A stretch of 64,000 nt of DNA, from positions 1-64,000 of the forward strand of contig NZ_VNWP01000014.1 of assembly GCF_014224355.1 (NCBI RefSeq), read 5' to 3'. This DNA comes from Synechococcus sp. BSA11S (lineage in GTDB: Bacteria; Cyanobacteriota; Cyanobacteriia; PCC-6307; Cyanobiaceae). The notes under the pieces were generated by a model. The model searched no databases and was not told the DNA's origin. It worked only from the letters and a program-made list of their open reading frames with translations. How positions within the stretch are numbered: the stretch's first letter is position 1; every line of letters begins with the position of its first letter. Positions 1 through 64,000 of the stretch are shown in pieces. Position numbers and translations under genes: made by a program.

Positions 1-248
1 AGTGGGCGGAATGATTCCCAGGGGATAGAATCAGCCAGACGCTTGAGAACTGGCTTTTTGTCCTGGAGCTTTGTGACTCTTTGCTGCTCGTCCCAAAAGC
101 CTCTCTGACCCACGGTTGTCGTGAAGATTGCTCAACCGATCATAATTGGCATCATGTCGCAATCAAGTGTCTTGTTGATTTTTCGAGGTGCCCAGAAGTT
201 GTTTCCCAACTTATTGATATCCTATCTGCTTGCCTAAAAGATGACACC
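1..248. other. Gene-free AT-richer stretch left of the attC-like site
   Basis: I see no credible gene here. All frames contain stops, and the longest uninterrupted stretch is a GTG-started 37-codon frame at 121-234 that resembles nothing I know. The base composition is clearly AT-richer than the genes that follow. Because an attC-like site begins at 249, this could be the tail of an integron cassette whose gene lies beyond the left window edge; that is inference. Confidence 0.4.
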
Positions 249-333
249 TTCTAACATCCAGATACGGAAGGCGGGAGCGATGGCTGTCTTCTATGCCGAG
301 ATTCATGCCCGCTTCTGATCTGGAGCGTTAGAA
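249..333 (+). repeat. attC-like imperfect palindrome, copy 1
   Basis: The outer 7-bp arms TTCTAAC (249-255) and GTTAGAA (327-333) pair perfectly. After an unpaired 2-3 nt gap, CCAGAT (258-263) pairs with ATCTGG (318-323). A single unpaired A264 follows, then CGGAAG (265-270) against CTTCTG (312-317) with one G-T wobble, then an unpaired G271, then CGGG against CCCG (308-311). The loop is about 32 nt. Paired R and L boxes, an unpaired central spacer and extrahelical bases on one arm only are the known hallmarks of integron attC sites. The second copy at 12289-12375 keeps the arms but has an unrelated loop. No integron integrase is in the window. Confidence 0.6.
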
Positions 334-634
334 GGGTGAGTAGAGCTCCGAAACCAATTGCAACCGCAACCACCTCAATCTGCTACTCCCCGGAGCCGAG
401 AAAACATAGTCGACCAAGCGACAAACATTTCATAAATATAGAAACTGATGCAAAAAATTCACGAATTATCTTCATGATCAGTGTCTCAAAATCAGTTTTC
501 CGGAACCCCCTGCAACTCCCTGTAAATCCCCACAGATCGCTGCAGAAGACTACAAACCCGGGGGTATTCCCCCTGTTTCCGGCGGCGGCACAGGGTGCCT
601 CGGAAGTTTTTCAGGTTCTGGGAAATCCCCCTTC
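334..634. other. Non-coding stretch between attC-like site and doxX
   Basis: There is no convincing gene in these 300 bases. A GTG-initiated reading frame from 336 to 653 is open but low in recognisable structure and runs into the 3' end of the opposite-strand DoxX gene. A short hairpin, GGGGG-TATT-CCCCC at 560-573, lies downstream of doxX and could contribute to its termination, though no T-tract follows on that strand. The AT-rich composition matches the first 250 bases. Confidence 0.4.
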
Positions 635-1009
635 TCATTCCCTGCTGTCCTGATCGGCCACCAGCAACAGACCGCCCATGATCGCCAGGTTCTTGAACGG
701 CTGAATCCGCTCCATCTTGTCGACCACATCGCTGTGGAACAGCAGGGTGGTGGGTACCAGGAACAGCAACAGCAGCACCGCTCCGAGTCGGGCTTTCCAG
801 CCGCTGATCACCAGGGCTGCACCCACCGCCATCAGGGCCATGGCTGCCACCAGCAGCACGGGCGCCAGCGGCAGCCCCTTGGCGGCAATGGCGCCGGTCA
901 CCCCGGCAAAGCCCGTCAGCTTGCCTATCACGGCATGGATGAACACCAGGCAAAGCAACACCCGGGCGACGCGGTTCAACAAGGAGGGCTGGTGGGTCTG
1001 CTGGCTCAT
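635..1009 (-). CDS. DoxX family membrane protein
   Basis: A 124-residue protein with about four hydrophobic segments (roughly residues 12-30, 45-65, 70-88 and 105-118), which is the size and layout of the DoxX/DUF417-like family. The segment around ARVLLCLVFIHAVIGKLTGF near the N-terminus is typical of these proteins, whose members sit in the inner membrane and are loosely linked to redox or thiol stress; the exact role is not established. It is transcribed leftward, away from the Zur-controlled operon, with a small gene (1069-1266) upstream on the same strand. The window gives no direct evidence for a substrate or partner. Confidence 0.7.
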   Translation of the reverse strand: MSQQTHQPSLLNRVARVLLCLVFIHAVIGKLTGFAGVTGAIAAKGLPLAPVLLVAAMALMAVGAALVISGWKARLGAVLLLLFLVPTTLLFHSDVVDKMERIQPFKNLAIMGGLLLVADQDSRE

Positions 1010-1068
1010 GGGGCGGCTTGCAGGACGACAGGACGGCGCGCGTTCGTGACGATGCAGACGCAGAGGGC

Positions 1069-1266
1069 TTATCGCTCCTCTGCTGCATGGTTTGCCAAGA
1101 AAGTGTTGATCATGGACTCCATGCCTTTTTGGGTGCGGCCATGGGGCCGCAGGCCCTGCTCGGCCCAGACGCGATCGAGCTCCTGGCGAAGCCCCTCGGG
1201 AATCCAGCAGGACAGCACGACCTTGCCTTCCCGGCTGGAGGTGCAGTGGCGCTCAGGCGTGGACAT
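1069..1266 (-). CDS. Small conserved-looking protein, possible ribbon-helix-helix type
   Basis: A 65-residue protein starting at the ATG at 1264-1266. Upstream in-frame codons would extend it through the Zur operator, which argues for the shorter form. The core KVVLSCWIPEGLRQELD followed by a helical stretch with an Arg-Thr-Gln-Lys patch and a second helix suggests a small beta-strand/helix/helix fold like ribbon-helix-helix DNA-binding or antitoxin-like proteins. I cannot name a family. It is divergent from cobW, with only about 100 bp between them, so it could share that regulatory region. Confidence that it is a real gene is moderate. Confidence 0.45.
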   Translation of the reverse strand: MSTPERHCTSSREGKVVLSCWIPEGLRQELDRVWAEQGLRPHGRTQKGMESMINTFLANHAAEER

Positions 1267-1342
1267 GGATGCGAGATGTACACAGTTTGCCGGAGAAGGA
1301 GGCGCTGCCGCGGCGGCACGGTCAGCGTCGATCGGGCAGAAT

Positions 1343-1355
1343 GAGAACCGTTCTC
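1343..1355. promoter_or_regulatory. Predicted Zur operator 1 (upstream of cobW-1)
   Basis: GAGAAC-C-GTTCTC is a perfect 6-1-6 palindrome lying 14 bp before the start codon of the first CobW gene. The same element occurs ahead of znuA and between zur and the second CobW gene. A zinc regulator, zinc transporter genes and COG0523 GTPases all next to the same palindrome make a Zur operator by far the likeliest reading. Similar 7-1-7 boxes are known for Zur in other bacteria. Confidence 0.85.
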
Positions 1356-1369
1356 GCCGATGGTGGTCC

Positions 1370-2431
1370 ATGGGTCAGCAGGCCATCCAGGTCCCCGTCA
1401 CCCTGCTCACCGGCTTCCTTGGCGCCGGCAAGACCACCCTGCTCAACCACATCCTCAGCAACCAGCAGGGGCTGCGCAGCGCTGTGCTGGTCAATGAGTT
1501 CGGGGAAGTCGGCATCGACCACGAGCTGGTGGTCGCCACCAGCGAGTCGATGGTGGAGCTGAGCAACGGCTGCATCTGCTGCTCGATCAACGGCGAGCTG
1601 CAGGAGGCCGTGCACCGCGTGCTGGAGCGGCCCGAGCCGATCGATCTGATCGTGGTGGAAACCACCGGCCTGGCTGACCCGCTGCCGGTGGCGCTCACCT
1701 TCATGGCCGGCGACCTGCGCGATCGGCTGCGGCTCGACTCGATCATCACCGTGATCGATGCCGAACACTTCACCGCCACGGCCCTCGAGAGCCCGATTGC
1801 CCGTGCCCAGGTGGTGTACGGCGACATCCTGCTGCTCAACAAGGCCGACCTTGTCGATGAGCAACGGCTCAACGCGGTGGAGGCCGAGCTGCGAGCGATC
1901 AAGACCGACGCTCGCATCCTGCGGGCCAGCCGCGGTGAGGTTCCCCTGGGGCTGCTGCTGAGCGTGGGGCTATTTGAGAGCGATCGTCTGGCCTCGCTCA
2001 AGGCCCGGGAGGAGTCCCGTGAACTGTTGAACAACGACCGGCATCACGACCATGGGCACCCCCACGGCGAGCACGATCACCACGACGGGCACGAGCACCA
2101 ACATCACGAGCATCACCACTCCCCCCACACCCCGGAACTGGAGGGCTTCAGTTCCGTGAGCCTGGCGGTAGATGCGCCCTTTGACCTGCGGCGCTTTCAG
2201 CAGTTTCTCGACACCCAGCTGCCTGAATCGGTGTTCCGCGCCAAAGGGGTGCTCTGGTTCCGCGAGAGCAACCGCCGCCACCTGTTTCACCTCTGCGGCA
2301 AGCGCTTCACGATCGATGATTCCGACTGGCCCGAGGGTTCAGAGCGCCACACCAGGGTGGTGGCGATCGGCAAAGACCTCGACCAGGCGGCCCTCAGGGC
2401 CCAGCTGGAGGCCTGCGTGGCGCCGGCATGA
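1370..2431 (+). CDS. COG0523/CobW family zinc-linked GTPase 1
   Basis: A 353-residue GTPase of the CobW/COG0523 family, cytosolic proteins thought to hand metal (often zinc) to client enzymes using GTP. The Walker A loop GFLGAGKTT is at residues 15-23, the diagnostic metal-binding CxCC motif (NGCICC) has Cys68, Cys70 and Cys71, and NKAD is the G4 guanine-specificity motif. A histidine-rich loop spans about residues 224-255, between the GTPase domain and the CobW C-terminal domain, and could store or sense zinc. The ATG at 1370 was chosen because homologues begin just before the P-loop and the Zur operator sits immediately upstream. The gene opens a five-gene rightward unit, overlapping the next gene by ATGA. 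Regulation by Zur is inferred from the operator. The metal client is unknown. Confidence 0.9.
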   Translation: MGQQAIQVPVTLLTGFLGAGKTTLLNHILSNQQGLRSAVLVNEFGEVGIDHELVVATSESMVELSNGCICCSINGELQEAVHRVLERPEPIDLIVVETTGLADPLPVALTFMAGDLRDRLRLDSIITVIDAEHFTATALESPIARAQVVYGDILLLNKADLVDEQRLNAVEAELRAIKTDARILRASRGEVPLGLLLSVGLFESDRLASLKAREESRELLNNDRHHDHGHPHGEHDHHDGHEHQHHEHHHSPHTPELEGFSSVSLAVDAPFDLRRFQQFLDTQLPESVFRAKGVLWFRESNRRHLFHLCGKRFTIDDSDWPEGSERHTRVVAIGKDLDQAALRAQLEACVAPA

Positions 2432-3219
2432 GCCAGACCCTGCTGATCTCCGGGCCTCCCGGCTGCGGCAAGACCACCTGGATCCTGAACCAGATCCAGA
2501 GCCATCTGGGCCCCTGTGGCTTTCTGCGTCTCGCGGGCTACCCCGACGAAGGCCTGCTCCAGGCTCGTGACGGCGGCATCGATCTGGCCTGGTTGCAGGA
2601 TCAATGCCCAGGGCTGCTCGATCTGGCCGACCCCGACCAGGCTCTGGCACCCCGAGCTGACAACCTGCTGGCCCTGATTGAACTGCCCCAGTTCCAGCCG
2701 CCAACGGACTCAGGCCTGGCTGGGGTGGATCGCCGCGCGATTCCCCAGCTGGAGGCCCTGCATCTCAGCCCGGATGAGCACATCCACTTCGGGCGTGACG
2801 CCGTGCTGCCCCGTCAGGACACCCTGGATTTCAGCAGCCTGCAGGCCTGGGAGAGGAACCTGGCGGGAGCTGTGTGGGATCCGGCCAGCCTCAGCAGCTT
2901 CTGGTTTGAACTGGTGAACGGTGCCTATGGCGATGTGTATCGCGCCAAGGCCCTGATGAGCCTGCCTGACGGCCGGGCCTTCTTCTGCAATTGGATGGTG
3001 AGCCGGGAAGGCTTCCAGTTCCTTCCCCTGCAGACACTCGCATCGCCCGACGGTCGCCCGCCACGCCTGTCGCGTCTTGTGGTGCAGGGCAAGGATCTCG
3101 ATCCCGCCGCCATCGAGGTCACCCTCGCCGACTGCCTGCTCAACGACGCCGTCCTGGAGATCCAGCAGGCTCGCCTGCGCCAACAGGAGGCCCCATCTCA
3201 TCCATCCCCTGCTGCCTGA
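2428..3219 (+). CDS. P-loop protein, diverged CobW-like
   Basis: A 263-residue protein with a clear nucleotide-binding loop GPPGCGKTT at residues 9-17. The C-terminal 100 residues (from about DVYRAKALMSLPDGRAFF to LVVQGKDLDPAAI) resemble the CobW C-terminal domain. The CxCC metal motif of true COG0523 proteins and a clear NKxD motif are missing, so it is probably a diverged, perhaps accessory, relative of the preceding GTPase. The start overlaps the cobW-1 stop by four bases (ATGA), which implies translational coupling and possibly a stoichiometric partnership. Function is not known; Zur control is inferred from its place in the operon. Confidence 0.75.
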   Translation: MSQTLLISGPPGCGKTTWILNQIQSHLGPCGFLRLAGYPDEGLLQARDGGIDLAWLQDQCPGLLDLADPDQALAPRADNLLALIELPQFQPPTDSGLAGVDRRAIPQLEALHLSPDEHIHFGRDAVLPRQDTLDFSSLQAWERNLAGAVWDPASLSSFWFELVNGAYGDVYRAKALMSLPDGRAFFCNWMVSREGFQFLPLQTLASPDGRPPRLSRLVVQGKDLDPAAIEVTLADCLLNDAVLEIQQARLRQQEAPSHPSPAA

Positions 3220-3224
3220 ACGCC

Positions 3225-4055
3225 ATGGCCCATGCCGTGATCTCCTGCCTGCACGCCAACCTCGCCGCCCTGGAGGCCGTGCTCGCCGATATCGACCAGC
3301 AGGGCATCGCCACCATCACCTGCCTGGGGGATCTGGTGGGCTACGGCCTCCAGCCCAATGAGGTGGTGGACCTGGTGCGACAGCGGGCGATTCCCACCTG
3401 CCAGGGCTGCTGGGATGAGGACATCATCGAGGGCCTCAACGCCTGCGACTGCAGCTATCCCTCCCAGCTGGCGGAGCGGCGCGGCCACCTGGCCCATCAA
3501 TGGACGGCCGAGCAGCTGAGCGAGGAGAACAAGGCCTTTCTGGCCAGCCTGCCGCTATCGCTGCGGCGCGATCGGCTGCTGTTCGTGCATGGCAGTCCGA
3601 ACAGTCAGCACGAATACCTGCTGCCCGATATGGATGCCTTTGCGGCCCTGGAGCGGGTGGAGAGCGCCGGCGCCGAGACGTTGTTCTGCGGCCACACCCA
3701 CCGGCCCTATGTGCGGGAGCTGCGGGATGGATCGATCCGGGTGCGGGTGCGGCAGATGCCCGGTGAGCCAGGCGGTGTGGCCGAGGCGGAAGACACGGAG
3801 CTGCGGCTGCCGCTGCGCCGCATCATCAATGCCGGCTCGGTGGGGGAGCCGCGCCATGGCAACACCCAAGCCACCTATGTGATCCACGATGAGGACACCG
3901 GCGCCGTCGCGATCCGGGAGGTGCCCTACGAGGTGGAGCGCACCTGCAGCGCCATCGTCGATGCCGGTCTGCCGACGATCTTTGCCTGGCGGCTGCGCCA
4001 TGGCTTCGAGTACGCCGAGCGGGCCGACGACGCCAGCCACGTGTGTGAGCGCTGA
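3225..4055 (+). CDS. Metallophosphoesterase-like protein with altered metal ligands
   Basis: A 276-residue protein of the calcineurin-like phosphoesterase fold (YfcE/DNA-phosphatase type). Recognisable blocks are GDLVGYG, FVHGSP and the near C-terminal CGHTHRPY. Two metal-ligand blocks are changed: the usual Asp-x-His near the N-terminus reads Ser-Cys-Leu-His (SCLHANLAALEAVL), and the usual Gly-Asn-His-Asp block reads CQGCWDED. Aspartate to cysteine and loss of the Asn-His pair suggest a different metal or loss of phosphatase activity. It starts five bases after the previous gene and ends overlapping the next (TGATG). It sits third in the inferred Zur operon. Substrate is unknown. Confidence 0.75.
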   Translation: MAHAVISCLHANLAALEAVLADIDQQGIATITCLGDLVGYGLQPNEVVDLVRQRAIPTCQGCWDEDIIEGLNACDCSYPSQLAERRGHLAHQWTAEQLSEENKAFLASLPLSLRRDRLLFVHGSPNSQHEYLLPDMDAFAALERVESAGAETLFCGHTHRPYVRELRDGSIRVRVRQMPGEPGGVAEAEDTELRLPLRRIINAGSVGEPRHGNTQATYVIHDEDTGAVAIREVPYEVERTCSAIVDAGLPTIFAWRLRHGFEYAERADDASHVCER

Positions 4056-4765
4056 TGGCACGCTGGGCCCTGATCAGTGGACTGCGCGGTGATCTGGAGG
4101 CCTATGAGGCCATCCAGGCCGATCTGCGCCACACCCGGCGGGTGGACACCCTGTTTGTGCTGGGTGATGTGATCGGCCCGGAGCGGGAGTGCAATGCCCT
4201 TCTGGAGCGGCTGCAGAAGCCGCGCCGCGGCGAGCTCGAGCCGCAGTGCCTTTACGGCTGGTGGGAGGACCAGCTCCTGGCCGAGCGGGGCCACCGCGGC
4301 GGCCGGCGAGCCGATGCCCTGCGCCTCAGCCAGGGGGAGGCGGCCGTGGATGCCCTGCTCCAGGCGGTGGATCCCGGCCACATGGGCTGGCTGGCGGCGC
4401 TGCAGTTCGGCTTCATCGAGCTCGACTGCGCCCTGCTGCATGGCAGCTCGGCCGCTGTGGACGACAGCCTGGGTCCAGACAGCTCGCCGCTGCTGCTGCT
4501 GGATCGTCTCACCCGCATGGACGTGAACCGTCTGTTCACCGCCCGCAGCGGTCAGCAGTTCCGGGTTGAGCTCAGCGGCGGTGGCGTCGAATCGCAGGTG
4601 CGGGATCTGGAGGGCCAACGGCACCACCAGCAGAGCGTTCCCCAGCGCCAGGTGATCGGCATCGGGGCCGGCGTTCACTACACCCTCTACGACCCCGGCA
4701 GCGATCGCCTCGACTTTCTCAGCGCCGGCTGCAAACCCAAGCTGCGGGCGCGGGGGTTTGCATGA
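4055..4765 (+). CDS. Degenerate phosphoesterase-like protein
   Basis: A 236-residue protein that looks like a more diverged relative of the preceding phosphoesterase. It keeps the opening WALISGLRGDLEAYEAI, which aligns with the Asp-x-His block but with no Asp or His. It also keeps LGDVIGPERE, which aligns with the GDxVGYG block, and ALLHGSS, which aligns with FVHGSP. The C-terminal GHTH block is absent. It is therefore likely inactive as a metallophosphatase and may be a structural or regulatory partner. The start codon shares one base with the preceding stop (TGATG), and the end overlaps the next gene by ATGA, so all five genes of the unit are packed tightly. Confidence 0.65.
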   Translation: MARWALISGLRGDLEAYEAIQADLRHTRRVDTLFVLGDVIGPERECNALLERLQKPRRGELEPQCLYGWWEDQLLAERGHRGGRRADALRLSQGEAAVDALLQAVDPGHMGWLAALQFGFIELDCALLHGSSAAVDDSLGPDSSPLLLLDRLTRMDVNRLFTARSGQQFRVELSGGGVESQVRDLEGQRHHQQSVPQRQVIGIGAGVHYTLYDPGSDRLDFLSAGCKPKLRARGFA

Positions 4766-5664
4766 AACCACAGCTGGGGGGAGGGCTCGAGACCCTGCAA
4801 GTGGACCTGGCCGGGAGACAGCTGCGCCTGGTGCTGGAGCGCCGGGGGCCGGCGGAGGCCCCCCTTTGGTTGCTGCTGCCAGCGCTGAGCACCGTGTCGA
4901 GCCGGGGGGAATGGAAACCGTTGGCCGAGGCAGTGGACGATCAGCGCCAGCTGGTGAGCATCGACTGGCCCGGTTTCGGCGACAGCGACCGCCCCGCGAT
5001 GCCCTATGGCGCCGCCCTGCTGCGCTCGGCGCTGCGGGCCGTGCTCTCCTATCTGCGCACCACCAACCGCCAGCGCCCCACCGTGATCGCCGCCGGCCAC
5101 AGCGCCTCGGTGGCCTTGGGGCTGGCGGCCGAATGGTCTGGCCTGTGGCAGGAGCTGGTGCTGGTGGCCCCCACCTGGCGCGGCCCCCTGCCGACCATGA
5201 CCGGCTGGCCCTCGCAGCGGTTCGGCTGGCTGCGGCATCTGGTGGCAGCCCCATGGATCGGCCCGGCGCTCTACCGGCTCAACACCAGCCGGATGGTGCT
5301 GCGCCTGATGCTGCGGCGTCATGTCTGGGTCGACCCCGCCCTGCTCACGCCGGCGCGGATCCGCGAACAGCAGCTGCTGGCCAGGCGCCCCGGGGCACGC
5401 TTCGCCAGTGTGGCGTTCGTGAGTGGTGGCCTTGATCCAGCAGACGAGCGCGCCTGGTGGCTGCAACAGGCGCGCCTGCTCCAATGCCCTCTGCAGGTGG
5501 TGCTGGCTTCCGAGGCCCCACCACGCTCCAAGACAGAGATGGAGGCTCTGGGCTGGGAGGCGGCCGATCAGCTCAGCGTGATTCCAGGGCGTCTCGGTCT
5601 CCACCAGGAATGTGGCGCCCTGCTGGCACGGCAGTTGCTGGAGAGCGACGCGTCGTCTGGCTGA
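4762..5664 (+). CDS. Alpha/beta hydrolase
   Basis: A 300-residue alpha/beta-hydrolase-fold protein. The nucleophile elbow is GHSAS (about residue 113-117, Ser nucleophile), and SIDWPGFGDSDRP just before it is the typical oxyanion/strand-4 region of this fold. The C-terminal catalytic His is plausible in RLGLHQE near residue 285. It could be an esterase, lipase or dehalogenase-type enzyme; the substrate cannot be read. It is the last gene of the Zur-headed operon and overlaps the preceding gene by ATGA. Its last 92 bases overlap the 3' end of znuB on the opposite strand, so the two zinc transcripts are antisense to each other there. Confidence 0.75.
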   Translation: MKPQLGGGLETLQVDLAGRQLRLVLERRGPAEAPLWLLLPALSTVSSRGEWKPLAEAVDDQRQLVSIDWPGFGDSDRPAMPYGAALLRSALRAVLSYLRTTNRQRPTVIAAGHSASVALGLAAEWSGLWQELVLVAPTWRGPLPTMTGWPSQRFGWLRHLVAAPWIGPALYRLNTSRMVLRLMLRRHVWVDPALLTPARIREQQLLARRPGARFASVAFVSGGLDPADERAWWLQQARLLQCPLQVVLASEAPPRSKTEMEALGWEAADQLSVIPGRLGLHQECGALLARQLLESDASSG

Positions 5665-6466
5665 CCAGCAGCGCCATCAGGAAGCCCGCAAATTGCACGA
5701 TCACCACGCAGGGCCCGGAGGGCAGGTTGGTGAGGCCTGAACCCAGCAGCCCCAGCAGGGCGCAGCCCCCGCCGAGGCAGGCGGAGATCAGGGCATAGAG
5801 CGGGAAGTGGCGACTCACCAACCGCCCCCCGCAGGCCGGGATCACCACGAAGGCGCTGATCAGCAGTACCCCCACCGCCTTGATCGACACCGCCACCACC
5901 ACCGCCAGCAGCACGATGAAGGCCAGGCGATGACGGCTGGCTCCCACACCGAAGGCTCCGGCCAGGTCGCTGTTGAGCGTCAGCAGCACCTGGGCGCGCA
6001 GGCTGAGGGCCAGATAGATCAAGGCGACGAGCAACAGCACAGCGATCACGCTCAGATCGCTCCAGCTGATGCCGAGGATGTCGCCGAACAGCAGCTGCTG
6101 GATGCCGCCGCGGTAGGTCTCCACGAGGCTCAGGGCCACCACCGCGAAAGCGAGAGAGGTGGAATAAACGATGTTGAGCAGGGCATCGGCCGGCAGACCG
6201 CTGCGGGCCACCAGTTGATTCACCAGCAGGGCGAACAGCACCGCGAACGGGATCAGTACCAGGGTGGGATTGATCCCCAGCAGGATGCCCAGGCTGATGC
6301 CCAGCAGGGCGGAATGGCCCAGGGCATCACTGAAGAACGAGAGCTGGCGCAACACCGCGAAACTGCCCAGCAGCCCGCCCAGGGCGCCGGTGAGCAGGCC
6401 ACCGAGCAGGGCCCGCTGCATGAACGGCTGGCCCAGCACCACCAGCAGCGATGACGGATCAGCCAT
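5573..6466 (-). CDS. znuB: Zinc ABC transporter permease ZnuB
   Basis: A 297-residue integral membrane protein of the ABC-3 family, which forms the inner-membrane channel for zinc (or manganese) uptake with ZnuC and ZnuA. About eight to nine hydrophobic segments cover the length, with family-typical stretches such as SFFSDALGHSALLGI and AVGVLLISAFVVIPA. The start was set to the ATG at 6464-6466, which overlaps the znuC stop by 8 bases; longer upstream starts would add a hydrophilic extension inside znuC. It is the last gene of the leftward unit cobW-2, WD40, znuA, znuC, znuB. Zinc rather than manganese is inferred from the Zur boxes. Confidence 0.93.
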   Translation of the reverse strand: MADPSSLLVVLGQPFMQRALLGGLLTGALGGLLGSFAVLRQLSFFSDALGHSALLGISLGILLGINPTLVLIPFAVLFALLVNQLVARSGLPADALLNIVYSTSLAFAVVALSLVETYRGGIQQLLFGDILGISWSDLSVIAVLLLVALIYLALSLRAQVLLTLNSDLAGAFGVGASRHRLAFIVLLAVVVAVSIKAVGVLLISAFVVIPACGGRLVSRHFPLYALISACLGGGCALLGLLGSGLTNLPSGPCVVIVQFAGFLMALLVSQTTRRSPATAVPAGRHIPGGDRDALESR

Positions 6467-7250
6467 GGGCAGGAACCACGGCATGGTCATGGCGGTAGGG
6501 CACCACATTGGGCCCATAGAGCTCGGCCAGCCGCGCCGCACTGAGGGCATGGTCGGGGGCACCGCTGCAGCGCAGTCGTTGGTTCAGGCACAGCACCTGA
6601 TCGCAGCTGCGGCGCACCATCTCCAGATCGTGCGACACCTGCAGCACGGTCCAGCCCTCCTGGCGGCGCAGCTCAAGCAGCAGCTCCTGGAACCGCTCGC
6701 TGCTGGGGGCATCCAGTCCCGCCTGCGCCTCATCGAGCACCAGCAACTGGCGGGGCCGCACCACACAGAAGGCCAGCAGCACCCGCTTGAGCTGACCGCC
6801 GGAGAGCGCGCTGAGGCGGCGTTCCGCCAGGTCCTGGCAACCGGTGCGCTCCAGGGCACGAAGCACGGCCTCAGTTCGGCGCCTGTTGCCCAGCCAGGCC
6901 AGGCTGAGGCCCGGAGGATCAACGCCAAAGCCCACGAATTCCCCCACCGTGAGCGGAAAGCGGCCCTGCAACGCCAGGCTCTGGGGCAGATAGGCAATTT
7001 GAGAGCGCACCGATCGGGGCAACTCGCCTGCCGGGCCGAGGGCGTGGCCCAGGATCCTCACGCTGCCGGAGCTACGGGGCAGCAGGCCGAGCACGGCGCC
7101 CACCAGGCTGCTCTTGCCGGCACCGTTGGGACCCACCAGCGCCGTATCGGTTTCGCGGGCGAGCTGAAAGCTCACCTGCTCCACGGCCAGCCGCTCACCA
7201 CGGCGAACGCTCAGACCCCCCACCAGCAGCACCGGGCTGTGCTCTGTCAT
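6459..7250 (-). CDS. znuC: Zinc ABC transporter ATPase ZnuC
   Basis: A 263-residue ABC ATPase that powers zinc import through ZnuB. Walker A is GPNGAGKSS (about residues 40-48), the Q-loop region is IAYLPQSLAL, the signature is LSGGQLKR, and Walker B is LLVLDEAQAGLD with a slightly unusual Ala-Gln in place of Pro-Thr after the catalytic Glu. The switch His is in VSHDLEMV. The start overlaps the znuA stop by ATGA and the end overlaps znuB by 8 bases, so translation of the three subunits is coupled. Confidence 0.93.
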   Translation of the reverse strand: MTEHSPVLLVGGLSVRRGERLAVEQVSFQLARETDTALVGPNGAGKSSLVGAVLGLLPRSSGSVRILGHALGPAGELPRSVRSQIAYLPQSLALQGRFPLTVGEFVGFGVDPPGLSLAWLGNRRRTEAVLRALERTGCQDLAERRLSALSGGQLKRVLLAFCVVRPRQLLVLDEAQAGLDAPSSERFQELLLELRRQEGWTVLQVSHDLEMVRRSCDQVLCLNQRLRCSGAPDHALSAARLAELYGPNVVPYRHDHAVVPAHG

Positions 7251-8257
7251 TCCCCGAAGGCCTGCCGCAGATCGGCCGCGTTGCGGCGCATCACCGACAG
7301 ATAGGTGGCCGGATCACGGGAGGCCTGCTCGCTCGCCGTTTCCAGCGGATCGAACACCACCACCTTCACCCCCAGATCCTTTGCCAGGGCGTTGAAGGAG
7401 CGGTTGCCCTCCTGCGGCTCGCTCAGCAGAGCCTTGAGCTGGCTGCTCTTCACCGCCGCCGCCACTCGCTGCAGATCAGCCGGCGAGGGATTGAGCTCGG
7501 GCACATCCACCAGGAACTCAGCCTTGAGGCCATAGCGCTGGGCGAAGTAGGGGGCGAAGTCGTGGAAGGCCACGAACGTTTTGCCCCGATAGGGCTGGAG
7601 CTGAGCGGCGATCTCACTGTTGAGCTGCTTCAGCTCGGCGGTGTAGGCGGCTGCGTTGCGCCGGTATCCCTCCGCGCAGCTGGGATCGGCCTTCACGAGG
7701 CCATCGCGGATGGTCTCCACCTGCTGCACCGCCCGCAGTGGATCCAGCCAGATGTGGGGATTCACAGCGTCGTGATCATGGCGATGACCGTGGCTCTGCT
7801 CCTCGCCATGGCCGTCGCCATGGCCGTCGTCATGGGCGTCGTCATGGTGCTCCGTGCCCAGGGTGGCGACACCGCGGCTGGAATCAATCACCTTCAGCTG
7901 GGGATTGTCAGCGGAGGTCACGAGCTTGTCGAGGAAGCTCTCCATCTCCAGGCCGTTCTTCACCAGCACCCGGGCCTGGCGCAGGGCGGTCAGGTCCCCC
8001 GGCCTGGCCTGGAAATCGTGGGGGCCCGTGCTGGGAGGAATCAGTGCGGTAACGGTGGCGCAGTCGCCGGCCACGGCTCTGGTGAACAGGGTGATCGGCA
8101 GGAAGGTGGTGACCACCATGAACGCCCCGTCTGCTCCGGCATCAGGGGGCTCCTGGCGGGGCGCGCCGCAGGCGGCCAACAGCAGGGCCCCGCACACCAC
8201 CCCGGTCCGCCTCAACAGGTCCTGGAGCCCGGCAGGAGCACGCATCCGCAGCCACAT
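7247..8257 (-). CDS. znuA: Zinc ABC transporter substrate-binding lipoprotein ZnuA
   Basis: A 336-residue periplasmic zinc-binding protein of the cluster-A1 family. An N-terminal lipoprotein signal ends in LLLAAC, so it should be anchored in the membrane. A His/Asp-rich loop at about residues 134-165 is the feature that marks zinc-specific ZnuA proteins; it is followed by NPHIWLDP, which carries one of the metal-ligand histidines, and by later motifs AFHDFAPYF and LLSEPQEG. The in-frame ATG at 8275 would lie across the Zur palindrome, so I favour 8257, with 8245 also possible. The gene heads the ABC genes but could also be co-transcribed from cobW-2 and the WD40 gene. Confidence 0.93.
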   Translation of the reverse strand: MWLRMRAPAGLQDLLRRTGVVCGALLLAACGAPRQEPPDAGADGAFMVVTTFLPITLFTRAVAGDCATVTALIPPSTGPHDFQARPGDLTALRQARVLVKNGLEMESFLDKLVTSADNPQLKVIDSSRGVATLGTEHHDDAHDDGHGDGHGEEQSHGHRHDHDAVNPHIWLDPLRAVQQVETIRDGLVKADPSCAEGYRRNAAAYTAELKQLNSEIAAQLQPYRGKTFVAFHDFAPYFAQRYGLKAEFLVDVPELNPSPADLQRVAAAVKSSQLKALLSEPQEGNRSFNALAKDLGVKVVVFDPLETASEQASRDPATYLSVMRRNAADLRQAFGE

Positions 8258-8260
8258 TGT

Positions 8261-8273
8261 GAGAACGGTTCTC
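8261..8273. promoter_or_regulatory. Predicted Zur operator 2 (at the znuA start)
   Basis: GAGAAC-G-GTTCTC, a perfect 6-1-6 palindrome extended by T and A on the flanks. It sits three bases before the favoured znuA start codon and only three bases from the stop of the WD40 gene, so any promoter here must lie within the end of that gene. Binding by Zur would block znuA transcription or initiation when zinc is sufficient. It matches the boxes at 1343 and 10411. Confidence 0.85.
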
Positions 8274-8276
8274 ATT

Positions 8277-9389
8277 CTAAGGCTTGGACCGGAAGCCAGC
8301 CCCGGCGCGCTGGCTCTGCCGTTCGCGCGGCGGCACCGCTACCGGCCACAGCCACCAGCGACCGTTGGCATCACCGGCCGCCAGGTGCCGGCCATCCGGT
8401 CGCCAGGCCAGAGCGTTGAAGCCGCTGCCCTGGCCCTTGAGCGGCTGCAACATCCGACCTCGGCCATCCCAGAGCACCACGCTGCCGTCGCTGGAGGCAC
8501 TGGCCAGCAGGGTGCTGCCGGGCGCAAAGGCCAGTGCATTGATGCGTTTTTCATGCCACAGCAACGGTTCGGGTTGCCAGGCCTTGGACCCCTGCTTCAC
8601 CTGCGTCCACAGGATCACGGCCTCTGCGGCAGCACTGGCCAGCAGCGGGGCCAGGCGGCCGGGCTGCTCGCTCCAGGCCAGCTGGCGCACCTTGGCGGGG
8701 AAACCGCTGAATTGCCAGGGCTGGCCGTGACAGCCCTGCGGCCACACCAGCAGGGAGCGATCCAGCATCCCGCAGGCCAGATGGTGCCCCGGGCCGGAGA
8801 AGGCCAGGGCCAGGCCGGCCGAGGCGATCGGGTTGCGCAGCGGCGGATCGGCCGGCGCGCCCAGGCAAAGCTGCCACAACACCAGCTCACCGTGGCAGCT
8901 GGCAGCCAGCTGCACCCCGTCGGCGCTCCAGGCGAGGGCCTGAATGGTGCCGGGCAACTGCAGCGGTGGCTCACGCCACTGGCGGCTGGCCCCATCCCAG
9001 AGCCGCAGCTCACGCCCGGCCGCCACCGCCAGCAGCAGGCCACCCGGCTGCCAGGCCGCCGCATCAATCCAGCCGCCCCCTAACGGGATCGAATCCATGG
9101 CCAACGGCCGCACCCCGGTGCCGCCCAGTTCCCAGAGCAGCAGCTCGCCGCTCTGGCCGGCGGCCATCAGGAACTGGCCATCGCTGCTGAAGCCCACCAC
9201 ATCGAGGCTGCTGTCGCGGTCGCCGCGCAGCAGTTCCTCACAGCCGGCGAGGAAGTCGAGCAGAAGCAATTCACCACCGGCGCTCGCGATCGCCAGAAAC
9301 TCTCCGTCGGCCGACCAGGCCAGGGCCGAGATCGGCTGCTGCAGATCACCGCAGAGCCGTTCGCTCACCAGCGGAGCCGAGGTTGCCAT
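8277..9389 (-). CDS. WD40-repeat protein in the zinc operon
   Basis: A 370-residue protein built of WD40-type repeats, expected to form a seven-bladed propeller that acts as a binding scaffold. Repeat signatures are easy to see: ALAWSADGEFLAIASAGGEL, VVGFSSDGQFLMAAG, ALAWSADGVQLAAS, ALAFAPGSTLLASASSDGSV and ALAWRPDGRHLAAGD. There is no signal peptide, so it is probably cytosolic. The start at 9389 lies 7 bases after the cobW-2 stop; an in-frame start farther upstream would run into cobW-2. Its position between a Zur-linked CobW and znuA suggests a role in zinc delivery, perhaps holding a client for CobW; that is inference. Confidence 0.8.
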   Translation of the reverse strand: MATSAPLVSERLCGDLQQPISALAWSADGEFLAIASAGGELLLLDFLAGCEELLRGDRDSSLDVVGFSSDGQFLMAAGQSGELLLWELGGTGVRPLAMDSIPLGGGWIDAAAWQPGGLLLAVAAGRELRLWDGASRQWREPPLQLPGTIQALAWSADGVQLAASCHGELVLWQLCLGAPADPPLRNPIASAGLALAFSGPGHHLACGMLDRSLLVWPQGCHGQPWQFSGFPAKVRQLAWSEQPGRLAPLLASAAAEAVILWTQVKQGSKAWQPEPLLWHEKRINALAFAPGSTLLASASSDGSVVLWDGRGRMLQPLKGQGSGFNALAWRPDGRHLAAGDANGRWWLWPVAVPPRERQSQRAGAGFRSKP

Positions 9390-9396
9390 CGAGAGC

Positions 9397-10380
9397 TCAG
9401 GCGACACAGGCCAGGAAGCCGGCTCGCAGGGCCTCGGCATCGAGATCACGGCCGATGATCACCAACTCGGTGCGGCGCAGCTCCGCGGGCTTCCAGGGGC
9501 GATCGAAATCGCCATCGAGCAGCATGTGCACTGACTGGAACACGTAGCGACGGGCCTCTCCCTGCAGCTGGATGATGCCCTTCATCCGGAACAGATCAGG
9601 GCCGCGCTCGGCCACCAGATCCGACAGCCAGCGCCCCAGCTTCTCGAGGTCCATCGGCCGTTCCTCCACCAGGGCCACCGAGCCCACGGCATCGTCGTGC
9701 TCATGGGTGTGCTCGTCCACCAAAAAGCCCGGATCGAGACTCAGGGCCCGCTCCAGCTCAAAGGCTTCCACCCCCAGCAGCTCCGGCATCGGCACATCGG
9801 CGTTCTCGCTCGTGATCAGGCGGGCCACGGGGTTGATGGCGCGCACCCGCCGCTCGATCGCCGCCCGATCGGCATCGCTCACCAGATCGGCCTTGTTGAG
9901 CACCAGCACATCGGCAAAGGCCAGCTGCTCCTGCACTTCCTCGGCCTCCCAGTGCTGCTCCACATGCTTGAGGTCCACGAGCGTCACCACGGCATCCAGC
10001 CGCAGCTCATCGCGCAGGTCTTCATCCACAAAGAACGTCTGGATCACCGGCGCCGGATCGGCCAGGCCGGTGGTTTCAATCACCAGGTGATCGAAGCGGT
10101 CGCGACGCTTCATCAGGTTGCCGATGATCCGGATGAGATCGCCGCGCACGGTGCAGCAGATGCAGCCGTTGTTCATCTCGAAGATCTCCTCATCGGCATC
10201 CACCACCAGCTGGTTATCGATGCCCACCTCCCCGAATTCATTCACGATGACCGCCACCTTGAGGCCGTGCTCATGGGTGAGGATCCGGTTGAGCAATGTG
10301 GTCTTGCCGGCACCGAGGTAACCGGTGAGCACGGTCACCGGCAGGCGCTCGGTGGCGGGAACAGGGCTGGAGAAGGCCAT
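9397..10380 (-). CDS. COG0523/CobW family zinc-linked GTPase 2
   Basis: A 327-residue COG0523 GTPase paralogous to the one at 1370-2431. Walker A GYLGAGKTT is at about residues 19-27, the CxCC motif is in NNGCICCTVRGDL, ETTGLADPAPV is the switch II region and LNKADLV the guanine-specificity motif. The interdomain histidine-rich stretch is short here (EHTHEHDD). The C-terminal CobW domain (FRMKGIIQL to VIIGRDLDAEAL) is complete. The ATG at 10380 was chosen because the Zur operator lies about 30 bases upstream. It is divergent from zur and leads the leftward WD40-znuACB set. Two paralogues under the same operator suggest different metal clients or a constitutive-versus-stress pair. Confidence 0.9.
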   Translation of the reverse strand: MAFSSPVPATERLPVTVLTGYLGAGKTTLLNRILTHEHGLKVAVIVNEFGEVGIDNQLVVDADEEIFEMNNGCICCTVRGDLIRIIGNLMKRRDRFDHLVIETTGLADPAPVIQTFFVDEDLRDELRLDAVVTLVDLKHVEQHWEAEEVQEQLAFADVLVLNKADLVSDADRAAIERRVRAINPVARLITSENADVPMPELLGVEAFELERALSLDPGFLVDEHTHEHDDAVGSVALVEERPMDLEKLGRWLSDLVAERGPDLFRMKGIIQLQGEARRYVFQSVHMLLDGDFDRPWKPAELRRTELVIIGRDLDAEALRAGFLACVA

Positions 10381-10410
10381 GGCCGGAGGGGAGCCGAAGC
10401 CCCGTATGCT

Positions 10411-10423
10411 GAGAATGGTTCTC
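10411..10423. promoter_or_regulatory. Predicted Zur operator 3 (divergent cobW-2 / zur)
   Basis: GAGAAT-G-GTTCTC lies in the 76-bp space between the divergent cobW-2 (start 10380) and zur (start 10457). The arms differ from a perfect palindrome by one base (T for C). One bound repressor dimer could control both directions, which would give autoregulation of zur. The box resembles those at 1343 and 8261. Confidence 0.82.
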
Positions 10424-10456
10424 GTTTTAGCAGGTTGCGCACCTGGCGGTCCGCCC

Positions 10457-10894
10457 ATGGCTCCACACGCCCATCCCACCGATCCCAGCGACATGCCCCT
10501 GGGGCCCCGGCAGCGGGCCCTGCTGGCCGTGCTCCAGGCGGCGGATGCCGAGCTCAGCGGCCAGGAGCTGCATGAACGGCTCAAGCAGGCGTCGCAGCGG
10601 CATGGCCTGGCCACCGTGTACCGGAACCTGCGACTCCTCCAACGCTCTGGTCTGGTGCGCTGCCGCAAGTTGACCAATGGGGAGAGCGTCTATGCCCCGC
10701 TGGAGCGCGATGACCATCACCTGACCTGCGTGAGCTGCGGCCACAGCGAACCGTTGCCAATCTGCCCGGTGGCAACGGGTGGTCTCGGCCTGACGAAGGT
10801 CTTGCTGCAGGGATTCAAGCCGCTGTTTCACACCTTCGAGATCCACGGCCTCTGCCGTTCCTGCCAGCAGAGCGAACCCTTGGCCCATGGCTGA
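10457..10894 (+). CDS. zur: Zinc uptake regulator, Fur family
   Basis: A 145-residue Fur-family repressor. The winged helix covers residues 15-82, with the recognition region HGLATVYRNLRLLQRSGLV (residues 49-67), typical of Fur proteins. The dimerisation domain starts with HHLTCVSCG. The structural zinc site is intact as Cys91-x-x-Cys94 and Cys133-x-x-Cys136. Zur rather than Fur is inferred from the neighbours (znuABC, two CobW genes) and from the shared palindrome. The ATG at 10457 gives the usual family length; an upstream in-frame start would run back through the operator. The last 8 bases overlap the following FAD-binding gene, so the two are probably co-translated. Confidence 0.9.
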   Translation: MAPHAHPTDPSDMPLGPRQRALLAVLQAADAELSGQELHERLKQASQRHGLATVYRNLRLLQRSGLVRCRKLTNGESVYAPLERDDHHLTCVSCGHSEPLPICPVATGGLGLTKVLLQGFKPLFHTFEIHGLCRSCQQSEPLAHG

Positions 10895-12074
10895 TCTTGT
10901 GATGGTCGGGGCCGGACCCCAGGCCCTCACCCTCAGTTGTCTATTGCTGCAGAAACGCCCGCGGCTGCATCGCCGCCTCAGGATCGTGGATCCCAGCGGC
11001 CGCTGGCTGAGCCGCTGGCAGCGCCAGATGGAGCGCTACGAAATTCCCTGGCTGCGGTCGCCCTCGCCCCATCACCCCCATCCAAATGCCCATGCCCTGC
11101 GGCGCTTTGCCCACCGCCAGCAGCGCCATCGACAGCTGGAAGGTGCGTATGGACTGCCGCACACCGATCTCTTCGCTGCCTTCTGCCGCGAGGTGATCAG
11201 CGAGTTTGCGCTGGAGGGGCGTGTGCAGGCAGCGAGCGTCGAGCACATCAGCCTTCCAGCGAACGGCAAGGGCCCGCTCGAGCTATCGCTCAGTGATGGG
11301 ACATCAGTGCAGGCCGGGAGGGTGGTGATCGCGACGGGCAGCGGGAGCCCGCAGTTGCCTGCCTGGATCAAGGGCATCGGAGGCGAGGCCCCGGCAGACG
11401 CCGTGCAGCACAGCGATGCGATTTATCTGCCGGCGCTACGTCTGCGCCCTGGTGAACGGATCCTGATTGTCGGCGGCGGGCTCACCAGTGCCCATCTCAG
11501 CCTCGGGGCACTGCGGCGCGGCGCCAAGGTGCAGTTGCTGTGCCGCAGTGGCCTGAAACAGAGGCCTTTCGATGCCGATCCCGGCTGGCTGGGCCCCAAG
11601 TACCTCAAGGGCTTTCATGCGGAACCCTGCATGCACCACCGCCGCCACCTCGTCCTGGAGGCACGGGATGGCGGTTCGATCACGCCGGAGGCTGCAGCAG
11701 AGCTCAGGCAGGCCCAACGACGCGGCGAACTCCAGCTTCATGAACTCTGCGAGGTGCAGGCTGCACGCTGGAGTTCCGATCAGTGGGAGATTGTCTGCAC
11801 CGGAGGCCAGCGGCTTTCCTCTGATCGGATCTGGCTCGCCACGGGGCATCGTCAGGGCGTCAGCCAGCACCCGCTGTTGCAGCAGCTGCATCAGCAACAG
11901 CCGATTGAACTGGTGGATGACTGGCCGGTTCTCGGGTCTGATCTGCGCTGGCCAGGAATCCCTGTGCACCTGATGGGCGGCCTCACTGCCCTACAGATAG
12001 GCCCGGCGGCCCGCAATCTCTTCGGAGGACGGGAGGCCGCCCAACGCATCTGCCGGGCTGTGGTCAAGCAGTGA
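10887..12074 (+). CDS. FAD/NAD(P)-binding protein coupled to zur
   Basis: A 395-residue flavoprotein-like protein with two dinucleotide-binding motifs: VMVGAGPQAL at the N-terminus (FAD) and ILIVGGGLTSAHL near residue 195 (NAD(P)H). It also has the second-FAD-motif stretch VVIATGSGSP and a C-terminal IWLATGHRQG. This layout fits the lysine/ornithine N-monooxygenase-like or FAD-NAD(P)-binding (COG4529-like) group, so an oxidoreductase or hydroxylase role is possible. The substrate is unknown. The start codon lies inside the end of zur (8-base overlap), a coupling that makes a zinc-related role or shared regulation likely. GC-rich hairpins follow it. Confidence 0.75.
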   Translation: MADLVMVGAGPQALTLSCLLLQKRPRLHRRLRIVDPSGRWLSRWQRQMERYEIPWLRSPSPHHPHPNAHALRRFAHRQQRHRQLEGAYGLPHTDLFAAFCREVISEFALEGRVQAASVEHISLPANGKGPLELSLSDGTSVQAGRVVIATGSGSPQLPAWIKGIGGEAPADAVQHSDAIYLPALRLRPGERILIVGGGLTSAHLSLGALRRGAKVQLLCRSGLKQRPFDADPGWLGPKYLKGFHAEPCMHHRRHLVLEARDGGSITPEAAAELRQAQRRGELQLHELCEVQAARWSSDQWEIVCTGGQRLSSDRIWLATGHRQGVSQHPLLQQLHQQQPIELVDDWPVLGSDLRWPGIPVHLMGGLTALQIGPAARNLFGGREAAQRICRAVVKQ

Positions 12075-12101
12075 TGGACGGCCACCACCCGCCATGCAAT
12101 A

Positions 12102-12146
12102 GCCCCGGGGGGCCGCAGGCCCGCCGGGGCAAGGGGCCGCAGCCCC
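12102..12146. terminator. GC-rich tandem hairpins after the zur unit
   Basis: GCCCCGG at 12102-12108 pairs with CCGGGGC at 12124-12130, and a second stem GGGGC-CGCA-GCCCC follows at 12133-12146. No T-tract follows, so this is not a textbook intrinsic terminator, but it is placed 27 bases after the stop of the FAD-binding gene and could stop or pause transcription. Confidence 0.4.
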
Positions 12147-12288
12147 TGGCGGCTCACAGCACCGCCACGGTGCCGAGCCTGTAGGTTGCGCTCCAGCCGA
12201 TGTATGAGCTGGGGAAGAATGGACCGAGGCTTCTTGTAGGTGCGGCTACAGCAACATGTGAAGACTGTGATGCGCTTGTCATATCACC

Positions 12289-12375
12289 TTCTAACAACCA
12301 GATACAGAAGACGGGAGCGGAGGTGGTTCGACGAGGCAACATAACCTTGCCCGCTTCTGATCTGGAGTGTTAGGC
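12289..12375 (+). repeat. attC-like imperfect palindrome, copy 2
   Basis: The outer arms TTCTAAC (12289-12295) and GTTAGGC (12369-12375) pair with two terminal G-T wobbles. GTTAGGC fits the integron R' consensus GTTRRRY. CCAGAT (12298-12303) pairs with ATCTGG (12360-12365), a single unpaired A12304 follows, CAGAAG (12305-12310) pairs perfectly with CTTCTG (12354-12359), A12311 is unpaired, then CGGG pairs with CCCG. The arms and the positions of the unpaired bases match the copy at 249-333, but the loop sequence is unrelated, which is the pattern expected of attC sites of one integron family. No cassette gene is obvious just upstream. Confidence 0.65.
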
Positions 12376-12688
12376 GCGAAGTCTTGGGGCCAGACCGTCT
12401 CTTGTCTGCGATCTCAAGATGGTTGCCTCATTGAACGCTGCGCCCCAGTCGGCGAGTGAAGTTAGTGCCTCGTACCAAGATCCAGCGGCCATGCACCCCA
12501 ACCGCTGACCTGAGGAGGATGGGCAATTGCGACCACTGTGATTCAGGATCCATGCCATGGTCATTGCTGGCTGGCGATCGCGGCCGACGACTTGCTGGAG
12601 AGCCCGGGTTGCGCTTCATGTTCATATCGGAATGGAGCGCTCCGCCGCGGCTGCGCATGTCAGAATGTTGATCAGCGATCTTGCTGGA
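12376..12688. other. Gene-poor stretch between attC-like site and globin
   Basis: No supported gene lies here. The reading frame that contains the globin is open from 12557, but the first 36-44 codons have no globin similarity and look like untranslated leader. A cyanobacterial GCGATCGC palindrome sits at 12574-12581. I see no clear promoter. Confidence 0.35.
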
Positions 12689-13171
12689 ATGATTACTCCT
12701 GAAACGATTGAGATTGTTAAATCAACAGCTCCTGTTGTTCGGGAGCACGGAGAAAAGATAACTGCGAGAATGTATGAGATCGCTTTTCAGGAGCGCCCCG
12801 ATTACAGGCTTGGATTTGGCAATACTTTCATGCAGCATTTTGACGGAGGCGGGCAAGCCAAAAAGCTGGCCAGCTCCATCTACGCCTATGCAACGCACAT
12901 TGATAAGTTGGATGAGCTGGCGGCAGCCGTTGATCACATTGCTCATCGGCACGTGAATGCCAGGATTCTTCCTGAGCAATACCCCCTGATTGGCGAAAAA
13001 CTCCTGCAAGCCATGAAAGAGGTTTTGGGTGCAGCTGCCACTGACGAAATCATTGACGCTTGGCGAGAAGCCTATAGCGCACTGGCCAGCGTCTTTATCG
13101 AGGCAGAGGCAAAGCTTTACAGGGAGAACGACCAAAAACACCTTGATCGGCTGGCCTCGGGCGATGGCTGA
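12689..13171 (+). CDS. Single-domain globin of the flavohaemoglobin type
   Basis: A 160-residue globin that matches the haem domain of flavohaemoglobins (Hmp) but has no FAD/NAD reductase domain after it. ITPETIEIVKSTAPVV at the start, the MYEIAF region around the distal helix B, and IAHRHVNARILPEQYP with the proximal haem histidine are all family-typical. Roles known for such globins are binding or detoxifying NO and O2. The ATG at 12689 fits the family N-terminus; the ATG at 12665 is an alternative. It is AT-richer than neighbours such as the zinc genes, hinting at acquisition, and it lies just after the attC-like site. The end overlaps the racemase-like gene by 8 bases. Confidence 0.88.
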   Translation: MITPETIEIVKSTAPVVREHGEKITARMYEIAFQERPDYRLGFGNTFMQHFDGGGQAKKLASSIYAYATHIDKLDELAAAVDHIAHRHVNARILPEQYPLIGEKLLQAMKEVLGAAATDEIIDAWREAYSALASVFIEAEAKLYRENDQKHLDRLASGDG

Positions 13172-13870
13172 GGCGTGGCTGATTGAACCGCAGGAGCAGC
13201 CTCAGTACATCGACCGACTGCCCGACTGTCTCACCGCTTACGCCGAGCCCAGCGTGAGCTTTGAGGTCCACGGGGTCTCTCCCCCGGATCGCTATCTCAG
13301 CGCGCTGAGCGAATTCCGCTGCGCGGACCAGGCCATCCGCCATGCGATCCAGGCCGAGCAACAGGGATACGACGCCTTTTTGATCGCTCACTTTCAGGAG
13401 CTGGGGCTGGTGGAGTGTCGTTCCGCCGTGGAGATCCCCGTCGTCGGTCTCGTCACCATCAACCCCGCCTTGATCCCCAGGCATCGCGACCAGATCGCTC
13501 ACCTCGGCCTCGGGCAACGGGCGGTTGGCGTTCGGGCGATCGACACGCAGGTTGCGAGCTGCACACAGGCGTTTGAGGATGATCACGGTGACCTGCAGGT
13601 CAACGACGAGTTCTGCCGGCAGGGCTCCCCCTGGTTGAAGCGGGGGCTGAAGTCATCATCCCGTCAGGTGGTCTGCCGATGTTGTTGCTCGCGCGCGAGC
13701 CCAACGTCACGGTTGGCGGAGTCACTGTGCTCAACGGCATCGCCGTGGTCACGGCCATGACGGAAGTGGCGTTGAAGCTCAGGCGCCTCACCGGTGTCGC
13801 CGCCAGCCGTCAGGGCACCTCTGCCAAGGCTCCGACCGAAGCCATCCAGAAATTCCTCGCGACCCGCTGA
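13164..13870 (+). pseudogene. Asp/Glu racemase-family gene with a frameshift
   Basis: The first part (13164 to about 13621) encodes a protein beginning MAEAWLIEPQEQPQYIDRLP, with HFQELGLVECRSAVEIPVVG typical of the Asp/Glu/hydantoin racemase superfamily. At about 13622 the family-like sequence moves to another frame and continues as LPLVEAGAEVIIPSGGLP, then NVTVGGVTVLNGIAVVTAMT to the stop at 13870. One base appears to be missing in the run around CAGGGCTCCCCCTGG. Read as written, the protein ends with an unrelated tail at 13760. It could be a true pseudogene, a sequencing error in a C-run, or rarely a programmed shift. The start overlaps the globin stop by 8 bases, so both were probably one operon. 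Confidence 0.75.
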
Positions 13871-13880
13871 CCCCCTCCCC

Positions 13881-14603
13881 ATGCACCGGCAACCGATCGT
13901 GATCCTCGGGGGCTTCCTGATCAGCCCGGCGGCCTACGCCCCGATGACCGCCCGGCTCGAGCAGTTGAGTGGTCAGCCGGTGCAACTGGTGCCCGTGGGC
14001 AAGGCCGAATGGTTGCTCACGGTGTTCGCCTTTGCCTGGGCGGGGATCCTCGATCGGGTCGCGACCGCCGCTGCCGAGCTGGCCTTGCAGTCGCCCACCG
14101 GCAAGGTGACGCTGATCGGACACAGCTCCGGCGGGATCATGCTGCGGCTCTTCCTGGATGACGCCCCTTTCCAGGGTCGGCGTTACGACGGCAAGGCCCT
14201 TGCCGACACCCTGGTGATGCTCGGCAGCCCCCATACGGCCTTGAAGGCCACGGTGCTGCGCAAGATGGTGCAGCGGCGTCTGCCGGGTGCGACTTTCGCC
14301 GATCGGGTCAGGTATGTCTCGGTGGCGGGAGACCTGGATCTGGACACGGCCACCCCCATGGCCCAGCGCCTGGCGCCCACGGCCTACCGCAACAGCACCG
14401 GCGATGCCGCCGATCGGGGCGATGGCCTGGTGCCGGTGTCGTCGGCCCTGCTGGAGGGCTCCACCCCGCTGGTCCTGCCAGGTGTTGCCCACGGCGGTGC
14501 CTTCGGGCCCAGCTGGTACGGCAGCCCGGAGGTGGTGGAGCGCTGGTGGGCCATGGCTCAGGACGCCGGCTCCAGCAGCTCCGTCAGCGTCACGAACCGG
14601 TAG
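13881..14603 (+). CDS. Alpha/beta hydrolase (lipase-like)
   Basis: A 240-residue hydrolase starting with RQPIVILGGFLISPAAY, where the Gly-Gly stretch fits the oxyanion hole. The nucleophile elbow is GHSSGG (Ser at about residue 78). DRGDGLVPVSSALLEG supplies a plausible acid, and VLPGVAHGGAFG the catalytic histidine. This order is typical of small lipase/esterase-like cyanobacterial proteins. It starts 10 bases after the racemase-family gene and may be part of that operon. The final 46 bases overlap the 3' end of the opposite-strand polysaccharide deacetylase. The substrate is unknown. Confidence 0.78.
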   Translation: MHRQPIVILGGFLISPAAYAPMTARLEQLSGQPVQLVPVGKAEWLLTVFAFAWAGILDRVATAAAELALQSPTGKVTLIGHSSGGIMLRLFLDDAPFQGRRYDGKALADTLVMLGSPHTALKATVLRKMVQRRLPGATFADRVRYVSVAGDLDLDTATPMAQRLAPTAYRNSTGDAADRGDGLVPVSSALLEGSTPLVLPGVAHGGAFGPSWYGSPEVVERWWAMAQDAGSSSSVSVTNR

Positions 14604-15301
14604 CCGCGCCGGCGCAGCTCGGGCACGATCCGGCGCAAGCTCTCCAGGCTGCGGCTGCTCAGGGCCGGTGTGTCATGCAGCACCAGGATGCCGCCAGGGT
14701 GGGCGTTGATACGCACAAACCAGCGCACGAAGCCAAGGGGTGGCCGGAAGGTGTCCCAGGGAAAGATCGAGCCCAGCACCAGCTGGTAGCGGCGTGAGGC
14801 GAGCCTTTGGAGCATGGCCTGGTGGAACCAGCCCTGCCCGGGACGGCACCAGCGCCAGGCCACCGGCTCGGGAGAGGCAGCCCGCTCGATCGCCTGTTCC
14901 GTGTCGTTGAGCTCACGCAGGAAGGTGGGCCCATCGAGGGCGCCCGAACGCTCGTCGCGCCAGAGGTGGTTGCCGATGTGGTGCCCCTGCTGCAGGGCCC
15001 GGCGTGGGAAGTGCGGGTCGTTCTTCAGGTGGGAGCCGATCAGAAAGAAGGTGGCTGGCACCTGTAGCTCCCGCAGCAGCTCCAGGAGGGCCTGGGAGCC
15101 GGGGCCACTGGGGCCGTCGTCGATGGTGAGCGCCAGTCGCTTCTGCGTGCCCGATCCGCAGAACACCACCCTCGGGTGGATCGGCGCGAGCACGCCGCGG
15201 ATCACCCACGAGGGCAGAAGCACGACAAGGGCCAGAACGGCCAGCAGCAGAGAGATGACGATCGGGTGGAACGCCACGGGATCACCCAGGAACGATGACA
15301 C
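14558..15301 (-). CDS. Polysaccharide deacetylase family protein
   Basis: A 247-residue protein with one N-terminal membrane segment (about residues 12-35) and a NodB-type deacetylase domain. LALTIDDGPS carries the metal-binding Asp pair, GHHIGNHLW holds the His-x-x-x-His type motif (here with Asn in one position of the usual SHTxxH), and GGILVLHDTPA holds the C-terminal His-Asp. Such enzymes remove acetyl groups from peptidoglycan or other surface sugars, probably on the outer face of the inner membrane. It is convergent with the hydrolase at 13881 and divergent from the hydrolase-subtilase fusion. Confidence 0.85.
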   Translation of the reverse strand: MSSFLGDPVAFHPIVISLLLAVLALVVLLPSWVIRGVLAPIHPRVVFCGSGTQKRLALTIDDGPSGPGSQALLELLRELQVPATFFLIGSHLKNDPHFPRRALQQGHHIGNHLWRDERSGALDGPTFLRELNDTEQAIERAASPEPVAWRWCRPGQGWFHQAMLQRLASRRYQLVLGSIFPWDTFRPPLGFVRWFVRINAHPGGILVLHDTPALSSRSLESLRRIVPELRRRGYRFVTLTELLEPAS

Positions 15302-15422
15302 CAGCCGCAGGTCGTGGGCTGCAACGGGCTGGTCTGGCTATGGCTGTACAGGCGGCAGCAGGAGGGGAGAAACAGCCCTCACCCCATGGTGCCGAAACCG
15401 TCCGCTTCTGCTCAGTGACGCC

Positions 15423-17843
15423 ATGGCCACCTCGAAGAAGCCATCCCCCCGCAGCCACAGCCCCCACTCCACCGCCGCCAGCTCCGCCGCAGCCCCCGCA
15501 GTTGCACTCGCCGCTGCCCGCACCGTGATCTACTGCCACGGCATCTCCAACATGCCCCCTGAGCGGGAGCTTCGCTCCCAGTGGGACCAGGCGCTGTTTG
15601 GCGCCGACCAGGGGGAGCGGACCCGGATGGCCTACTGGGTCGACCGCGAGCGCTATCCCCAGGCGGCGAGCGTGTCGATCCGCTCGATCGGGGAGGAGAA
15701 CGCTCTGCTGCAGCCCCAGGCCGAGGAGCTTCTGGAGGACTCGATCCGCCACAGCGACTCGCCGGAAGACTCCCAGGCGTTCGTGGACGCCATGACCGAG
15801 CAGCTGCAGCAGGCCGCCTTCACGGCAGCCCAGGAGGGAGCACCCTTGGGAGGGCCCTCGGCCTTGTCGATGGAGGCCAAGGGGCTGTGGAGCCCGGTGA
15901 CGGCCCTGTTCACCAAGGTGTTCATGGCCGATGTGAACGACTTCCTGTTCAACAAGGCCAAGCGCGCCCGGATGGTGCAGACGGTGAAAGATCGCCTGGT
16001 CACCGGCGGGGGCCCCTTCGTGGTGATCGGCCACAGCCAGGGGAGCATGGTCACCTATCAGGCCCTGATCGAGCTGGCCCAGGACCTCCCCGAGCTGGAG
16101 GTGGACCTCTTCCTCACCATCGGCTCTCCCCTGGGGTTGCCCCAGGTGACGGATGTGATGCACAAGTGGCACGGCAGGACGCTGCCGATCCCCGCTTCGG
16201 TGAAGCGCTGGGTGAACATCGCCCAGGACGGCGACATCGTCTGCCTGGATCAATCCCTGGCCGATGAATACAGCAGCAGCGGCAAGCCAGCCGTGGTGGA
16301 TGAACGGGTGGAAGGGCTGGTGTGGCCGCCCAGCAAGGCCCACGCCGCCGACCGCTACCTGAGCCGCCGCGACACCCAGATCACGGTGATGGGCGCGGTG
16401 GATCGCTCCCGCTTCCAGCCTGTGAGCCCCGTGACCGTGGCCCGCAACCTGGCCGACTCCCTCGATGACGACGCCAGGAAGCGGCGGCCCGTGCTGATCG
16501 AACTGATCGACCGCGCCCCGGTCGGCGCCCTGCAGGCCGCTGGGGCAGAGGGGCGCGAGGCCTCCCTCCAGGCCACCAAAGCCAGGGTGCTGGCCTGGAT
16601 CGACAGCCACGTGCTGGGCGGTCCGATCACCGCCGACAGGGTGTTTCTGGAAGACCAGCTGGAGCACTACGTGGCGGTGAACCTCAACCGCGCCGAGGTG
16701 GAACGCCTGGCCTCCGACCTCAGCCAGCACTACGGCGCCCCCTCCCCGGCCGTGTATCGGATGTTCAGCAACAGCAGGAAGCGGGCCCTGATCCGCCACT
16801 CCATCCACACGGTGCAGGCCCGCACCGCCCAGCTTGGCTACAACGCCATGGGGCAGGGCATCACCTGGGCTGTGCTCGACACGGGCATCGACCGTCACCA
16901 CCCCCATTTCCACAACCCGGCCTTCGCCGCAGGCGGCCCCATCGCCGCCGACTGGGACTGCACCAGCCGCGGAGCCGTACAGCCCGCCAGTGGCAACGAC
17001 CCCAACGGCCACGGCACCCACGTGGCGGGGGTGATCGCCGGGGGGCTGAAGCTGGCTGGCGGCGCTGAGGGGGCCGGGGAGATCGAGATGCTGGGCATGG
17101 CCCCGAAGGCTCGCCTGGTGACCTACAAGGTGCTGGCCGACAACGGCAGCGGCTACGACGCCTGGATCCTCAAGGCCATCGACCACATCTGGCACCAGAA
17201 CCAGAGCGGCCGCCGCCTGGCGATCCAGGGGGTGAACCTCAGCCTGGGGGGCGCCTTCGATCCAGCCAGCTTCGGCTGCGGCGATTCGCCCCTGTGCGCC
17301 TCGCTGCGGCGGCTGGTGCGCCAGGGCGTGCTGGTGGTGCTGGCGGCTGGCAACGAGGGCAGCGGCGACATCGTGGTGAATGGCTCCAGCTCCACCCGCT
17401 CCTTCGATCTCTCGATCGGCGATCCCGCCAACCTGGAGGAGGCGATCGCCGTGGGCTCGGTGCACCCCACCCTGCCCCACCGCTACGGCACCTCCTACTT
17501 CTCCTCCCGGGGCCCCACGGCCGACGGACGTCTGAAGCCCGACGTGGTGGGCCCGGGGGAGCGGATCCTCTCGTGCCGCAGCAACAGCGACCCCAGCCGC
17601 GGCTCCGAGCCCGACCAGGGCAAGAGCCTTGATGAGCTCTACATCGCCCTGTCGGGCACCAGCATGGCGGCGCCCCATATCTCTGGCCTTCTGGCCGCCT
17701 TCCTGTCGGTACGCACCGAGTTCATCGGCTATCCCGAACGGGTGAAGCAGGTCCTGCTGGAGCACTGCACCGACCTCAAGCGCGATCGCTATCACCAGGG
17801 GGCGGGACTGCCCAACCTCTCGAAGATGTTGCTGGAGACGTGA
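15423..17843 (+). CDS. Fusion of alpha/beta hydrolase and subtilisin-like serine protease
   Basis: An 806-residue protein in two parts. Residues about 30-300 look like a lipase-type alpha/beta hydrolase: a strand TVIYCHGISN, a nucleophile elbow GHSQGS near residue 203-208 and FLTIGSPLGLP. Residues about 470-800 form an S8 peptidase with Asp486 in LDTGID, His530 in GHGTHVAG and Ser747 in SGTSMAAPH; the oxyanion Asn lies in AAGNEGSG. All catalytic residues of both domains appear present. No signal peptide is obvious; a low-complexity Ser/Ala/Pro stretch covers residues 5-30. The ATG at 15423 follows a 120-bp space, and starts farther upstream lie opposite the deacetylase gene. The combined role is not known. 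A remnant of another subtilase lies 900 bp downstream. Confidence 0.88.
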   Translation: MATSKKPSPRSHSPHSTAASSAAAPAVALAAARTVIYCHGISNMPPERELRSQWDQALFGADQGERTRMAYWVDRERYPQAASVSIRSIGEENALLQPQAEELLEDSIRHSDSPEDSQAFVDAMTEQLQQAAFTAAQEGAPLGGPSALSMEAKGLWSPVTALFTKVFMADVNDFLFNKAKRARMVQTVKDRLVTGGGPFVVIGHSQGSMVTYQALIELAQDLPELEVDLFLTIGSPLGLPQVTDVMHKWHGRTLPIPASVKRWVNIAQDGDIVCLDQSLADEYSSSGKPAVVDERVEGLVWPPSKAHAADRYLSRRDTQITVMGAVDRSRFQPVSPVTVARNLADSLDDDARKRRPVLIELIDRAPVGALQAAGAEGREASLQATKARVLAWIDSHVLGGPITADRVFLEDQLEHYVAVNLNRAEVERLASDLSQHYGAPSPAVYRMFSNSRKRALIRHSIHTVQARTAQLGYNAMGQGITWAVLDTGIDRHHPHFHNPAFAAGGPIAADWDCTSRGAVQPASGNDPNGHGTHVAGVIAGGLKLAGGAEGAGEIEMLGMAPKARLVTYKVLADNGSGYDAWILKAIDHIWHQNQSGRRLAIQGVNLSLGGAFDPASFGCGDSPLCASLRRLVRQGVLVVLAAGNEGSGDIVVNGSSSTRSFDLSIGDPANLEEAIAVGSVHPTLPHRYGTSYFSSRGPTADGRLKPDVVGPGERILSCRSNSDPSRGSEPDQGKSLDELYIALSGTSMAAPHISGLLAAFLSVRTEFIGYPERVKQVLLEHCTDLKRDRYHQGAGLPNLSKMLLET

Positions 17844-17895
17844 GTCAGGGACTCGGCGGTATCATGAATCGAAGGCTGATCTTTCGAGAGCTTTT

Positions 17896-18498
17896 GTGAA
17901 GATTCTCCTTGTCGGCGCGACAGGCACAATTGGATCTGCTGTGGCCAAGGCACTCGCAGGCCGTCATCAGGTCGTATGCGCCAGCCATGCCCGTGCGCCC
18001 CTCACGGTTGATCTTGCCAATCCTGAATCAGTCCATGGATTGTATGCCGAGGTCGGCCGTGTTGACGCTGTAGTCAGCACGGCCGGTCAGTATGCATTTC
18101 GCCCCTTGCTCGAATTGACCGACGACGACTTTGCCCTCGGGCTGACCAACAAGCTGATGGGGCAGGTGAACCTCGTCAGGTTCGGTGTCGATGTTGTGGC
18201 TGATGGGGGCTCCTTCACCCTGACCAGCGGGATGGCCAGCCGCCGGCCGATGATCGGCAGTGCAGTGATCAGCATGGTGAATGCTGGGATCGAGGGATTC
18301 ATCCGTTCGGCAGCCCTGGAAGTTCCCCGCGGAATCCGAGTCAATGCCGTTGCACCGGGCTGGGTGCGTGAGACGCTCCTGGCCATGATGATGGACCCGA
18401 GTCCGGGATTGCCTGCGGCGGAGGTGGCCCAGGCCTATGTGGCCTTGGTCGAAGGCCAGCTGAGTGGTCAGGTGATGGATCTTTATGCTGAGCCATGA
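17896..18498 (+). CDS. Short-chain dehydrogenase-like protein lacking the Tyr-Lys pair
   Basis: A 200-residue Rossmann-fold protein with GATGTIGSAVA for NAD(P) binding at residues 7-17 and STAGQYAF in place of the usual NNAG region. FTLTSGMASRR gives the catalytic-serine strand, but where Tyr-x-x-x-Lys should follow, the sequence reads GSAVISMVNAGIEGF, so the classical catalytic Tyr and Lys are missing. IRVNAVAPGWV is a typical later SDR motif. A subfamily of short SDR-like proteins of this type is common in bacteria. The start is GTG at 17896, matching the start of the fold. It is preceded by the fusion protease gene at 52 bp, so co-transcription is possible. Confidence 0.8.
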   Translation: MKILLVGATGTIGSAVAKALAGRHQVVCASHARAPLTVDLANPESVHGLYAEVGRVDAVVSTAGQYAFRPLLELTDDDFALGLTNKLMGQVNLVRFGVDVVADGGSFTLTSGMASRRPMIGSAVISMVNAGIEGFIRSAALEVPRGIRVNAVAPGWVRETLLAMMMDPSPGLPAAEVAQAYVALVEGQLSGQVMDLYAEP

Positions 18499-18601
18499 CA
18501 GTGGAGGTGGTGAAGCCCATGAAGTCGAGGGGTGTTCTGCCCACCTCTCGCCAGCTTTGGCTGGTGCTCTATGAAGCACTGTGAGCGCAATTGACTTCAA
18601 T

Positions 18602-18642
18602 CGTTCTCAGCATCTATTGCCGCTGGGTTGGTGCTTAGAACG
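18602..18642. repeat. Inverted repeat in the SDR-downstream intergenic region
   Basis: CGTTCTCAGCA (18602-18612) and TGCTTAGAACG (18632-18642) are 11-bp arms with one mismatch around a 19-nt loop. The arms carry no T-tract. It could be a structured RNA end, a protein-binding site or chance. The rest of 18499-18742 shows no gene. Confidence 0.35.
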
Positions 18643-18742
18643 TCGGAGTTTGGGCCTTGGCCGCATTGAGTGCCACTGGATGGCGCGATCTCTCCTCCAT
18701 GGCTAGCTGTCAGAAGTCAGCTCACGATGCTGCTTGAAAACG

Positions 18743-19130
18743 ATGGCACCAACACAAGATTTCATTCTTCTCAGGGATCGCAGTCAGGGCCCGCGTTACA
18801 CAGGATTGTCCACGCCCTCTCTCCCTTACCCAGGCCTGGAAAGCTTCGGACTCGCCCCTGCCGCTGAGCTGCCGCCTGAGCCCACGATCACGCTGGAGCG
18901 CCTTGATGCTGCGGATCTGCGCGAAGCAGCCCGGGATCCCGATGTGCTCGGGGTTGCCCGCTCGATGCCCACGCGTCTGATCGAACCGATGGGCGCAGCT
19001 GCGGCCACCACCAGTGCCGGTGAATGCCGCCGCCGTGCAGGCACGCCTCCGGGCCATGGCCACCCTGGTCGGCCTGGCGCCGAATCAGGACGTGCTCGAC
19101 CGGGGCGACGGACTGGTGCAGGCTCCTTGA
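18743..19130 (+). pseudogene. Remnant of a subtilase-like gene, middle deleted
   Basis: The first 85 codons (MAPTQDFILLRDRS to ARSMPTRLIEPM) look like the N-terminal propeptide region of a subtilisin-like protease, with the inhibitor-like stretch LREAARDPDVLGVARSMPTR. The reading then shifts to the frame starting near 19014 (VPVNAAAVQARLRAMATLV to GDGLVQAP and stop at 19130), which resembles the last residues of such proteases. The entire catalytic core with Asp, His and Ser is missing, so this is best read as an internally deleted gene. The family reading rests on short stretches and should be treated as moderate. It lies near an intact subtilase fusion at 15423-17843. Confidence 0.5.
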
Positions 19131-19193
19131 TGGATCCTTTCATGGAGCCCCCGGACCCGCCGGGATCGCTTCAGGCGAGCAGCGAGCGGCGTG

Positions 19194-19982
19194 ATGCTGG
19201 GTAGGTTGCGCTGGTCAGCGGCCCCGCTGCTGGCGGCCGTGGGCGGGCTGGCTTCGGCTTGCAGCGTGGTGCCCTCCCCTCGGCCTCTGCTGGTGGCGGC
19301 CGCTGTGAGCCTGGAGGATCCCCTGCGGGAGATCTCGGCGGCTGCCCCCAGTCAGTCCGGCAGTCCCGTGCAGTTTCACCTCGCCTCCTCCGGCGCCCTG
19401 CAGCAGCAGATCCTGCAGGGGGCGCCGGTGGATGTGTTCATCTCGGCCGGCAAGCGTCAGATGGACGCCCTGCAGAGCGCCGGCCTGCTGCTGCCTGGCA
19501 GCCGCCGGGAGCTGTTCAGCAATGAGCTGGTGCTCGCGGTTCCGCTCCGTTCAACACGACGAACCCTCGCCTTCCAGGATCTGGCCCGGCCTGATCTGCG
19601 CTCGATCGCCATCGGTGATCCTTCGGTGCCTGCCGGTGATTACGCCCGCCAGGTGCTGACGACCCTTGGGCTCACGGCTGCGGTCTCCCCCAGGCTGGTC
19701 CCCCTCGGCTCGGCTCGTGCCGTGGCCCGGGCGGTGGCCGACGGCCGGGTGGAGGCCGGTCTGATGTACCGCACCGATGCCCGGGCGGAAGAGGGCCTGC
19801 TGATCACCGCTGTGGCACCCGCCGGCAGCCATGCGCCGATCCGCTATGCGGGTGCCGTCCTCAAGATCAGCCCTGCCTCCGCCGCGGCCCGGGCCTACCT
19901 GCGCACCCTGGCTGAGCCCGCCGCCATGAACAGCTTTCGCCGCCATGGTTTTGGAGTTCCTGAGCCATCCCCCCAGCCGTGA
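19194..19982 (+). CDS. modA: Molybdate ABC transporter substrate-binding protein ModA
   Basis: A 262-residue periplasmic binding protein of the ModA family. It has a signal sequence with a possible lipid-attachment cysteine in LASAC, and then LLVAAAVSLEDPLREI, the ModA N-terminal block that contributes oxyanion ligands. FHLASSGALQQQILQGAPVDVFISA and VPAGDYARQVL are further family blocks. It binds molybdate (or tungstate) for import and eventual molybdenum-cofactor use, such as nitrate reductase. The ATG at 19194 is preferred over the GTG at 19191. The stop overlaps the modBC start (GTGA), so the two are coupled. Confidence 0.92.
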   Translation: MLGRLRWSAAPLLAAVGGLASACSVVPSPRPLLVAAAVSLEDPLREISAAAPSQSGSPVQFHLASSGALQQQILQGAPVDVFISAGKRQMDALQSAGLLLPGSRRELFSNELVLAVPLRSTRRTLAFQDLARPDLRSIAIGDPSVPAGDYARQVLTTLGLTAAVSPRLVPLGSARAVARAVADGRVEAGLMYRTDARAEEGLLITAVAPAGSHAPIRYAGAVLKISPASAAARAYLRTLAEPAAMNSFRRHGFGVPEPSPQP

Positions 19983-21841
19983 GCGCGGGCATCCCTGACC
20001 TTTCCCCCCTCTGGCTTTCCCTGCGCAGTGCTGCTCTGGCGGTGCTGGTGGTGGCGCCCCTGGGGTTTCTCGCGGCCCGGCAGGTGAGCCGCTGGCAGGG
20101 CTCCCTCCGTGCCGGCGCTGATCTCCTGTTGCTCTCGCCCCTGGTGCTGCCGCCCACGGTGCTGGGCTTCCTGCTGCTGCAGCTGCTGGGGCCCTATGGG
20201 CCTGGGGGTGCTCTGCTGGCTCGTCTGGGGGTGGAGCTGGTCTTCACCTGGCCGGCCACGGTGGTCAGCTCGGCGGTGGTGGCCTTCCCGCTGCTCTACC
20301 GCACGGTGCTCGCGGCCCTCGATCAGATGGATCCATCGCTGGAGGCGGTGGCCCTCAGCCTCGGAGCTTCCCCCTGGCGGGTGCTGCGGGCGATCACCCT
20401 GCCGCTGGTGATGCCGGGCCTGCTGGCCGGGATCAGCCTCGCCTACGCCAGGGCCCTGGGCGAATTCGGCACCACGCTGATGCTCGCGGGCAACATCCCC
20501 GGCCGCACCCAGACATTGCCCCTGGCGATCTACGCCGCGGTCGATGGCGGCGATCGGGCGCTGGCCTGGTTCTGGACCGTCCTGGTGCTGATCCTCAACG
20601 GCCTCTGCCTGCTGCTGGTGCAGGGTTTCCAGAACCGGCGCTTGTGGCGCTTGCCTCAGCCGCCCCGGCTCCGGGCGGCAGAGGAGCTCCCGGGTCCGGG
20701 GGCTGCTGGAGCGGCGGCCATCTCCGGGCCCGTGCCTGCCGGCGGGGAAAGCGGAGCGGCGCCCTTTGGCCTCGAGGTGCAGCTGGAGTGCCGACGGCCC
20801 GGGTTCCAGCTGAAGCTGGGGTTCAGCACCGGCTGCCCTCGCCTGGCGATTCTCGGCGCCTCAGGGGCCGGCAAGAGCCTGCTGTTGCGCTGCCTGGCCG
20901 GGCTGGATCGTCCGGATCGGGGCCGCATTCGCCTCAACGGCCGGCTGCTGTTCGAAAGCGAGACGCTCGTTGATGGCCCCCTGCAACGGCGGCGTATCGC
21001 CATGGTGGTGCAGCACCATGCGCTCTTCCCCCACCTGAGCGTGGAGCAGAACGTGGCCTTCGCTCTGGCCGGGCTGGAACGTCGCCAGCGCCAGCGGCGG
21101 CTGCGCACCCAGCTGGCGTCGATGGGCCTCACGGCCCTCGCTGACCGTTTCCCCCACCAGCTCTCGGGCGGCCAGCGGCAACGGGTGGCCCTGGCCCGCG
21201 CCCTGGTGATCGAGCCGGAGCTGCTGCTGCTCGATGAACCTCTCTCCTCCCAGGACGCCTACCGCCGCCGCCAGTTGCAGCAGCAGATGATCGAGCAGCT
21301 CCAGCACACGGGGGTGCCCTTTCTGCTGGTCACCCATGACATCGATGAGGCCTACCGCATGGCCGATGAGTTGCTGGTGATCGACGACGGCCGGCTGGTG
21401 GCCCATGGACCCCGGCAGCAGGTGTTCCAGCAGCCCCAATCGCTGGCGGTGGCCAGGCTCACCGGCTGCAAGAACATCACCCGCATCGAGCAGTGTTCCC
21501 CCCACGGCCTCTGGGCTCCGGCCTGGGGCGTGGAGCTGCGGCGCCGGCGGCCCTGGGACAGCGGCACCACCCATGTGGGTCTGCGTGCCAATCACCTGGA
21601 GCTCCGCGCCGCTGGCGACCCTGCCGAGGCCGGGATGGCCAATGCCTGGCCTTGTCGCGTGGTGGCCGTGAACGAGAGCGCCCTGAGTGTGTCGGTGTAC
21701 GTGATGGCGCTGGCCGCCCGCCCCCCCCTCTCCAGCCCCCTGCAGGTGGAGGTCAGCGCCCGCGCCTGGCGGCGGCTGGCTGAGGCCGCTGCGCCGCTGA
21801 TCCTCTCGATCCCCGAGTCCTGCCTGATGCCGCTGCGCTGA
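19979..21841 (+). CDS. modBC: Fused molybdate ABC transporter permease-ATPase ModBC
   Basis: A 620-residue fusion. Residues 1 to about 230 are the ModB permease, with five or so membrane segments and the cytoplasmic coupling motif EAVALSLGASPWRVLRAITLP. After a Gly/Pro-rich linker, residues about 262-480 are the ModC ATPase: Walker A GASGAGKS near residue 293, signature LSGGQRQR near 394, Walker B LLLLDEPLSS near 413, and switch His in LLVTHDIDEA. The C-terminal 130 residues fit a molybdate-binding (TOBE/Mop-like) domain. Two ModBC make a complete channel with ModA. The start is GTG at 19979, overlapping modA. Fused ModBC is known in cyanobacteria. Confidence 0.93.
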   Translation: MSAGIPDLSPLWLSLRSAALAVLVVAPLGFLAARQVSRWQGSLRAGADLLLLSPLVLPPTVLGFLLLQLLGPYGPGGALLARLGVELVFTWPATVVSSAVVAFPLLYRTVLAALDQMDPSLEAVALSLGASPWRVLRAITLPLVMPGLLAGISLAYARALGEFGTTLMLAGNIPGRTQTLPLAIYAAVDGGDRALAWFWTVLVLILNGLCLLLVQGFQNRRLWRLPQPPRLRAAEELPGPGAAGAAAISGPVPAGGESGAAPFGLEVQLECRRPGFQLKLGFSTGCPRLAILGASGAGKSLLLRCLAGLDRPDRGRIRLNGRLLFESETLVDGPLQRRRIAMVVQHHALFPHLSVEQNVAFALAGLERRQRQRRLRTQLASMGLTALADRFPHQLSGGQRQRVALARALVIEPELLLLDEPLSSQDAYRRRQLQQQMIEQLQHTGVPFLLVTHDIDEAYRMADELLVIDDGRLVAHGPRQQVFQQPQSLAVARLTGCKNITRIEQCSPHGLWAPAWGVELRRRRPWDSGTTHVGLRANHLELRAAGDPAEAGMANAWPCRVVAVNESALSVSVYVMALAARPPLSSPLQVEVSARAWRRLAEAAAPLILSIPESCLMPLR

Positions 21842-21865
21842 GCGGATGGTGCCGATGGGTGCGCG

Positions 21866-23056
21866 TCAGGGTTGATGGGGATCGCGCACGCCTGGCAGCC
21901 GGCCGCGGGCCAGCTGCTGTTTCGGATCGAACTGGGCCTTCACCGCCTCGATCAGCGGCCTCGAGGGGGCGTCCTCCCAGGCCGGCAGCAGGCTGGCGCT
22001 CTGCGGCTGCTGCAGCACGGTGAGCACCCCGCCGCGAGCCACGCAGCAGCGCCGCAGTTCCTCCACCCGGTACGCGGGCAGATCGGCTCCGGCCCAGCTA
22101 TCCCCCAGGCCGCTGCCGGCCCCCAGCACCACAGGCAGGTCCCGCAGCACCCGCTCCGCCAGCAGCGCACTCGTCTGGGCGGGAAGCACCCCCAGGCGCA
22201 GCAACCACCCGCCGGGTTCCGGGCGGCCGAGGGCCACGGCCCGCAGGGCCTCCAGCCGTTCCGGATCCAGGGGCTGCCCGCGCAGACCCAGCTGGTCGCC
22301 CCGGGTGCGGATCTCCAGGCACTGGGCGCGCAGGGCAGCATCACTGACGCTGGCCAGCCCCAGCAGCAGGGAGTGCTGGGGGTCGGCCCCGGCCTGTTTG
22401 GCCAGGGAGGGGCTCCACCAGTCGATCAGTTCGGGGGTGAGGCTGGAGCGAAGCAGCCAGCGGCGCAGCTCATCGAGGGGCGCGAGCCCCCCCTGCAGCA
22501 GCAGGCCCCGGCGCTCCGGTGGCTGGGGGCTTGTGCGCAGGGTCACCTCCGTGATCAGGCCGAGGGAACCCCAGCTGCCCGTGAACAGCCGCATCAGGTC
22601 GTAACCGGCCACATTCTTGACCACCTTCCCGCCGGCGTGGGCGGCCACACCATCGGCCCGCAGCAGGCCGATGCCGATCAGCTGGTCGCGCACGCCCAGG
22701 TAGCGCTGGCGCAGGCCCCCGGCCAGGCCACGGGCCACCAGGCCGCCCACGCTGCCGGCGCCGTTGCCGTCGGCATCGCTGCCCCAGGGCCAGTCGATGG
22801 TGAGCCATTGGTTCTCGCGCCGCAGAACCTCCTGCAGCTCCCGCAACGGGGTGCCGGCCTCCACCGTCACCGTGAAATCCCCGACGGCGTGGTCAACGAT
22901 GCGGTTCAGCCGCTGGGTGCTCACCACCGTGGCGGTGTCACGCACCGGCGGTCCCCAGTGCAGACGGCTGCCGCTGCCGGCGGGCAGCCAGGGGGTGCCC
23001 TCCGCGTGCAACTCACGCAGGAGATCAGCCAGATGGTGGGGCTCAGGGGTGATCAC
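21866..23056 (-). CDS. glcE: Glycolate oxidase FAD-binding subunit GlcE
   Basis: A 396-residue FAD-binding type-4 protein of the GlcE group, a subunit of glycolate oxidase/dehydrogenase, which oxidises glycolate from photorespiration to glyoxylate. The N-terminal FAD domain contains PAGSGSRLHWG, GDFTVTVEAGTPLRELQ and GSVGGLVARGLAGGLRQRYLG, and GKVVKNVAGYDLMRLFTGSWG is the hallmark GlcE motif. It is transcribed leftward, like glcF at 24460-25833, but a kinase gene on the opposite strand separates the two. It is convergent with modBC. GlcD is not in the window. Confidence 0.88.
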   Translation of the reverse strand: MITPEPHHLADLLRELHAEGTPWLPAGSGSRLHWGPPVRDTATVVSTQRLNRIVDHAVGDFTVTVEAGTPLRELQEVLRRENQWLTIDWPWGSDADGNGAGSVGGLVARGLAGGLRQRYLGVRDQLIGIGLLRADGVAAHAGGKVVKNVAGYDLMRLFTGSWGSLGLITEVTLRTSPQPPERRGLLLQGGLAPLDELRRWLLRSSLTPELIDWWSPSLAKQAGADPQHSLLLGLASVSDAALRAQCLEIRTRGDQLGLRGQPLDPERLEALRAVALGRPEPGGWLLRLGVLPAQTSALLAERVLRDLPVVLGAGSGLGDSWAGADLPAYRVEELRRCCVARGGVLTVLQQPQSASLLPAWEDAPSRPLIEAVKAQFDPKQQLARGRLPGVRDPHQP

Positions 23057-23070
23057 GGCACGATGGTGCC

Positions 23071-24450
23071 ATGGCCTCCTGGCCCTCCCCCGCAGCCGCT
23101 GGATTGAAGATCATCGTTCTGGATGACGACCCCACCGGATCTCAGTCGGTGCATGGCTGTCCCCTGCTGCTGCGCTGGGATCCCCCCACCCTCCGGCGGG
23201 CCCTGCGTGACCCCTCTCCCCTGCTGTTCCTGCTCAGCGACACCCGGGCGCTCGAGCCTCAGCAGGCGGCGGAGCGGGTGACGTCCATCTGCCGGGCTCT
23301 GCGGGGGGCCGTCGGCGAGATACCAGGCGAATCAGGCCCCGGCTCCTGGCTGCTGGTGAGCCGGGGCGATTCCACCCTGCGCGGCCATTTCCCCCTGGAG
23401 ATCGATCGGATCGACGCGGAGCTCGGCCCCTTCGATGCCACCTTGCTCGTGCCCGCCTTCCTGGAGGGGGGGCGTACCACGGTGGACGGGGTGCACCTTC
23501 TCCACGGCGAGCCGGTGCACCGCTCGGCCTTCGCCGCCGATGCCCGCTTCGGGTACCCCACCAGTCATCTGCCCGCCTGGGTGGAGCACAAGAGTGGTGG
23601 CCAACGCCGAGCCGAGGCGGTGCAGCAGATCACCCTGGCTGAACTCGAGCCTGAGAGCCACAAGGCCCTGGTGGAGCGCCTGCTCGCCCTGCGCGGCAAC
23701 CCCCTGGTGGTGGTGAATGCGCAACGCACCGAGCATCTGGATGCCATGGCGCGGGCGATGCGGGAGGTGCTGCCGTTCAGGCGGTTGCTGGTCCAGTCGG
23801 CGGCGAGCCTGTTGCAGTCCCTGGCGGCGCTGCCACCCCAGCCGTTGACGCCTGCAGAACTGGCCCGGTTGCGCCGGGGCACGGCCCCCGGCGCCGTGCT
23901 GGTGGGATCCCATGTGCCCCTGAGCGATCAGCAGCTTCACCATCTGCTCGCCGAGCCCGCTTGCGTCGGGGTGGAGCTTCCTGTGGATCGGGTGCTGGTG
24001 ACGGTCCGGCGGGAGGAAGCGGATCGGGCGCTCGAGCCGCTGCGCCAGGAGTTGCAGGAGCCGCTGGAGCGTGCCTGGCTGTCGGGGCGCACGCCGGTGC
24101 TGTTCACCAGCCGCGGCGAGAGGCCCTGCCACGACCACGGCGAGCGCCAGCGGTTGTCGCACACCCTGGCGGGCCTGATGGGCCGCCTCGCCGCGGGGCT
24201 GCCGCGGGAGTTGAGCTTTCTGATCAGCAAGGGCGGCACCACCAGCCAGACCCTGCTGCGCGATGGCCTGGCCCTGCCCTCACTGCGGCTGGAGGGGCAA
24301 CTGCTGCCAGGCCTCTCACTGCTGCGCCTGCCCGCCGAGCATGCCCGCTTCCCCCGGATGCCTCTGCTCACCGTTCCTGGCAACCTCGGCCATGGGGACA
24401 CCCTCCGCCATGCCTGGCAACTGATGGACACCGCCGGCCGCGACGCCTGA
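23071..24450 (+). CDS. Four-carbon acid sugar kinase family protein
   Basis: A 459-residue protein of the four-carbon acid sugar kinase (former DUF1537) family. The N-terminal substrate domain opens with IIVLDDDPTGSQSVHGCP and includes SRGDSTLRGHFPLEID, both diagnostic. The C-terminal nucleotide-binding domain includes LSFLISKGGTTSQTLLRDGL and VPGNLGHGDTLRHA. Known members phosphorylate C4 acid sugars such as threonate, erythronate or 3-oxo-tetronate. The position between glcE and glcF, on the opposite strand, suggests a link to small organic-acid metabolism. It starts 14 bases from the glcE start, so the two are divergent. Confidence 0.88.
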   Translation: MASWPSPAAAGLKIIVLDDDPTGSQSVHGCPLLLRWDPPTLRRALRDPSPLLFLLSDTRALEPQQAAERVTSICRALRGAVGEIPGESGPGSWLLVSRGDSTLRGHFPLEIDRIDAELGPFDATLLVPAFLEGGRTTVDGVHLLHGEPVHRSAFAADARFGYPTSHLPAWVEHKSGGQRRAEAVQQITLAELEPESHKALVERLLALRGNPLVVVNAQRTEHLDAMARAMREVLPFRRLLVQSAASLLQSLAALPPQPLTPAELARLRRGTAPGAVLVGSHVPLSDQQLHHLLAEPACVGVELPVDRVLVTVRREEADRALEPLRQELQEPLERAWLSGRTPVLFTSRGERPCHDHGERQRLSHTLAGLMGRLAAGLPRELSFLISKGGTTSQTLLRDGLALPSLRLEGQLLPGLSLLRLPAEHARFPRMPLLTVPGNLGHGDTLRHAWQLMDTAGRDA

Positions 24451-24461
24451 GCTGGGGCGTC
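24442..24461. terminator. Possible bidirectional terminator between kinase and glcF
   Basis: GACGCC (24442-24447) pairs with GGCGTC (24456-24461) across an 8-nt loop. It covers the convergent stop codons of the kinase and glcF genes. No T-tract is present on either side, so the call rests on position and symmetry only. Confidence 0.35.
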
Positions 24462-25833
24462 AGGCCCCGCTGGCACTGCGCAGCAGCAGCTCCACCGGAT
24501 GGGCCACGGGGATCGGGCGGGTCGTGCCGTCCATGTGCTGGCGGATCTGCAAGGTGCAGCCGATGTTGGCGCTCACGGCCAGATCGGCGCCGCTGCCGCT
24601 GAGATCAGCGGCCTTGATCCGGCCCAGTTCGGCCGCTTCATCGGGCTGGACCAGGTTGTAGATGCCGGCGCTGCCGCAGCACACCCCCGCTTCCACCGCC
24701 TCCACGATCCGCACGTGGGGGATCTGGCGCAGCAGCTGGCGGGGCTGCTGGCCCAATCCCTGGCCATGGAGCATGTGGCAGGCATCGTGATAAACCAGGC
24801 GCAGGGGGCGATCGGCGCTGGCGGGGCTGCCGTCGTTGTGGCGCAGGGGCTGGAGCCGATCCATGAAGCCGGGGCTGAGTCCGACCCGGTGCAGGAACTC
24901 CTGAATGTCGGCCACCTGGCCGGCGAAGGCACTGCCCCGTACCGCCCATTCCGGCTCCTCCGCCAGGATCGCGTCGAGCTGCTTGAGGGTGTGGCCACAG
25001 CCGGAGGCCGCCACCAGCACCGCATCGAGGGGCTCGGGGCCCGCCGCCCGGCCCGGGCCGATCACCGCCTCGAAGCTGCTGAGCAGGTCCTTGGCCAGGG
25101 CCCGGGTCTGCTCCAGTTCCCCCTGGTGGTGGGTCATGGCGCCGCAGCAGTTCTGCTCGGGGGCGATCACCACCTCGATGCCATTGGCGCTGAGCAGCTC
25201 GATCGCCGCGCGGTTCACCGCCGGATCGAACAGCCGCTGCACGCAGCCCGTGACCAGGCCCACCCGATGGCGGCGCTGACCCTGGGCGGGGATCAGCACG
25301 GGCGCCGACGGCTGAAACGCTTCGGGTTGCAGGGCCGGCAGCAGCCGCTCCATCGCCTCAAGCTGGGGGCCGAGCAGGCGGGTGAGACCGCTGCGGCGGG
25401 CCCAGGCCTGCAGGGGTGTGCCCGCATAGAGCCGCAAAGGTTGCAGGAGTGCCCGCAGGCGCGCGGGGTAGGGGAGGAGCTGGAACAGCAGAGCCCGGAA
25501 GCTTCGCTGCCAGGGGGTTCGCAGCTCGGGCGCATTCAGCCTGGGCCGCGTGGCGGCGATCAGCTCGTCGTAGCGGACACCGGAGGGGCAGGCCGAGACA
25601 CAGGCCAGGCACCCCAGGCAACTGTCGAAATGGCTCGCCACGGTGGCGTCGAGGCTCAGCTCGCCGCGATCAATCGCCTTGAGCATGTGGATCCGCCCGC
25701 GGGGCGAATCCATCTCGCTGCCCAGCACCCGGTAGCTGGCGCAGCTCGGCAGGCAGAAGCCGCAGTGGATGCAGGGGTCGGTGGCGACAGCGCCGGCCGT
25801 GAGGAAGGGATGGTCGGGCTGGGTGACGGTCAT
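24460..25833 (-). CDS. glcF: Glycolate oxidase iron-sulfur subunit GlcF
   Basis: A 457-residue protein with two ferredoxin-type [4Fe-4S] motifs in the N-terminal 100 residues: CIHCGFCLPSCASY and CLGCLACVSACPSGVRY. Two cysteine-rich CCG domains follow, with EQNCCGAMTHH and VCCGSAGIYN. It passes electrons from the GlcD/GlcE flavin to the membrane quinone pool. The ATG at 25833 was chosen over one at 25851; both leave the first motif intact. The gene lies 30 bases from the icd stop on the same strand, so co-transcription with icd is possible. Confidence 0.92.
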   Translation of the reverse strand: MTVTQPDHPFLTAGAVATDPCIHCGFCLPSCASYRVLGSEMDSPRGRIHMLKAIDRGELSLDATVASHFDSCLGCLACVSACPSGVRYDELIAATRPRLNAPELRTPWQRSFRALLFQLLPYPARLRALLQPLRLYAGTPLQAWARRSGLTRLLGPQLEAMERLLPALQPEAFQPSAPVLIPAQGQRRHRVGLVTGCVQRLFDPAVNRAAIELLSANGIEVVIAPEQNCCGAMTHHQGELEQTRALAKDLLSSFEAVIGPGRAAGPEPLDAVLVAASGCGHTLKQLDAILAEEPEWAVRGSAFAGQVADIQEFLHRVGLSPGFMDRLQPLRHNDGSPASADRPLRLVYHDACHMLHGQGLGQQPRQLLRQIPHVRIVEAVEAGVCCGSAGIYNLVQPDEAAELGRIKAADLSGSGADLAVSANIGCTLQIRQHMDGTTRPIPVAHPVELLLRSASGA

Positions 25834-25863
25834 CGCTGGGGGCCGGGGCACTGGAGCCGGAGC

Positions 25864-27309
<1,446 letters not shown>

Positions 27310-27465
27310 CGGCGGCAGGTAACGCGATGTGATTCCGGATGAGCGGGGTCTCCCCGTGGTCATCCGCCGACCATTTCCCGCAGCGGCCTGCGGCACGCTG
27401 CAGCATGGAATCGTTGGGTGAGCCTAGGTTCAGCCCGATCCGCACTTCTGCTCAGGGGAAACGCC

Positions 27466-27918
27466 ATGAATGCGGCAGACCTGGCCCGCAGTCCGGAGAT
27501 GGCCCGGGCCATCGCCTCCGCGGCCGGTCTGTTCAGGCGTCATTTCCCCGATGCAAAGGCCAATCTCACCCCCTGGCGTGACGACCCGGTGACCCGTCAC
27601 TTCGAGGAGGAGGAGTCGGTGGACCTGGCTTTCCATTTCCCGGGCTGGAGCCCGCGGTTGCAATGCCGCAGCCTGCTGATGCAGCTGCGCCTCGCGGCGG
27701 CCCCCGCACCCGAGCAGGGACCACCGCGGCTGCTGGGGGTGGTGCTCAGCGGCATGACCTTCCAGGGGGAGCAGTGGCGGCTGGCCACGGTGGGCGACTG
27801 GTGCCCCAGTGGAGCGAATCTTCCCCAGTCCGACGTGGTGGAGAAGCTGCAGCAGGTCTGCCGGGAGCTGTTCACCCTGCTGGCGCGTGACCCTGATCAG
27901 CAGGAGCAGGCCGCTTAA
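27466..27918 (+). CDS. Conserved hypothetical cyanobacterial protein
   Basis: A 150-residue soluble protein I do not recognise. It has a helical N-terminus (ARAIASAAGLFRRHFPD), a central beta-rich portion with SVDLAFHFPGWSPRLQCRSLL, LGVVLSGMTFQGEQWRLATV and a helical C-terminus. There is no signal peptide and no metal motif. Codon use and GC content match the neighbours, so it looks native. It lies between icd and heme oxygenase, 79 bases ahead of the latter, and could be co-transcribed with it. The ATG at 27466 starts after the icd promoter region. Confidence 0.6.
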   Translation: MNAADLARSPEMARAIASAAGLFRRHFPDAKANLTPWRDDPVTRHFEEEESVDLAFHFPGWSPRLQCRSLLMQLRLAAAPAPEQGPPRLLGVVLSGMTFQGEQWRLATVGDWCPSGANLPQSDVVEKLQQVCRELFTLLARDPDQQEQAA

Positions 27919-27997
27919 ACCTTCGCAACCAATGCGGGACTTCCGTCCACAATCAGCCCTACTTTGACTGTTCCGTACAAACAGCACCCCGGCTGAG

Positions 27998-28711
27998 ATG
28001 GCTGTCGATCTGGCGTCCCAATTGCGCGAAGGAACCAAGAAAGCGCACACGATGGCCGAGAACACCGGCTTCGTGACCTGCTTCCTCAAGGGAGTGGTCG
28101 ACAAGATCAGCTACCGCAAGCTGGTGGCCGACCTCTATTTCGTGTACAGCGCGATGGAAGAGGAGATCGGCAAGCTCAAGGGCCACCCCGTCGTGGGCCC
28201 GATCGCCAGTGATGCCCTCAACCGCCGCGGAGCCCTGGAGGCCGACCTGGCCTTCTACTTCGGCTCCGACTGGCGTCAGCAGGTGACCCCCACCCCAGGC
28301 GCGGAGGCCTATGTGGCCCGTCTGCATCAGGTGGCGGCCGAATCCCCCGAGCTGCTGGTGGGTCACCACTACACCCGTTACATCGGAGATCTCTCCGGCG
28401 GTCAGATCCTCAAGAACATCGCTCAGAAGGCGATGAATCTGGGCGATCACGATGGCCTGCGTTTCTATGAATTCGACGCCATCCCCGATGAGAAGGGATT
28501 CAAGGCCAACTACCGCACCAGCCTTGATCAGCTGCCGATCGATCAGGCCATGGCCGATCGCATCGTGGCGGAGGCCAACCATGCCTTCCACCTCAACATG
28601 GTGATGTTCCAGGAGCTGGAGGGCAACCTGGTGGCGGCCATCGGCAAGGTGCTCTTCGGCTTCCTCACCCGTCGTCAGCGCACCGGGAGCACCGAAGCGG
28701 TCGCGGCCTGA
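27998..28711 (+). CDS. ho1: Heme oxygenase (biliverdin-forming)
   Basis: A 237-residue heme oxygenase that cleaves haem to biliverdin, CO and iron using ferredoxin, giving the precursor of phycobilins. LREGTKKAHTMAENTGFV carries the proximal haem histidine (about residue 17-18), YFVYSAMEEEI and HYTRYIGDLSGGQILKNIAQ are diagnostic, the latter with the Gly-rich distal helix. The protein is the usual cyanobacterial length. The upstream 79 bases are AT-richer and probably contain the promoter. Recycling of iron from haem is a possible link to the iron genes farther right, but nothing in the sequence shows co-regulation. Confidence 0.95.
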   Translation: MAVDLASQLREGTKKAHTMAENTGFVTCFLKGVVDKISYRKLVADLYFVYSAMEEEIGKLKGHPVVGPIASDALNRRGALEADLAFYFGSDWRQQVTPTPGAEAYVARLHQVAAESPELLVGHHYTRYIGDLSGGQILKNIAQKAMNLGDHDGLRFYEFDAIPDEKGFKANYRTSLDQLPIDQAMADRIVAEANHAFHLNMVMFQELEGNLVAAIGKVLFGFLTRRQRTGSTEAVAA

Positions 28712-28758
28712 GCCAGGGCCAGGCTGCGTCAGAGTCAGCCACAGCCCGCCCATTTCCC

Positions 28759-29790
28759 GTGCGACCGCTCCGATTTCTGCTGCCCGGAACCACCGGCAAG
28801 TTCCGCTGCGGAGGCCTGCAGGTCGAACTCCAGTCGATCCGGCTCACAGCCGGACTGAGGCCCACCGAGCTGGTGACTTACCGCCAACGGGAAGCAGGCC
28901 GTCCGTTCCTGGACGATCTGCTGCGGGATGAATCGGCTCCGGGAGCCGCCCTGTGGATCGTCAGCTGGGGCTTCGACGTGCCTCGCCTCCTGCGCCGGTT
29001 GCGCGGTCGGCCCGTCGCGTATCACGCCCACAGCAGCGGTTATGGCTTTGACCTTCCCCACGGGGTGCCGGTGCTGGCCGTGAGCCGCAACACCCTGGGC
29101 TACTGGGGAGATCGGGCCTCCCGCAACCCGCTGTTCCTGGTGCCCAATGCCCTGGAGCCCCAGTGGCGTGATCAGGGCCTGGAGCGCGACATCGATGTCC
29201 TGGTGCAGGCCCGGAAAACCAGTGCCTATGTGTTGCACCAGCTCGTGCCCGCCCTGCGGAGCCGGGGCCTTCGCGTCGAGGTGCAGCAGGGCTGGGTCGA
29301 TGATCTGGTGGGCCTGTTCAACCGAGCCCGCGTCTACCTCTACGACTCCGCTGATTACTGGCGGGGCCGCGGGGTGACGGAGGGCTTCGGCCTGCCGCCC
29401 CTGGAGGCCATGGCCTGCGGATGCGTTGTGTTCAGCAGCCTCAATCACGCCTTGGCCGATCTGATCGACCCCGGGTCGGTGGGCCACCAGATCGGCAGCG
29501 GCACCCTGCCGGCTGATCTGGAGAGGATTGAAGCGGCGGCGGCCGATCCCGCCTCCTGGCGCGCTGACCCCGCCCAGCTGGCTCTCCGCCTGACTGAGAG
29601 CTGCGAAACCCGCCTGCAGGAGCGCTGGCAGGGGGCTCTCGAGGAGATCGACGGTCACTGGGATCGGCTTCAGAGGAACGACGCCCCAGCCGGAGCTTCT
29701 CCTGCTCTGGAGGCTCTGCGGTCCCCCCGGCTCTGGCAGTTGCGCTGGCGGCAATGGCTGGCGCGCCTGCGTCGTCTCCTGCTGTCGTGA
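28759..29790 (+). CDS. Glycosyltransferase, GT-B type
   Basis: A 343-residue protein with GT4-like features: an N-terminal domain with LPGTTGKFRCGGLQVELQ, a middle VAYHAHSSGYG and VLAVSRNTLGYW, and a C-terminal domain with GFGLPPLEAMACGCVVFSS, in which the conserved Glu binds the sugar nucleotide. It probably adds a sugar to a lipopolysaccharide or surface glycan in the cytoplasm. The start is GTG at 28759. It lies between heme oxygenase and kdsA, so it may act in the core sugar region of lipopolysaccharide with KDO; that is inference. Confidence 0.78.
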   Translation: MRPLRFLLPGTTGKFRCGGLQVELQSIRLTAGLRPTELVTYRQREAGRPFLDDLLRDESAPGAALWIVSWGFDVPRLLRRLRGRPVAYHAHSSGYGFDLPHGVPVLAVSRNTLGYWGDRASRNPLFLVPNALEPQWRDQGLERDIDVLVQARKTSAYVLHQLVPALRSRGLRVEVQQGWVDDLVGLFNRARVYLYDSADYWRGRGVTEGFGLPPLEAMACGCVVFSSLNHALADLIDPGSVGHQIGSGTLPADLERIEAAAADPASWRADPAQLALRLTESCETRLQERWQGALEEIDGHWDRLQRNDAPAGASPALEALRSPRLWQLRWRQWLARLRRLLLS

Positions 29791-31268
<1,478 letters not shown>

Positions 31269-31301
31269 CTGGGGGGGCGGGCCGGTTCGGCGCCGGTCGC
31301 T

Positions 31302-32633
31302 TCACCAGCGTTGCTGGTCCAGCCGCTCGGCCCGCAGCTGCCGGAGGCGCACGCCGAGTTCGGGACCGGGCCGTTCCCCTGCGGCGATCAGATCGTCGGC
31401 GCTCGGTTCGGCCCGGAGCGTCCGCCAGCGCAGCAGCCAGCGCAGCAGTCCGCGCCTCAGGCGCGGTGGGAACTCCGACCCCGAGTAGGCCGCCAGCAGA
31501 AGAGTGACCGCCTCCGGGCTGGAACGCTTGTGCTCCAGGGACTGGCTCAGGGTCGCTGGGCGCCACTCCAGCTCGGTTGAGGCCTGGTTCACCCAGGCAC
31601 GCAACTGCAGCAGGTCCGCGAGCAGGCGTTGACAGCGTCCAGCCAGCTGCAACCTCCTGGCGAGCGACAGGGGGTCGTCGAGGCGGGCCAGCAGGGCGAG
31701 CAGCAGCCACTCGTCCTGGGGCCAAGGCGGACGTTCGAGCCGGGCGGCCAGGCACCGTGCCCGGTGCAGCCGGCGCCGCCAGTGCCGGTCGTGCTGCAGC
31801 CCGGGATCGAGAAGCCCCAGGGCGTTCCATTGCTGCAGGAGCATCAGCGCCCTCTCCCACGACTCGCGGCCCAGCAGGAGCTCCAGTTCACTGCGCAGCC
31901 GCGTTCCGAGCCCTGGCAGGGACCCACTTCGCCAGGGCCACTCCGCCAGGGCGGTGTGCACCTGGTTCAGGCTGTCTTCGCCCAGATCCAGTCCCAGCCT
32001 GGCGCCGTAGCGGGCGGCCCGCAGGATCCTGGTGGGATCGTCCCGCAGGCTGCCGGAATGGAGGAAGCGCAGCTGCCGCCGGGCAAGGTCGCCGCGGCCA
32101 TCGAAGGGATCGAGAAGGCGGGCTGAGGAGGTGTCCTCGGGATCCAGCACCATGGCCATGGCATTGACCGAGAGATCCCTTCGGGACAGATCGGCCTCAA
32201 GCGATCCGAAGTGCACCTCCGGATGGCTGCCCGGCTCCGGGTAATGCTCCCGGCGGGCGGTGGCGAGATCCAGCAGGATCCCATTGACTTCGAGCTCGGC
32301 GGTGCCGAAGGCGTCGTGCAGATGAAACAGGCTCACCGCCTCCCCCAGCTGCCGCTTCAGCGCAATGGCGATGCGGTGGGCCGCCGGTGGTCGCTCTCCC
32401 GGGATGCTCTCCTCCACGACCAGATCCAGATCTGGCAGGCCGAGCCTGGGATCGCTGTGGGGACGGTGCAGGAGCAGATCCCGCACCGCCCCCCCCACCA
32501 GGGCCACCCTCAGGGGGGCCGCCAGGACCACCACCTGGCGGAGCAGGTGCTGGATCGGTTCGTCGTAGGCGATCGTGCGGCTCTGAAGGGTCAGGAAGTC
32601 GGCGGTGGCATCGTCCAACGCAGAGTCGCCCAT
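31302..32633 (-). CDS. cca: CCA tRNA nucleotidyltransferase
   Basis: A 443-residue class II tRNA nucleotidyltransferase/poly(A) polymerase family protein that builds or repairs the 3' CCA end of tRNAs. VALVGGAVRDLLLHR is the signature, LPDLDLVVEE carries the catalytic Asp-x-Asp, and DLSRRDLSVNAMAM and DPTRILRAARYGARLG are the motif that binds ribose and the template-like amino acids. The ATG at 32633 was chosen because residues before it are not family-like. The C-terminal RNA-binding part is shorter and Arg/Leu-rich. Whether it adds CC, A, or all three bases cannot be told here. Confidence 0.92.
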   Translation of the reverse strand: MGDSALDDATADFLTLQSRTIAYDEPIQHLLRQVVVLAAPLRVALVGGAVRDLLLHRPHSDPRLGLPDLDLVVEESIPGERPPAAHRIAIALKRQLGEAVSLFHLHDAFGTAELEVNGILLDLATARREHYPEPGSHPEVHFGSLEADLSRRDLSVNAMAMVLDPEDTSSARLLDPFDGRGDLARRQLRFLHSGSLRDDPTRILRAARYGARLGLDLGEDSLNQVHTALAEWPWRSGSLPGLGTRLRSELELLLGRESWERALMLLQQWNALGLLDPGLQHDRHWRRRLHRARCLAARLERPPWPQDEWLLLALLARLDDPLSLARRLQLAGRCQRLLADLLQLRAWVNQASTELEWRPATLSQSLEHKRSSPEAVTLLLAAYSGSEFPPRLRRGLLRWLLRWRTLRAEPSADDLIAAGERPGPELGVRLRQLRAERLDQQRW

Positions 32634-32757
32634 GCACAAACCTGCTCCCCAGTATCGGCCTGGGCGGCCTGGGCCCAGCTGGCCGTTGTGCCCGGGGTCA
32701 AAGACACAGCCCACACCGGCACGATCGATCCCTGTGGCGACGGTGGCCGCTTCAGCC

Positions 32758-35184
32758 CTACAGCGGCTCGATCGGGGCCAGGCGCGGATCAAGGATCTTC
32801 GGGCCCATCCCCTCGAACTTCACTGCGATCGAGATCTTCTCGCCGCTGCCGAAGAGATGGGTGATCGTCCCGTCGCCGAAGTTGGCATGGCGCAACTGGT
32901 CGCCCACCGCCCAGGGCCTGGAGGGAGCCCGGCGCCGCACCGCATTGGCCGGCGCCGCGGCGCTGCCTCCGGCGGCCACCCGCTGGCTTTCCTCCCGATC
33001 GACGCGGGTGAGGCGATCCAGCCGCTGCTCGCGGCGCAGGGCCGCGCCGCCACTGCGGGGAATGTCGCCCCGCACCAGCTCCGGCGGCAGCTCCGAGAGG
33101 AACACCGACGGCACCGCCGGCTCGCGCATGCCGCCCCAAAGCCGCCGCTCACTGGCGTGGGAGAGGAACAGCCGCTCCTTGGCCCTGGTGATGCCCACGT
33201 AGCAGAGGCGCCGCTCCTCCTCCAGGGCAGCGGGATCCTCCAGGGAGCGATAGCTGGGGAACAGGCCCTGCTCCAGCCCCACCAGGCACACCACCGGAAA
33301 TTCCAGGCCCTTGCTGGCATGAAGGGTCATCAGCGTCACCCGGTCGGCTTCGGTGTCCTTGCTGTCGGCGTCGCTGGCCAGGGCGGCGGAGGCAAGGAAG
33401 CCCTCCAGCGACCCCTCCTCGTTCTCCTCCTGATACTGCAGGGCGGCGTTCACCAGCTCCTGCAGGTTGCGACGACGTTCTTCGGCCTCATCGGTGCCCT
33501 CGGCGATCAGTTCGGCCACATAACCGCTCTGCTCCATCACCCGCTGCACCAGCTCCGAGGGGGGGGAATCCTGGAGGCGGCGGTTCAGATCCGTGATCAG
33601 TTCGCTGAACTGCAGCAGCCCCCTGGCCGAGCGCCCCGCCAGGGAGCGCACGGCCTCCGGATCGCTCACCACTTCCCAGAGGGGAAGCCCAAGCTGGGCT
33701 GCGGCGTCGGTAAGGCGCTGCACGGTGGTCTTGCCGATGCCGCGCCTGGGCACATTCAGCACCCGCAGCAGACTGACGCTGTCGGCGGGATTCACCAGCA
33801 GGCGCAGGTAGGCGAGCATGTCCTTGATCTCGCGCCGGTCGTAGAAGCGCAGGCCACCAACCACGATGTAAGGAATCCCCCAGCGCACCAGGGATTCCTC
33901 CATCGCCCGGCTCTGGGCATTGGTGCGATACAGGATTGCCATGTCCCCCCAGCGCAGCTCGGGGTGGGCGGCCTCGAGCATCCGCAGCCGGTGCACCACC
34001 GCTTCGGCTTCGGCGATCTCGTCGTCGCAGCGGGTGAGGGTGATCGGCTCGCCTTCGCCTCGGGTGGGGCGCAGCACCTTGTCGATGCGTTCGCTGTTGT
34101 GGGCGATCAGGGCGTTGGCCGCCTCCAGGATCGTGGCTGTGGAGCGGTAGTTCTCCTCCAGCTTCACCATCGTGCGGGTGGCCTCGTCGCTTGCCCGGTC
34201 GCCGAAGTCGTCCTGGAAGCCCATCAGGATGGTGAAGTCGGCCGCCCGGAAGCTGTAGATGCTCTGGTCCGCGTCTCCGACCACGAACACCGAGCGCCCC
34301 TGCCAGTCGTCGTAGGCGGCGGGGTCCCGGCCATTGGTCACCAGCAGCTTGATCAGGTCGTACTGGGTGCGGTTGGTGTCCTGGTACTCATCCACCAGGA
34401 CGTGGCGGAAGCGTCCGTGCCAGTAGTGGCGCACCTGCTCGTTGGCCTGCAGCAGCTGCACCGGCAGCAGCAGCAGGTCGTCGAAGTCGAGGGCGTTGTT
34501 GGCGGCCAGGGCGCGACGGTAGCGGCGGTAGACGTCGGCCACCATCCGGCCCCGCTGGCCCTGCTGGTCAGCCTCCAGCTGATCCGGCAGCCAGCCCTGG
34601 TTCTTGGCGTTGCTGATGGCCCAGCGCACCTTCTTGGGCTCGAAGCGTTTGGGATCCAGGCCCAGCTCCTGGGTGACGATCTCCTTGACCAGGGTCTGGG
34701 CGTCCGATTCGTCATAGATCGAGAACTGACGCGTCCAGGTGTGCCCTTCGGGGTCCTTGTACTTGTCGATGTCGAAGCGCAGCAGCCGCGCGAACAGGGC
34801 GTGGAAGGTGCCGATCCAGAGCTCCTTGGTGACCTCCCGGTAGATGCGGTTGCGCAGCTGGCGCTGCTGCTGGGGCGGCAGGGTACTGAAGGGCTGTCCG
34901 AACTGGCTGCCAGCCAGCCGCTGGGCCAGCAGCAGCTCCAGTCGCTCCTTCATCTCCCGCGCGGCCTTGTTGGTGAAGGTGACGGCCAGAAGCTGGTGGG
35001 GGTCGACGCCGTGGTGGCCGATCAGGTGGGCGATGCGGTGGGTGAGGGCCCGGGTCTTGCCGCTGCCGGCCCCGGCCACCACCAGCAGGGGACCGGCGTG
35101 GTGATCCACCGCCCGGCGCTGGGCATCGTTGAGACCGGCCAGGAAGCCGCCTGATCCGGCAGGGGTAGGGGAAGATCCGACCAT
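32758..35184 (-). CDS. pcrA: UvrD/PcrA-type DNA helicase
   Basis: An 808-residue superfamily 1A 3'-5' helicase that unwinds DNA in repair and plasmid or replication-fork processing. The Q-motif region is LNDAQRRAVDHHAG, Walker A is VAGAGSGKTRALTHRIA (motif I), motif Ia is AVTFTNKAAREMKERL, motif II is LVDEYQDTNRTQY, motif III is VVGDADQSIYSFRAA, and motifs V and VI are VTLMTLHASKGLEFPVV and CYVGITRAKERLFLSHA. The C-terminal tail ends with a Tudor-like segment NFGDGTITHLFGSGEKISIAVKFEGMG, found in PcrA/UvrD for RNA polymerase contact. The gene is divergent from the glycosyltransferase at 35246, with 61 bp between. Confidence 0.93.
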   Translation of the reverse strand: MVGSSPTPAGSGGFLAGLNDAQRRAVDHHAGPLLVVAGAGSGKTRALTHRIAHLIGHHGVDPHQLLAVTFTNKAAREMKERLELLLAQRLAGSQFGQPFSTLPPQQQRQLRNRIYREVTKELWIGTFHALFARLLRFDIDKYKDPEGHTWTRQFSIYDESDAQTLVKEIVTQELGLDPKRFEPKKVRWAISNAKNQGWLPDQLEADQQGQRGRMVADVYRRYRRALAANNALDFDDLLLLPVQLLQANEQVRHYWHGRFRHVLVDEYQDTNRTQYDLIKLLVTNGRDPAAYDDWQGRSVFVVGDADQSIYSFRAADFTILMGFQDDFGDRASDEATRTMVKLEENYRSTATILEAANALIAHNSERIDKVLRPTRGEGEPITLTRCDDEIAEAEAVVHRLRMLEAAHPELRWGDMAILYRTNAQSRAMEESLVRWGIPYIVVGGLRFYDRREIKDMLAYLRLLVNPADSVSLLRVLNVPRRGIGKTTVQRLTDAAAQLGLPLWEVVSDPEAVRSLAGRSARGLLQFSELITDLNRRLQDSPPSELVQRVMEQSGYVAELIAEGTDEAEERRRNLQELVNAALQYQEENEEGSLEGFLASAALASDADSKDTEADRVTLMTLHASKGLEFPVVCLVGLEQGLFPSYRSLEDPAALEEERRLCYVGITRAKERLFLSHASERRLWGGMREPAVPSVFLSELPPELVRGDIPRSGGAALRREQRLDRLTRVDREESQRVAAGGSAAAPANAVRRRAPSRPWAVGDQLRHANFGDGTITHLFGSGEKISIAVKFEGMGPKILDPRLAPIEPL

Positions 35185-35245
35185 GGTTGGAGCCTAGGGA
35201 CCGTCCTCCCCCGCGCCGCTACATTCTCCCGAAACAAGGGTGTCC

Positions 35246-35959
35246 ATGACCCACGCCGGTGTGCCGATCCCCGTTTTCATCGGCTACGACGCGCGTGAGC
35301 GTGCCGCTACCAATGTGCTGATCGACAGCCTCTACCAACACAGCTCCATCCCGCTCGCGATCACCCCGATCGTTACATCCCAACTGAGCGGAGTGTTCAG
35401 CCGTGAGCGCCATCCCAAACAGAGCACCGATTTTTCGTTCACCCGTTTTCTGGTGCCTTGGCTGATGGGCTTTCAGGGCTGGGCGATCTTCATGGACTGC
35501 GACATGCTCTGCTACGACGACATAGCGAAACTCTGGGCTCTTCGAGATGACCGCTACGCTGTGATGTGCGTCAAGCACGAGCATGTCCCTCACGAAACGG
35601 TCAAGTTCCTTGGGGAGGTGCAGAGCGCCTATCCCATGAAGAACTGGAGCTCGATGATGATGCTCAACACAAACCGCTGCTCTTCTCTGATTCCTGACTA
35701 CGTCAATACCGCCACGGGCCTTGATCTCCACCGCTTCCACTGGCTCGAGGGCGACCATGAAATCGGCGCTCTGCCGGATCGCTGGAACCATCTGGTCGAT
35801 GTCCAGCCCCCACCGCAGGCAGACTTCGGCCACGGCGGCCCTGCCCTGCTCCACTGGACCCTGGGAGGGCCTTGGTTCAGGGATCATCGCCGCATGGGAG
35901 GGCCGCTGGCGGCTGAGTGGTTCGGGGCGCGGGATGAGGCCATGCGGCTTTGGGGATGA
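35246..35959 (+). CDS. Glycosyltransferase, GT-A type with DxD motif
   Basis: A 237-residue GT-A glycosyltransferase-like protein. FIGYDARERAATNVLIDSL opens the fold, FMDCDMLCYDD carries the metal/sugar-nucleotide-binding Asp-x-Asp, and HWTLGGPWF near the C-terminus is a substrate motif in related families (GT8 and similar). The ATG at 35246 is preceded by AAGGG as a ribosome-binding site; a GTG at 35240 is too close to it. It opens the polysaccharide locus and overlaps the next gene by ATGA, so 35246, 35956 and 37860 form one unit. Confidence 0.78.
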   Translation: MTHAGVPIPVFIGYDARERAATNVLIDSLYQHSSIPLAITPIVTSQLSGVFSRERHPKQSTDFSFTRFLVPWLMGFQGWAIFMDCDMLCYDDIAKLWALRDDRYAVMCVKHEHVPHETVKFLGEVQSAYPMKNWSSMMMLNTNRCSSLIPDYVNTATGLDLHRFHWLEGDHEIGALPDRWNHLVDVQPPPQADFGHGGPALLHWTLGGPWFRDHRRMGGPLAAEWFGARDEAMRLWG

Positions 35960-37863
35960 AGGTTCTGATCCTTCTTGATCCCGAGGGAGTCCGTTGGTGG
36001 AGTCAGGAGGATCGGCCTGTCAGCCACAACTGCTGTGTGTACTGCGGCTCCCTGAAGGCCTGGGCCGAGCTCGAGCGTCGCCAGCTCGAAGCGGGTGTGC
36101 GTTGGCTCGGGCCTAGCGGTGCGGGTCCCTGGGGGGAGCTGCAGGAACGTCTCCAGGCCTGGGCCCTGGCCCTGGCCAAGGTCGGCTCGCCAGGGCCAGG
36201 GTCGCCTGCTGGATCAACGATCGAGGAACTCCTGTGTGGAGACCTGGCAGCTCCTGCCCTGCTCACCCTGGCCTTGCTTCCGTCCTGGCTTGAGCAACTG
36301 GCCCCTGCCGAAACCGTTTCCATACCCGTCGGCAGGACGTTCCGTCCCCCTCGATTCGGTCAGCTTGGAGATCTTCCCCTGCTGGCCCTGGCCGCGGGCC
36401 TGGAGGGACGCTGTTCGCGCCTCGAGCGTCTACCGGTTCTCGATCCGATCGGATCGGGCGGTGCAGACCACAAGCCGCCAGGATCTTCCAGCTGGACTGG
36501 CCACCTCAACTCCCCGACGGCCTGGCTGGCGATCGGCAAACTGCGCCATCCTGAACTCACACTGCTGGCCCTTGAGGCCGCCGGATTGTCGGTCCGGTTG
36601 TTCGAGTCGGAGCGGGCTGCACCCTTGCCCGCTCTCTTTGCGGGCACACCCGCCTACCGATGGAACGATGACCTGGATGGTTTCTCCGATCACCAGGCGT
36701 CGCCGCCGTCCCTCCGCCTTCCAACCTCCGGAGCGGAGGCTGGCCCTGAGGCCTGGTTGGCGGCCCTGGCCGCCTGGCCGCCGCTGGTTCAGGAGGCGCG
36801 GCACCTGGCTGAACGACGTCTTCGGCTTGATCGATCCCTGGCCGAGCACTGGGCTCAGGAGCCTCCCCAGCTGATCCTGGTGCCCGAGGAAAACAGTCGG
36901 GCGGTGGAGCGACTTGTCGCCCTGGGGCGCCAGAAAGCCGTGCCCCATGCCGTCCTGCATCACACCGCCGAGGTGTTGCCCCTTCACTCACCCGGGAGAT
37001 TTCAACGCCATCTCAGGCCGGGCGATACCCGTTTGGTGCCGCTCAGGGGCCAAAGGCTCTCCAGCCGCGACCGTTCCCACAGCCCGGCCGCCTCGGTCGT
37101 GATGCTTGATCCGGTTCGCGCCCATCTGCTCGATGCCGTTGAGTTGGAGGGATCGATCCCGATGGAGAAGGATGGTGCGGTGGGCTGGCTCCATTACCCC
37201 CTGCACCAGCAGTCGCTGGTGCCATTCGCTGATCCAGGGGCCTACTGGAACGCCTTCGATCTGCTGAGGTCGGCGCTGGCTGCCCACGGGATTCCGCTTC
37301 AGCTGGCCCGCAAGCCGCCTCTGGAGCCTGGCGGCTCTGGGGATGCGCTAGCCCAGGGATTGCAGAGCCGCCCGGAGATCCGATCGCTGCCTGCCCTGCT
37401 GGCGAACTGCCGTCTGGTGATCGCCCCCGGCCATTTCGGCACGGGCCATCTCGAGGCGATGGCCCGTGGCCGTCCGGTGGTGCTGGTCACCCCGGAGCGC
37501 ATGAGCCGCCCCTCGCTGCTGCTGGAGGACGAAAGCCTCCCCATCCCCCGATTGACCGTCACCGATTTCACAAGCTGGGTGATGCAACAGGGACCAGACG
37601 CCCTGGTTCAGCTCGCATCTGAACAAGCCGAATGGCTGCGCCAGCAGCTGGTCAGCACCCAGTCGCTGCATGGTTGGCTGGCCACAACCGGGGTGGAGAT
37701 CGATACCCGCCCTCAGTCCTTCCTCGGCAGCGGCCTGATGGCCCACCGGCCTTTACTGGATCGGGTCGAAGCCATGGACCGGCTGAGTGGGCGCCTCCAG
37801 GCTCTGCGCCGCAGCCTGCCCGGCAGGCTTCTGGGTCGGCTGAAGCGAGGTTGGAGCCGATGA
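35956..37863 (+). CDS. Large protein of the polysaccharide locus, GT-B-like C-terminus
   Basis: A 635-residue protein I cannot assign to a family. The N-terminal third contains CCVYCGSLKAWAELERRQLE, where Cys-Cys-x-x-Cys may bind metal. The C-terminal part, from about residue 470, has NCRLVIAPGHFGTGHLEAMARGRPVVLVTP, similar to the nucleotide-sugar-binding end of GT-B enzymes and capsule-related transferases. No transmembrane segment is apparent. It overlaps both neighbours by ATGA, which makes it a co-translated part of a three-gene glycosyltransferase unit. A transferase role is inference. Confidence 0.6.
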   Translation: MKVLILLDPEGVRWWSQEDRPVSHNCCVYCGSLKAWAELERRQLEAGVRWLGPSGAGPWGELQERLQAWALALAKVGSPGPGSPAGSTIEELLCGDLAAPALLTLALLPSWLEQLAPAETVSIPVGRTFRPPRFGQLGDLPLLALAAGLEGRCSRLERLPVLDPIGSGGADHKPPGSSSWTGHLNSPTAWLAIGKLRHPELTLLALEAAGLSVRLFESERAAPLPALFAGTPAYRWNDDLDGFSDHQASPPSLRLPTSGAEAGPEAWLAALAAWPPLVQEARHLAERRLRLDRSLAEHWAQEPPQLILVPEENSRAVERLVALGRQKAVPHAVLHHTAEVLPLHSPGRFQRHLRPGDTRLVPLRGQRLSSRDRSHSPAASVVMLDPVRAHLLDAVELEGSIPMEKDGAVGWLHYPLHQQSLVPFADPGAYWNAFDLLRSALAAHGIPLQLARKPPLEPGGSGDALAQGLQSRPEIRSLPALLANCRLVIAPGHFGTGHLEAMARGRPVVLVTPERMSRPSLLLEDESLPIPRLTVTDFTSWVMQQGPDALVQLASEQAEWLRQQLVSTQSLHGWLATTGVEIDTRPQSFLGSGLMAHRPLLDRVEAMDRLSGRLQALRRSLPGRLLGRLKRGWSR

Positions 37864-39395
37864 GACCCAAGCCCAGCAAGGGCTGGCGCAAGCTGGGTCG
37901 GAAGGGGACCAAAGCAATGGCGCTTCTGGCGGAGCTGTTGCACGGAGATCCCGATGGCCTGTTGAGGGTGTTGGCTGAGCGGCTTGTCCCCCGCCTTGAG
38001 CGCCATCGCAATACCGCATGGGCCGATCGCCTCAGGATCGTTTTGCTTGCCTGCCAACCCGGTTGCCGGGCTTCTCAGCAGGAGGTGAACGCTGCTCTGG
38101 CCTCCTCGCGCTTGCTGGTCCCACCCCGATGGCGGCTGTCGCCAGCCCAGCAGGGGCGCCTGCTACGCAGGATGGCCGCTCGTATGGTTCGCACCGGCGC
38201 GGCGGCCGTCACCTGTGATGACTGGATCAGGACGGCCGGATCCTGGTGCTGGCGCCAGAAGCCTCTCTGGGATCCCCTCTTTGATTCCGAAACGGGCATT
38301 GGCGAAGGGCCGGTGTTGGTGCATGCCCGGCTTCAGGCGCACCTGGGCAGCCTTCCGCAGCCACAGCACAGTCCTGCCTGGAGGGAAGCTCTCCGGCACC
38401 TGGCCCTTGTCCATGGCGGTCAGGCCCATGTCCCCCTGCCTTTGCTGAGGGCGCCGTCGGCTGGCCTGCCCGAGGCTCTACCTTCCCAGGAGCTTGATTT
38501 ACCGTCATCTCGAGGTTGGCAGCCGCTGGTCAGTGTGCTGATTCCAACGGCAGGCTTCAGCAAGGTGATCGGCCCGGGGGGGGCTGAGATTCTTGTGCGG
38601 CATTGCCTGCAGAAGCTGCTGGAGCGGAGCCGTTATCGCAGGCTTGAGATCGTGGTCATTGATGGGGGCGAATTGACGGACCCCTTGCTTGAGGACCTCA
38701 GGCTTCTTGTGGAGAGCCAACTGGGCGCAAAGAGCTGGCAGCATCTACGCGATGACAGCCCCTACGACTACACGACACGCATCAACAAGGCCGCCGCGGC
38801 CGCCCATGGCGAACTCTTGCTCCAGTTGAATGACGATACCGAATTACTCGCAGTCGAAGGAATTGAGCTGTTGATTCAGGCCCTGGCAAGGCCCGACACC
38901 GGCATTGCCGGAGCCTTGCTTCTTTATCCTGATGGGAGCGTGCAGCATGCTGGAACTGCGATCGACAATCTTGCTCCCCGCCATGCCTGGGCTGGATCAC
39001 GCCCCGAGGCGCTCCCCTGGGGGACCTTGCGGGGGCAACGCACTTTCCATGCCGTCACCGCCGCCGTCAGCCTTTGCCGCCGTTCCCTGTGGGAACGGCT
39101 GGATGGGTTTGCTGAGCGCTTTCCGATCAACTATGGCGATGTCGATTTCTGCCTGAGGGCTGCTGGCCTGGGCCAGCGCACCGTTCTTGTGCCGGGAAGT
39201 CAATGGCTGCATTTTGAGTCAGCCAGCCGCACGCTGGAGGAGATACCCCCCGAGCTCAGCGTCTTTGAGCAGATCTGGGGGGGGCGGATGGGCGGCCCCT
39301 ATGGCGTTGATCATTATTGTTCAGCCTGGAGAATGCTGTTGCGCAAGCAATCAGTCGATCTGGGACGAGTGAGGCAGATTCGCTTACGGTGGTAA
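37860..39395 (+). CDS. Glycosyltransferase family 2 with N-terminal extension
   Basis: A 511-residue protein. The first 220 residues are basic and helical with no known domain. From about residue 222 a GT2 domain begins: LVSVLIPTAGFSKVIG, YRRLEIVVIDGGE, LLLQLNDDTELLAVEG with the metal-binding Asp-Asp/Asp-x-Asp type motif, GIAGALLLYPDGSVQHAGTA and NYGDVDFCLRAA. The order resembles O-antigen or capsule rhamnosyl-type GT2 enzymes. The start overlaps the previous gene by ATGA. GC content falls toward its 3' end, at the border to the AT-richer central locus. Confidence 0.82.
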   Translation: MRPKPSKGWRKLGRKGTKAMALLAELLHGDPDGLLRVLAERLVPRLERHRNTAWADRLRIVLLACQPGCRASQQEVNAALASSRLLVPPRWRLSPAQQGRLLRRMAARMVRTGAAAVTCDDWIRTAGSWCWRQKPLWDPLFDSETGIGEGPVLVHARLQAHLGSLPQPQHSPAWREALRHLALVHGGQAHVPLPLLRAPSAGLPEALPSQELDLPSSRGWQPLVSVLIPTAGFSKVIGPGGAEILVRHCLQKLLERSRYRRLEIVVIDGGELTDPLLEDLRLLVESQLGAKSWQHLRDDSPYDYTTRINKAAAAAHGELLLQLNDDTELLAVEGIELLIQALARPDTGIAGALLLYPDGSVQHAGTAIDNLAPRHAWAGSRPEALPWGTLRGQRTFHAVTAAVSLCRRSLWERLDGFAERFPINYGDVDFCLRAAGLGQRTVLVPGSQWLHFESASRTLEEIPPELSVFEQIWGGRMGGPYGVDHYCSAWRMLLRKQSVDLGRVRQIRLRW

Positions 39396-39396
39396 A

Positions 39397-40728
39397 TTGA
39401 AGGCATCCTGCAAAGGTCAATTGCCGAATCCATCACTTCGTTTTCTTTCCACCGAAGGCGTTGGGTTGATGCTGATTGTATTCGCAGGAATGGCTACAGC
39501 ACTTGACTCTTTTGCGACCAACCAGCTGGAGATGCTGCCTCTGGTGTTGGGGCTGATCCTGCTGCTGATCAAACGCAGCAGGAAGGACCCGCTGAGCATT
39601 GGATTCCTTTTCTTGCTGTTCATGAGTCTTAGGATTTATCTTCATACAGATGCACGTTATTTCCCCTGGGAAATTACGCTTAATGATTATATTCTCGTTC
39701 TGATTTCATTCGTGGCAGCATTCCGGGTCAAGGCTTCGGAATGGAAGTTGTTTTTCACTTTGTTTTCGATTTTTGTTCCGCTTGCAAGTGTTGTGTCTCT
39801 TCAGATCCATGGTATGGAAAATCCTGAAGAGACCTTCACTGTTGGCGCTCTTTCGATTCAGCAGACGTCTTTCCTGATCGGCACCTGTTTTACGATCAGC
39901 ATGAGCTTTCTTTGGAATGGGATAAGTCAGAAGCGAGTGGTAAAACAAAAATTTCTGATTATTGCCGCTTGGCTATTGGTCAGTCTTCTGAATGGCTTTC
40001 TGGTGGTTCAGACCAAGTCGCGGGCTGGTCTTGGCCTTCCGCTGATCTCGGTGGGCGCCGTGGTGCTTGCTGTTTCACTCCCCAGGCTCAACAGGTCTGT
40101 TGATGCGCTGATTCTACGCTTTTCTTCTGTCCGTCAGGTTGCACGCATCAAGATTGGATTTGCCCTGGCCGTGCTGAGTGCTTTGGGAGTGGCCGTGTGG
40201 GCTTTTCTGGCACAGACCTATGCAAGCCCGGAAAATCTCAGCAATGACCTACATAGACTGTACTTGCTGAGATGTTACCTCGGCGCAGTATTTACAAGCA
40301 CTTATCGATTTATCTATGGGCTGGGATTCACCAATACCAGCACCTGGTTGTGCGATGAAGGCCTTCATCATGGCTTGACCCATGCCCACAATGTTTTCGC
40401 TCAGGTTGCTGCCGATAATGGTTTCTTTGCCATGATTGGTTTGATTCTGATTGCTGTACTGCTGGCGCGTTTTGCCTGGAATCTTGTTGCCAGACTCCCC
40501 AGTCCAACTGTTTTGGCCTCTCTGGCAACCGCGCTGTACTACTTCCTGTTTTTACAGGTGGAGGGGGGATGGGGGAAGATCACCTTCCTTCAGGCTCTGA
40601 TCGGTTTGGTGACGGCTTCCCTGACGATGACGTTTGATCCATCTAAGTCTGGAACCACAGCGACGACTCAAAGAGTTCCATCTCTTTTGGAAGGTGAGCC
40701 TTCCGTTGCCTCATCCCCTCCACAGTGA
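39397..40728 (+). CDS. Polysaccharide polymerase/O-antigen ligase-like membrane protein 1
   Basis: A 443-residue integral membrane protein with about ten to twelve hydrophobic segments and a larger outside loop near residues 285-335. The layout fits Wzy polymerases or WaaL-type ligases, which act on lipid-linked sugars at the outer face of the inner membrane. The loop carries DLHRLYLLRCYLGAVF and THAHNVFAQVAADNGF; His in the latter is a typical O-antigen ligase-family element. The best start is TTG at 39397; the first in-frame ATG is 24 codons later and within the first membrane segment. The gene is paralogous to the next one (40802-42130) and AT-richer than flanks. Confidence 0.75.
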   Translation: MKASCKGQLPNPSLRFLSTEGVGLMLIVFAGMATALDSFATNQLEMLPLVLGLILLLIKRSRKDPLSIGFLFLLFMSLRIYLHTDARYFPWEITLNDYILVLISFVAAFRVKASEWKLFFTLFSIFVPLASVVSLQIHGMENPEETFTVGALSIQQTSFLIGTCFTISMSFLWNGISQKRVVKQKFLIIAAWLLVSLLNGFLVVQTKSRAGLGLPLISVGAVVLAVSLPRLNRSVDALILRFSSVRQVARIKIGFALAVLSALGVAVWAFLAQTYASPENLSNDLHRLYLLRCYLGAVFTSTYRFIYGLGFTNTSTWLCDEGLHHGLTHAHNVFAQVAADNGFFAMIGLILIAVLLARFAWNLVARLPSPTVLASLATALYYFLFLQVEGGWGKITFLQALIGLVTASLTMTFDPSKSGTTATTQRVPSLLEGEPSVASSPPQ

Positions 40729-40801
40729 AAATCACTCTCCCTCAGAACAGCTTGTCTCCCGTCAGGAGATGCAGTAAGGCTTCCATGACTGACTTGACAT
40801 C

Positions 40802-42130
40802 ATGACCTCTCAATTCGATTTGTTGAAAATACCCAGGCGGCTCTCCGCCGTCGATGCCTTAGGCATCTCAATGATTATTTTATCTGGAACTGTTATCTTA
40901 TTTCCCTCTTTTCTAGAGTTTCATCATGAGCTGATTCCCCTTGTTCTCGGGATCTCCTTCCTGCTCGTCGGGCACAGCCGAGAGGAGCCCATCCGAATCG
41001 CATATCTCTGGCTCTTCTTGTTAACAATGAGGATCTACCTCCACAGTGATGAACGATACTTGAGTTGGGAGATAGTGCTTTCAGACTATATTATGATTGT
41101 GGTTTCCTTTGCGGCCTCCTATCGAATGGCCATTCGCTTTTGGAACTGGTTTTTTACTCTCTATGCTTTCGCAATGCCTTGTGCTGGAATAATCTCTCTT
41201 CTTTACTTTCTACTCAGTCAGCCCGATGGACCCTTTGACGCCGGAGATCTTTCCATTAATCAAACTGCTTTTCTCTTTGGCAGTTGTCTCACCATTGCAA
41301 GCTGTTTTCTTTGGCGTCAAGTATTTCCTTCCAGCCCACAAGAAAGAAAAGCTTCGATCATCATTCCTTGGGCTTTCGCTGCTTTCATCAGTGCTTTTCT
41401 CGTTCTCGCTACCCAATCGAGGGCTGCCTTCGGATTGCCATGGATAGCAATTCTCGTGATACTGGTTACGTGTGAACGCGTTCGCCTTTTGACTTGGATT
41501 AGTCAAGTGAACAGCTCTCTGTTTAAGAGTAGAAGTGCCTACACGAAAACTGCAATGTACATCGCTGCTTTTACGGGGATGGCTCTCTCGTTGGTTGCTG
41601 TGATTCTGCTGGTCTATTCGAACATGGATAACATGGTCAGCGATGTGCATCGCCTGCATCTGCTGAGGTGTTATTTTGGAGGAATGTTTGCCGGCAATAA
41701 TAGCTTTTTGTACGGGCTTGGCTTCACTCGGGCCAGTCAGGGTATTTGTATGGATGTAGGCATCATAAAAGGTACAACGCATGCTCATAACCTGTTTGCC
41801 CAGGTTGCTGCTGACAATGGATTTCCTGCATTGCTCTTCCTTTGTATCCTTGTTTTTCTCTTCTTCCGAGTGGCAGGCAAGCGTATTCCATTCAGTGAGA
41901 ATCCAGTGATCTTTGCGTCATTGGCATTGTCTCTGTATTGTTTCTTGTTTTTACTTGTCGAGGGTGGCTGGGGCAAAGTTCCTTTCATTCAAGCCTTACT
42001 TGGCTTGACTCTCGCCTCACTGACCATGAGGACACAAGCCCACCAAGAACCAAAAGTCATTTATTCTGAGAGATGCGAATTGGATTATCCAACTTCAAGA
42101 GCAGACAAATCTCGAAATGAATCAGAGTGA
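40802..42130 (+). CDS. Polysaccharide polymerase/O-antigen ligase-like membrane protein 2
   Basis: A 442-residue membrane protein, paralogous to the preceding gene over its length. Shared blocks include MRIYLHSDERYLSWEI, LSINQTAFLFGSCLTI, ATQSRAAFGLP, DVHRLHLLRCYFGGMF, THAHNLFAQVAADNGF and VEGGWGK. The high similarity of the loop motif and lower similarity elsewhere suggest an old tandem duplication with changed specificity. Codons are AT-rich, unlike the rest of the window, pointing to transfer. The last 46 bases overlap the end of the opposite-strand ABC exporter gene. Whether it polymerises or ligates cannot be told from the sequence. Confidence 0.75.
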   Translation: MTSQFDLLKIPRRLSAVDALGISMIILSGTVILFPSFLEFHHELIPLVLGISFLLVGHSREEPIRIAYLWLFLLTMRIYLHSDERYLSWEIVLSDYIMIVVSFAASYRMAIRFWNWFFTLYAFAMPCAGIISLLYFLLSQPDGPFDAGDLSINQTAFLFGSCLTIASCFLWRQVFPSSPQERKASIIIPWAFAAFISAFLVLATQSRAAFGLPWIAILVILVTCERVRLLTWISQVNSSLFKSRSAYTKTAMYIAAFTGMALSLVAVILLVYSNMDNMVSDVHRLHLLRCYFGGMFAGNNSFLYGLGFTRASQGICMDVGIIKGTTHAHNLFAQVAADNGFPALLFLCILVFLFFRVAGKRIPFSENPVIFASLALSLYCFLFLLVEGGWGKVPFIQALLGLTLASLTMRTQAHQEPKVIYSERCELDYPTSRADKSRNESE

Positions 42131-43917
42131 TCTCTCAGTTCATCAAAAGTTCCCGATGCCTTAATCGTACCGTTATCAAACTCGTAAATTCTGTCACAGC
42201 GTACAATGGTACTCAATCGATGGGCGATGACCACTGTGGTACAGCGCCTGCCAATCATTTCAAAGGCGTCAATCACGTCAGATTCAGTTCGGTTGTCCAG
42301 GGAGCTGGTGGCCTCATCAAGAAGAAGAAACTTAGAGTCACGATAAAATGAACGCGCCAATGCCAGCCTTTGGCGCTGGCCACCTGAAAGTTTCATTCCA
42401 TTCTCGCCGATAGGCGTTAACAGACCATAGGGAAGATCTGCAACAACATCAGCCAACTGAGCTGCTTGCAAGGCTTCCCATAGACGTGAAAAGTCTATTT
42501 TCTCAGCTTCGATTCCAAAAGCCACATTCGATTGAATACTGGCATCCAAAAGCTGAATATGTTGTGGAACTTGAGCGCAGCTTGCTTGCCAGGCAGGCTT
42601 TGTTGTTTCATCCAGCTTGGCACCATCGAGCTCAAAAGAGCCCTTGTCGGGATCCAGCAATCCAAGCAACAGGTGAGCTACGGTGGACTTTCCGCTTCCG
42701 GTGGCACCGACAAGAGCCACTCTGGATCCAACAGGAATGGAAAGATTGATTCCACGAATCACCCAGTTTTCGGTTCTTGGATAGCGGTACCAGGCATTCT
42801 TAAGTCTGATCGAGTGCCTGGGGAATACGGATGCGGGAGACGGCACACTCATGTCTGCCATTGTCAATCTGGGTTCGGATAGTTCAAGCAATTCGACTGT
42901 TTTGGCAATCTTAGGGAGGCTGCCTCTCAACAAGGTGATTGAAGAAAATAAATCTTGCAGTGGAGGTGTGAGTTTCTGTGCCGCGATTGCCAAGCCTGCC
43001 AGAAGTGGAATTATCTTGCGGATGTCTTCGATATTTCCATTGAGAAGGTATGGAACAGCTCCAAAAAGAAATATCATCGTGATTCCCAGCGGCTCAATCA
43101 GCTGTCTGGGAATAATGGGGATTAATGATGAGATCCAAGCATAGCGCTGGGCTCTCTCTCCAGAGTTCACAAAGTAGGTTTGGAAGAATGGCTCAGCATT
43201 TGAAAGTTGAATATCGCGAATCGAAGCCAGCGACTCCATCAAGGCATGGGTTGATCGCTCATCTTCCCGAACCATTTGTTTGGAGGCGTGGCGAAGATAG
43301 GGTGTCAGAAAAAGGGAAAGGCCAAGGTAGGCAATCACAAGCAGTGTGATCAACACCACCGACAGCCAGCGACCCACAAAGACAATTCCGAGCGATAGCA
43401 AGATAACGGAAACAGAACTGCTGGCGATTCGTAAAATTGGATTGATGACACCATTGGAGACAGCCTTGACATTCCCTATGATCAAGGACGTCAATCCAGA
43501 GGTGCTTCGTAAAAGGTGATAGGAATAGGGCTGATAGAGAATATTGTGATGGATCTGATCAGAAAAGTCTCGCCAGATCAGGGCAGTCAAGCGTTGTTGT
43601 GTGTATTGAAGGATGAGCCGTAGCGCCGAGGCCGCCCATGCCAGTGCAATGAAGATGCTGATCAGCCAGAGGCTCTGCTCTGCCATGCCGCCGCCAAAGA
43701 CCTTGACACCGGGTAAGAAATCCAATAATTGCACCCCGATCAAAGCACCAGCAAGCCGGGAAACCACCGCGATGGTGAGAAGATCGAAAATTCCTGGCAG
43801 GATGGACAATGGGGCAAGGATCAGCAAAGCCCTGTAGCGCCTTTTGGGCAAAAAACGAAGCAGCCTGCCCAGATATTCGATGGTCTGGCTTCTTGGTTTC
43901 TGGTTCGTTGGCATCAA
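42085..43917 (-). CDS. ABC exporter, fused membrane-ATPase (MsbA/HepA-like)
   Basis: A 610-residue half-transporter. About six membrane segments cover residues 25-310. The ATPase domain follows with Walker A GATGSGKST (near residue 405), signature LSGGQRQRLALARSF, Walker B FLLLDEATSSLD and switch His in VIAHRLSTI. Homodimers of this type flip lipids, lipid-linked sugars or peptides outward; in heterocyst cyanobacteria related HepA proteins serve polysaccharide export. Here the setting between polymerase-like and glycosyltransferase genes makes export of a glycan or its lipid carrier likely. The leading ATG pair at 43917 fits the family start. Confidence 0.85.
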   Translation of the reverse strand: MMPTNQKPRSQTIEYLGRLLRFLPKRRYRALLILAPLSILPGIFDLLTIAVVSRLAGALIGVQLLDFLPGVKVFGGGMAEQSLWLISIFIALAWAASALRLILQYTQQRLTALIWRDFSDQIHHNILYQPYSYHLLRSTSGLTSLIIGNVKAVSNGVINPILRIASSSVSVILLSLGIVFVGRWLSVVLITLLVIAYLGLSLFLTPYLRHASKQMVREDERSTHALMESLASIRDIQLSNAEPFFQTYFVNSGERAQRYAWISSLIPIIPRQLIEPLGITMIFLFGAVPYLLNGNIEDIRKIIPLLAGLAIAAQKLTPPLQDLFSSITLLRGSLPKIAKTVELLELSEPRLTMADMSVPSPASVFPRHSIRLKNAWYRYPRTENWVIRGINLSIPVGSRVALVGATGSGKSTVAHLLLGLLDPDKGSFELDGAKLDETTKPAWQASCAQVPQHIQLLDASIQSNVAFGIEAEKIDFSRLWEALQAAQLADVVADLPYGLLTPIGENGMKLSGGQRQRLALARSFYRDSKFLLLDEATSSLDNRTESDVIDAFEMIGRRCTTVVIAHRLSTIVRCDRIYEFDNGTIKASGTFDELRDHSDSFRDLSALEVG

Positions 43918-44069
43918 AGGGTCCTTTTTCTGTTCCGGATGATGGTTCTTACCTTGACTGGAGGCTATGGATCATGCCAATTTATTGGGTCATCCGCCAC
44001 TGTGTGGCCCGGCTTAGTCCAGACCGCTGATCGCCACCCAGTACCAACCAGGGCAGACGATTGGTGCGA
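43918..44069. other. Intergenic stretch between exporter and glycosyltransferase
   Basis: About 150 bases without a gene, between the exporter (start 43917, leftward) and the stop of the next leftward gene. It should contain the exporter promoter unless the genes are co-transcribed. I see no clear boxes or hairpins. Confidence 0.3.
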
Positions 44070-45065
44070 TCACACGCGACTCAGTAATCGCTTGATCCCC
44101 AGAGCCACCCTGATTCCGATCAGAAGAGTTGAGATTCGTAACCCTGCCAATGCCTTGAGCAGGGGCGCCCAACTTCTGATTTCTTCTAATGATGTGGCTG
44201 GAACCATCATGTCTAGCAATCGTTCGTGCACACCAGCAAGAATTGACAAATAAATGCGGTTGCCCAGAACTCTGGTTTCATGTTGTATGCCTGAGCTGGG
44301 GGCCGGAATTGACTCTTTCTTCGCAATCCACCTATTGACGCTCAATCGTTGATAGGTTGTTGACGGTGAGTCAGCCGACCATGGTAATCGACTGGCAAGG
44401 TCTCGATTGATTGCCTTGGTCTCCTCCATTCGTGCAATTGCTTCGAGCCGCACCCCAACACCAGCGTGAAGTTTGGGGTAACGTTGCCCGGCAACTTCGA
44501 TCGTATTTGCTGCAACTCTCTCAAGATCACCATGATCAAGGGTAGAGAAGATAGCCTGTGGAAAGCCTGTGCCGACCATCCTCTGATCCAGTCGTAAAAA
44601 TAAGTCTTTATCGTCATAGCCATAGCCTTTGAGGTATTCGTTGAATCCTCCTATGGCAAGAAAGTCAGATCTGTTGATCATGAAGACTCCATTGAGTCCG
44701 CCGCCACCTGTTGTGCGGATATATCGTCCATGTTGTAGTTGAGTAGGCCGGTAGGTCAGGTCGTTAATCCAGCAATCGGCATCGAGTTTTAGAATCGTTT
44801 CGAAGGTACATTGACCAGCTGCAAAGTTGTAGGCCCTTGTCAGTTGCCATTCTGATTCCCCTTCGACGCGCAACAATCGGATCCTTGTATCGGCGGGGAG
44901 ACTGTTCTGATCGATGGGATTCTGGCTTCCCCAGTCCACAATCAGGTGCTCCCGATGCCCATGCCAGCGGCTGATGCGAGCGGCGGTGGCAAGGAGATGG
45001 CTCGTCCTGTTCATCGCTACAGTGACGATGCTGATTCCAGTTAACCGAGCAGGCTCTGTAGACAT
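44070..45065 (-). CDS. Glycosyltransferase, GT2/galactosyltransferase-like
   Basis: A 331-residue GT-A enzyme. GISIVTVAMNRTSHLLATA is the start of a GT2 domain, LKLDADCWIND holds the Asp-x-Asp type metal motif, and GGFNEYLKGYGYDDKDLFLRL is the conserved acceptor/catalytic block of the galactosyltransferase-like C-terminal domain. It probably adds a sugar to the surface glycan. The start codon lies directly after the stop of the next upstream gene (45066), so the two are an operon. Base composition is AT-rich like the centre of the locus. Confidence 0.82.
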   Translation of the reverse strand: MSTEPARLTGISIVTVAMNRTSHLLATAARISRWHGHREHLIVDWGSQNPIDQNSLPADTRIRLLRVEGESEWQLTRAYNFAAGQCTFETILKLDADCWINDLTYRPTQLQHGRYIRTTGGGGLNGVFMINRSDFLAIGGFNEYLKGYGYDDKDLFLRLDQRMVGTGFPQAIFSTLDHGDLERVAANTIEVAGQRYPKLHAGVGVRLEAIARMEETKAINRDLASRLPWSADSPSTTYQRLSVNRWIAKKESIPAPSSGIQHETRVLGNRIYLSILAGVHERLLDMMVPATSLEEIRSWAPLLKALAGLRISTLLIGIRVALGIKRLLSRV

Positions 45066-46208
45066 TCAGGCGCGACCACGCAGTGCGTTGGCTAGATCCT
45101 CTGCATCCTTCTTCTGATCAAAGCCAAAGTATGGATTCAGGCAGTCCATCGCCCTTGTTCTATCAAGAGAGTGGAGTTGATGAGTGTGCGCACTCACGCC
45201 TAGCTCGGTCATGAGTTGTTCTCGTCTCTTCCATTCATGGGAATAACGATGCTGCCAGATCGTGCTGGCGGCGCTGAGGTCCTGCTCAACCTCCACCCTG
45301 GCCATCAAGACGTTCTTGCCAAGGGCCAAGGCGTAGCCCAGATGGCTGCCGAGGGTGAAGGTCAGCATCTGATCAGAGAGCTCCAGCAGTGTTTTCTGGC
45401 AATCCAGAAACCATGGATTGGACACGTGACCGTTGCATGCAAGGATCCACTCTCTGGGAAGACCTTGCGGCGGTGGATCCTTCCAATAGCTTTGCCAGAT
45501 CACAGTGTCAATGTTGGCAGAACGACAGTGATCAATGATGAGCCTGATCATTTCAGAGGCTGACCAGTTTCGCTTCACATGGGCAACGGTATGAACAGGA
45601 ATCACCAGCAGCACCTTGCCAAGCCTTCTTTTCAGCGCAGCGAGCTGACTGGACTCAATCACCGGTTTCGCATAATTAATGTAAGGTCCCACAGCAATTC
45701 CATTGGCACCGTACCGGTCGCGAAGCCTCTCGGCGCGGTTTGGCCCCATGCACAGGTACGACTTGACCCAGGGTTGGGGATCCTCGAAGCACGACTCTTC
45801 GCTGTAGTTGACTCCATGCTCCAGCATGAAAGGGAGAGGCTTTCCAACCAGCGGCAGATTGGCGGCCCGTTTCAGGAGGATGTCGTGGCCGTAATGATGA
45901 ACGGCGTTGTCATATTCGCGTCGCGAGGGAGATTCGGTGGGCCGGAGAACTGAGGCCTCTTCCCATTTTGACTCGACCATGACGGCTGGATAGACCGATG
46001 GTCTGAACGGCATCGCATGGAAGGCTTGATGGACCAACCCTGAATAGGCGGCAAGGGCATTGAGTTCCCGACGCTCCTCCCTTGACAGCCAGCGTCCTAC
46101 GGGGGTGAGAGCCCGGCGGATCCGGTTGCCGGATCCTGCTTTCAAGGAATGAAGGAGGCGCCTCGGCGATTGCTCAGAACCCACGATCACCTCGTTTTGA
46201 GCCAGCAT
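45066..46208 (-). CDS. Polysaccharide-locus protein of unknown family
   Basis: A 380-residue protein I do not recognise with certainty. FMLEHGVNYSEESC, KSYLCMGPNRAERLRDRYG, and later LLVIPVHTVAHVKRNWSASEM and LTFTLGSHLGYALALGKNVL recall GT-B-like surface-carbohydrate proteins, in which an N-terminal half binds acceptor and a C-terminal half binds nucleotide sugar. No membrane segment is evident. It abuts the downstream glycosyltransferase (44070-45065) with no gap, which argues for a shared operon and a role in the same glycan. The intrinsic evidence for a catalytic role is weak. Confidence 0.55.
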   Translation of the reverse strand: MLAQNEVIVGSEQSPRRLLHSLKAGSGNRIRRALTPVGRWLSREERRELNALAAYSGLVHQAFHAMPFRPSVYPAVMVESKWEEASVLRPTESPSRREYDNAVHHYGHDILLKRAANLPLVGKPLPFMLEHGVNYSEESCFEDPQPWVKSYLCMGPNRAERLRDRYGANGIAVGPYINYAKPVIESSQLAALKRRLGKVLLVIPVHTVAHVKRNWSASEMIRLIIDHCRSANIDTVIWQSYWKDPPPQGLPREWILACNGHVSNPWFLDCQKTLLELSDQMLTFTLGSHLGYALALGKNVLMARVEVEQDLSAASTIWQHRYSHEWKRREQLMTELGVSAHTHQLHSLDRTRAMDCLNPYFGFDQKKDAEDLANALRGRA

Positions 46209-46295
46209 TCAATCCAGCGGACTGTATCTCTCTGTTCGCTGGAGAAGCAAACCCGCTACGACCTGGTCTCGTGCCTCTCCTTGAGATTCCTGTCT

Positions 46296-47372
46296 TCACA
46301 GCACCGAATGCAGCACCGCCTCGACCTGGGTTGCAGCTTCCTGCCAGCTGAAACGTTGCGCTCTCGCCGGTCCCCGCTCAGACAGGTCCTTCCCGAGCCA
46401 GGGGGAGTGAACCAGCTCGTCCATGGCCGAGCGGATCGCAGTGACGGAGCGAGGATCCACCTGCAGGGCGGCGTCACCCACCACCTCCGGCAGAGCGCCG
46501 GCCGTGGAGGTGATCACAGGGGCACCGCAGGCCATTCCCTCCAGGGCCGGCAGGCCGAAACCCTCCCAGAGGCTGGCCATCACCAGTCCTCGGCAGCGGT
46601 TGAGCAAGTCCAGCCGCTCCTGGTCGCTCACCCAGTGGTGCCAGTCGCAGCGGCCGGCGATGCCCAGCTCGCTGGCCAGGCGCCGCAGGCGGGAGGTGTA
46701 GCGGGGATCCTGGGGGCCCACCAGGGCCAGGCGGTGTTCGCGGTCACGCAGTCCAGCGAAGGCCCGCAGCACCCGCTCCAGGTTCTTGTGGGGGTCGTGG
46801 CGGCCGAGCACCAGAAAAAACGGCTGCCGCTCCAGCCCCAGGGGCCGCAGCAGCCCCGGGCTGAAGCCCAGCCGGATCGGCACCAGCCGTTTCGCGGGAA
46901 CCCCCAGGCGCTGGTGCACCTCCCGGGCTGTGGCTTCGGAATTGCAGAGCACCCGCACCGCCCTGTGCAGCACCAGGGGCACATACGCCAGGTGGTACGC
47001 CAGCAGCGGGGTGAGCTGCGGATAGCGCAGGGGCAGCAGGTCGTGGGCGAGCACCACAGAGCGAACCCCCCGCCCCAGGGGGGCTTCCGGCAGCGGGGAG
47101 AGCAGCAGGGGCGCTCCGCTGCGGCGGAGCAGTTTCGGCAGCTCCCGCTGGGTCCAGAGCAGCCGCCGCAGGTGGCCGGCTCGGCCGTGCTCAGGCGAGA
47201 GGTCGGGGGGGATGGCCAGGCTGCCGGGCCGGTCGCCGCCGCAGGGATCCAGCAACGGCACCAGATCAGGATCCAGCGCCGCCGCCAGCTCCCGGGCGAC
47301 AACGCCGATGCCGGTGGGCCGGACACCGAGATAACTGCCGTTGAACAGGGCCAGGGGCATAGCCGAACTCAT
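46296..47372 (-). CDS. Glycosyltransferase family 4
   Basis: A 358-residue GT-B enzyme of family 4. FNGSYLGVRPTGIGVVARELAA gives the N-terminal donor-proximal loop, VLCNSEATAREVHQRLG and FFLVLGRHDPHKNLERVLRAF are typical middle blocks, and MASLWEGFGLPALEGMACGAPVITS carries the E-x7-E motif of retaining GT4 transferases (mannosyl- or glucosyltransferases). The ATG at 47372 overlaps the stop of the upstream GT2 gene by ATGA, which supports this start. GC content is high again, so the AT-rich insert ends near 46200. Confidence 0.9.
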   Translation of the reverse strand: MSSAMPLALFNGSYLGVRPTGIGVVARELAAALDPDLVPLLDPCGGDRPGSLAIPPDLSPEHGRAGHLRRLLWTQRELPKLLRRSGAPLLLSPLPEAPLGRGVRSVVLAHDLLPLRYPQLTPLLAYHLAYVPLVLHRAVRVLCNSEATAREVHQRLGVPAKRLVPIRLGFSPGLLRPLGLERQPFFLVLGRHDPHKNLERVLRAFAGLRDREHRLALVGPQDPRYTSRLRRLASELGIAGRCDWHHWVSDQERLDLLNRCRGLVMASLWEGFGLPALEGMACGAPVITSTAGALPEVVGDAALQVDPRSVTAIRSAMDELVHSPWLGKDLSERGPARAQRFSWQEAATQVEAVLHSVL

Positions 47373-48268
47373 TGCCTTGGGGGAACCGCCGGCGAAGCGG
47401 TCGGGAAGGGACCCATGGCCTCCACCATCGCCACCAGAGTCGCCCAGCTGCGTTTCGGCCGCACCGGTAGCCGCAGCAGCGTCATGAGCAGCAGCCTCAG
47501 GTTGCGCAGGGCCAGCACCCAGCCGGGTCGGTGGCGGCGCAGGAAGCGCAGATAACTCAGGGTCGAGAGCCGCTGGCGCCGCTCGCTGGGGGTGTGGCTG
47601 CCCGCACCCCTCTGGTGGATCACCGCCAGCGCCGGCCACCACAGCACCGGGGCGCCCGCCGCCCCCAGCCGCAGGCAGAGGTCCATGTCTTCGTAATAAA
47701 GGGGGAAGGCGGGATCGAAGCGGGCGGGCGGGATGTGGGCGCTGGGGCGGATCAGCAGGCTGCAGCCGCTCAGCCAGTCGAGCTCCACCGTGCCGCCGCG
47801 GTGGCCGGCGACGACGGCCTCACCCACCCGGCGGCGGCGGAAATCGAGGCCTGGATCGATCCAGCCGCCACTGGGCTCGAGTTCTCCGCTCCCGGAACGC
47901 ACGGCGGTGCCCAGCAGCGCCCGGGGCGGCAGTTGTGCCAGGACCTCGCTCAGCCGCTCCAGTTCATGGCCGGCCGGCAGGGCGGTGTCGGGATTGAGCA
48001 GCCAGATCCAGCCTTCCCAGCCCCGGCGGGCCAGGTGCTCGAAGCCCTGGTTGCAACCTGCCCCGAAGCCATCCCCTTCCCGGCCCGCCACCAGCTCCAG
48101 CTGCAGCCCACCGCCGGCGTTGAGGTCGCAGGCCCGCAGCGCCGCGGACTGCGGGCTGTTGTCCACCACCAACCAGCTGATCGGAGGCAGGCTCTGGCGG
48201 GCCAGATCACTCCCCAGCTGCTGCAGGGCGTCGAGGCTGTGGTAAGCCACGCTGAGCACCACGGGCAC
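47369..48268 (-). CDS. Glycosyltransferase family 2 (rhamnosyltransferase-like)
   Basis: A roughly 299-residue GT2 enzyme. ISWLVVDNSPQSAAL, GFGAGCNQGFEHLARRG, and WIWLLNPDTALPAGHELER with the Asp-x-x/NPD type motif are diagnostic of rhamnosyltransferase-like GT2; FPLYYEDMDLCLRLG is the acceptor block with the catalytic Asp. The start is uncertain: no ATG precedes the domain, and the GTG at 48268 (VPVVLSVAYHS) is the best fit. The HIT gene diverges 20 bp away. The end overlaps the GT4 gene by ATGA. Confidence 0.82.
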   Translation of the reverse strand: MPVVLSVAYHSLDALQQLGSDLARQSLPPISWLVVDNSPQSAALRACDLNAGGGLQLELVAGREGDGFGAGCNQGFEHLARRGWEGWIWLLNPDTALPAGHELERLSEVLAQLPPRALLGTAVRSGSGELEPSGGWIDPGLDFRRRRVGEAVVAGHRGGTVELDWLSGCSLLIRPSAHIPPARFDPAFPLYYEDMDLCLRLGAAGAPVLWWPALAVIHQRGAGSHTPSERRQRLSTLSYLRFLRRHRPGWVLALRNLRLLLMTLLRLPVRPKRSWATLVAMVEAMGPFPTASPAVPPRQ

Positions 48269-48287
48269 GGAACCGGGAGGAACGGCA

Positions 48288-48800
48288 ATGATGAAAGATC
48301 CGCAGCTGAGCGCAGCTTCGCAGGAAGGCTCCGGTCCGCCAAGCGGGCAGGCCCCCTGCGGGATCTGTCGCCTCCATGGCGATGAGGAGGCGCTGGTCCC
48401 CGACGAAATCCTTCGCCAGGACCTCTGGCTGCTGCGCCACCACCCCCGGCCGGCCCCCCTGGCGGGCTGGCTGCTGCTGGATGCCCGCCGCCATCTCGGT
48501 GGACCGATCGACTTCCTGCCGGAGGAGGCGGTGGCCTTCGGCCCGATGCTGCAGCGCTGCAGCGCCTTAGTGCGAACACTCACCGGCTGCGGGCGGGTCT
48601 ACACGATCGCCTTCGGTGAAGGTGCCCGGCATCTGCATGTACATCTCATTCCCCGCCAGGGGGACGACCCTGGCAGTGAGGCCTGGAGAGTGGCGGACCT
48701 CTACCGGGCGGTGTCTGCTGGCGAGCGGGCCGCGGCGCCGGAGCGGCAGGTGGAGCAGCTGGTGCGCCAAGCCAGGGAGCTCACTGCTGCCTGGCGATAG
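48288..48800 (+). CDS. HIT family protein
   Basis: A 170-residue histidine-triad protein, a nucleotide hydrolase or transferase of the HIT superfamily. The triad HLHVHLIPR is intact near residue 117-125. PCGICRLHGDEEALVPDEIL at residues 23-42 adds a Cys-x-x-Cys pair typical of some HIT proteins with a structural zinc. GGGAGG-type spacing is good: GGGAGGAA lies 8 bases before the ATG at 48288. It is divergent from the GT2 gene and precedes kdsB by 28 bases, so it may be co-transcribed with KDO activation. Its substrate is unknown. Confidence 0.88.
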   Translation: MMKDPQLSAASQEGSGPPSGQAPCGICRLHGDEEALVPDEILRQDLWLLRHHPRPAPLAGWLLLDARRHLGGPIDFLPEEAVAFGPMLQRCSALVRTLTGCGRVYTIAFGEGARHLHVHLIPRQGDDPGSEAWRVADLYRAVSAGERAAAPERQVEQLVRQARELTAAWR

Positions 48801-48828
48801 GCTCCGCAGCAGCGACCGGGGCCCTGCG

Positions 48829-49671
48829 GTGAACGAGGCAGACCTGCAGCAGGAGGCAGCGGACCCATGGCGTTGCCTGGTGGCGGTACCCGCCCGGCTC
48901 GAGTCTTCCCGGCTGCCGAACAAGGTGATGGCCGAAATCGGCGGGCAGCCGATGCTGCGGCGGGTGCTGGAGTGCTGCCGGCAGTCCCGGCGGGCCGCAG
49001 CGGTGGTGCTCTGCACCGACAGCGACCTGCTGCGGCAGGAGGCCGAGGGCTGGGGTTTCCCCGTCCTGATGACAGCTGCCTCCTGCAGCTCCGGCAGCGA
49101 CCGCCTCGCTTCGGTAGTGGACGAGCTCACGGCACTGGCAGCGGCCGCAGTCGCCGGCGCGGAGGCTGCCCCGCCTGACCCTGCCCGCACGGTGATCATC
49201 AACGTCCAGGGGGATCAACCTTTCATTGATCCGGCGGTGATCGATGCGATGGCCGAGGCCTTTGCCGGCACCACGCCAGCCCCCGCCGTGCTCACCCCGG
49301 TGTACCGGATGGGTGCGGAGAAGGTGCACAACCCGAATGTGGTCAAAACGCTGCTGGCGGCGGACGGTCGCGCCCTCTACTTCTCCCGCTCCGCGATCCC
49401 GCATGTCCGTGGCGTCGAGTCCGCAGACTGGTCCCGGCACGCTCCCTACTGGGGGCACGTGGGCATCTACGGCTACCGGGCCGACGTGCTCGCCCGCTGG
49501 GCGCATCTGCCCCACTCACCCCTGGAGCACACCGAGAAACTTGAGCAGCTGCGGCTGATCGAGGCCGGCATTCCGGTGGGCACGTTCCCCGTGGACGGTG
49601 ATTTCCTCTCGGTGGACACCGCCGAGCAGCTGGAGCAGGCCCGGGCGATTGCCTTGGCCCAGGGAGGTTGA
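48829..49671 (+). CDS. kdsB: CMP-KDO synthetase (3-deoxy-manno-octulosonate cytidylyltransferase)
   Basis: A 280-residue KdsB that activates KDO as CMP-KDO for lipopolysaccharide. CLVAVPARLESSRLPNKVMAEIGGQPM is a split N-terminal motif (positions about 15-42), with the key Arg and Lys. VIINVQGDQPFIDP holds the CTP-binding and metal Asp, and DGDFLSVDTAEQLEQAR is the C-terminal signature. The GTG at 48829 was chosen as the nearest start before the domain. KdsA, KdsC and KdsD are elsewhere in the window, so the pathway is complete here. It is followed by a 250-bp gene-free stretch. Confidence 0.95.
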   Translation: MNEADLQQEAADPWRCLVAVPARLESSRLPNKVMAEIGGQPMLRRVLECCRQSRRAAAVVLCTDSDLLRQEAEGWGFPVLMTAASCSSGSDRLASVVDELTALAAAAVAGAEAAPPDPARTVIINVQGDQPFIDPAVIDAMAEAFAGTTPAPAVLTPVYRMGAEKVHNPNVVKTLLAADGRALYFSRSAIPHVRGVESADWSRHAPYWGHVGIYGYRADVLARWAHLPHSPLEHTEKLEQLRLIEAGIPVGTFPVDGDFLSVDTAEQLEQARAIALAQGG

Positions 49672-49771
49672 TGGCATGGCTCGGAGCTGAGGGTCGAAAC
49701 CACACACGGATCAGCCACTTTCGTCACATCGTTTTGGTGACCAGAGCGACGTCCACTCTGCCGTCATGGTC

Positions 49772-49803
49772 CAATTGCGGGTAGCACTTGTTACCTGCAA
49801 TTG
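49772..49803. repeat. 12-bp inverted repeat after kdsB
   Basis: CAATTGCGGGTA (49772-49783) and TACCTGCAATTG (49792-49803) are arms with one mismatch around an 8-nt loop, in the 254-bp stretch between kdsB and the broken Crp-family gene. TTGTTC follows, a weak T-rich end. It could be a kdsB terminator or an operator. I see no gene in the rest of 49672-49934. Confidence 0.4.
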
Positions 49804-49934
49804 TTCAGCTATGGATCAATGAGAGGGGCTCGTTCAAGATCTCTGTGGAGCAGTGGTTCTCTCAGGGATCTGGCCATTTCCCGGTCGCACTCTGAGGGAC
49901 CCCACGACAGCTTCAGACCGCTGAGTTGTGGCCA

Positions 49935-50530
49935 GTGAGCACACACAATGCAACCAGAGCACCGGGGATAACGGGACATCTGGAACCAGATCAGCATTTG
50001 CGGCTCTCGGTGGGAAAGACCTGCCTGCTGGCCTCAGCATCGGATCATCGCCGCTACGTGCGTCTTGTCTTCCAGTGGGGTGTGGCCCGACTGTCTGTGT
50101 CTTTTGGGGACAGCTTTCCTGACATCACCCTCGCTTTCTGCGGAACTCCCGGGGCCAGCTGGTTGCGGTTGCCCGAGGGCATCAGTTGTCTGCTGGAGGC
50201 TCTGACTGACAGCGTCCTGGAGCTTCATTACGCCGATCATTGTCCGTTGGCACAGGATTTGGTGGAGCAGTGGCTGCTCGACCTGCATCTGGTGCCGCAT
50301 CCGGTGGGAGCGGAGGCCCGGCTGGCCTCGCTGGTGAACATCTCAGTACCGACCAGAGCGGCATCGGACAGCTTGCCTGCGTGAGCGCAGCCTCTGTTTG
50401 CACCCTGTCTTCAGGGCCGGTCTGTTGGGCCGTGGGGGTACTGGGCCGGCGCGGCCGCATTGGCCCAGCGCCCACTCAGGTCGAAATCGCACATGGAGGA
50501 AGGATCCTCAGCGATTACAAATGCCTGTAA
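49935..50530 (+). pseudogene. Disrupted Crp/Fnr-family regulator
   Basis: The first 149 codons, from VSTHNATRAPG to the stop at 50384, resemble the sensor domain and dimer helix of Crp-type regulators: VRLVFQWGVARLSVSFGD, LTDSVLELHYADH and QWLLDLHLVPHPVGAEARLASLVNI. The DNA-binding helix-turn-helix should follow but the frame stops. In another frame, 50340-50530, IGQLACVSAASVC and VGVLGRRGRIGPAPTQVEI recall the recognition helix and wing. A deletion with frameshift is the simplest explanation, leaving a non-DNA-binding remnant. The family reading is tentative. It sits directly before ferritin 1 and could once have regulated the iron genes. Confidence 0.45.
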
Positions 50531-50602
50531 ATTTGGTTACCCGGGTCTGATGCGGATGCGCCTGACCTGGCTCTCTCGTCAACCCCTGCTCAACCTGGTT
50601 TG

Positions 50603-51181
50603 ATGTCAGCGTCCTCCAGTACTGATTCCCTCACTGTTGCCACAGGCCCAGCGGGACGCGCCATGGCGCAACCCATGGAGGCTGGCCTCATCGAGGTGCT
50701 GCAGCAACACCTCGCCATGGAGCGCAACGCCAGCGCTGCCTATTTCGCCATGGCGATCTGGTTCGCTGAGCGGGAGCTGCGTGGATTCTCCCAATTCTTC
50801 AAGGACGAGGGACGCAATGAGCAGGAACATGCTGCCAAGTTTGCTGGCTACCTGATTGCCCGCGGCCAGACCGTGGTACTGGATGAGGTATCGGCTCCAC
50901 GCCAGTCCTGGTCTTCAGCCGAAGAGATTCTGGCAGCTTCCTTCCTGATGGAGGCCGACGTGACCAGTTCACTGCAGCAGATCTATCTGATGGCAGAGCG
51001 TGCCTCAGATCTTCGCACCACTGTTTTCCTTGATCCGATCATCGACAGTCAGGTTGAATCCGAAAACGAGTTTGCCCATCTGTTGGGCCGGGTGCGTTTT
51101 GCCCAGAACCAGCCGGCTGCCATGCTGATCATCGACGGTGAACTGAGCGAAGGAAAACATGATCCCGCAAAGCTGACTTGA
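50603..51181 (+). CDS. Ferritin 1
   Basis: A 192-residue ferritin-like protein that stores iron in a 24-subunit shell. A 25-residue Ser/Ala/Thr-rich extension precedes the four-helix bundle. Ferroxidase residues can be seen in HLAMERNASAAYFAMAIW (Glu and Tyr in helix A), DEGRNEQEHAAKFAGYL with the Glu-x-x-His of helix B, and in QVESENEFAHLLGR of helix D. The ATG at 50603 overlaps a TTG codon at 50600; ATG is preferred. It is paralogous to the ferritin at 54141-54668 but clearly diverged, so the two may differ in iron release or regulation. Confidence 0.9.
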   Translation: MSASSSTDSLTVATGPAGRAMAQPMEAGLIEVLQQHLAMERNASAAYFAMAIWFAERELRGFSQFFKDEGRNEQEHAAKFAGYLIARGQTVVLDEVSAPRQSWSSAEEILAASFLMEADVTSSLQQIYLMAERASDLRTTVFLDPIIDSQVESENEFAHLLGRVRFAQNQPAAMLIIDGELSEGKHDPAKLT

Positions 51182-51187
51182 TTTAGG

Positions 51188-51586
51188 TCAGGATGGCAGG
51201 GGACGGCTGCTGATCTCAATCAGAAAAGCGATCGACAGTGGATCCTGGACACCGCGCCGCTTCCATGTTCTTGCTGTTTCCAGCAGTTCGAGCCGCCGCC
51301 CATGAAGCCGCCGCAGTTCCTTGCTGAGCCTGCAGTAGAGGGAGCTGTTCTGACATCGGCTCATCGCATCGAGAATGTGGCTGCAGCGATGACGGATCAC
51401 ATCCACCTCGCGGCAAAGGCTGCCGATCACGGTGTTGGAGCTCGTGATCGTGGTGGCCATCGGTTTGATGGTCCTGGCGGTCAGGGGTGCGGCAGCGCCC
51501 GGATCGGGGGATGGGGATGGAATCGGCTGATTGCTCTGCAAGCTCGCTGCGGCAGTTGGATTCTCGGGGAGGGATCGGTGGTTCAT
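51188..51586 (-). CDS. Hypothetical protein in the iron island
   Basis: A 132-residue protein with no family I recognise. The N-terminal 50 residues are low-complexity Pro/Ser/Ala; the C-terminal 80 are basic and helical (SLCREVDVIRHRCSHILDAM, YCRLSKELRRLHGRRLELLETARTWKRRG) and could form a coiled coil. The ATG at 51586 follows the Fur-like inverted repeat at 51606-51661, which supports a promoter just upstream and iron control. It is convergent with ferritin 1, with 6 bp between the stops. Confidence 0.5.
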   Translation of the reverse strand: MNHRSLPENPTAAASLQSNQPIPSPSPDPGAAAPLTARTIKPMATTITSSNTVIGSLCREVDVIRHRCSHILDAMSRCQNSSLYCRLSKELRRLHGRRLELLETARTWKRRGVQDPLSIAFLIEISSRPLPS

Positions 51587-51605
51587 CGGGAGCGCGAGGC
51601 TCTTG

Positions 51606-51661
51606 TTGAGAACGACTTGCAACGTAGACGACAGTGCCTCCCTTTTGCAAGTGATTCTCAA
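51606..51661. promoter_or_regulatory. Paired Fur-like boxes forming a long inverted repeat
   Basis: TTGAGAACGACTTGCAA (51606-51622) and TTGCAAGTGATTCTCAA (51645-51661) are near mirror images of each other, 14 of 17 positions matching when one is reversed. Each resembles the 7-1-7 Fur box form known in bacteria. The spacing between is 22 bp. Position upstream of the 51188 gene, in an area with two ferritins and feoA/feoB, supports iron-dependent regulation, but the regulator gene is not in the window. Confidence 0.6.
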
Positions 51662-51887
51662 CAGCAGAACTGTTATTGAGACGGCTCCGGCCTTCGGCAA
51701 GCTCGCGGTGGTGTTTCGCTCGCGCGGAACGGGTTCATGATTGTTTCGGCAGCAGTGGAGGCTGAAGATTGTCGGGAAGGAGCATCTGAGTCAGTCGCTC
51801 CTTGAGGTTTCTGCATCATTGATGTAAACGAGTGTTCATTTCTGCCATCTTTGCGATACGCTGAATCAAGTCAAGGAGCATCAGGAC

Positions 51888-52115
51888 GTGCCACTCAATG
51901 CAGCCAGGGAAGGTGCGAGGGTCAGGGTCGAATCCCTCACGTCCAACTCTGTCTTGGAGAGCCGACTTCTGTCGATGGGTATCAGGCCTGGAGTGCAGAT
52001 TGAGGTGCTCAGGCGTGGCAAGCCAGGCGGAATCCTCCATGTGGCCTGCGGCATTCTGGAGTTTATGATCCGTCATGAAGATGCCGCTCATGTGCAGGTC
52101 AGCGTTGATCAATGA
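51888..52115 (+). CDS. feoA: Ferrous iron transport protein FeoA
   Basis: A 75-residue SH3-like FeoA, the small cytosolic partner of the FeoB iron channel. ARVRVESLTSNSVLESRLLSMG and PGVQIEVLRRG fit the family, and the length is standard. The start is GTG at 51888 with AAGGAGC about 12 bases upstream. FeoA and FeoB are usually in one operon; here feoA points right and feoB points left, facing each other with only 38 bp between the stop codons. The 187 bases upstream probably contain its promoter. Confidence 0.9.
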   Translation: MPLNAAREGARVRVESLTSNSVLESRLLSMGIRPGVQIEVLRRGKPGGILHVACGILEFMIRHEDAAHVQVSVDQ

Positions 52116-52153
52116 CTCACAGGACAAGCCTTTGGTTCATTTCAGATCAGCGA

Positions 52154-54079
52154 TCAAGCTCCGATCAACAACTTGCCTCCTTGATACACCACCAGGGCCA
52201 TCAACCATGCCAGGCCAAGCGACCAGGCCAATGAGAGCAAGGTGAACCTGCGGGACTTGGATTCCTGCAGTTGGGCCGCGACGGTCCCCAGGCAGGGGGT
52301 GTAGAGAAGAACAAACGTCATGAAGCTGAGGGCCTGCAATGGGGAGATCGCGCTTTGGATCACGCCGCCGAGATCCGTTTCGCTGGACTTGTAGATCACG
52401 GCCATGGCTCCCAGCAGGATCTCCTTGGCAATGAATCCGAAAAATAACGACACCGTGAGCGCTGGGCTCATGCCGATCGGTCCCAGAATCGGCTGAAACA
52501 GGTTGCCGATGGCGTCGGCGATGGTCTGTCCGGATCCCTGCACCGCACCTGGCGGCAGATTGGTGAGCAACCAGATCACGGCAGCCCCGACCACAATGAA
52601 GACCCTTGTGGTCACAAGAAAGTTCAGCATGGCCGACCAGGCGCGCCGAAAGATCGTGGTCACGCTTGGTGCGCGATAGGGCGGAAGTTCCAGAATGAAG
52701 GCTTCGCGGCTCGGAAAAACTCGCTTGAAGACCAAGCCAGTGATGATCACCGCGACAAAACTCAGCACGTAAAAACCGAAGATCACGAGCCCTGGAGCCC
52801 ACCAGGGCTTCGGGAAGAACACGGCAGCCATGAACAGATATACCGTGAGGCGAGCCTGACAGAGCGCAAATGGAATGCAGAGCATCGCCAACAGCCGCAT
52901 GCCACGATCCCTGATGACGCGGGTGCCCATGATGGAAGGCACGTTGCAGCCGAAGCCCATCACCTGCAGTACAAAGCCGCGCCCATCGAGGCCAAGCCAG
53001 CGCATCAGGCCATCCATCAAGAAGGCTGCTCGAGGCAAGTACCCGGAGTCCTCGACGACGGCCATCAGAAGATAGAAAATAAAGATGATCGGCAGGAATG
53101 TGGCCACCGTGCTCACCCCCAGCCATACCCCATCGACAAGAAAGCCGCGAAAAAACTCAGGGGCACCGATCGCTGCCAGTCCGGGCTGCAGCAGCGTGGT
53201 CTGGATCCAGTCGAACAGACTTCCGAGCGTGTCCTGGAGTGGAGCCCCGAGGACATAAAGCAGCTGGAACATGGCCAGCACGATCCCGAGAAACAGGACG
53301 ACCCCCACCAGGGGGTTCAACAGAAGGCGATCGGCAAGACGGGTGCGGCGATTGCCGAAGCGCTCCGGCAGCTGCACACTCGCCGCCACCAGACGCTCAA
53401 GCTCGGCATCAAGGTCGATGTCGGCTGCCTCCGCCTCAGGATTGCTCTGTTGCTGACCAACCTGGTGGATCGTCTCAATCAGGTCGTGGATGCCCTCATT
53501 GCGCTTGGCGCTGATCGCCCGCACCGGCAAACCGAGATCGGTGGCCAGTCTCAGGTGATCCACCTTGATCCCGAAGCGGTGTGCCTCGTCGCTCATGTTC
53601 AGAACCACCACCATCGGGATCCGCAGCTGTCTGATCTGGAGGGCCAGGCGCAGCTGGCTGGTGAGCTGGCTGGCATTGAGCACAAGCAGGATCAGATCGG
53701 GCGGTGTGTGGCGCATGAAGCGCTGAACGATCGCCTCGTCCTCGCTGCTCCCGGAAAGGTCGTGAATACCGGGCAGGTCCACCAGCGTGTAGCGCTGGCC
53801 ATGGCGGCCCTGAGGCATGGCGCCCCGCAACAGCTCCATCGTGAGGCCTGGCCAGTTGGCAACCTGCGCTTGACCCCCGCTCAGGCGGTTGAACAGCGTC
53901 GATTTACCGGTATTGGGCATGCCGAGCAGAGCCACCGTGACCGCTCCGTCCCCTGTTCCTGTCGACGTCGGTGCTCCATGGCAGCCCGGAGGCGTGTTCC
54001 ATCGGCGGCGTCTGCGACGACCCCAGATCACCCCTGCTGCTTGTTCACCGCCGCAGTCTTGATCAACTGGTCGTGGCAT
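52154..54079 (-). CDS. feoB: Ferrous iron transporter FeoB
   Basis: A 641-residue FeoB, the inner-membrane Fe(II) uptake protein. The N-terminal G domain has GMPNTGKST (G1), DLPGIHDLSG (G3) and LNMSDEA (G4), with Ser-Asp in place of the usual Asn-x-x-Asp context slightly relaxed. After a helical guanine-dissociation-inhibitor region, about eight membrane segments follow with the Gate motif GYLPRAAFLMD and VMGFGCNVPSIMGTRVI. The ATG at 54079 was chosen because GGAGGAG sits just upstream (54083-54090). The first 45 residues, Arg- and Cys-rich, precede the G domain and are unusual. The gene is convergent with feoA. Confidence 0.94.
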   Translation of the reverse strand: MPRPVDQDCGGEQAAGVIWGRRRRRRWNTPPGCHGAPTSTGTGDGAVTVALLGMPNTGKSTLFNRLSGGQAQVANWPGLTMELLRGAMPQGRHGQRYTLVDLPGIHDLSGSSEDEAIVQRFMRHTPPDLILLVLNASQLTSQLRLALQIRQLRIPMVVVLNMSDEAHRFGIKVDHLRLATDLGLPVRAISAKRNEGIHDLIETIHQVGQQQSNPEAEAADIDLDAELERLVAASVQLPERFGNRRTRLADRLLLNPLVGVVLFLGIVLAMFQLLYVLGAPLQDTLGSLFDWIQTTLLQPGLAAIGAPEFFRGFLVDGVWLGVSTVATFLPIIFIFYLLMAVVEDSGYLPRAAFLMDGLMRWLGLDGRGFVLQVMGFGCNVPSIMGTRVIRDRGMRLLAMLCIPFALCQARLTVYLFMAAVFFPKPWWAPGLVIFGFYVLSFVAVIITGLVFKRVFPSREAFILELPPYRAPSVTTIFRRAWSAMLNFLVTTRVFIVVGAAVIWLLTNLPPGAVQGSGQTIADAIGNLFQPILGPIGMSPALTVSLFFGFIAKEILLGAMAVIYKSSETDLGGVIQSAISPLQALSFMTFVLLYTPCLGTVAAQLQESKSRRFTLLSLAWSLGLAWLMALVVYQGGKLLIGA

Positions 54080-54140
54080 CACTCCTCCTTACTGATGGCT
54101 TGAGGTGTCAGGCGCGAACTTTTCTTCCCCCATGCTGACT

Positions 54141-54668
54141 TCAGGCGGCGCTGTACATCTTCATGCTGGCCTTGACATGGGCCAGCGCAGACCCTTCCAG
54201 AAACTGCTGATCCAGCAGCAACAGGGCTGCTGAGTTGTCACCGGCCAGGCGCAGACGCTGAAGAACGAAGCGTGCCTCGGCCTCTTCCTGGATCTGCTCG
54301 TTCACGAACCAGTCGAGCATCGCTGAGGCACTGCGCTCCCCTGCTGTCTCCGCCAGTGTGTAGAGGCGATTGATGGAGGCTGTCACCTGCTTCTCCATCT
54401 CGAAAACATGGTCGAACAGCTGCTGAACTGTGGGCCAGGAACGTTCTGGTGCCTCGATGGTGGGAAGCTCGACCGCTTCGTCACAGTCAACAAGGTAGGC
54501 AATCATGCGGGCGGCATGGTTTCTCTCCTCGTTGCTTTTTTCGAGCATGTACTTCGAGAAGCCCGCAAGATCCTTTTCCCGAAGCCAGATGGACATGGCG
54601 AGGTAGGCGTGGCTGGCCTGGAACTCTGCGGCCAGGTGCGCGTTGATCGCCTTGGTGAGTTCCTTCAT
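54141..54668 (-). CDS. Ferritin 2
   Basis: A 175-residue ferritin. The four-helix bundle begins at once: INAHLAAEFQASHAYLAMSIW with Glu and Tyr of the ferroxidase site, NEERNHAARMIAYL with Glu-x-x-His, and WFVNEQIQEEAEARFVL with the helix D residues. The length is standard, without the extension of ferritin 1. The ATG at 54668 is preferred over the GTG at 54674. It follows feoB by 61 bp upstream on the same strand, so feoB and this gene could be one leftward transcript. Fur boxes are not evident just upstream. Confidence 0.92.
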   Translation of the reverse strand: MKELTKAINAHLAAEFQASHAYLAMSIWLREKDLAGFSKYMLEKSNEERNHAARMIAYLVDCDEAVELPTIEAPERSWPTVQQLFDHVFEMEKQVTASINRLYTLAETAGERSASAMLDWFVNEQIQEEAEARFVLQRLRLAGDNSAALLLLDQQFLEGSALAHVKASMKMYSAA

Positions 54669-54793
54669 GGCCACTGAGCAGGTCGCTCAATAGTTTCTAG
54701 AAGTGTCCGCTGCTGCCTGCAAGACAGGTCATTGCACCTTCGCGTAGCCAATGATGCACGGCTGGGTTCCTTGCGAGTGGCTCCTGGCGAGAG

Positions 54794-55150
54794 ATGGATC
54801 AACCAACGCCGTTAGGAAAATCACCAACGCCTGTTCTCATTGCACAAGGTCAACACCTGATCACGATCAGCATTGTCGAGAACCGATTCAGAGAACTCAG
54901 AGGAATGATGGAACCGCTTGAAGCAGGTGGTCTCCCCGGTGAGGTCCACAAAACCCCGTCTCAGTCTGCAGGGATCACCCGCACGCTTCAGCTCACAGAG
55001 GTGCGGGACTGGTGCATGCAGCGACTCTCACAGCTTTCGCTGGATGGGCGTTTGAGTGAGGCGCGGGTGCTGACGTCCGAACATCTGGAGATGCTGGTCA
55101 CAGTCGACGCTCATCAGACGCTCTGGATGATGGTGGAGGAGGTCAGCTGA
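54794..55150 (+). CDS. Hypothetical protein next to ferritin 2
   Basis: A 118-residue protein without a recognised family. It has ITISIVENRFRELRGMMEPLEAGGLPG near the N-terminus and a helical C-terminal half (WCMQRLSQLSLDGRLSEARV). No signal peptide, membrane segment or metal-binding motif is evident. It is divergent from ferritin 2, with 125 bp between, so the two could share a promoter region. The 250 bp after its stop (55151-55397) holds no gene that I can support. Confidence 0.45.
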   Translation: MDQPTPLGKSPTPVLIAQGQHLITISIVENRFRELRGMMEPLEAGGLPGEVHKTPSQSAGITRTLQLTEVRDWCMQRLSQLSLDGRLSEARVLTSEHLEMLVTVDAHQTLWMMVEEVS

Positions 55151-55397
55151 GACTCAGGCTTCCAGTTGTCTGCGCACCGCCAGGATGGAGAACAGGCCCG
55201 CTGCAGGCATGCGCGGGTGTGTTGCTTCACCCTGATCGCTGATTTCGTCCGACATGACATCTGCTCAAGCTCCAGAAGCCGCAGCGCGATTCATTGCAGG
55301 GTCATCTGAGTTGCGGCTCGAGGTTGGGGCCGCTGGGGAAATGATCCTGAACCCGCGAAACGAAGGCTCACTCATCCAGCGCTTTCCATGTCTCCGC

Positions 55398-56396
55398 TCA
55401 GACTGCTCCCGGCGCCAGGCCCGCCTGAACCAGATCGTGCAGACGCAGCAGTCCCAGCATCGGCCCATCGTCGGCCAGCACAGGCAGCACACCGATCGGC
55501 TTGCGCCGATTGCGCTCCATCCGCTCAAGCGCCTGCACCGCCAGCAGATCCGCCCCCACGGTGATCGGGTCGACGGTCATCAGATCAGTGGCCCGCAGTT
55601 CCCCCCAGGTGGCCGGTGAATGATGCTCCAGTGACCGGCGCAGGTCGCCGTCGGTGATCAACCCGGCCAGCAGGGATGCGTTTTCGGCCTGGCGCACCCA
55701 GCAGGCCCCCACGCCATCGCGTGTGAGCAGGGCGATCACTTCGCTCAGGCTGGCGAACTCCTCGAGGGCATGGAGCCGGGAGGTGGGCACCATCAGATCC
55801 CCCACCGTGAGGGTGAGCTGCTTGCCCAGGGCCCCGGCAGGGTGATTCAGGGCGAAATCGGCTGGTGAGATGCCGCGTCGCTCCATCCACACCGCCGCCA
55901 GGGCATCGCCGATCGCCATCGCCACGGCGGTGCTGGCGGTGGGCGCCAGGTTGAGGGGGCACACCTCCCGGTCGACGGAGCCATCGAGCACTACTTCGCA
56001 GCCCCGGGCCAGACTCGAGGCCACCCGGCCCACCAGGGCGATGCGGCCGGTGCCGCGGCGGCGCAGGTGTGGCAGGATCTCAAGCAACTCCTGGGTCTCG
56101 CCGCTGTTGGAGAGCAGCAGCACCACGTCCTGGGGGGCCACCACCCCCAGATCGCCGTGCAGGGCGTCGAGGGGGTTCAGGTAGAGGGCCATCAGCCCGA
56201 TCGAGGAGAAGGTGGCGGCGATCTTGCGCGCCACGATGCCGCTCTTGCCCACCCCGGTGATCACCAGTTTGGCGCGCTCGTCGGCGCAGCGGTCCAGCAG
56301 GGCCAGAGCGGCATCCACCTGCTCGGTATCGAGGCGCCCGGAGGCCGCGGCGATGGCGGCCGCCTCTTCCTGAAGACAGCGCGTCAGTGCCGACAT
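55398..56396 (-). CDS. kdsD: Arabinose-5-phosphate isomerase KdsD (KpsF/GutQ family)
   Basis: A 332-residue sugar-phosphate isomerase that turns ribulose 5-phosphate into arabinose 5-phosphate, the first step of KDO synthesis. The N-terminal SIS domain has VITGVGKSGIVARKIAATFSS, and LLSNSGETQELLEIL holds the sugar-phosphate-binding Ser-x-Ser-Gly-Glu. Two CBS domains follow (about residues 205-330), with VGDLMVPTSRLHALEE and ATDLMTVDPITVGAD. The ATG at 56396 was preferred over one 15 bases upstream. It is 33 bp downstream of smpB on the same strand, so they may share a transcript. Confidence 0.92.
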   Translation of the reverse strand: MSALTRCLQEEAAAIAAASGRLDTEQVDAALALLDRCADERAKLVITGVGKSGIVARKIAATFSSIGLMALYLNPLDALHGDLGVVAPQDVVLLLSNSGETQELLEILPHLRRRGTGRIALVGRVASSLARGCEVVLDGSVDREVCPLNLAPTASTAVAMAIGDALAAVWMERRGISPADFALNHPAGALGKQLTLTVGDLMVPTSRLHALEEFASLSEVIALLTRDGVGACWVRQAENASLLAGLITDGDLRRSLEHHSPATWGELRATDLMTVDPITVGADLLAVQALERMERNRRKPIGVLPVLADDGPMLGLLRLHDLVQAGLAPGAV

Positions 56397-56429
56397 CCCG
56401 GGGCCCCGCAACTGCTGGGGACTGTATGG

Positions 56430-56927
56430 CTAGAGCCTGGCCAGGGCTGAGCGCACCTCCCGGTCGGCATCCTTGCGGCGCTCCTCCTGGCGCTTGTCGT
56501 GCAGCTTGCGGCCCTTGGCCAGCCCCAGGGTGAGCTTGATCCAGGAGCCCTTGAGGTGCAGGTTCAGGGGCACCAGGGTGAGGCCTTTCTGGTCGAGAGC
56601 CACCCGCAGCTTGTCGATCTCACGCCGGTGGGCCAGAAGCTTGCGGGTGCGCAGGGGCTCGTGGTTGAAATAGGCGCCCGCATGGCTGTGGGGCGAGATG
56701 TGCACGTTGTGAAGCTGCAGTTCGCCGTTGCGGATCAGGCCGAAGCCGTCACGCAGGTTGGCCTTGCCCGCCCGGATCGACTTCACTTCGGTGCCCACCA
56801 GCTCGATGCCCGTTTCCAGGGTTTCGAGGATCTCGTATTGATGCCGTGCGAAACGGTTGTCGGCCAGCAGCCGGTTGGCGGCATCCCGTGCGGCCCTGGC
56901 CGCTTTCTTGCCTGCGCCCTTGGCCAT
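56430..56927 (-). CDS. smpB: SsrA-binding protein SmpB
   Basis: A 165-residue SmpB that carries tmRNA into stalled ribosomes. [29 protein letters not shown] is split as [10 protein letters not shown] and [18 protein letters not shown], the family motifs of the OB-fold; [18 protein letters not shown] follows, and the basic tail [20 protein letters not shown] is the helical decoding element. The length and start are standard. The ssrA gene itself is not in the window. It is divergent from ruvB, 60 bp away. Confidence 0.95.
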
Positions 56928-56987
56928 CGACCTCCCCCTCAGCTGAGTTGACCCTATCCACGGCCTGGCCTGCCTACTCTCTGGCCC

Positions 56988-58067
56988 ATGGCGATCGTCT
57001 CCTCCGCAGCCGGATCAGGGGCTCAGCCGCCGCCGAGGCTGCTGGATCCCCGCCAGCAAACCGCCGGCCGCAGCCGGGATGTGCTCGAGACCGAGGAGGA
57101 AGCGCCTCTCCCCAACCGGGAAGACGGCCTGAGGCCCAGGCGGTTGAGCGATTACATCGGTCAGAGCGAGCTGAAGCAGGTGCTTGGCATCGCCGTGGAG
57201 GCCACCCGTCAGCGGGCCGAGGCCCTGGACCATGTGCTGCTCTACGGGCCCCCGGGGCTGGGCAAGACCACCATGGCCCTGGTGCTGGCGGAGGAACTGG
57301 GGGTGCGCTGCCGCATCACCAGTGCCCCCGCCCTGGAGCGCCCGCGCGACATCGTCGGCCTGCTGGTGAACCTGCGCCCCAACGAGCTGCTGTTCATCGA
57401 TGAGATCCACCGGCTCAACCGCGTGGCGGAGGAGCTGCTCTATCCAGCGATGGAAGACTTCCGGCTCGACCTCACCGTGGGCAAGGGCACTACGGCCCGC
57501 ACCCGGGCGGTGCCGCTGGCTCCCTTCACCCTTGTGGGGGCCACCACAAGGGCCGGAGCCCTCAGTTCACCCCTTCGCGACCGCTTCGGGTTGATCCAGC
57601 GGCTGGAGTTCTACACCGTTGACGACCTGCAGGCGATCGTCGAACGCGCCGCCGGGCTGATCGGTCTGGTGCTGGAGGCGGAGGCGGCAGTGGAGGTCGC
57701 CCGCCGTTGTCGCGGCACCCCCCGCATCGCCAATCGGCTGTTGCGTCGGGTGCGCGATGTGGCCAGCGTCCGGGGTCAGGCGCGTATCGGCCCCGCCCTG
57801 GTGGCCGAGGCCCTCAGCCTGCATCGGGTGGATGGCCGCGGTCTCGACGCCAGTGATCGTCGCTTGCTCGAGCTGTTGCTCGGCGGTTACGGCGGCGGAC
57901 CCGTGGGCCTCGACACCCTGGCTGCCGGCCTCGGTGAAGACCCGATCACCCTGGAAACAGTGGTGGAGCCATTTCTGCTGCAGCTTGGATTTCTGCAACG
58001 CACCCCCCGGGGCCGGGTGGCCACGGACGCGGCACGGCGCCATCTGGACTGGCCGGAGGCCGCCTGA
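56988..58067 (+). CDS. ruvB: Holliday junction branch migration helicase RuvB
   Basis: A 359-residue AAA+ motor that drives Holliday junction migration with Ruv[20 protein letters not shown] is the family start of the large ATPase domain, after a cyanobacteria-typical 40-residue N-terminal extension. Walker A is [12 protein letters not shown], Walker B is [11 protein letters not shown], and the sensor 1 region is [21 protein letters not shown] with the Arg finger. The C-terminal winged-helix part ends with [21 protein letters not shown]. The ATG at 56988 and the overlap TGATG with the next gene are clear. Confidence 0.95.
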
Positions 58068-58945
58068 TGCCCCGTTGGCTTCACCTGTTTCAGGCTTGGT
58101 GTGCGACGGGCTTCGTGGCCTTGGGCGCGCTTCTGCCGGCCCTCACCATCGCGCTGACCCTGATGGTGCTGCCGGCTCCGGGGCCGCTTTGGGCAAGAAC
58201 CGCCGCTGCGGCTCCGCTGTCAACACGCCAGCCATCTCAACCGTTGCCGCAGTTGTTCGAGCAGGCCCTCGCGGCCAGTCGCGAGGGCCGCTTCGGTGAT
58301 GCCCTGCCCCTCTGGGATCAGGTGCTGGAGCAGGCTCCCAACGATGCCGCCGCCTGGAGCAACCACGGCAACGTGCAGCTGGCCCTGGGTCGGACAGCGG
58401 CCGCGATCGCTGATCAGGAGAGGGCGATGGCGCTTGACCCGCTCAACCCTGATCCCCACCTCAACCGCGGCACCGCCGAAGAAGCCCTGGGACAGTGGGA
58501 CCGGGCCGCCGCCGATTACCACTGGATTCTGGAGCGCGACCCTCTGGAAGCCTCCGCCCTCTACAACCTGGGCAATGTCCAGGGGTCACTCGGCCATTGG
58601 GATCAGGCCAGGCACTCCTTCGAGGCGGCCGCGGCGGCACGTCCGGGCTTTGCCATGGCCCGCTCCAGTGCGGCCCTGGCCGCCTTTCAGCTGGGGGAGC
58701 AGGTCGAGGCCGAGCGGGAACTGCGCAAACTGGTGCGGCGCTATCCTCTCTTCGCTGATGCCCGCGCGGCCCTGACGGCCCTGCTCTGGCAACGGGGTGC
58801 CGCGGGGGAAGCGGAAAGCAACTGGGCGGCGGCCTCGGGCCTGGATCCCCGCTACCGCCAGCCAGAATGGCTGCTGGAGATCCGACGCTGGCCACCGGGG
58901 CCGGTCCAGGCTCTCGATGATTTTCTTCAGTTGGTCCAGCGATGA
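58067..58945 (+). CDS. TPR-repeat protein, secreted or membrane-anchored
   Basis: A 292-residue protein. The N-terminal membrane segment (about residues 10-36) looks like a signal or anchor with a possible cleavage after AAAAAP. From about residue 65 come four to five tetratricopeptide repeats, such as DAAAWSNHGNVQLALGRT and PDPHLNRGTAEEALGQWDRA, which suggests a periplasmic or thylakoid-lumen scaffold. Its start codon shares one base with the ruvB stop, so they are co-translated. The ligand is unknown. Confidence 0.8.
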   Translation: MPRWLHLFQAWCATGFVALGALLPALTIALTLMVLPAPGPLWARTAAAAPLSTRQPSQPLPQLFEQALAASREGRFGDALPLWDQVLEQAPNDAAAWSNHGNVQLALGRTAAAIADQERAMALDPLNPDPHLNRGTAEEALGQWDRAAADYHWILERDPLEASALYNLGNVQGSLGHWDQARHSFEAAAAARPGFAMARSSAALAAFQLGEQVEAERELRKLVRRYPLFADARAALTALLWQRGAAGEAESNWAAASGLDPRYRQPEWLLEIRRWPPGPVQALDDFLQLVQR

Positions 58946-60165
58946 GTTCTGCCGCCCCACCCCGTTCCAGCGGCACCGCCGCGGACATCTGGCGGCGCCT
59001 GGATCTGGCCCGGGCTCTGGAGCAGGCCACCCCCGAGCTGATCGGGCTGCGCCGCCATGTCCACGCCCACCCCGAGCTGAGCGGGGCTGAGCACCAGACG
59101 GCGGCCCTGGTGGCGGGTGAACTGCGCCTGCTTGGCTGGCAGGTGCGCGAAGGGGTCGGCCGCACCGGCGTGGTGGGGGAGCTGGGGCCTGAGGGGGCGC
59201 CCCTGGTGGCCGTGCGAGTCGACATGGACGCCCTGCCTGTGGAGGAACGCACCGGCCTGGCCTTCGCCTCCAGCCAGCAGGGGCTGATGCATGCCTGCGG
59301 CCACGACCTGCACACCGCTGTGGGGCTTGGTGTGGCCCGGTTGCTCGGTCCCCTGGCCGAGCACCTGAGCGCACGGGTGAGGCTGCTGTTCCAACCGGCT
59401 GAGGAAACGGCCCAGGGGGCGGCGTGGATGGTTGCTGATGGTGCGATGGACGGCGTGCAGGCCCTGTTCGGCTTGCATGTGTTTCCAAGCCTTGAGGTGG
59501 GCACGATCGGGGTGCGCAGCGGCAGCCTCACCGCCGCCGCTGGAGAGCTGGAGGTGGAGGTACTGGGAGAAGGAGGGCACGGGGCCCGGCCCCACCAGTC
59601 CACGGATGCGATCTGGATTGCGGCCCGGGTCGTGAGCGGGCTGCAGGAGGCGATCAGCCGCCGTCTCGATGCCCTTCATCCGGTGGTGGTGAGCTTCGGG
59701 AAGATCGAGGGAGGCAAGGCGTTCAACGTGATCGCCGACCACGTGCGTCTGCTGGGCACCGTGCGCTGCCTGGACACCACAGTGCATGCTGAGCTGCCCC
59801 GCTGGATCGAGGACACCGTCCACGCCATCTGCCAGGGGTACGGCGGTGAGGCTCGGGTGCGCTATCGCTGCATTTCACCGCCTGTGCACAACGATCCCGG
59901 CCTCACCGACATCGTGGAGGAAGCCGGCCAGGCTCTGCTGGGACGCCAGCAGGTCCTGCGGTTGGACCAGCCTTCGCTGGGTGCCGAGGATTTCGCCCAG
60001 TTGCTCAGCAGCGCCCCGGGCTCGATGTTCCGGCTGGGGGTGGCGGGCCCCCAGGGTTGCGCCGCTTTGCACAACGGCGCCTTCAACCCCGATGAGGGTG
60101 CCCTGGCCGTGGGCGTGCAGGTGCTCACCCTCAGCCTGCTGCTCTGGATGGAGCGCCAGGGTTGA
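58942..60165 (+). CDS. M20 family metallo-amidohydrolase
   Basis: A 407-residue M20D peptidase/amidohydrolase, like hippurate or indole-acetyl-amino-acid hydrolases. RRHVHAHPELSGAEHQTA is the N-terminal family motif, VRVDMDALPVEE holds the metal-binding Asp, MHACGHDLHTAVGLG the next His-Asp pair, and FQPAEETAQGAAWM the catalytic Glu-Glu. FNVIADHVRLLGTVR lies in the lid domain. It probably splits an amide bond of an N-acyl amino acid in the cytosol. ATGA overlaps with the TPR gene, and the next gene overlaps its stop (TTGA), so three or four genes are coupled after ruvB. Confidence 0.9.
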   Translation: MSSAAPPRSSGTAADIWRRLDLARALEQATPELIGLRRHVHAHPELSGAEHQTAALVAGELRLLGWQVREGVGRTGVVGELGPEGAPLVAVRVDMDALPVEERTGLAFASSQQGLMHACGHDLHTAVGLGVARLLGPLAEHLSARVRLLFQPAEETAQGAAWMVADGAMDGVQALFGLHVFPSLEVGTIGVRSGSLTAAAGELEVEVLGEGGHGARPHQSTDAIWIAARVVSGLQEAISRRLDALHPVVVSFGKIEGGKAFNVIADHVRLLGTVRCLDTTVHAELPRWIEDTVHAICQGYGGEARVRYRCISPPVHNDPGLTDIVEEAGQALLGRQQVLRLDQPSLGAEDFAQLLSSAPGSMFRLGVAGPQGCAALHNGAFNPDEGALAVGVQVLTLSLLLWMERQG

Positions 60166-60422
60166 GCCCGACCCGTTCCTTTCTGAGGATCATGCTGGCC
60201 CTCTCGGCCCCGCTGCTGATCCTGCTGGGGCTGCTGAGCATGGCCTCCCGCCGCGGCAACCAGCGGCTCGAGGCGGTACCGGCCCTGCTGATCGGCAGTG
60301 GTCTGCTGGTGAGCAGTGGCATGCGTCGTGCCCAGCGGCGGCGGGCTCTGCTGGAGGTTCTGCAGCAGAGCCCGCCGCCTCAGCTCCCTGGCAGCGGTCG
60401 CGCGAACGGCGTGGGAGGGTGA
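60162..60422 (+). CDS. Small membrane protein, DUF3188-like
   Basis: An 86-residue protein with two membrane segments, LALSAPLLILLGLLSMAS and AVPALLIGSGLLVSSGM, and a positively charged tail. It fits the short cyanobacterial DUF3188 family. The TTG at 60162 overlaps the M20 stop; ATG at 60192 would give a 76-residue form that starts at the first membrane helix. Both are plausible. Its function is unknown. Confidence 0.6.
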   Translation: MSPTRSFLRIMLALSAPLLILLGLLSMASRRGNQRLEAVPALLIGSGLLVSSGMRRAQRRRALLEVLQQSPPPQLPGSGRANGVGG

Positions 60423-60448
60423 AGTCACCCCAACCCTGAGCCCAGGCC

Positions 60449-61081
60449 ATGGCTGATTCAGACTCCGCCAGCCCGGCTGGCCTGAACCCCGAGAAGATTC
60501 GCCAGGCCATCGTCTCCGGTGATCCATCCCGCGCCCTGCCGGCCCTGGTGGAGTTGCGGCGGCTGGAGGCGGAGCAGGCCGTGCCGCTGCTGCTGCTGGG
60601 CCTGGAACAGGAGCCGTTCATCGTCCGCTCGATCAGCTGTGCGGGCCTTGGGCTGAAGCGCAACGAGGCCGGCTGGGAGGCGCTGAAGGCGGCCCTCAGG
60701 GGCGATGAGGATGCCAACGTGCGCGCCGAGGCGGCCAACGCCCTGGCCAGCTATGGAGTGGAGCGGGCCTGGCCGCTGCTGCGGCAGTCGTTCGCCGCTG
60801 ACGACCAGTGGTTGGTGCGCTGCAGCATCCTCTCGGCCCTGGCGGAGCAGCCGGGGATCGATCCCAGGCTGCTGCTCGAGCTGGCCCGGATGGCCATTTC
60901 CGATGCCGATGGCAGCGTGCGCGTGGGCGGGGCTGAGATCCTGGGCCGCGTCGTCAGGGATGCGGCCGCCAGCCCTGGTCTGGAGGAGAGCGCCGAGGCG
61001 GCACGTCAGGCGCTGATCGGTCTGCAGCAGGACGCCGACCATCGGGTGGTGGCTGCGGCCCTGAATGGCCTTCAGGGCTGA
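60449..61081 (+). CDS. HEAT-repeat protein
   Basis: A 210-residue all-helical protein with HEAT-type repeats, such as PALVELRRLEAEQAVPLLLLG, ALRGDEDANVRAEAANALAS and WLVRCSILSALAEQP. Cyanobacterial relatives include bilin lyase-type (CpcE-like) and PBS-lyase HEAT proteins, so a chaperone or phycobilisome-linked role is possible but not shown here. It is 26 bp after the DUF3188-like gene and probably shares its transcript. It is followed by the thiC riboswitch. Confidence 0.8.
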   Translation: MADSDSASPAGLNPEKIRQAIVSGDPSRALPALVELRRLEAEQAVPLLLLGLEQEPFIVRSISCAGLGLKRNEAGWEALKAALRGDEDANVRAEAANALASYGVERAWPLLRQSFAADDQWLVRCSILSALAEQPGIDPRLLLELARMAISDADGSVRVGGAEILGRVVRDAAASPGLEESAEAARQALIGLQQDADHRVVAAALNGLQG

Positions 61082-61118
61082 AACGGCGATCTTGTTCAGT
61101 CTTGCTAGGTTCTGATCC

Positions 61119-62720
<1,602 letters not shown>

Positions 62721-62731
62721 ATCTGTCTGTC

Positions 62732-62752
62732 AGGCCCGTTTCGGGCCTTTTT
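62732..62752 (+). terminator. Intrinsic terminator of thiC
   Basis: AGGCCCG (62732-62738), loop TTT, CGGGCCT (62742-62748) and then a run of T to 62752. The 7-bp perfect GC-rich stem plus T-tract is a textbook rho-independent terminator, 12 bases after the thiC stop. Confidence 0.92.
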
Positions 62753-62963
62753 GGCCCTCGTGCCACCAGCCAAGCATCACGGCCAGTCCGGTCACACTCA
62801 ACACGGTGCAGAGGCGCCGCAGGATGGTGATCGCGAGTCCTGCGGAGGTGGGAACGCCGAGATTTGCCGGACCCATGGTCCGGGTCTTCCGTCATCTGCT
62901 CAAGAAACATGGCTTGGATGACATGGTCCTGAACTGGGGTTCCCCCGGTTTCGTGGACACCGA
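62753..62963. other. Unassigned stretch between thiC terminator and IS3 remnant
   Basis: About 210 bases with no gene I can support. A short rightward frame from 62806 to 63015 has HLLKKHGLDDMVLNWGSPGF but no recognisable family, and it runs into the transposase. It may contain the outer end of the IS3-type element, but I could not define a terminal repeat. Confidence 0.3.
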
Positions 62964-63500
62964 TCAGGGGTTCACGATGGTCACTGTACGAGCAGAGATG
63001 AACTGCTGCTCGTAGTCGATCGGGCTGTGGTAACCGATCGTTGAGTGGCGGCGCTCGCGGTTGTAATACCCCTCGATCCAGAAGGCCAGATCGCGCTGTA
63101 GCTGCTGGGGCGAGATCAGGACTTCCCGGTTGTCATCCAGATCGAGCTCCAATTTCATGGTGGAGAAAAAACTCTCCACCACGGCGTTGTCCCAGCAGCA
63201 GCGCTTGGCGGACATGCTGCAGACAGTTTCGTGCTTCCCCAGCAGATCGCGGTAGTCGGTAGCCCGGTACTGGCTGCCCTGATCTGTGTCGCGGAGCAAT
63301 GTCTCCGGCTCCACCTGGCGGAGGCCGAGCGCCCGATTGAGGGCCTCGATGACCAGGTCGGTGTCCATCCGTTGCTCCAGCTTCCAGCCCACCACGCGGC
63401 GGCTGTAGAGGTCGATCCACTCTGCTGAGCGCACCTCTCGGTGCGACACGGCCAGGTACCGCCATCCCGCTGTGGTGCGGATGTAGGTGGGGCCTCCTGA
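62964..63500 (-). pseudogene. Truncated IS3-family transposase (OrfB, integrase core)
   Basis: About 180 codons of the C-terminal rve integrase core. TYIRTTAGWRYLAV, IDLYSRRVVGWKLEQRMDTD, LLRDTDQGSQYRATDYR with the second catalytic Asp, WDNAVVESFFSTMKLEL with the catalytic Glu, and GYYNRERRHSTIGYHSP are all typical of IS3. The first catalytic Asp (usually in DITYI) is replaced by GGPTYI at the break near 63495, and the upstream half plus OrfA are missing. There is also an in-frame 9-10 codon insert (HREVRSAEW) inside the usually continuous YLAVxxDLYSRR. The copy is almost surely inactive, cut by the next element. Confidence 0.85.
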
Positions 63501-63604
63501 GAAAGGCCAAACCGCTTGCACCGCAGTGGATCTGATCAGTTTTAGACGGTAGAATGTACGCAAATCGGCTCATTACTGCCGAAAAGCTGCCCAGAGTTTT
63601 CCAC

Positions 63605-64000
63605 ATGTATCGACGCGAGCCTCGTCATCAGCTCTCGTTTGAGGACTTCTTCCTGCCATTTGGCGGTAAACTCTCCGGTGATAACCGCTGGATCAAGCTC
63701 GCAGAACTCATCCCCTGGGAAGACCTGGAAGATGACTACGCGTCGCAGTTCTGCAAGGGCTTTGGAGCGCCCGCCAAGCCATTCCGAATGGCACTCGGCG
63801 CTTTGATCATCAAGGCTCGCCTGGGCCTGACCGACGAAGAACTAGTGGAGCAGATCAAGGAAAATCCCTATCTGCAATTCTTCATCGGTCTGGAGGCCTT
63901 CCAGTATTCGGCCCCGTTTGATCCATCGATGATGGTCTATTTTCGCAAGCGGTTGCCGGAATCAGTCGTTAACGACTGCAACGAAAGGATTGTCCGTCAT
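63605..64000 (+). mobile_element. IS5-type transposase, N-terminal part cut by the window edge
   Basis: 132 codons in one open frame from the ATG at 63605 to the window end. RREPRHQLSFEDFFLPFGGK, AKPFRMALGALIIKARLGLTD and ENPYLQFFIGLEAFQYSAPF are the N-terminal DUF772-like region of IS5-group transposases; PSMMVYFRKRLP follows. The DDE residues lie beyond the edge. The element begins somewhere between 63495 and 63604 and appears to have inserted into the IS3 copy. Terminal repeats could not be fixed without the other end. Confidence 0.85.

Follow-up and report, generated by a model that had tools for sequence, protein, structure and literature searches.

A lipase-like hydrolase and a subtilase on one polypeptide: a candidate bacterial effector family found in four phyla

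Why would a cyanobacterium keep a lipase-like and a subtilisin-like catalytic centre on a single polypeptide, and what might such a protein do? The question is raised by one gene in a 64,000-nucleotide stretch of Synechococcus sp. BSA11S DNA (the window), for which the initial annotation had claimed an 806-residue frame with both centres intact and neither a clear signal peptide nor a clear propeptide, and had speculated on a self-activated effector of the defence type. Frame, length and both motifs proved to be as described, with GHSQG at residues 203–207 followed by DTG at 486, GHGTH at 529–533, AAGN at 641–644 and GTSMAAP at 745–751 (Table 1), and we regard it as nearly certain that one polypeptide bears the two catalytic centres. 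The frame remains open further upstream, to 14814 (1009 aa), an extension that we rejected because only from the ATG at 15423 onwards is the sequence shared with cyanobacterial relatives. Composition and hydropathy give no sign of a signal peptide, as had been claimed: the first 30 residues hold three K/R and no D/E, with a top 19-residue hydropathy of 1.38, and this tail is Lys/Arg/Ala-rich in several non-cyanobacterial relatives. No sensor domain was recognised in the fusion, and a full-length structural model was poor (pLDDT 55.5).

Table 1. Positions, within the window, of the fusion gene, its parts and two adjacent genes
Feature	Coordinates	Strand	Remarks
Fusion gene, 806 aa	15423..17843	+	alpha/beta hydrolase, then pre-catalytic region, then S8 peptidase
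Residues 1–30, N-terminal tail	15423..15512	+	low-complexity, weakly basic
Residues 34–330, alpha/beta hydrolase half	15522..16412	+	HG 39–40, Ser205 in GHSQG, Asp271, His307
Residues 340–470, candidate propeptide/linker	16440..16832	+	least constrained part; putative function
Residues 475–806, S8 (subtilase) domain	16845..17840	+	Asp486, His530, Asn644, Ser747
Separate small alpha/beta hydrolase, not part of the fusion	13881..14603	+	weak PGAP1/Palm_thioest matches
Polysaccharide deacetylase, not part of the fusion	14558..15301	-	Pfam 1.6e-20

A domain search of both halves, which the initial annotation had proposed, recognised the protease outright (Pfam Peptidase_S8, PF00082, at 477–794, E=1.3e-46), and the fold of the hydrolase came from a model of the N-terminal half. 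D486, H530, N644 (the oxyanion Asn) and S747 are identical in all 24 fusions of alignment A4, which sets the window fusion alongside 23 of 26 other loci (18 cyanobacterial rows and 6 from other lineages) and omits L037, which is frameshifted, as well as L036 and L044, which are near-copies; a second alignment, A1, holds 15 of the 27 fusions. With an Asp-His-Ser triad and an oxyanion Asn inside a Peptidase_S8 domain, this half is predicted to be a genuine S8 peptidase. The region at ~340–470 that precedes the catalytic part was modelled, at low confidence, as strand-helix-strand-helix-strand. The claim that no propeptide is clear holds in so far as the Pfam I9 propeptide has no match in this region, but it needs qualifying, as the region itself is a candidate propeptide.

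In the hydrolase half, Pfam gave only sub-threshold matches to alpha/beta-hydrolase families, at about residues 180–310 (Abhydrolase_6, 0.0028), and such matches recurred at E<=0.01 in 19 of 20 family members. An AlphaFold2 model of this half, built from 20 family members, reached a mean pLDDT of 69.5, with most core blocks at 80–95. Its best VIA-align match was lysosomal phospholipase A2 (4x97; Z 12.8, rmsd 3.7, 185 residues), and the first six places were all taken by this enzyme and LCAT (Z 12.4–12.8, 183–187 residues, rmsd 3.6–3.8); in a comparison of the N-half profile with the PDB the top sequence match, a weak one, was Group XV phospholipase A2 (E=0.0054). Foldseek was weaker, with two matches at E<=0.001, the best to the Nir2 lipase-like domain (E 1.1e-4), and TM-scores of 0.2–0.45 among the matches listed. 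The model thus predicts a serine-hydrolase (alpha/beta) fold, one shared with lysosomal phospholipase A2 and LCAT at ~16% identity. The best 50 rows, mostly lipases and esterases, span just 1.7 Z, and because so many of these enzymes are nearly tied the substrate is not readable from the fold match; a lipid substrate is a lean rather than a result. The HG loop (H39-G40), S205, D271 and H307 are likewise identical in 24/24 fusions of alignment A4, the catalytic roles of D271 and H307 being assigned from residue order and conservation. In compact lipases the nucleophile comes roughly 65 residues after the HG loop. Across the fusions in A4 this distance is 166–215 residues, and much of the stretch is poorly conserved and modelled partly at low confidence.

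Purifying selection maintains both halves. In nine cyanobacterial pairs dN/dS was 0.15–0.32 in the hydrolase half, 0.04–0.21 in the S8 half and 0.14–0.69 in the region between, which makes the middle the loosest part of the protein; the low ratios and the identical residues in A4 mark the two intact catalytic sets as more than chance. A scan of genome contigs recovered 24 loci (20 cyanobacterial, 2 Gemmatimonadota, 1 Acidobacteriota and 1 Pseudoxanthomonas) with an intact fusion frame in 23; the exception is L037 from WH 5701, whose matched frame is interrupted by stops, and on that contig (G005) two frames share the protein between them. Matches were found in 26 of 198 genomes of the Pseudoxanthomonas family, and 24 of these 26 cover both halves, the exceptions being one without the first 96 positions (G238) and one with the hydrolase half only (G202). 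In the organism's own order 23 of 299 genomes match (22 at full length, one a remnant, G013), and in its own genus the fusion is found in 7 of 9 genomes, its own counted, one of the seven being split. Decayed copies of the fusion were seen at L037/L087 and at L088. Breakage of the fusion in all relatives, or loss of catalytic residues from one half, which the initial annotation had named as counter-evidence, was found neither across these loci and genomes nor in any row of A4.

The fusion also appears to have travelled. In a tree of S8 domains that took in 18 of the known fusions, all 18 fall on one side of a branch (support 100/100), and their clade, which spans Cyanobacteriota, Gemmatimonadota, Acidobacteriota and Xanthomonadaceae-type bacteria, joins pairs of adjacent S8 and hydrolase genes at 97/96. 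Since 18/18 fusions form one clade over four phyla, a single origin followed by horizontal spread is the simplest reading of the tree. Neither phage records (18 partial matches) nor plasmids (119 records with a match) yielded a sequence covering 80% of the query. Two fusions were found on viral contigs, at contig edges and adjoining tmRNA, a place where mobile DNA commonly inserts; a tmRNA adjoins the fusion or its remnant in 5/5 Xanthomonadaceae-type loci tested, and no tRNA or tmRNA was found at the 6 other loci tested.

We then considered the company kept by relatives of the protease half. The nearest S8 relatives in the plasmid search were Rhizobiaceae proteins (~40% identical), which in 5/5 loci inspected have a gene annotated as hypothetical 9–12 bp downstream. 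The two of these genes that were scanned both show weak Pfam similarity to alpha/beta hydrolases (motifs SHGW and GHSFG), and the remaining three, on Rhizobium plasmids, match a hydrolase profile built from those two and two more. BLASTP with one such Rhizobium hydrolase (P0004) returned nothing significant against the window's hydrolase half, and we therefore treat it as a separate hydrolase family. Another plasmid carries an S8-TIR fusion, with the TIR on the C-terminal side of the protease, next to a TIR-TM-like gene. A 13-row S8 profile run against four phyla matched 4/398 Pseudomonadota genomes at E<=1e-45, 43/247 Acidobacteriota genomes at 1e-45 (five of them at 1e-80 or better), 10/150 Gemmatimonadota genomes at 1e-70 and 3/244 Cyanobacteriota genomes at E<=1e-70, one of the three being the remnant G013.

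A partner enzyme was found at 22 of 23 loci of this S8 subfamily, 21 by partner profiles that were partly trained on loci counted with them (hydrolase on L081, L082, L126 and L127; patatin on L124 and L128; MBL on L123, L124, L128 and L129; SIR2 on L086) and one, the S8-TIR fusion, by Pfam. Five loci are N-terminal hydrolase fusions, ten have a separate hydrolase gene directly downstream, six carry MBL genes (four patatin-S8-MBL sets and two S8-MBL pairs), one is the S8-TIR fusion and one (L125) is partnerless; the patatin of L123 is a gene piece. The partners seen are at most about 350 bp away from the S8 frame. Ten loci picked by S8 match alone, outside the training set (L142–L151), all had a partner, and none was found at 25 control S8 loci (L098–L122, all Acidobacteriota, flanks <=1.5 kb), a count that is not informative for TIR, as one row used to train the TIR profile was out of frame, a fault for which that profile was set aside. 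Pfam confirmed patatin in three cases (2.5e-18, 1.5e-16 and 5e-17); the MBL fold was weaker, with two of four scanned proteins exceeding the threshold set for one lactamase model, and in PADLOC the two MBL proteins tested matched LmuA (3.1e-55 and 1e-50) and also RTasMBL and Avs1a. A SIR2-like gene begins 3 bp past the L086 fusion (Pfam below cut-off, PADLOC weak at 0.005), and a homologue of it (7.6e-78 to the L086 sequence, Pfam at cut-off) stands divergently beside the S8-hydrolase pair L148. The nearest relatives of the protease thus have, next to them or on the same chain, enzymes of the sort typical for conflict systems of prokaryotes.

Turning to the hydrolase half, we searched for its relatives too. 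At E<=1e-5 the N-half profile matched 9/150 Gemmatimonadota and 12/239 Pseudomonadota genomes in 23 places, of which the three strong ones (E<1e-100) are all S8 fusions and the 20 weaker ones are non-S8, with open frames of 304–420 codons in 14/20; no S8 gene was found in the flanks of these cousin hydrolases at the 17 loci examined. One distant cousin (L164) is fused to a peptidase of the caspase type (Peptidase_C14, 1.5e-25), and a plasmid search with it gave 90 records, none covering 80%. Together with the S8 fusions, L164 means that hydrolases of this group have been fused with proteases of two unrelated kinds, with the caspase in a single observed case.

How might the two activities work together? 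We think it likely that protease and hydrolase are functionally coupled, and the best explanation overall, held at somewhat less than even confidence, is an effector of the cytosol with two enzymes, the S8 protease controlling, or acting with, the lipase-like hydrolase of the same chain. A role in defence or programmed arrest is about as likely as not. Support for defence is circumstantial, coming from the partners of relatives and not from the window's own neighbourhood. A proenzyme is favoured by the long stretch ahead of the nucleophile, the variable region 340–470 and the precedent of MBL pro-nucleases: parts of PMC12799240 describe how in Hachiman and AVAST the insertions that block an MBL pro-nuclease are cut by a protease, and how in Canu a caspase activates one. 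By analogy, the hydrolase may be activated by proteolysis, a tentative proposal that we hold at less than even odds. The fusion would be made as an inactive proenzyme; a trigger such as phage or stress would switch on the subtilase, which would cut the poorly conserved inter-domain region and/or the long stretch ahead of the hydrolase nucleophile; the cut would free or unlock the hydrolase, and this in turn could attack membrane lipids or other esters, so that the cell is arrested or killed. More speculative still, and to our minds doubtful, is the fuller version in which one gene supplies triggered protease, substrate and killer as a self-contained switched lipase, forming a branch of a larger immune family, so far undescribed, that is built around the subtilase and takes as its partner an alpha/beta hydrolase, an MBL nuclease with or without patatin, a TIR or a SIR2-like enzyme, while cousin hydrolases took up a caspase instead.

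The genes around the fusion could also fit a different account. Besides the two adjacent genes of Table 1, which have counterparts near the fusion in 3/26 (small hydrolase) and 11/26 (deacetylase, judged by eye) other loci, the window neighbours are a short-chain dehydrogenase and a solute-binding protein with ABC permease/ATPase. PADLOC on ten neighbouring frames gave one match, to an ABC transporter protein (mad3 3.5e-23, mad8 3e-5, AriA 9e-4), which we read as ABC-ATPase cross-matching; by PADLOC and Pfam, none of these ten frames is a convincing defence gene, and no MBL gene was found among the window neighbours scanned. About a dozen Cyanobium-type loci have the upstream order leuB, lpxD, phosphoribulokinase, deacetylase, with a variable downstream side (names at loci other than the window were given by eye from translations), and the cyanobacterial neighbours as a whole are housekeeping-like. 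These surroundings, and the fact that 20/23 places with hydrolase cousins are without S8, count against a defence role, and the proposed self-activated defence-type effector is left with the partners of the S8 relatives and the caspase-fused cousin in its favour and no convincing defence gene beside the window fusion. The surroundings would suit an ordinary intracellular housekeeping enzyme, for example in storage-lipid, thioester or protein turnover with both activities in one degradative pathway, as would the purifying selection. We nevertheless consider this rather unlikely, since presence is patchy (7/9 genomes in the genus, 23/299 in the order, 3/244 in the phylum) with decayed copies, a single clade extends over four phyla, and the protease relatives are paired with immune-type enzymes, some of them on plasmids.

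An effector could also consist of two parallel weapons, protease and lipase both attacking the cell once triggered, with the fusion merely keeping them together. Both active sites are intact, the partners of the subfamily are chemically diverse, and a TIR on the protease's C-terminal side fits multiple hits as well as it fits activation; against this, plausible cleavage targets exist in the long stretch ahead of the nucleophile and in the pre-catalytic region, which is variable, and the protease-nuclease pairs covered in parts of PMC12799240 operate by activation, which leads us to judge parallel attack unlikely. Delivery into other bacteria, as a type VI-type (Tle3-like) lipase with an attached protease, is very improbable: the hydrolase half does show similarity to Tle3, in 7/20 members at E<=0.01, but it is weak and about as strong as to other hydrolase families, the window protein scores 14.4 and 16 bits against a Pfam cut-off of 27 for the T6SS Tle3 effector, and no companion gene, as an immunity gene would be, is constant over the 27 loci (the commonest neighbour cluster occurs in 12). 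Long antisense frames are common in GC-rich coding sequence, and although one exists here (15282–17795 on the minus strand, 837 aa), we rejected it as a gene, and with it the negligible chance of an overlapping or read-through artefact, because four phyla share the sense frame, its catalytic residues unchanged, and its GC content by codon position (0.68/0.49/0.91) follows the pattern of coding sequence.

Among catalogued systems, a close model is the PADLOC 'subtilase' PDLC03014, which the window protein matches at 2.9e-60 and 7/7 relatives tested match at 9.2e-38 to 8.6e-58, and which covers the protease and its preceding region only; no paper naming both PADLOC and subtilase was found in the literature searched. 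The anti-phage system ietAS has an S8 peptidase, IetS, that matches part of the window protein (PADLOC 1.9e-11), and membership of ietAS was rejected at 23.5 bits against an NCBIfam cut-off of 900. A search for a retron link returned nothing relevant. In the literature searched, which covered few subscription journals and preprints, no description of a lipase-subtilase fusion or of this subtilase family was found. Parts of PMC8195603 place alpha/beta-hydrolase, caspase and trypsin among the enzymatic effector domains of bacterial conflict systems, and its main text has no occurrence of subtilisin, subtilase or lipase.

The nearest functional parallel is with the protease-MBL pairs of Hachiman, AVAST, Lamassu, DRT and Canu, in which, as parts of PMC12799240 describe, proteases are likewise found with or fused to defence enzymes and swap contexts. 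Some of the related S8 loci resemble these pairs further, their MBL partners matching LmuA/Avs1a models, and parts of the same paper also note homologues of the nuclease that neighbour proteases from further families, which are left unnamed. The window protein itself is not a nuclease-protease pair of the Avs1, Hachiman, Lamassu or Canu type, as it joins a hydrolase and a subtilase and its scanned neighbours are without MBL; relative to the pairs described in those parts of PMC12799240, its protease is a subtilase rather than trypsin- or caspase-like, its partner is lipase-like and on the same chain, and no sensor was recognised, and the words subtilisin, subtilase, lipase and patatin have no occurrence in that paper's main text. 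The kind, protease-effector pairs, is thus already known, and there is a fair chance that the fusions form a distinct protease-lipase class within it. One gene, four phyla and several natural variants make the family a concrete candidate for such a class, and the pairing of the protease's relatives with enzymes known from the self-defence of bacteria suggests a candidate suicide or immunity switch that has gone unrecognised. Protease-triggered membrane death exists in eukaryotes, and the family, if the proposal is true, would offer a bacterial parallel to it and mean that effectors which cut lipids, and not only those that cut DNA, are activated by proteolysis.

Loci of the fusion's S8 subfamily carry several partners (table below), among them a TIR domain in the peptidase of L083. 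A TIR-TM-like gene lies near that peptidase, as does an IS6 transposase. In L164 a cousin of the hydrolase half is joined to a Peptidase_C14 domain (Pfam, 1.5e-25).

Coordinates of the partner loci and of the short frame downstream of the fusion
Feature	Locus	Coordinates	Strand	Source or start
S8 peptidase, C-terminal TIR domain	L083	1203-5614		Rhizobium leguminosarum conjugative plasmid CP050566.1
Hydrolase-S8 fusion, SIR2-like gene 3 bp on	L086	2709-6035		G130
Cousin hydrolase fused to caspase-type peptidase domain	L164	1135-2958		G1230, Gemmatimonadota search
Patatin phospholipase, S8 peptidase, MBL protein (three genes)	L128	2935-7303
Same three genes	L124	2614-7263
Same three genes	L150	995-5583
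Short frame, 153 residues from ATG	window	18743-19204	+	MAPTQDFILLRDRSQGPRYTG

By eye, the short frame starts like the N-terminal lead of a bacterial subtilase of a different kind, a likeness that is lost further along, and Pfam and PADLOC scans of the frame returned zero matches; it is possibly the leftover of a second peptidase gene. Copies of the fusion itself are in decay elsewhere: the S8 part carries a frame change in Synechococcus sp. WH 5701 (L037/L087), for which sequencing error is the alternative, and a 204-residue remnant adjoins lpxD (by eye) in G013 (L088). In Xanthomonadaceae-type loci a tmRNA adjoins the fusion (L043, L045, L046 and L055) or its hydrolase-only remnant (L084), with a phage-type integrase (by eye) across the tmRNA from the fusion in L045.

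The patatin-S8-MBL gene set is a candidate system in its own right; no sensor gene was noticed in the three sets, and the MBL proteins of L128 and L124 are LmuA/Avs1a-like (PADLOC).
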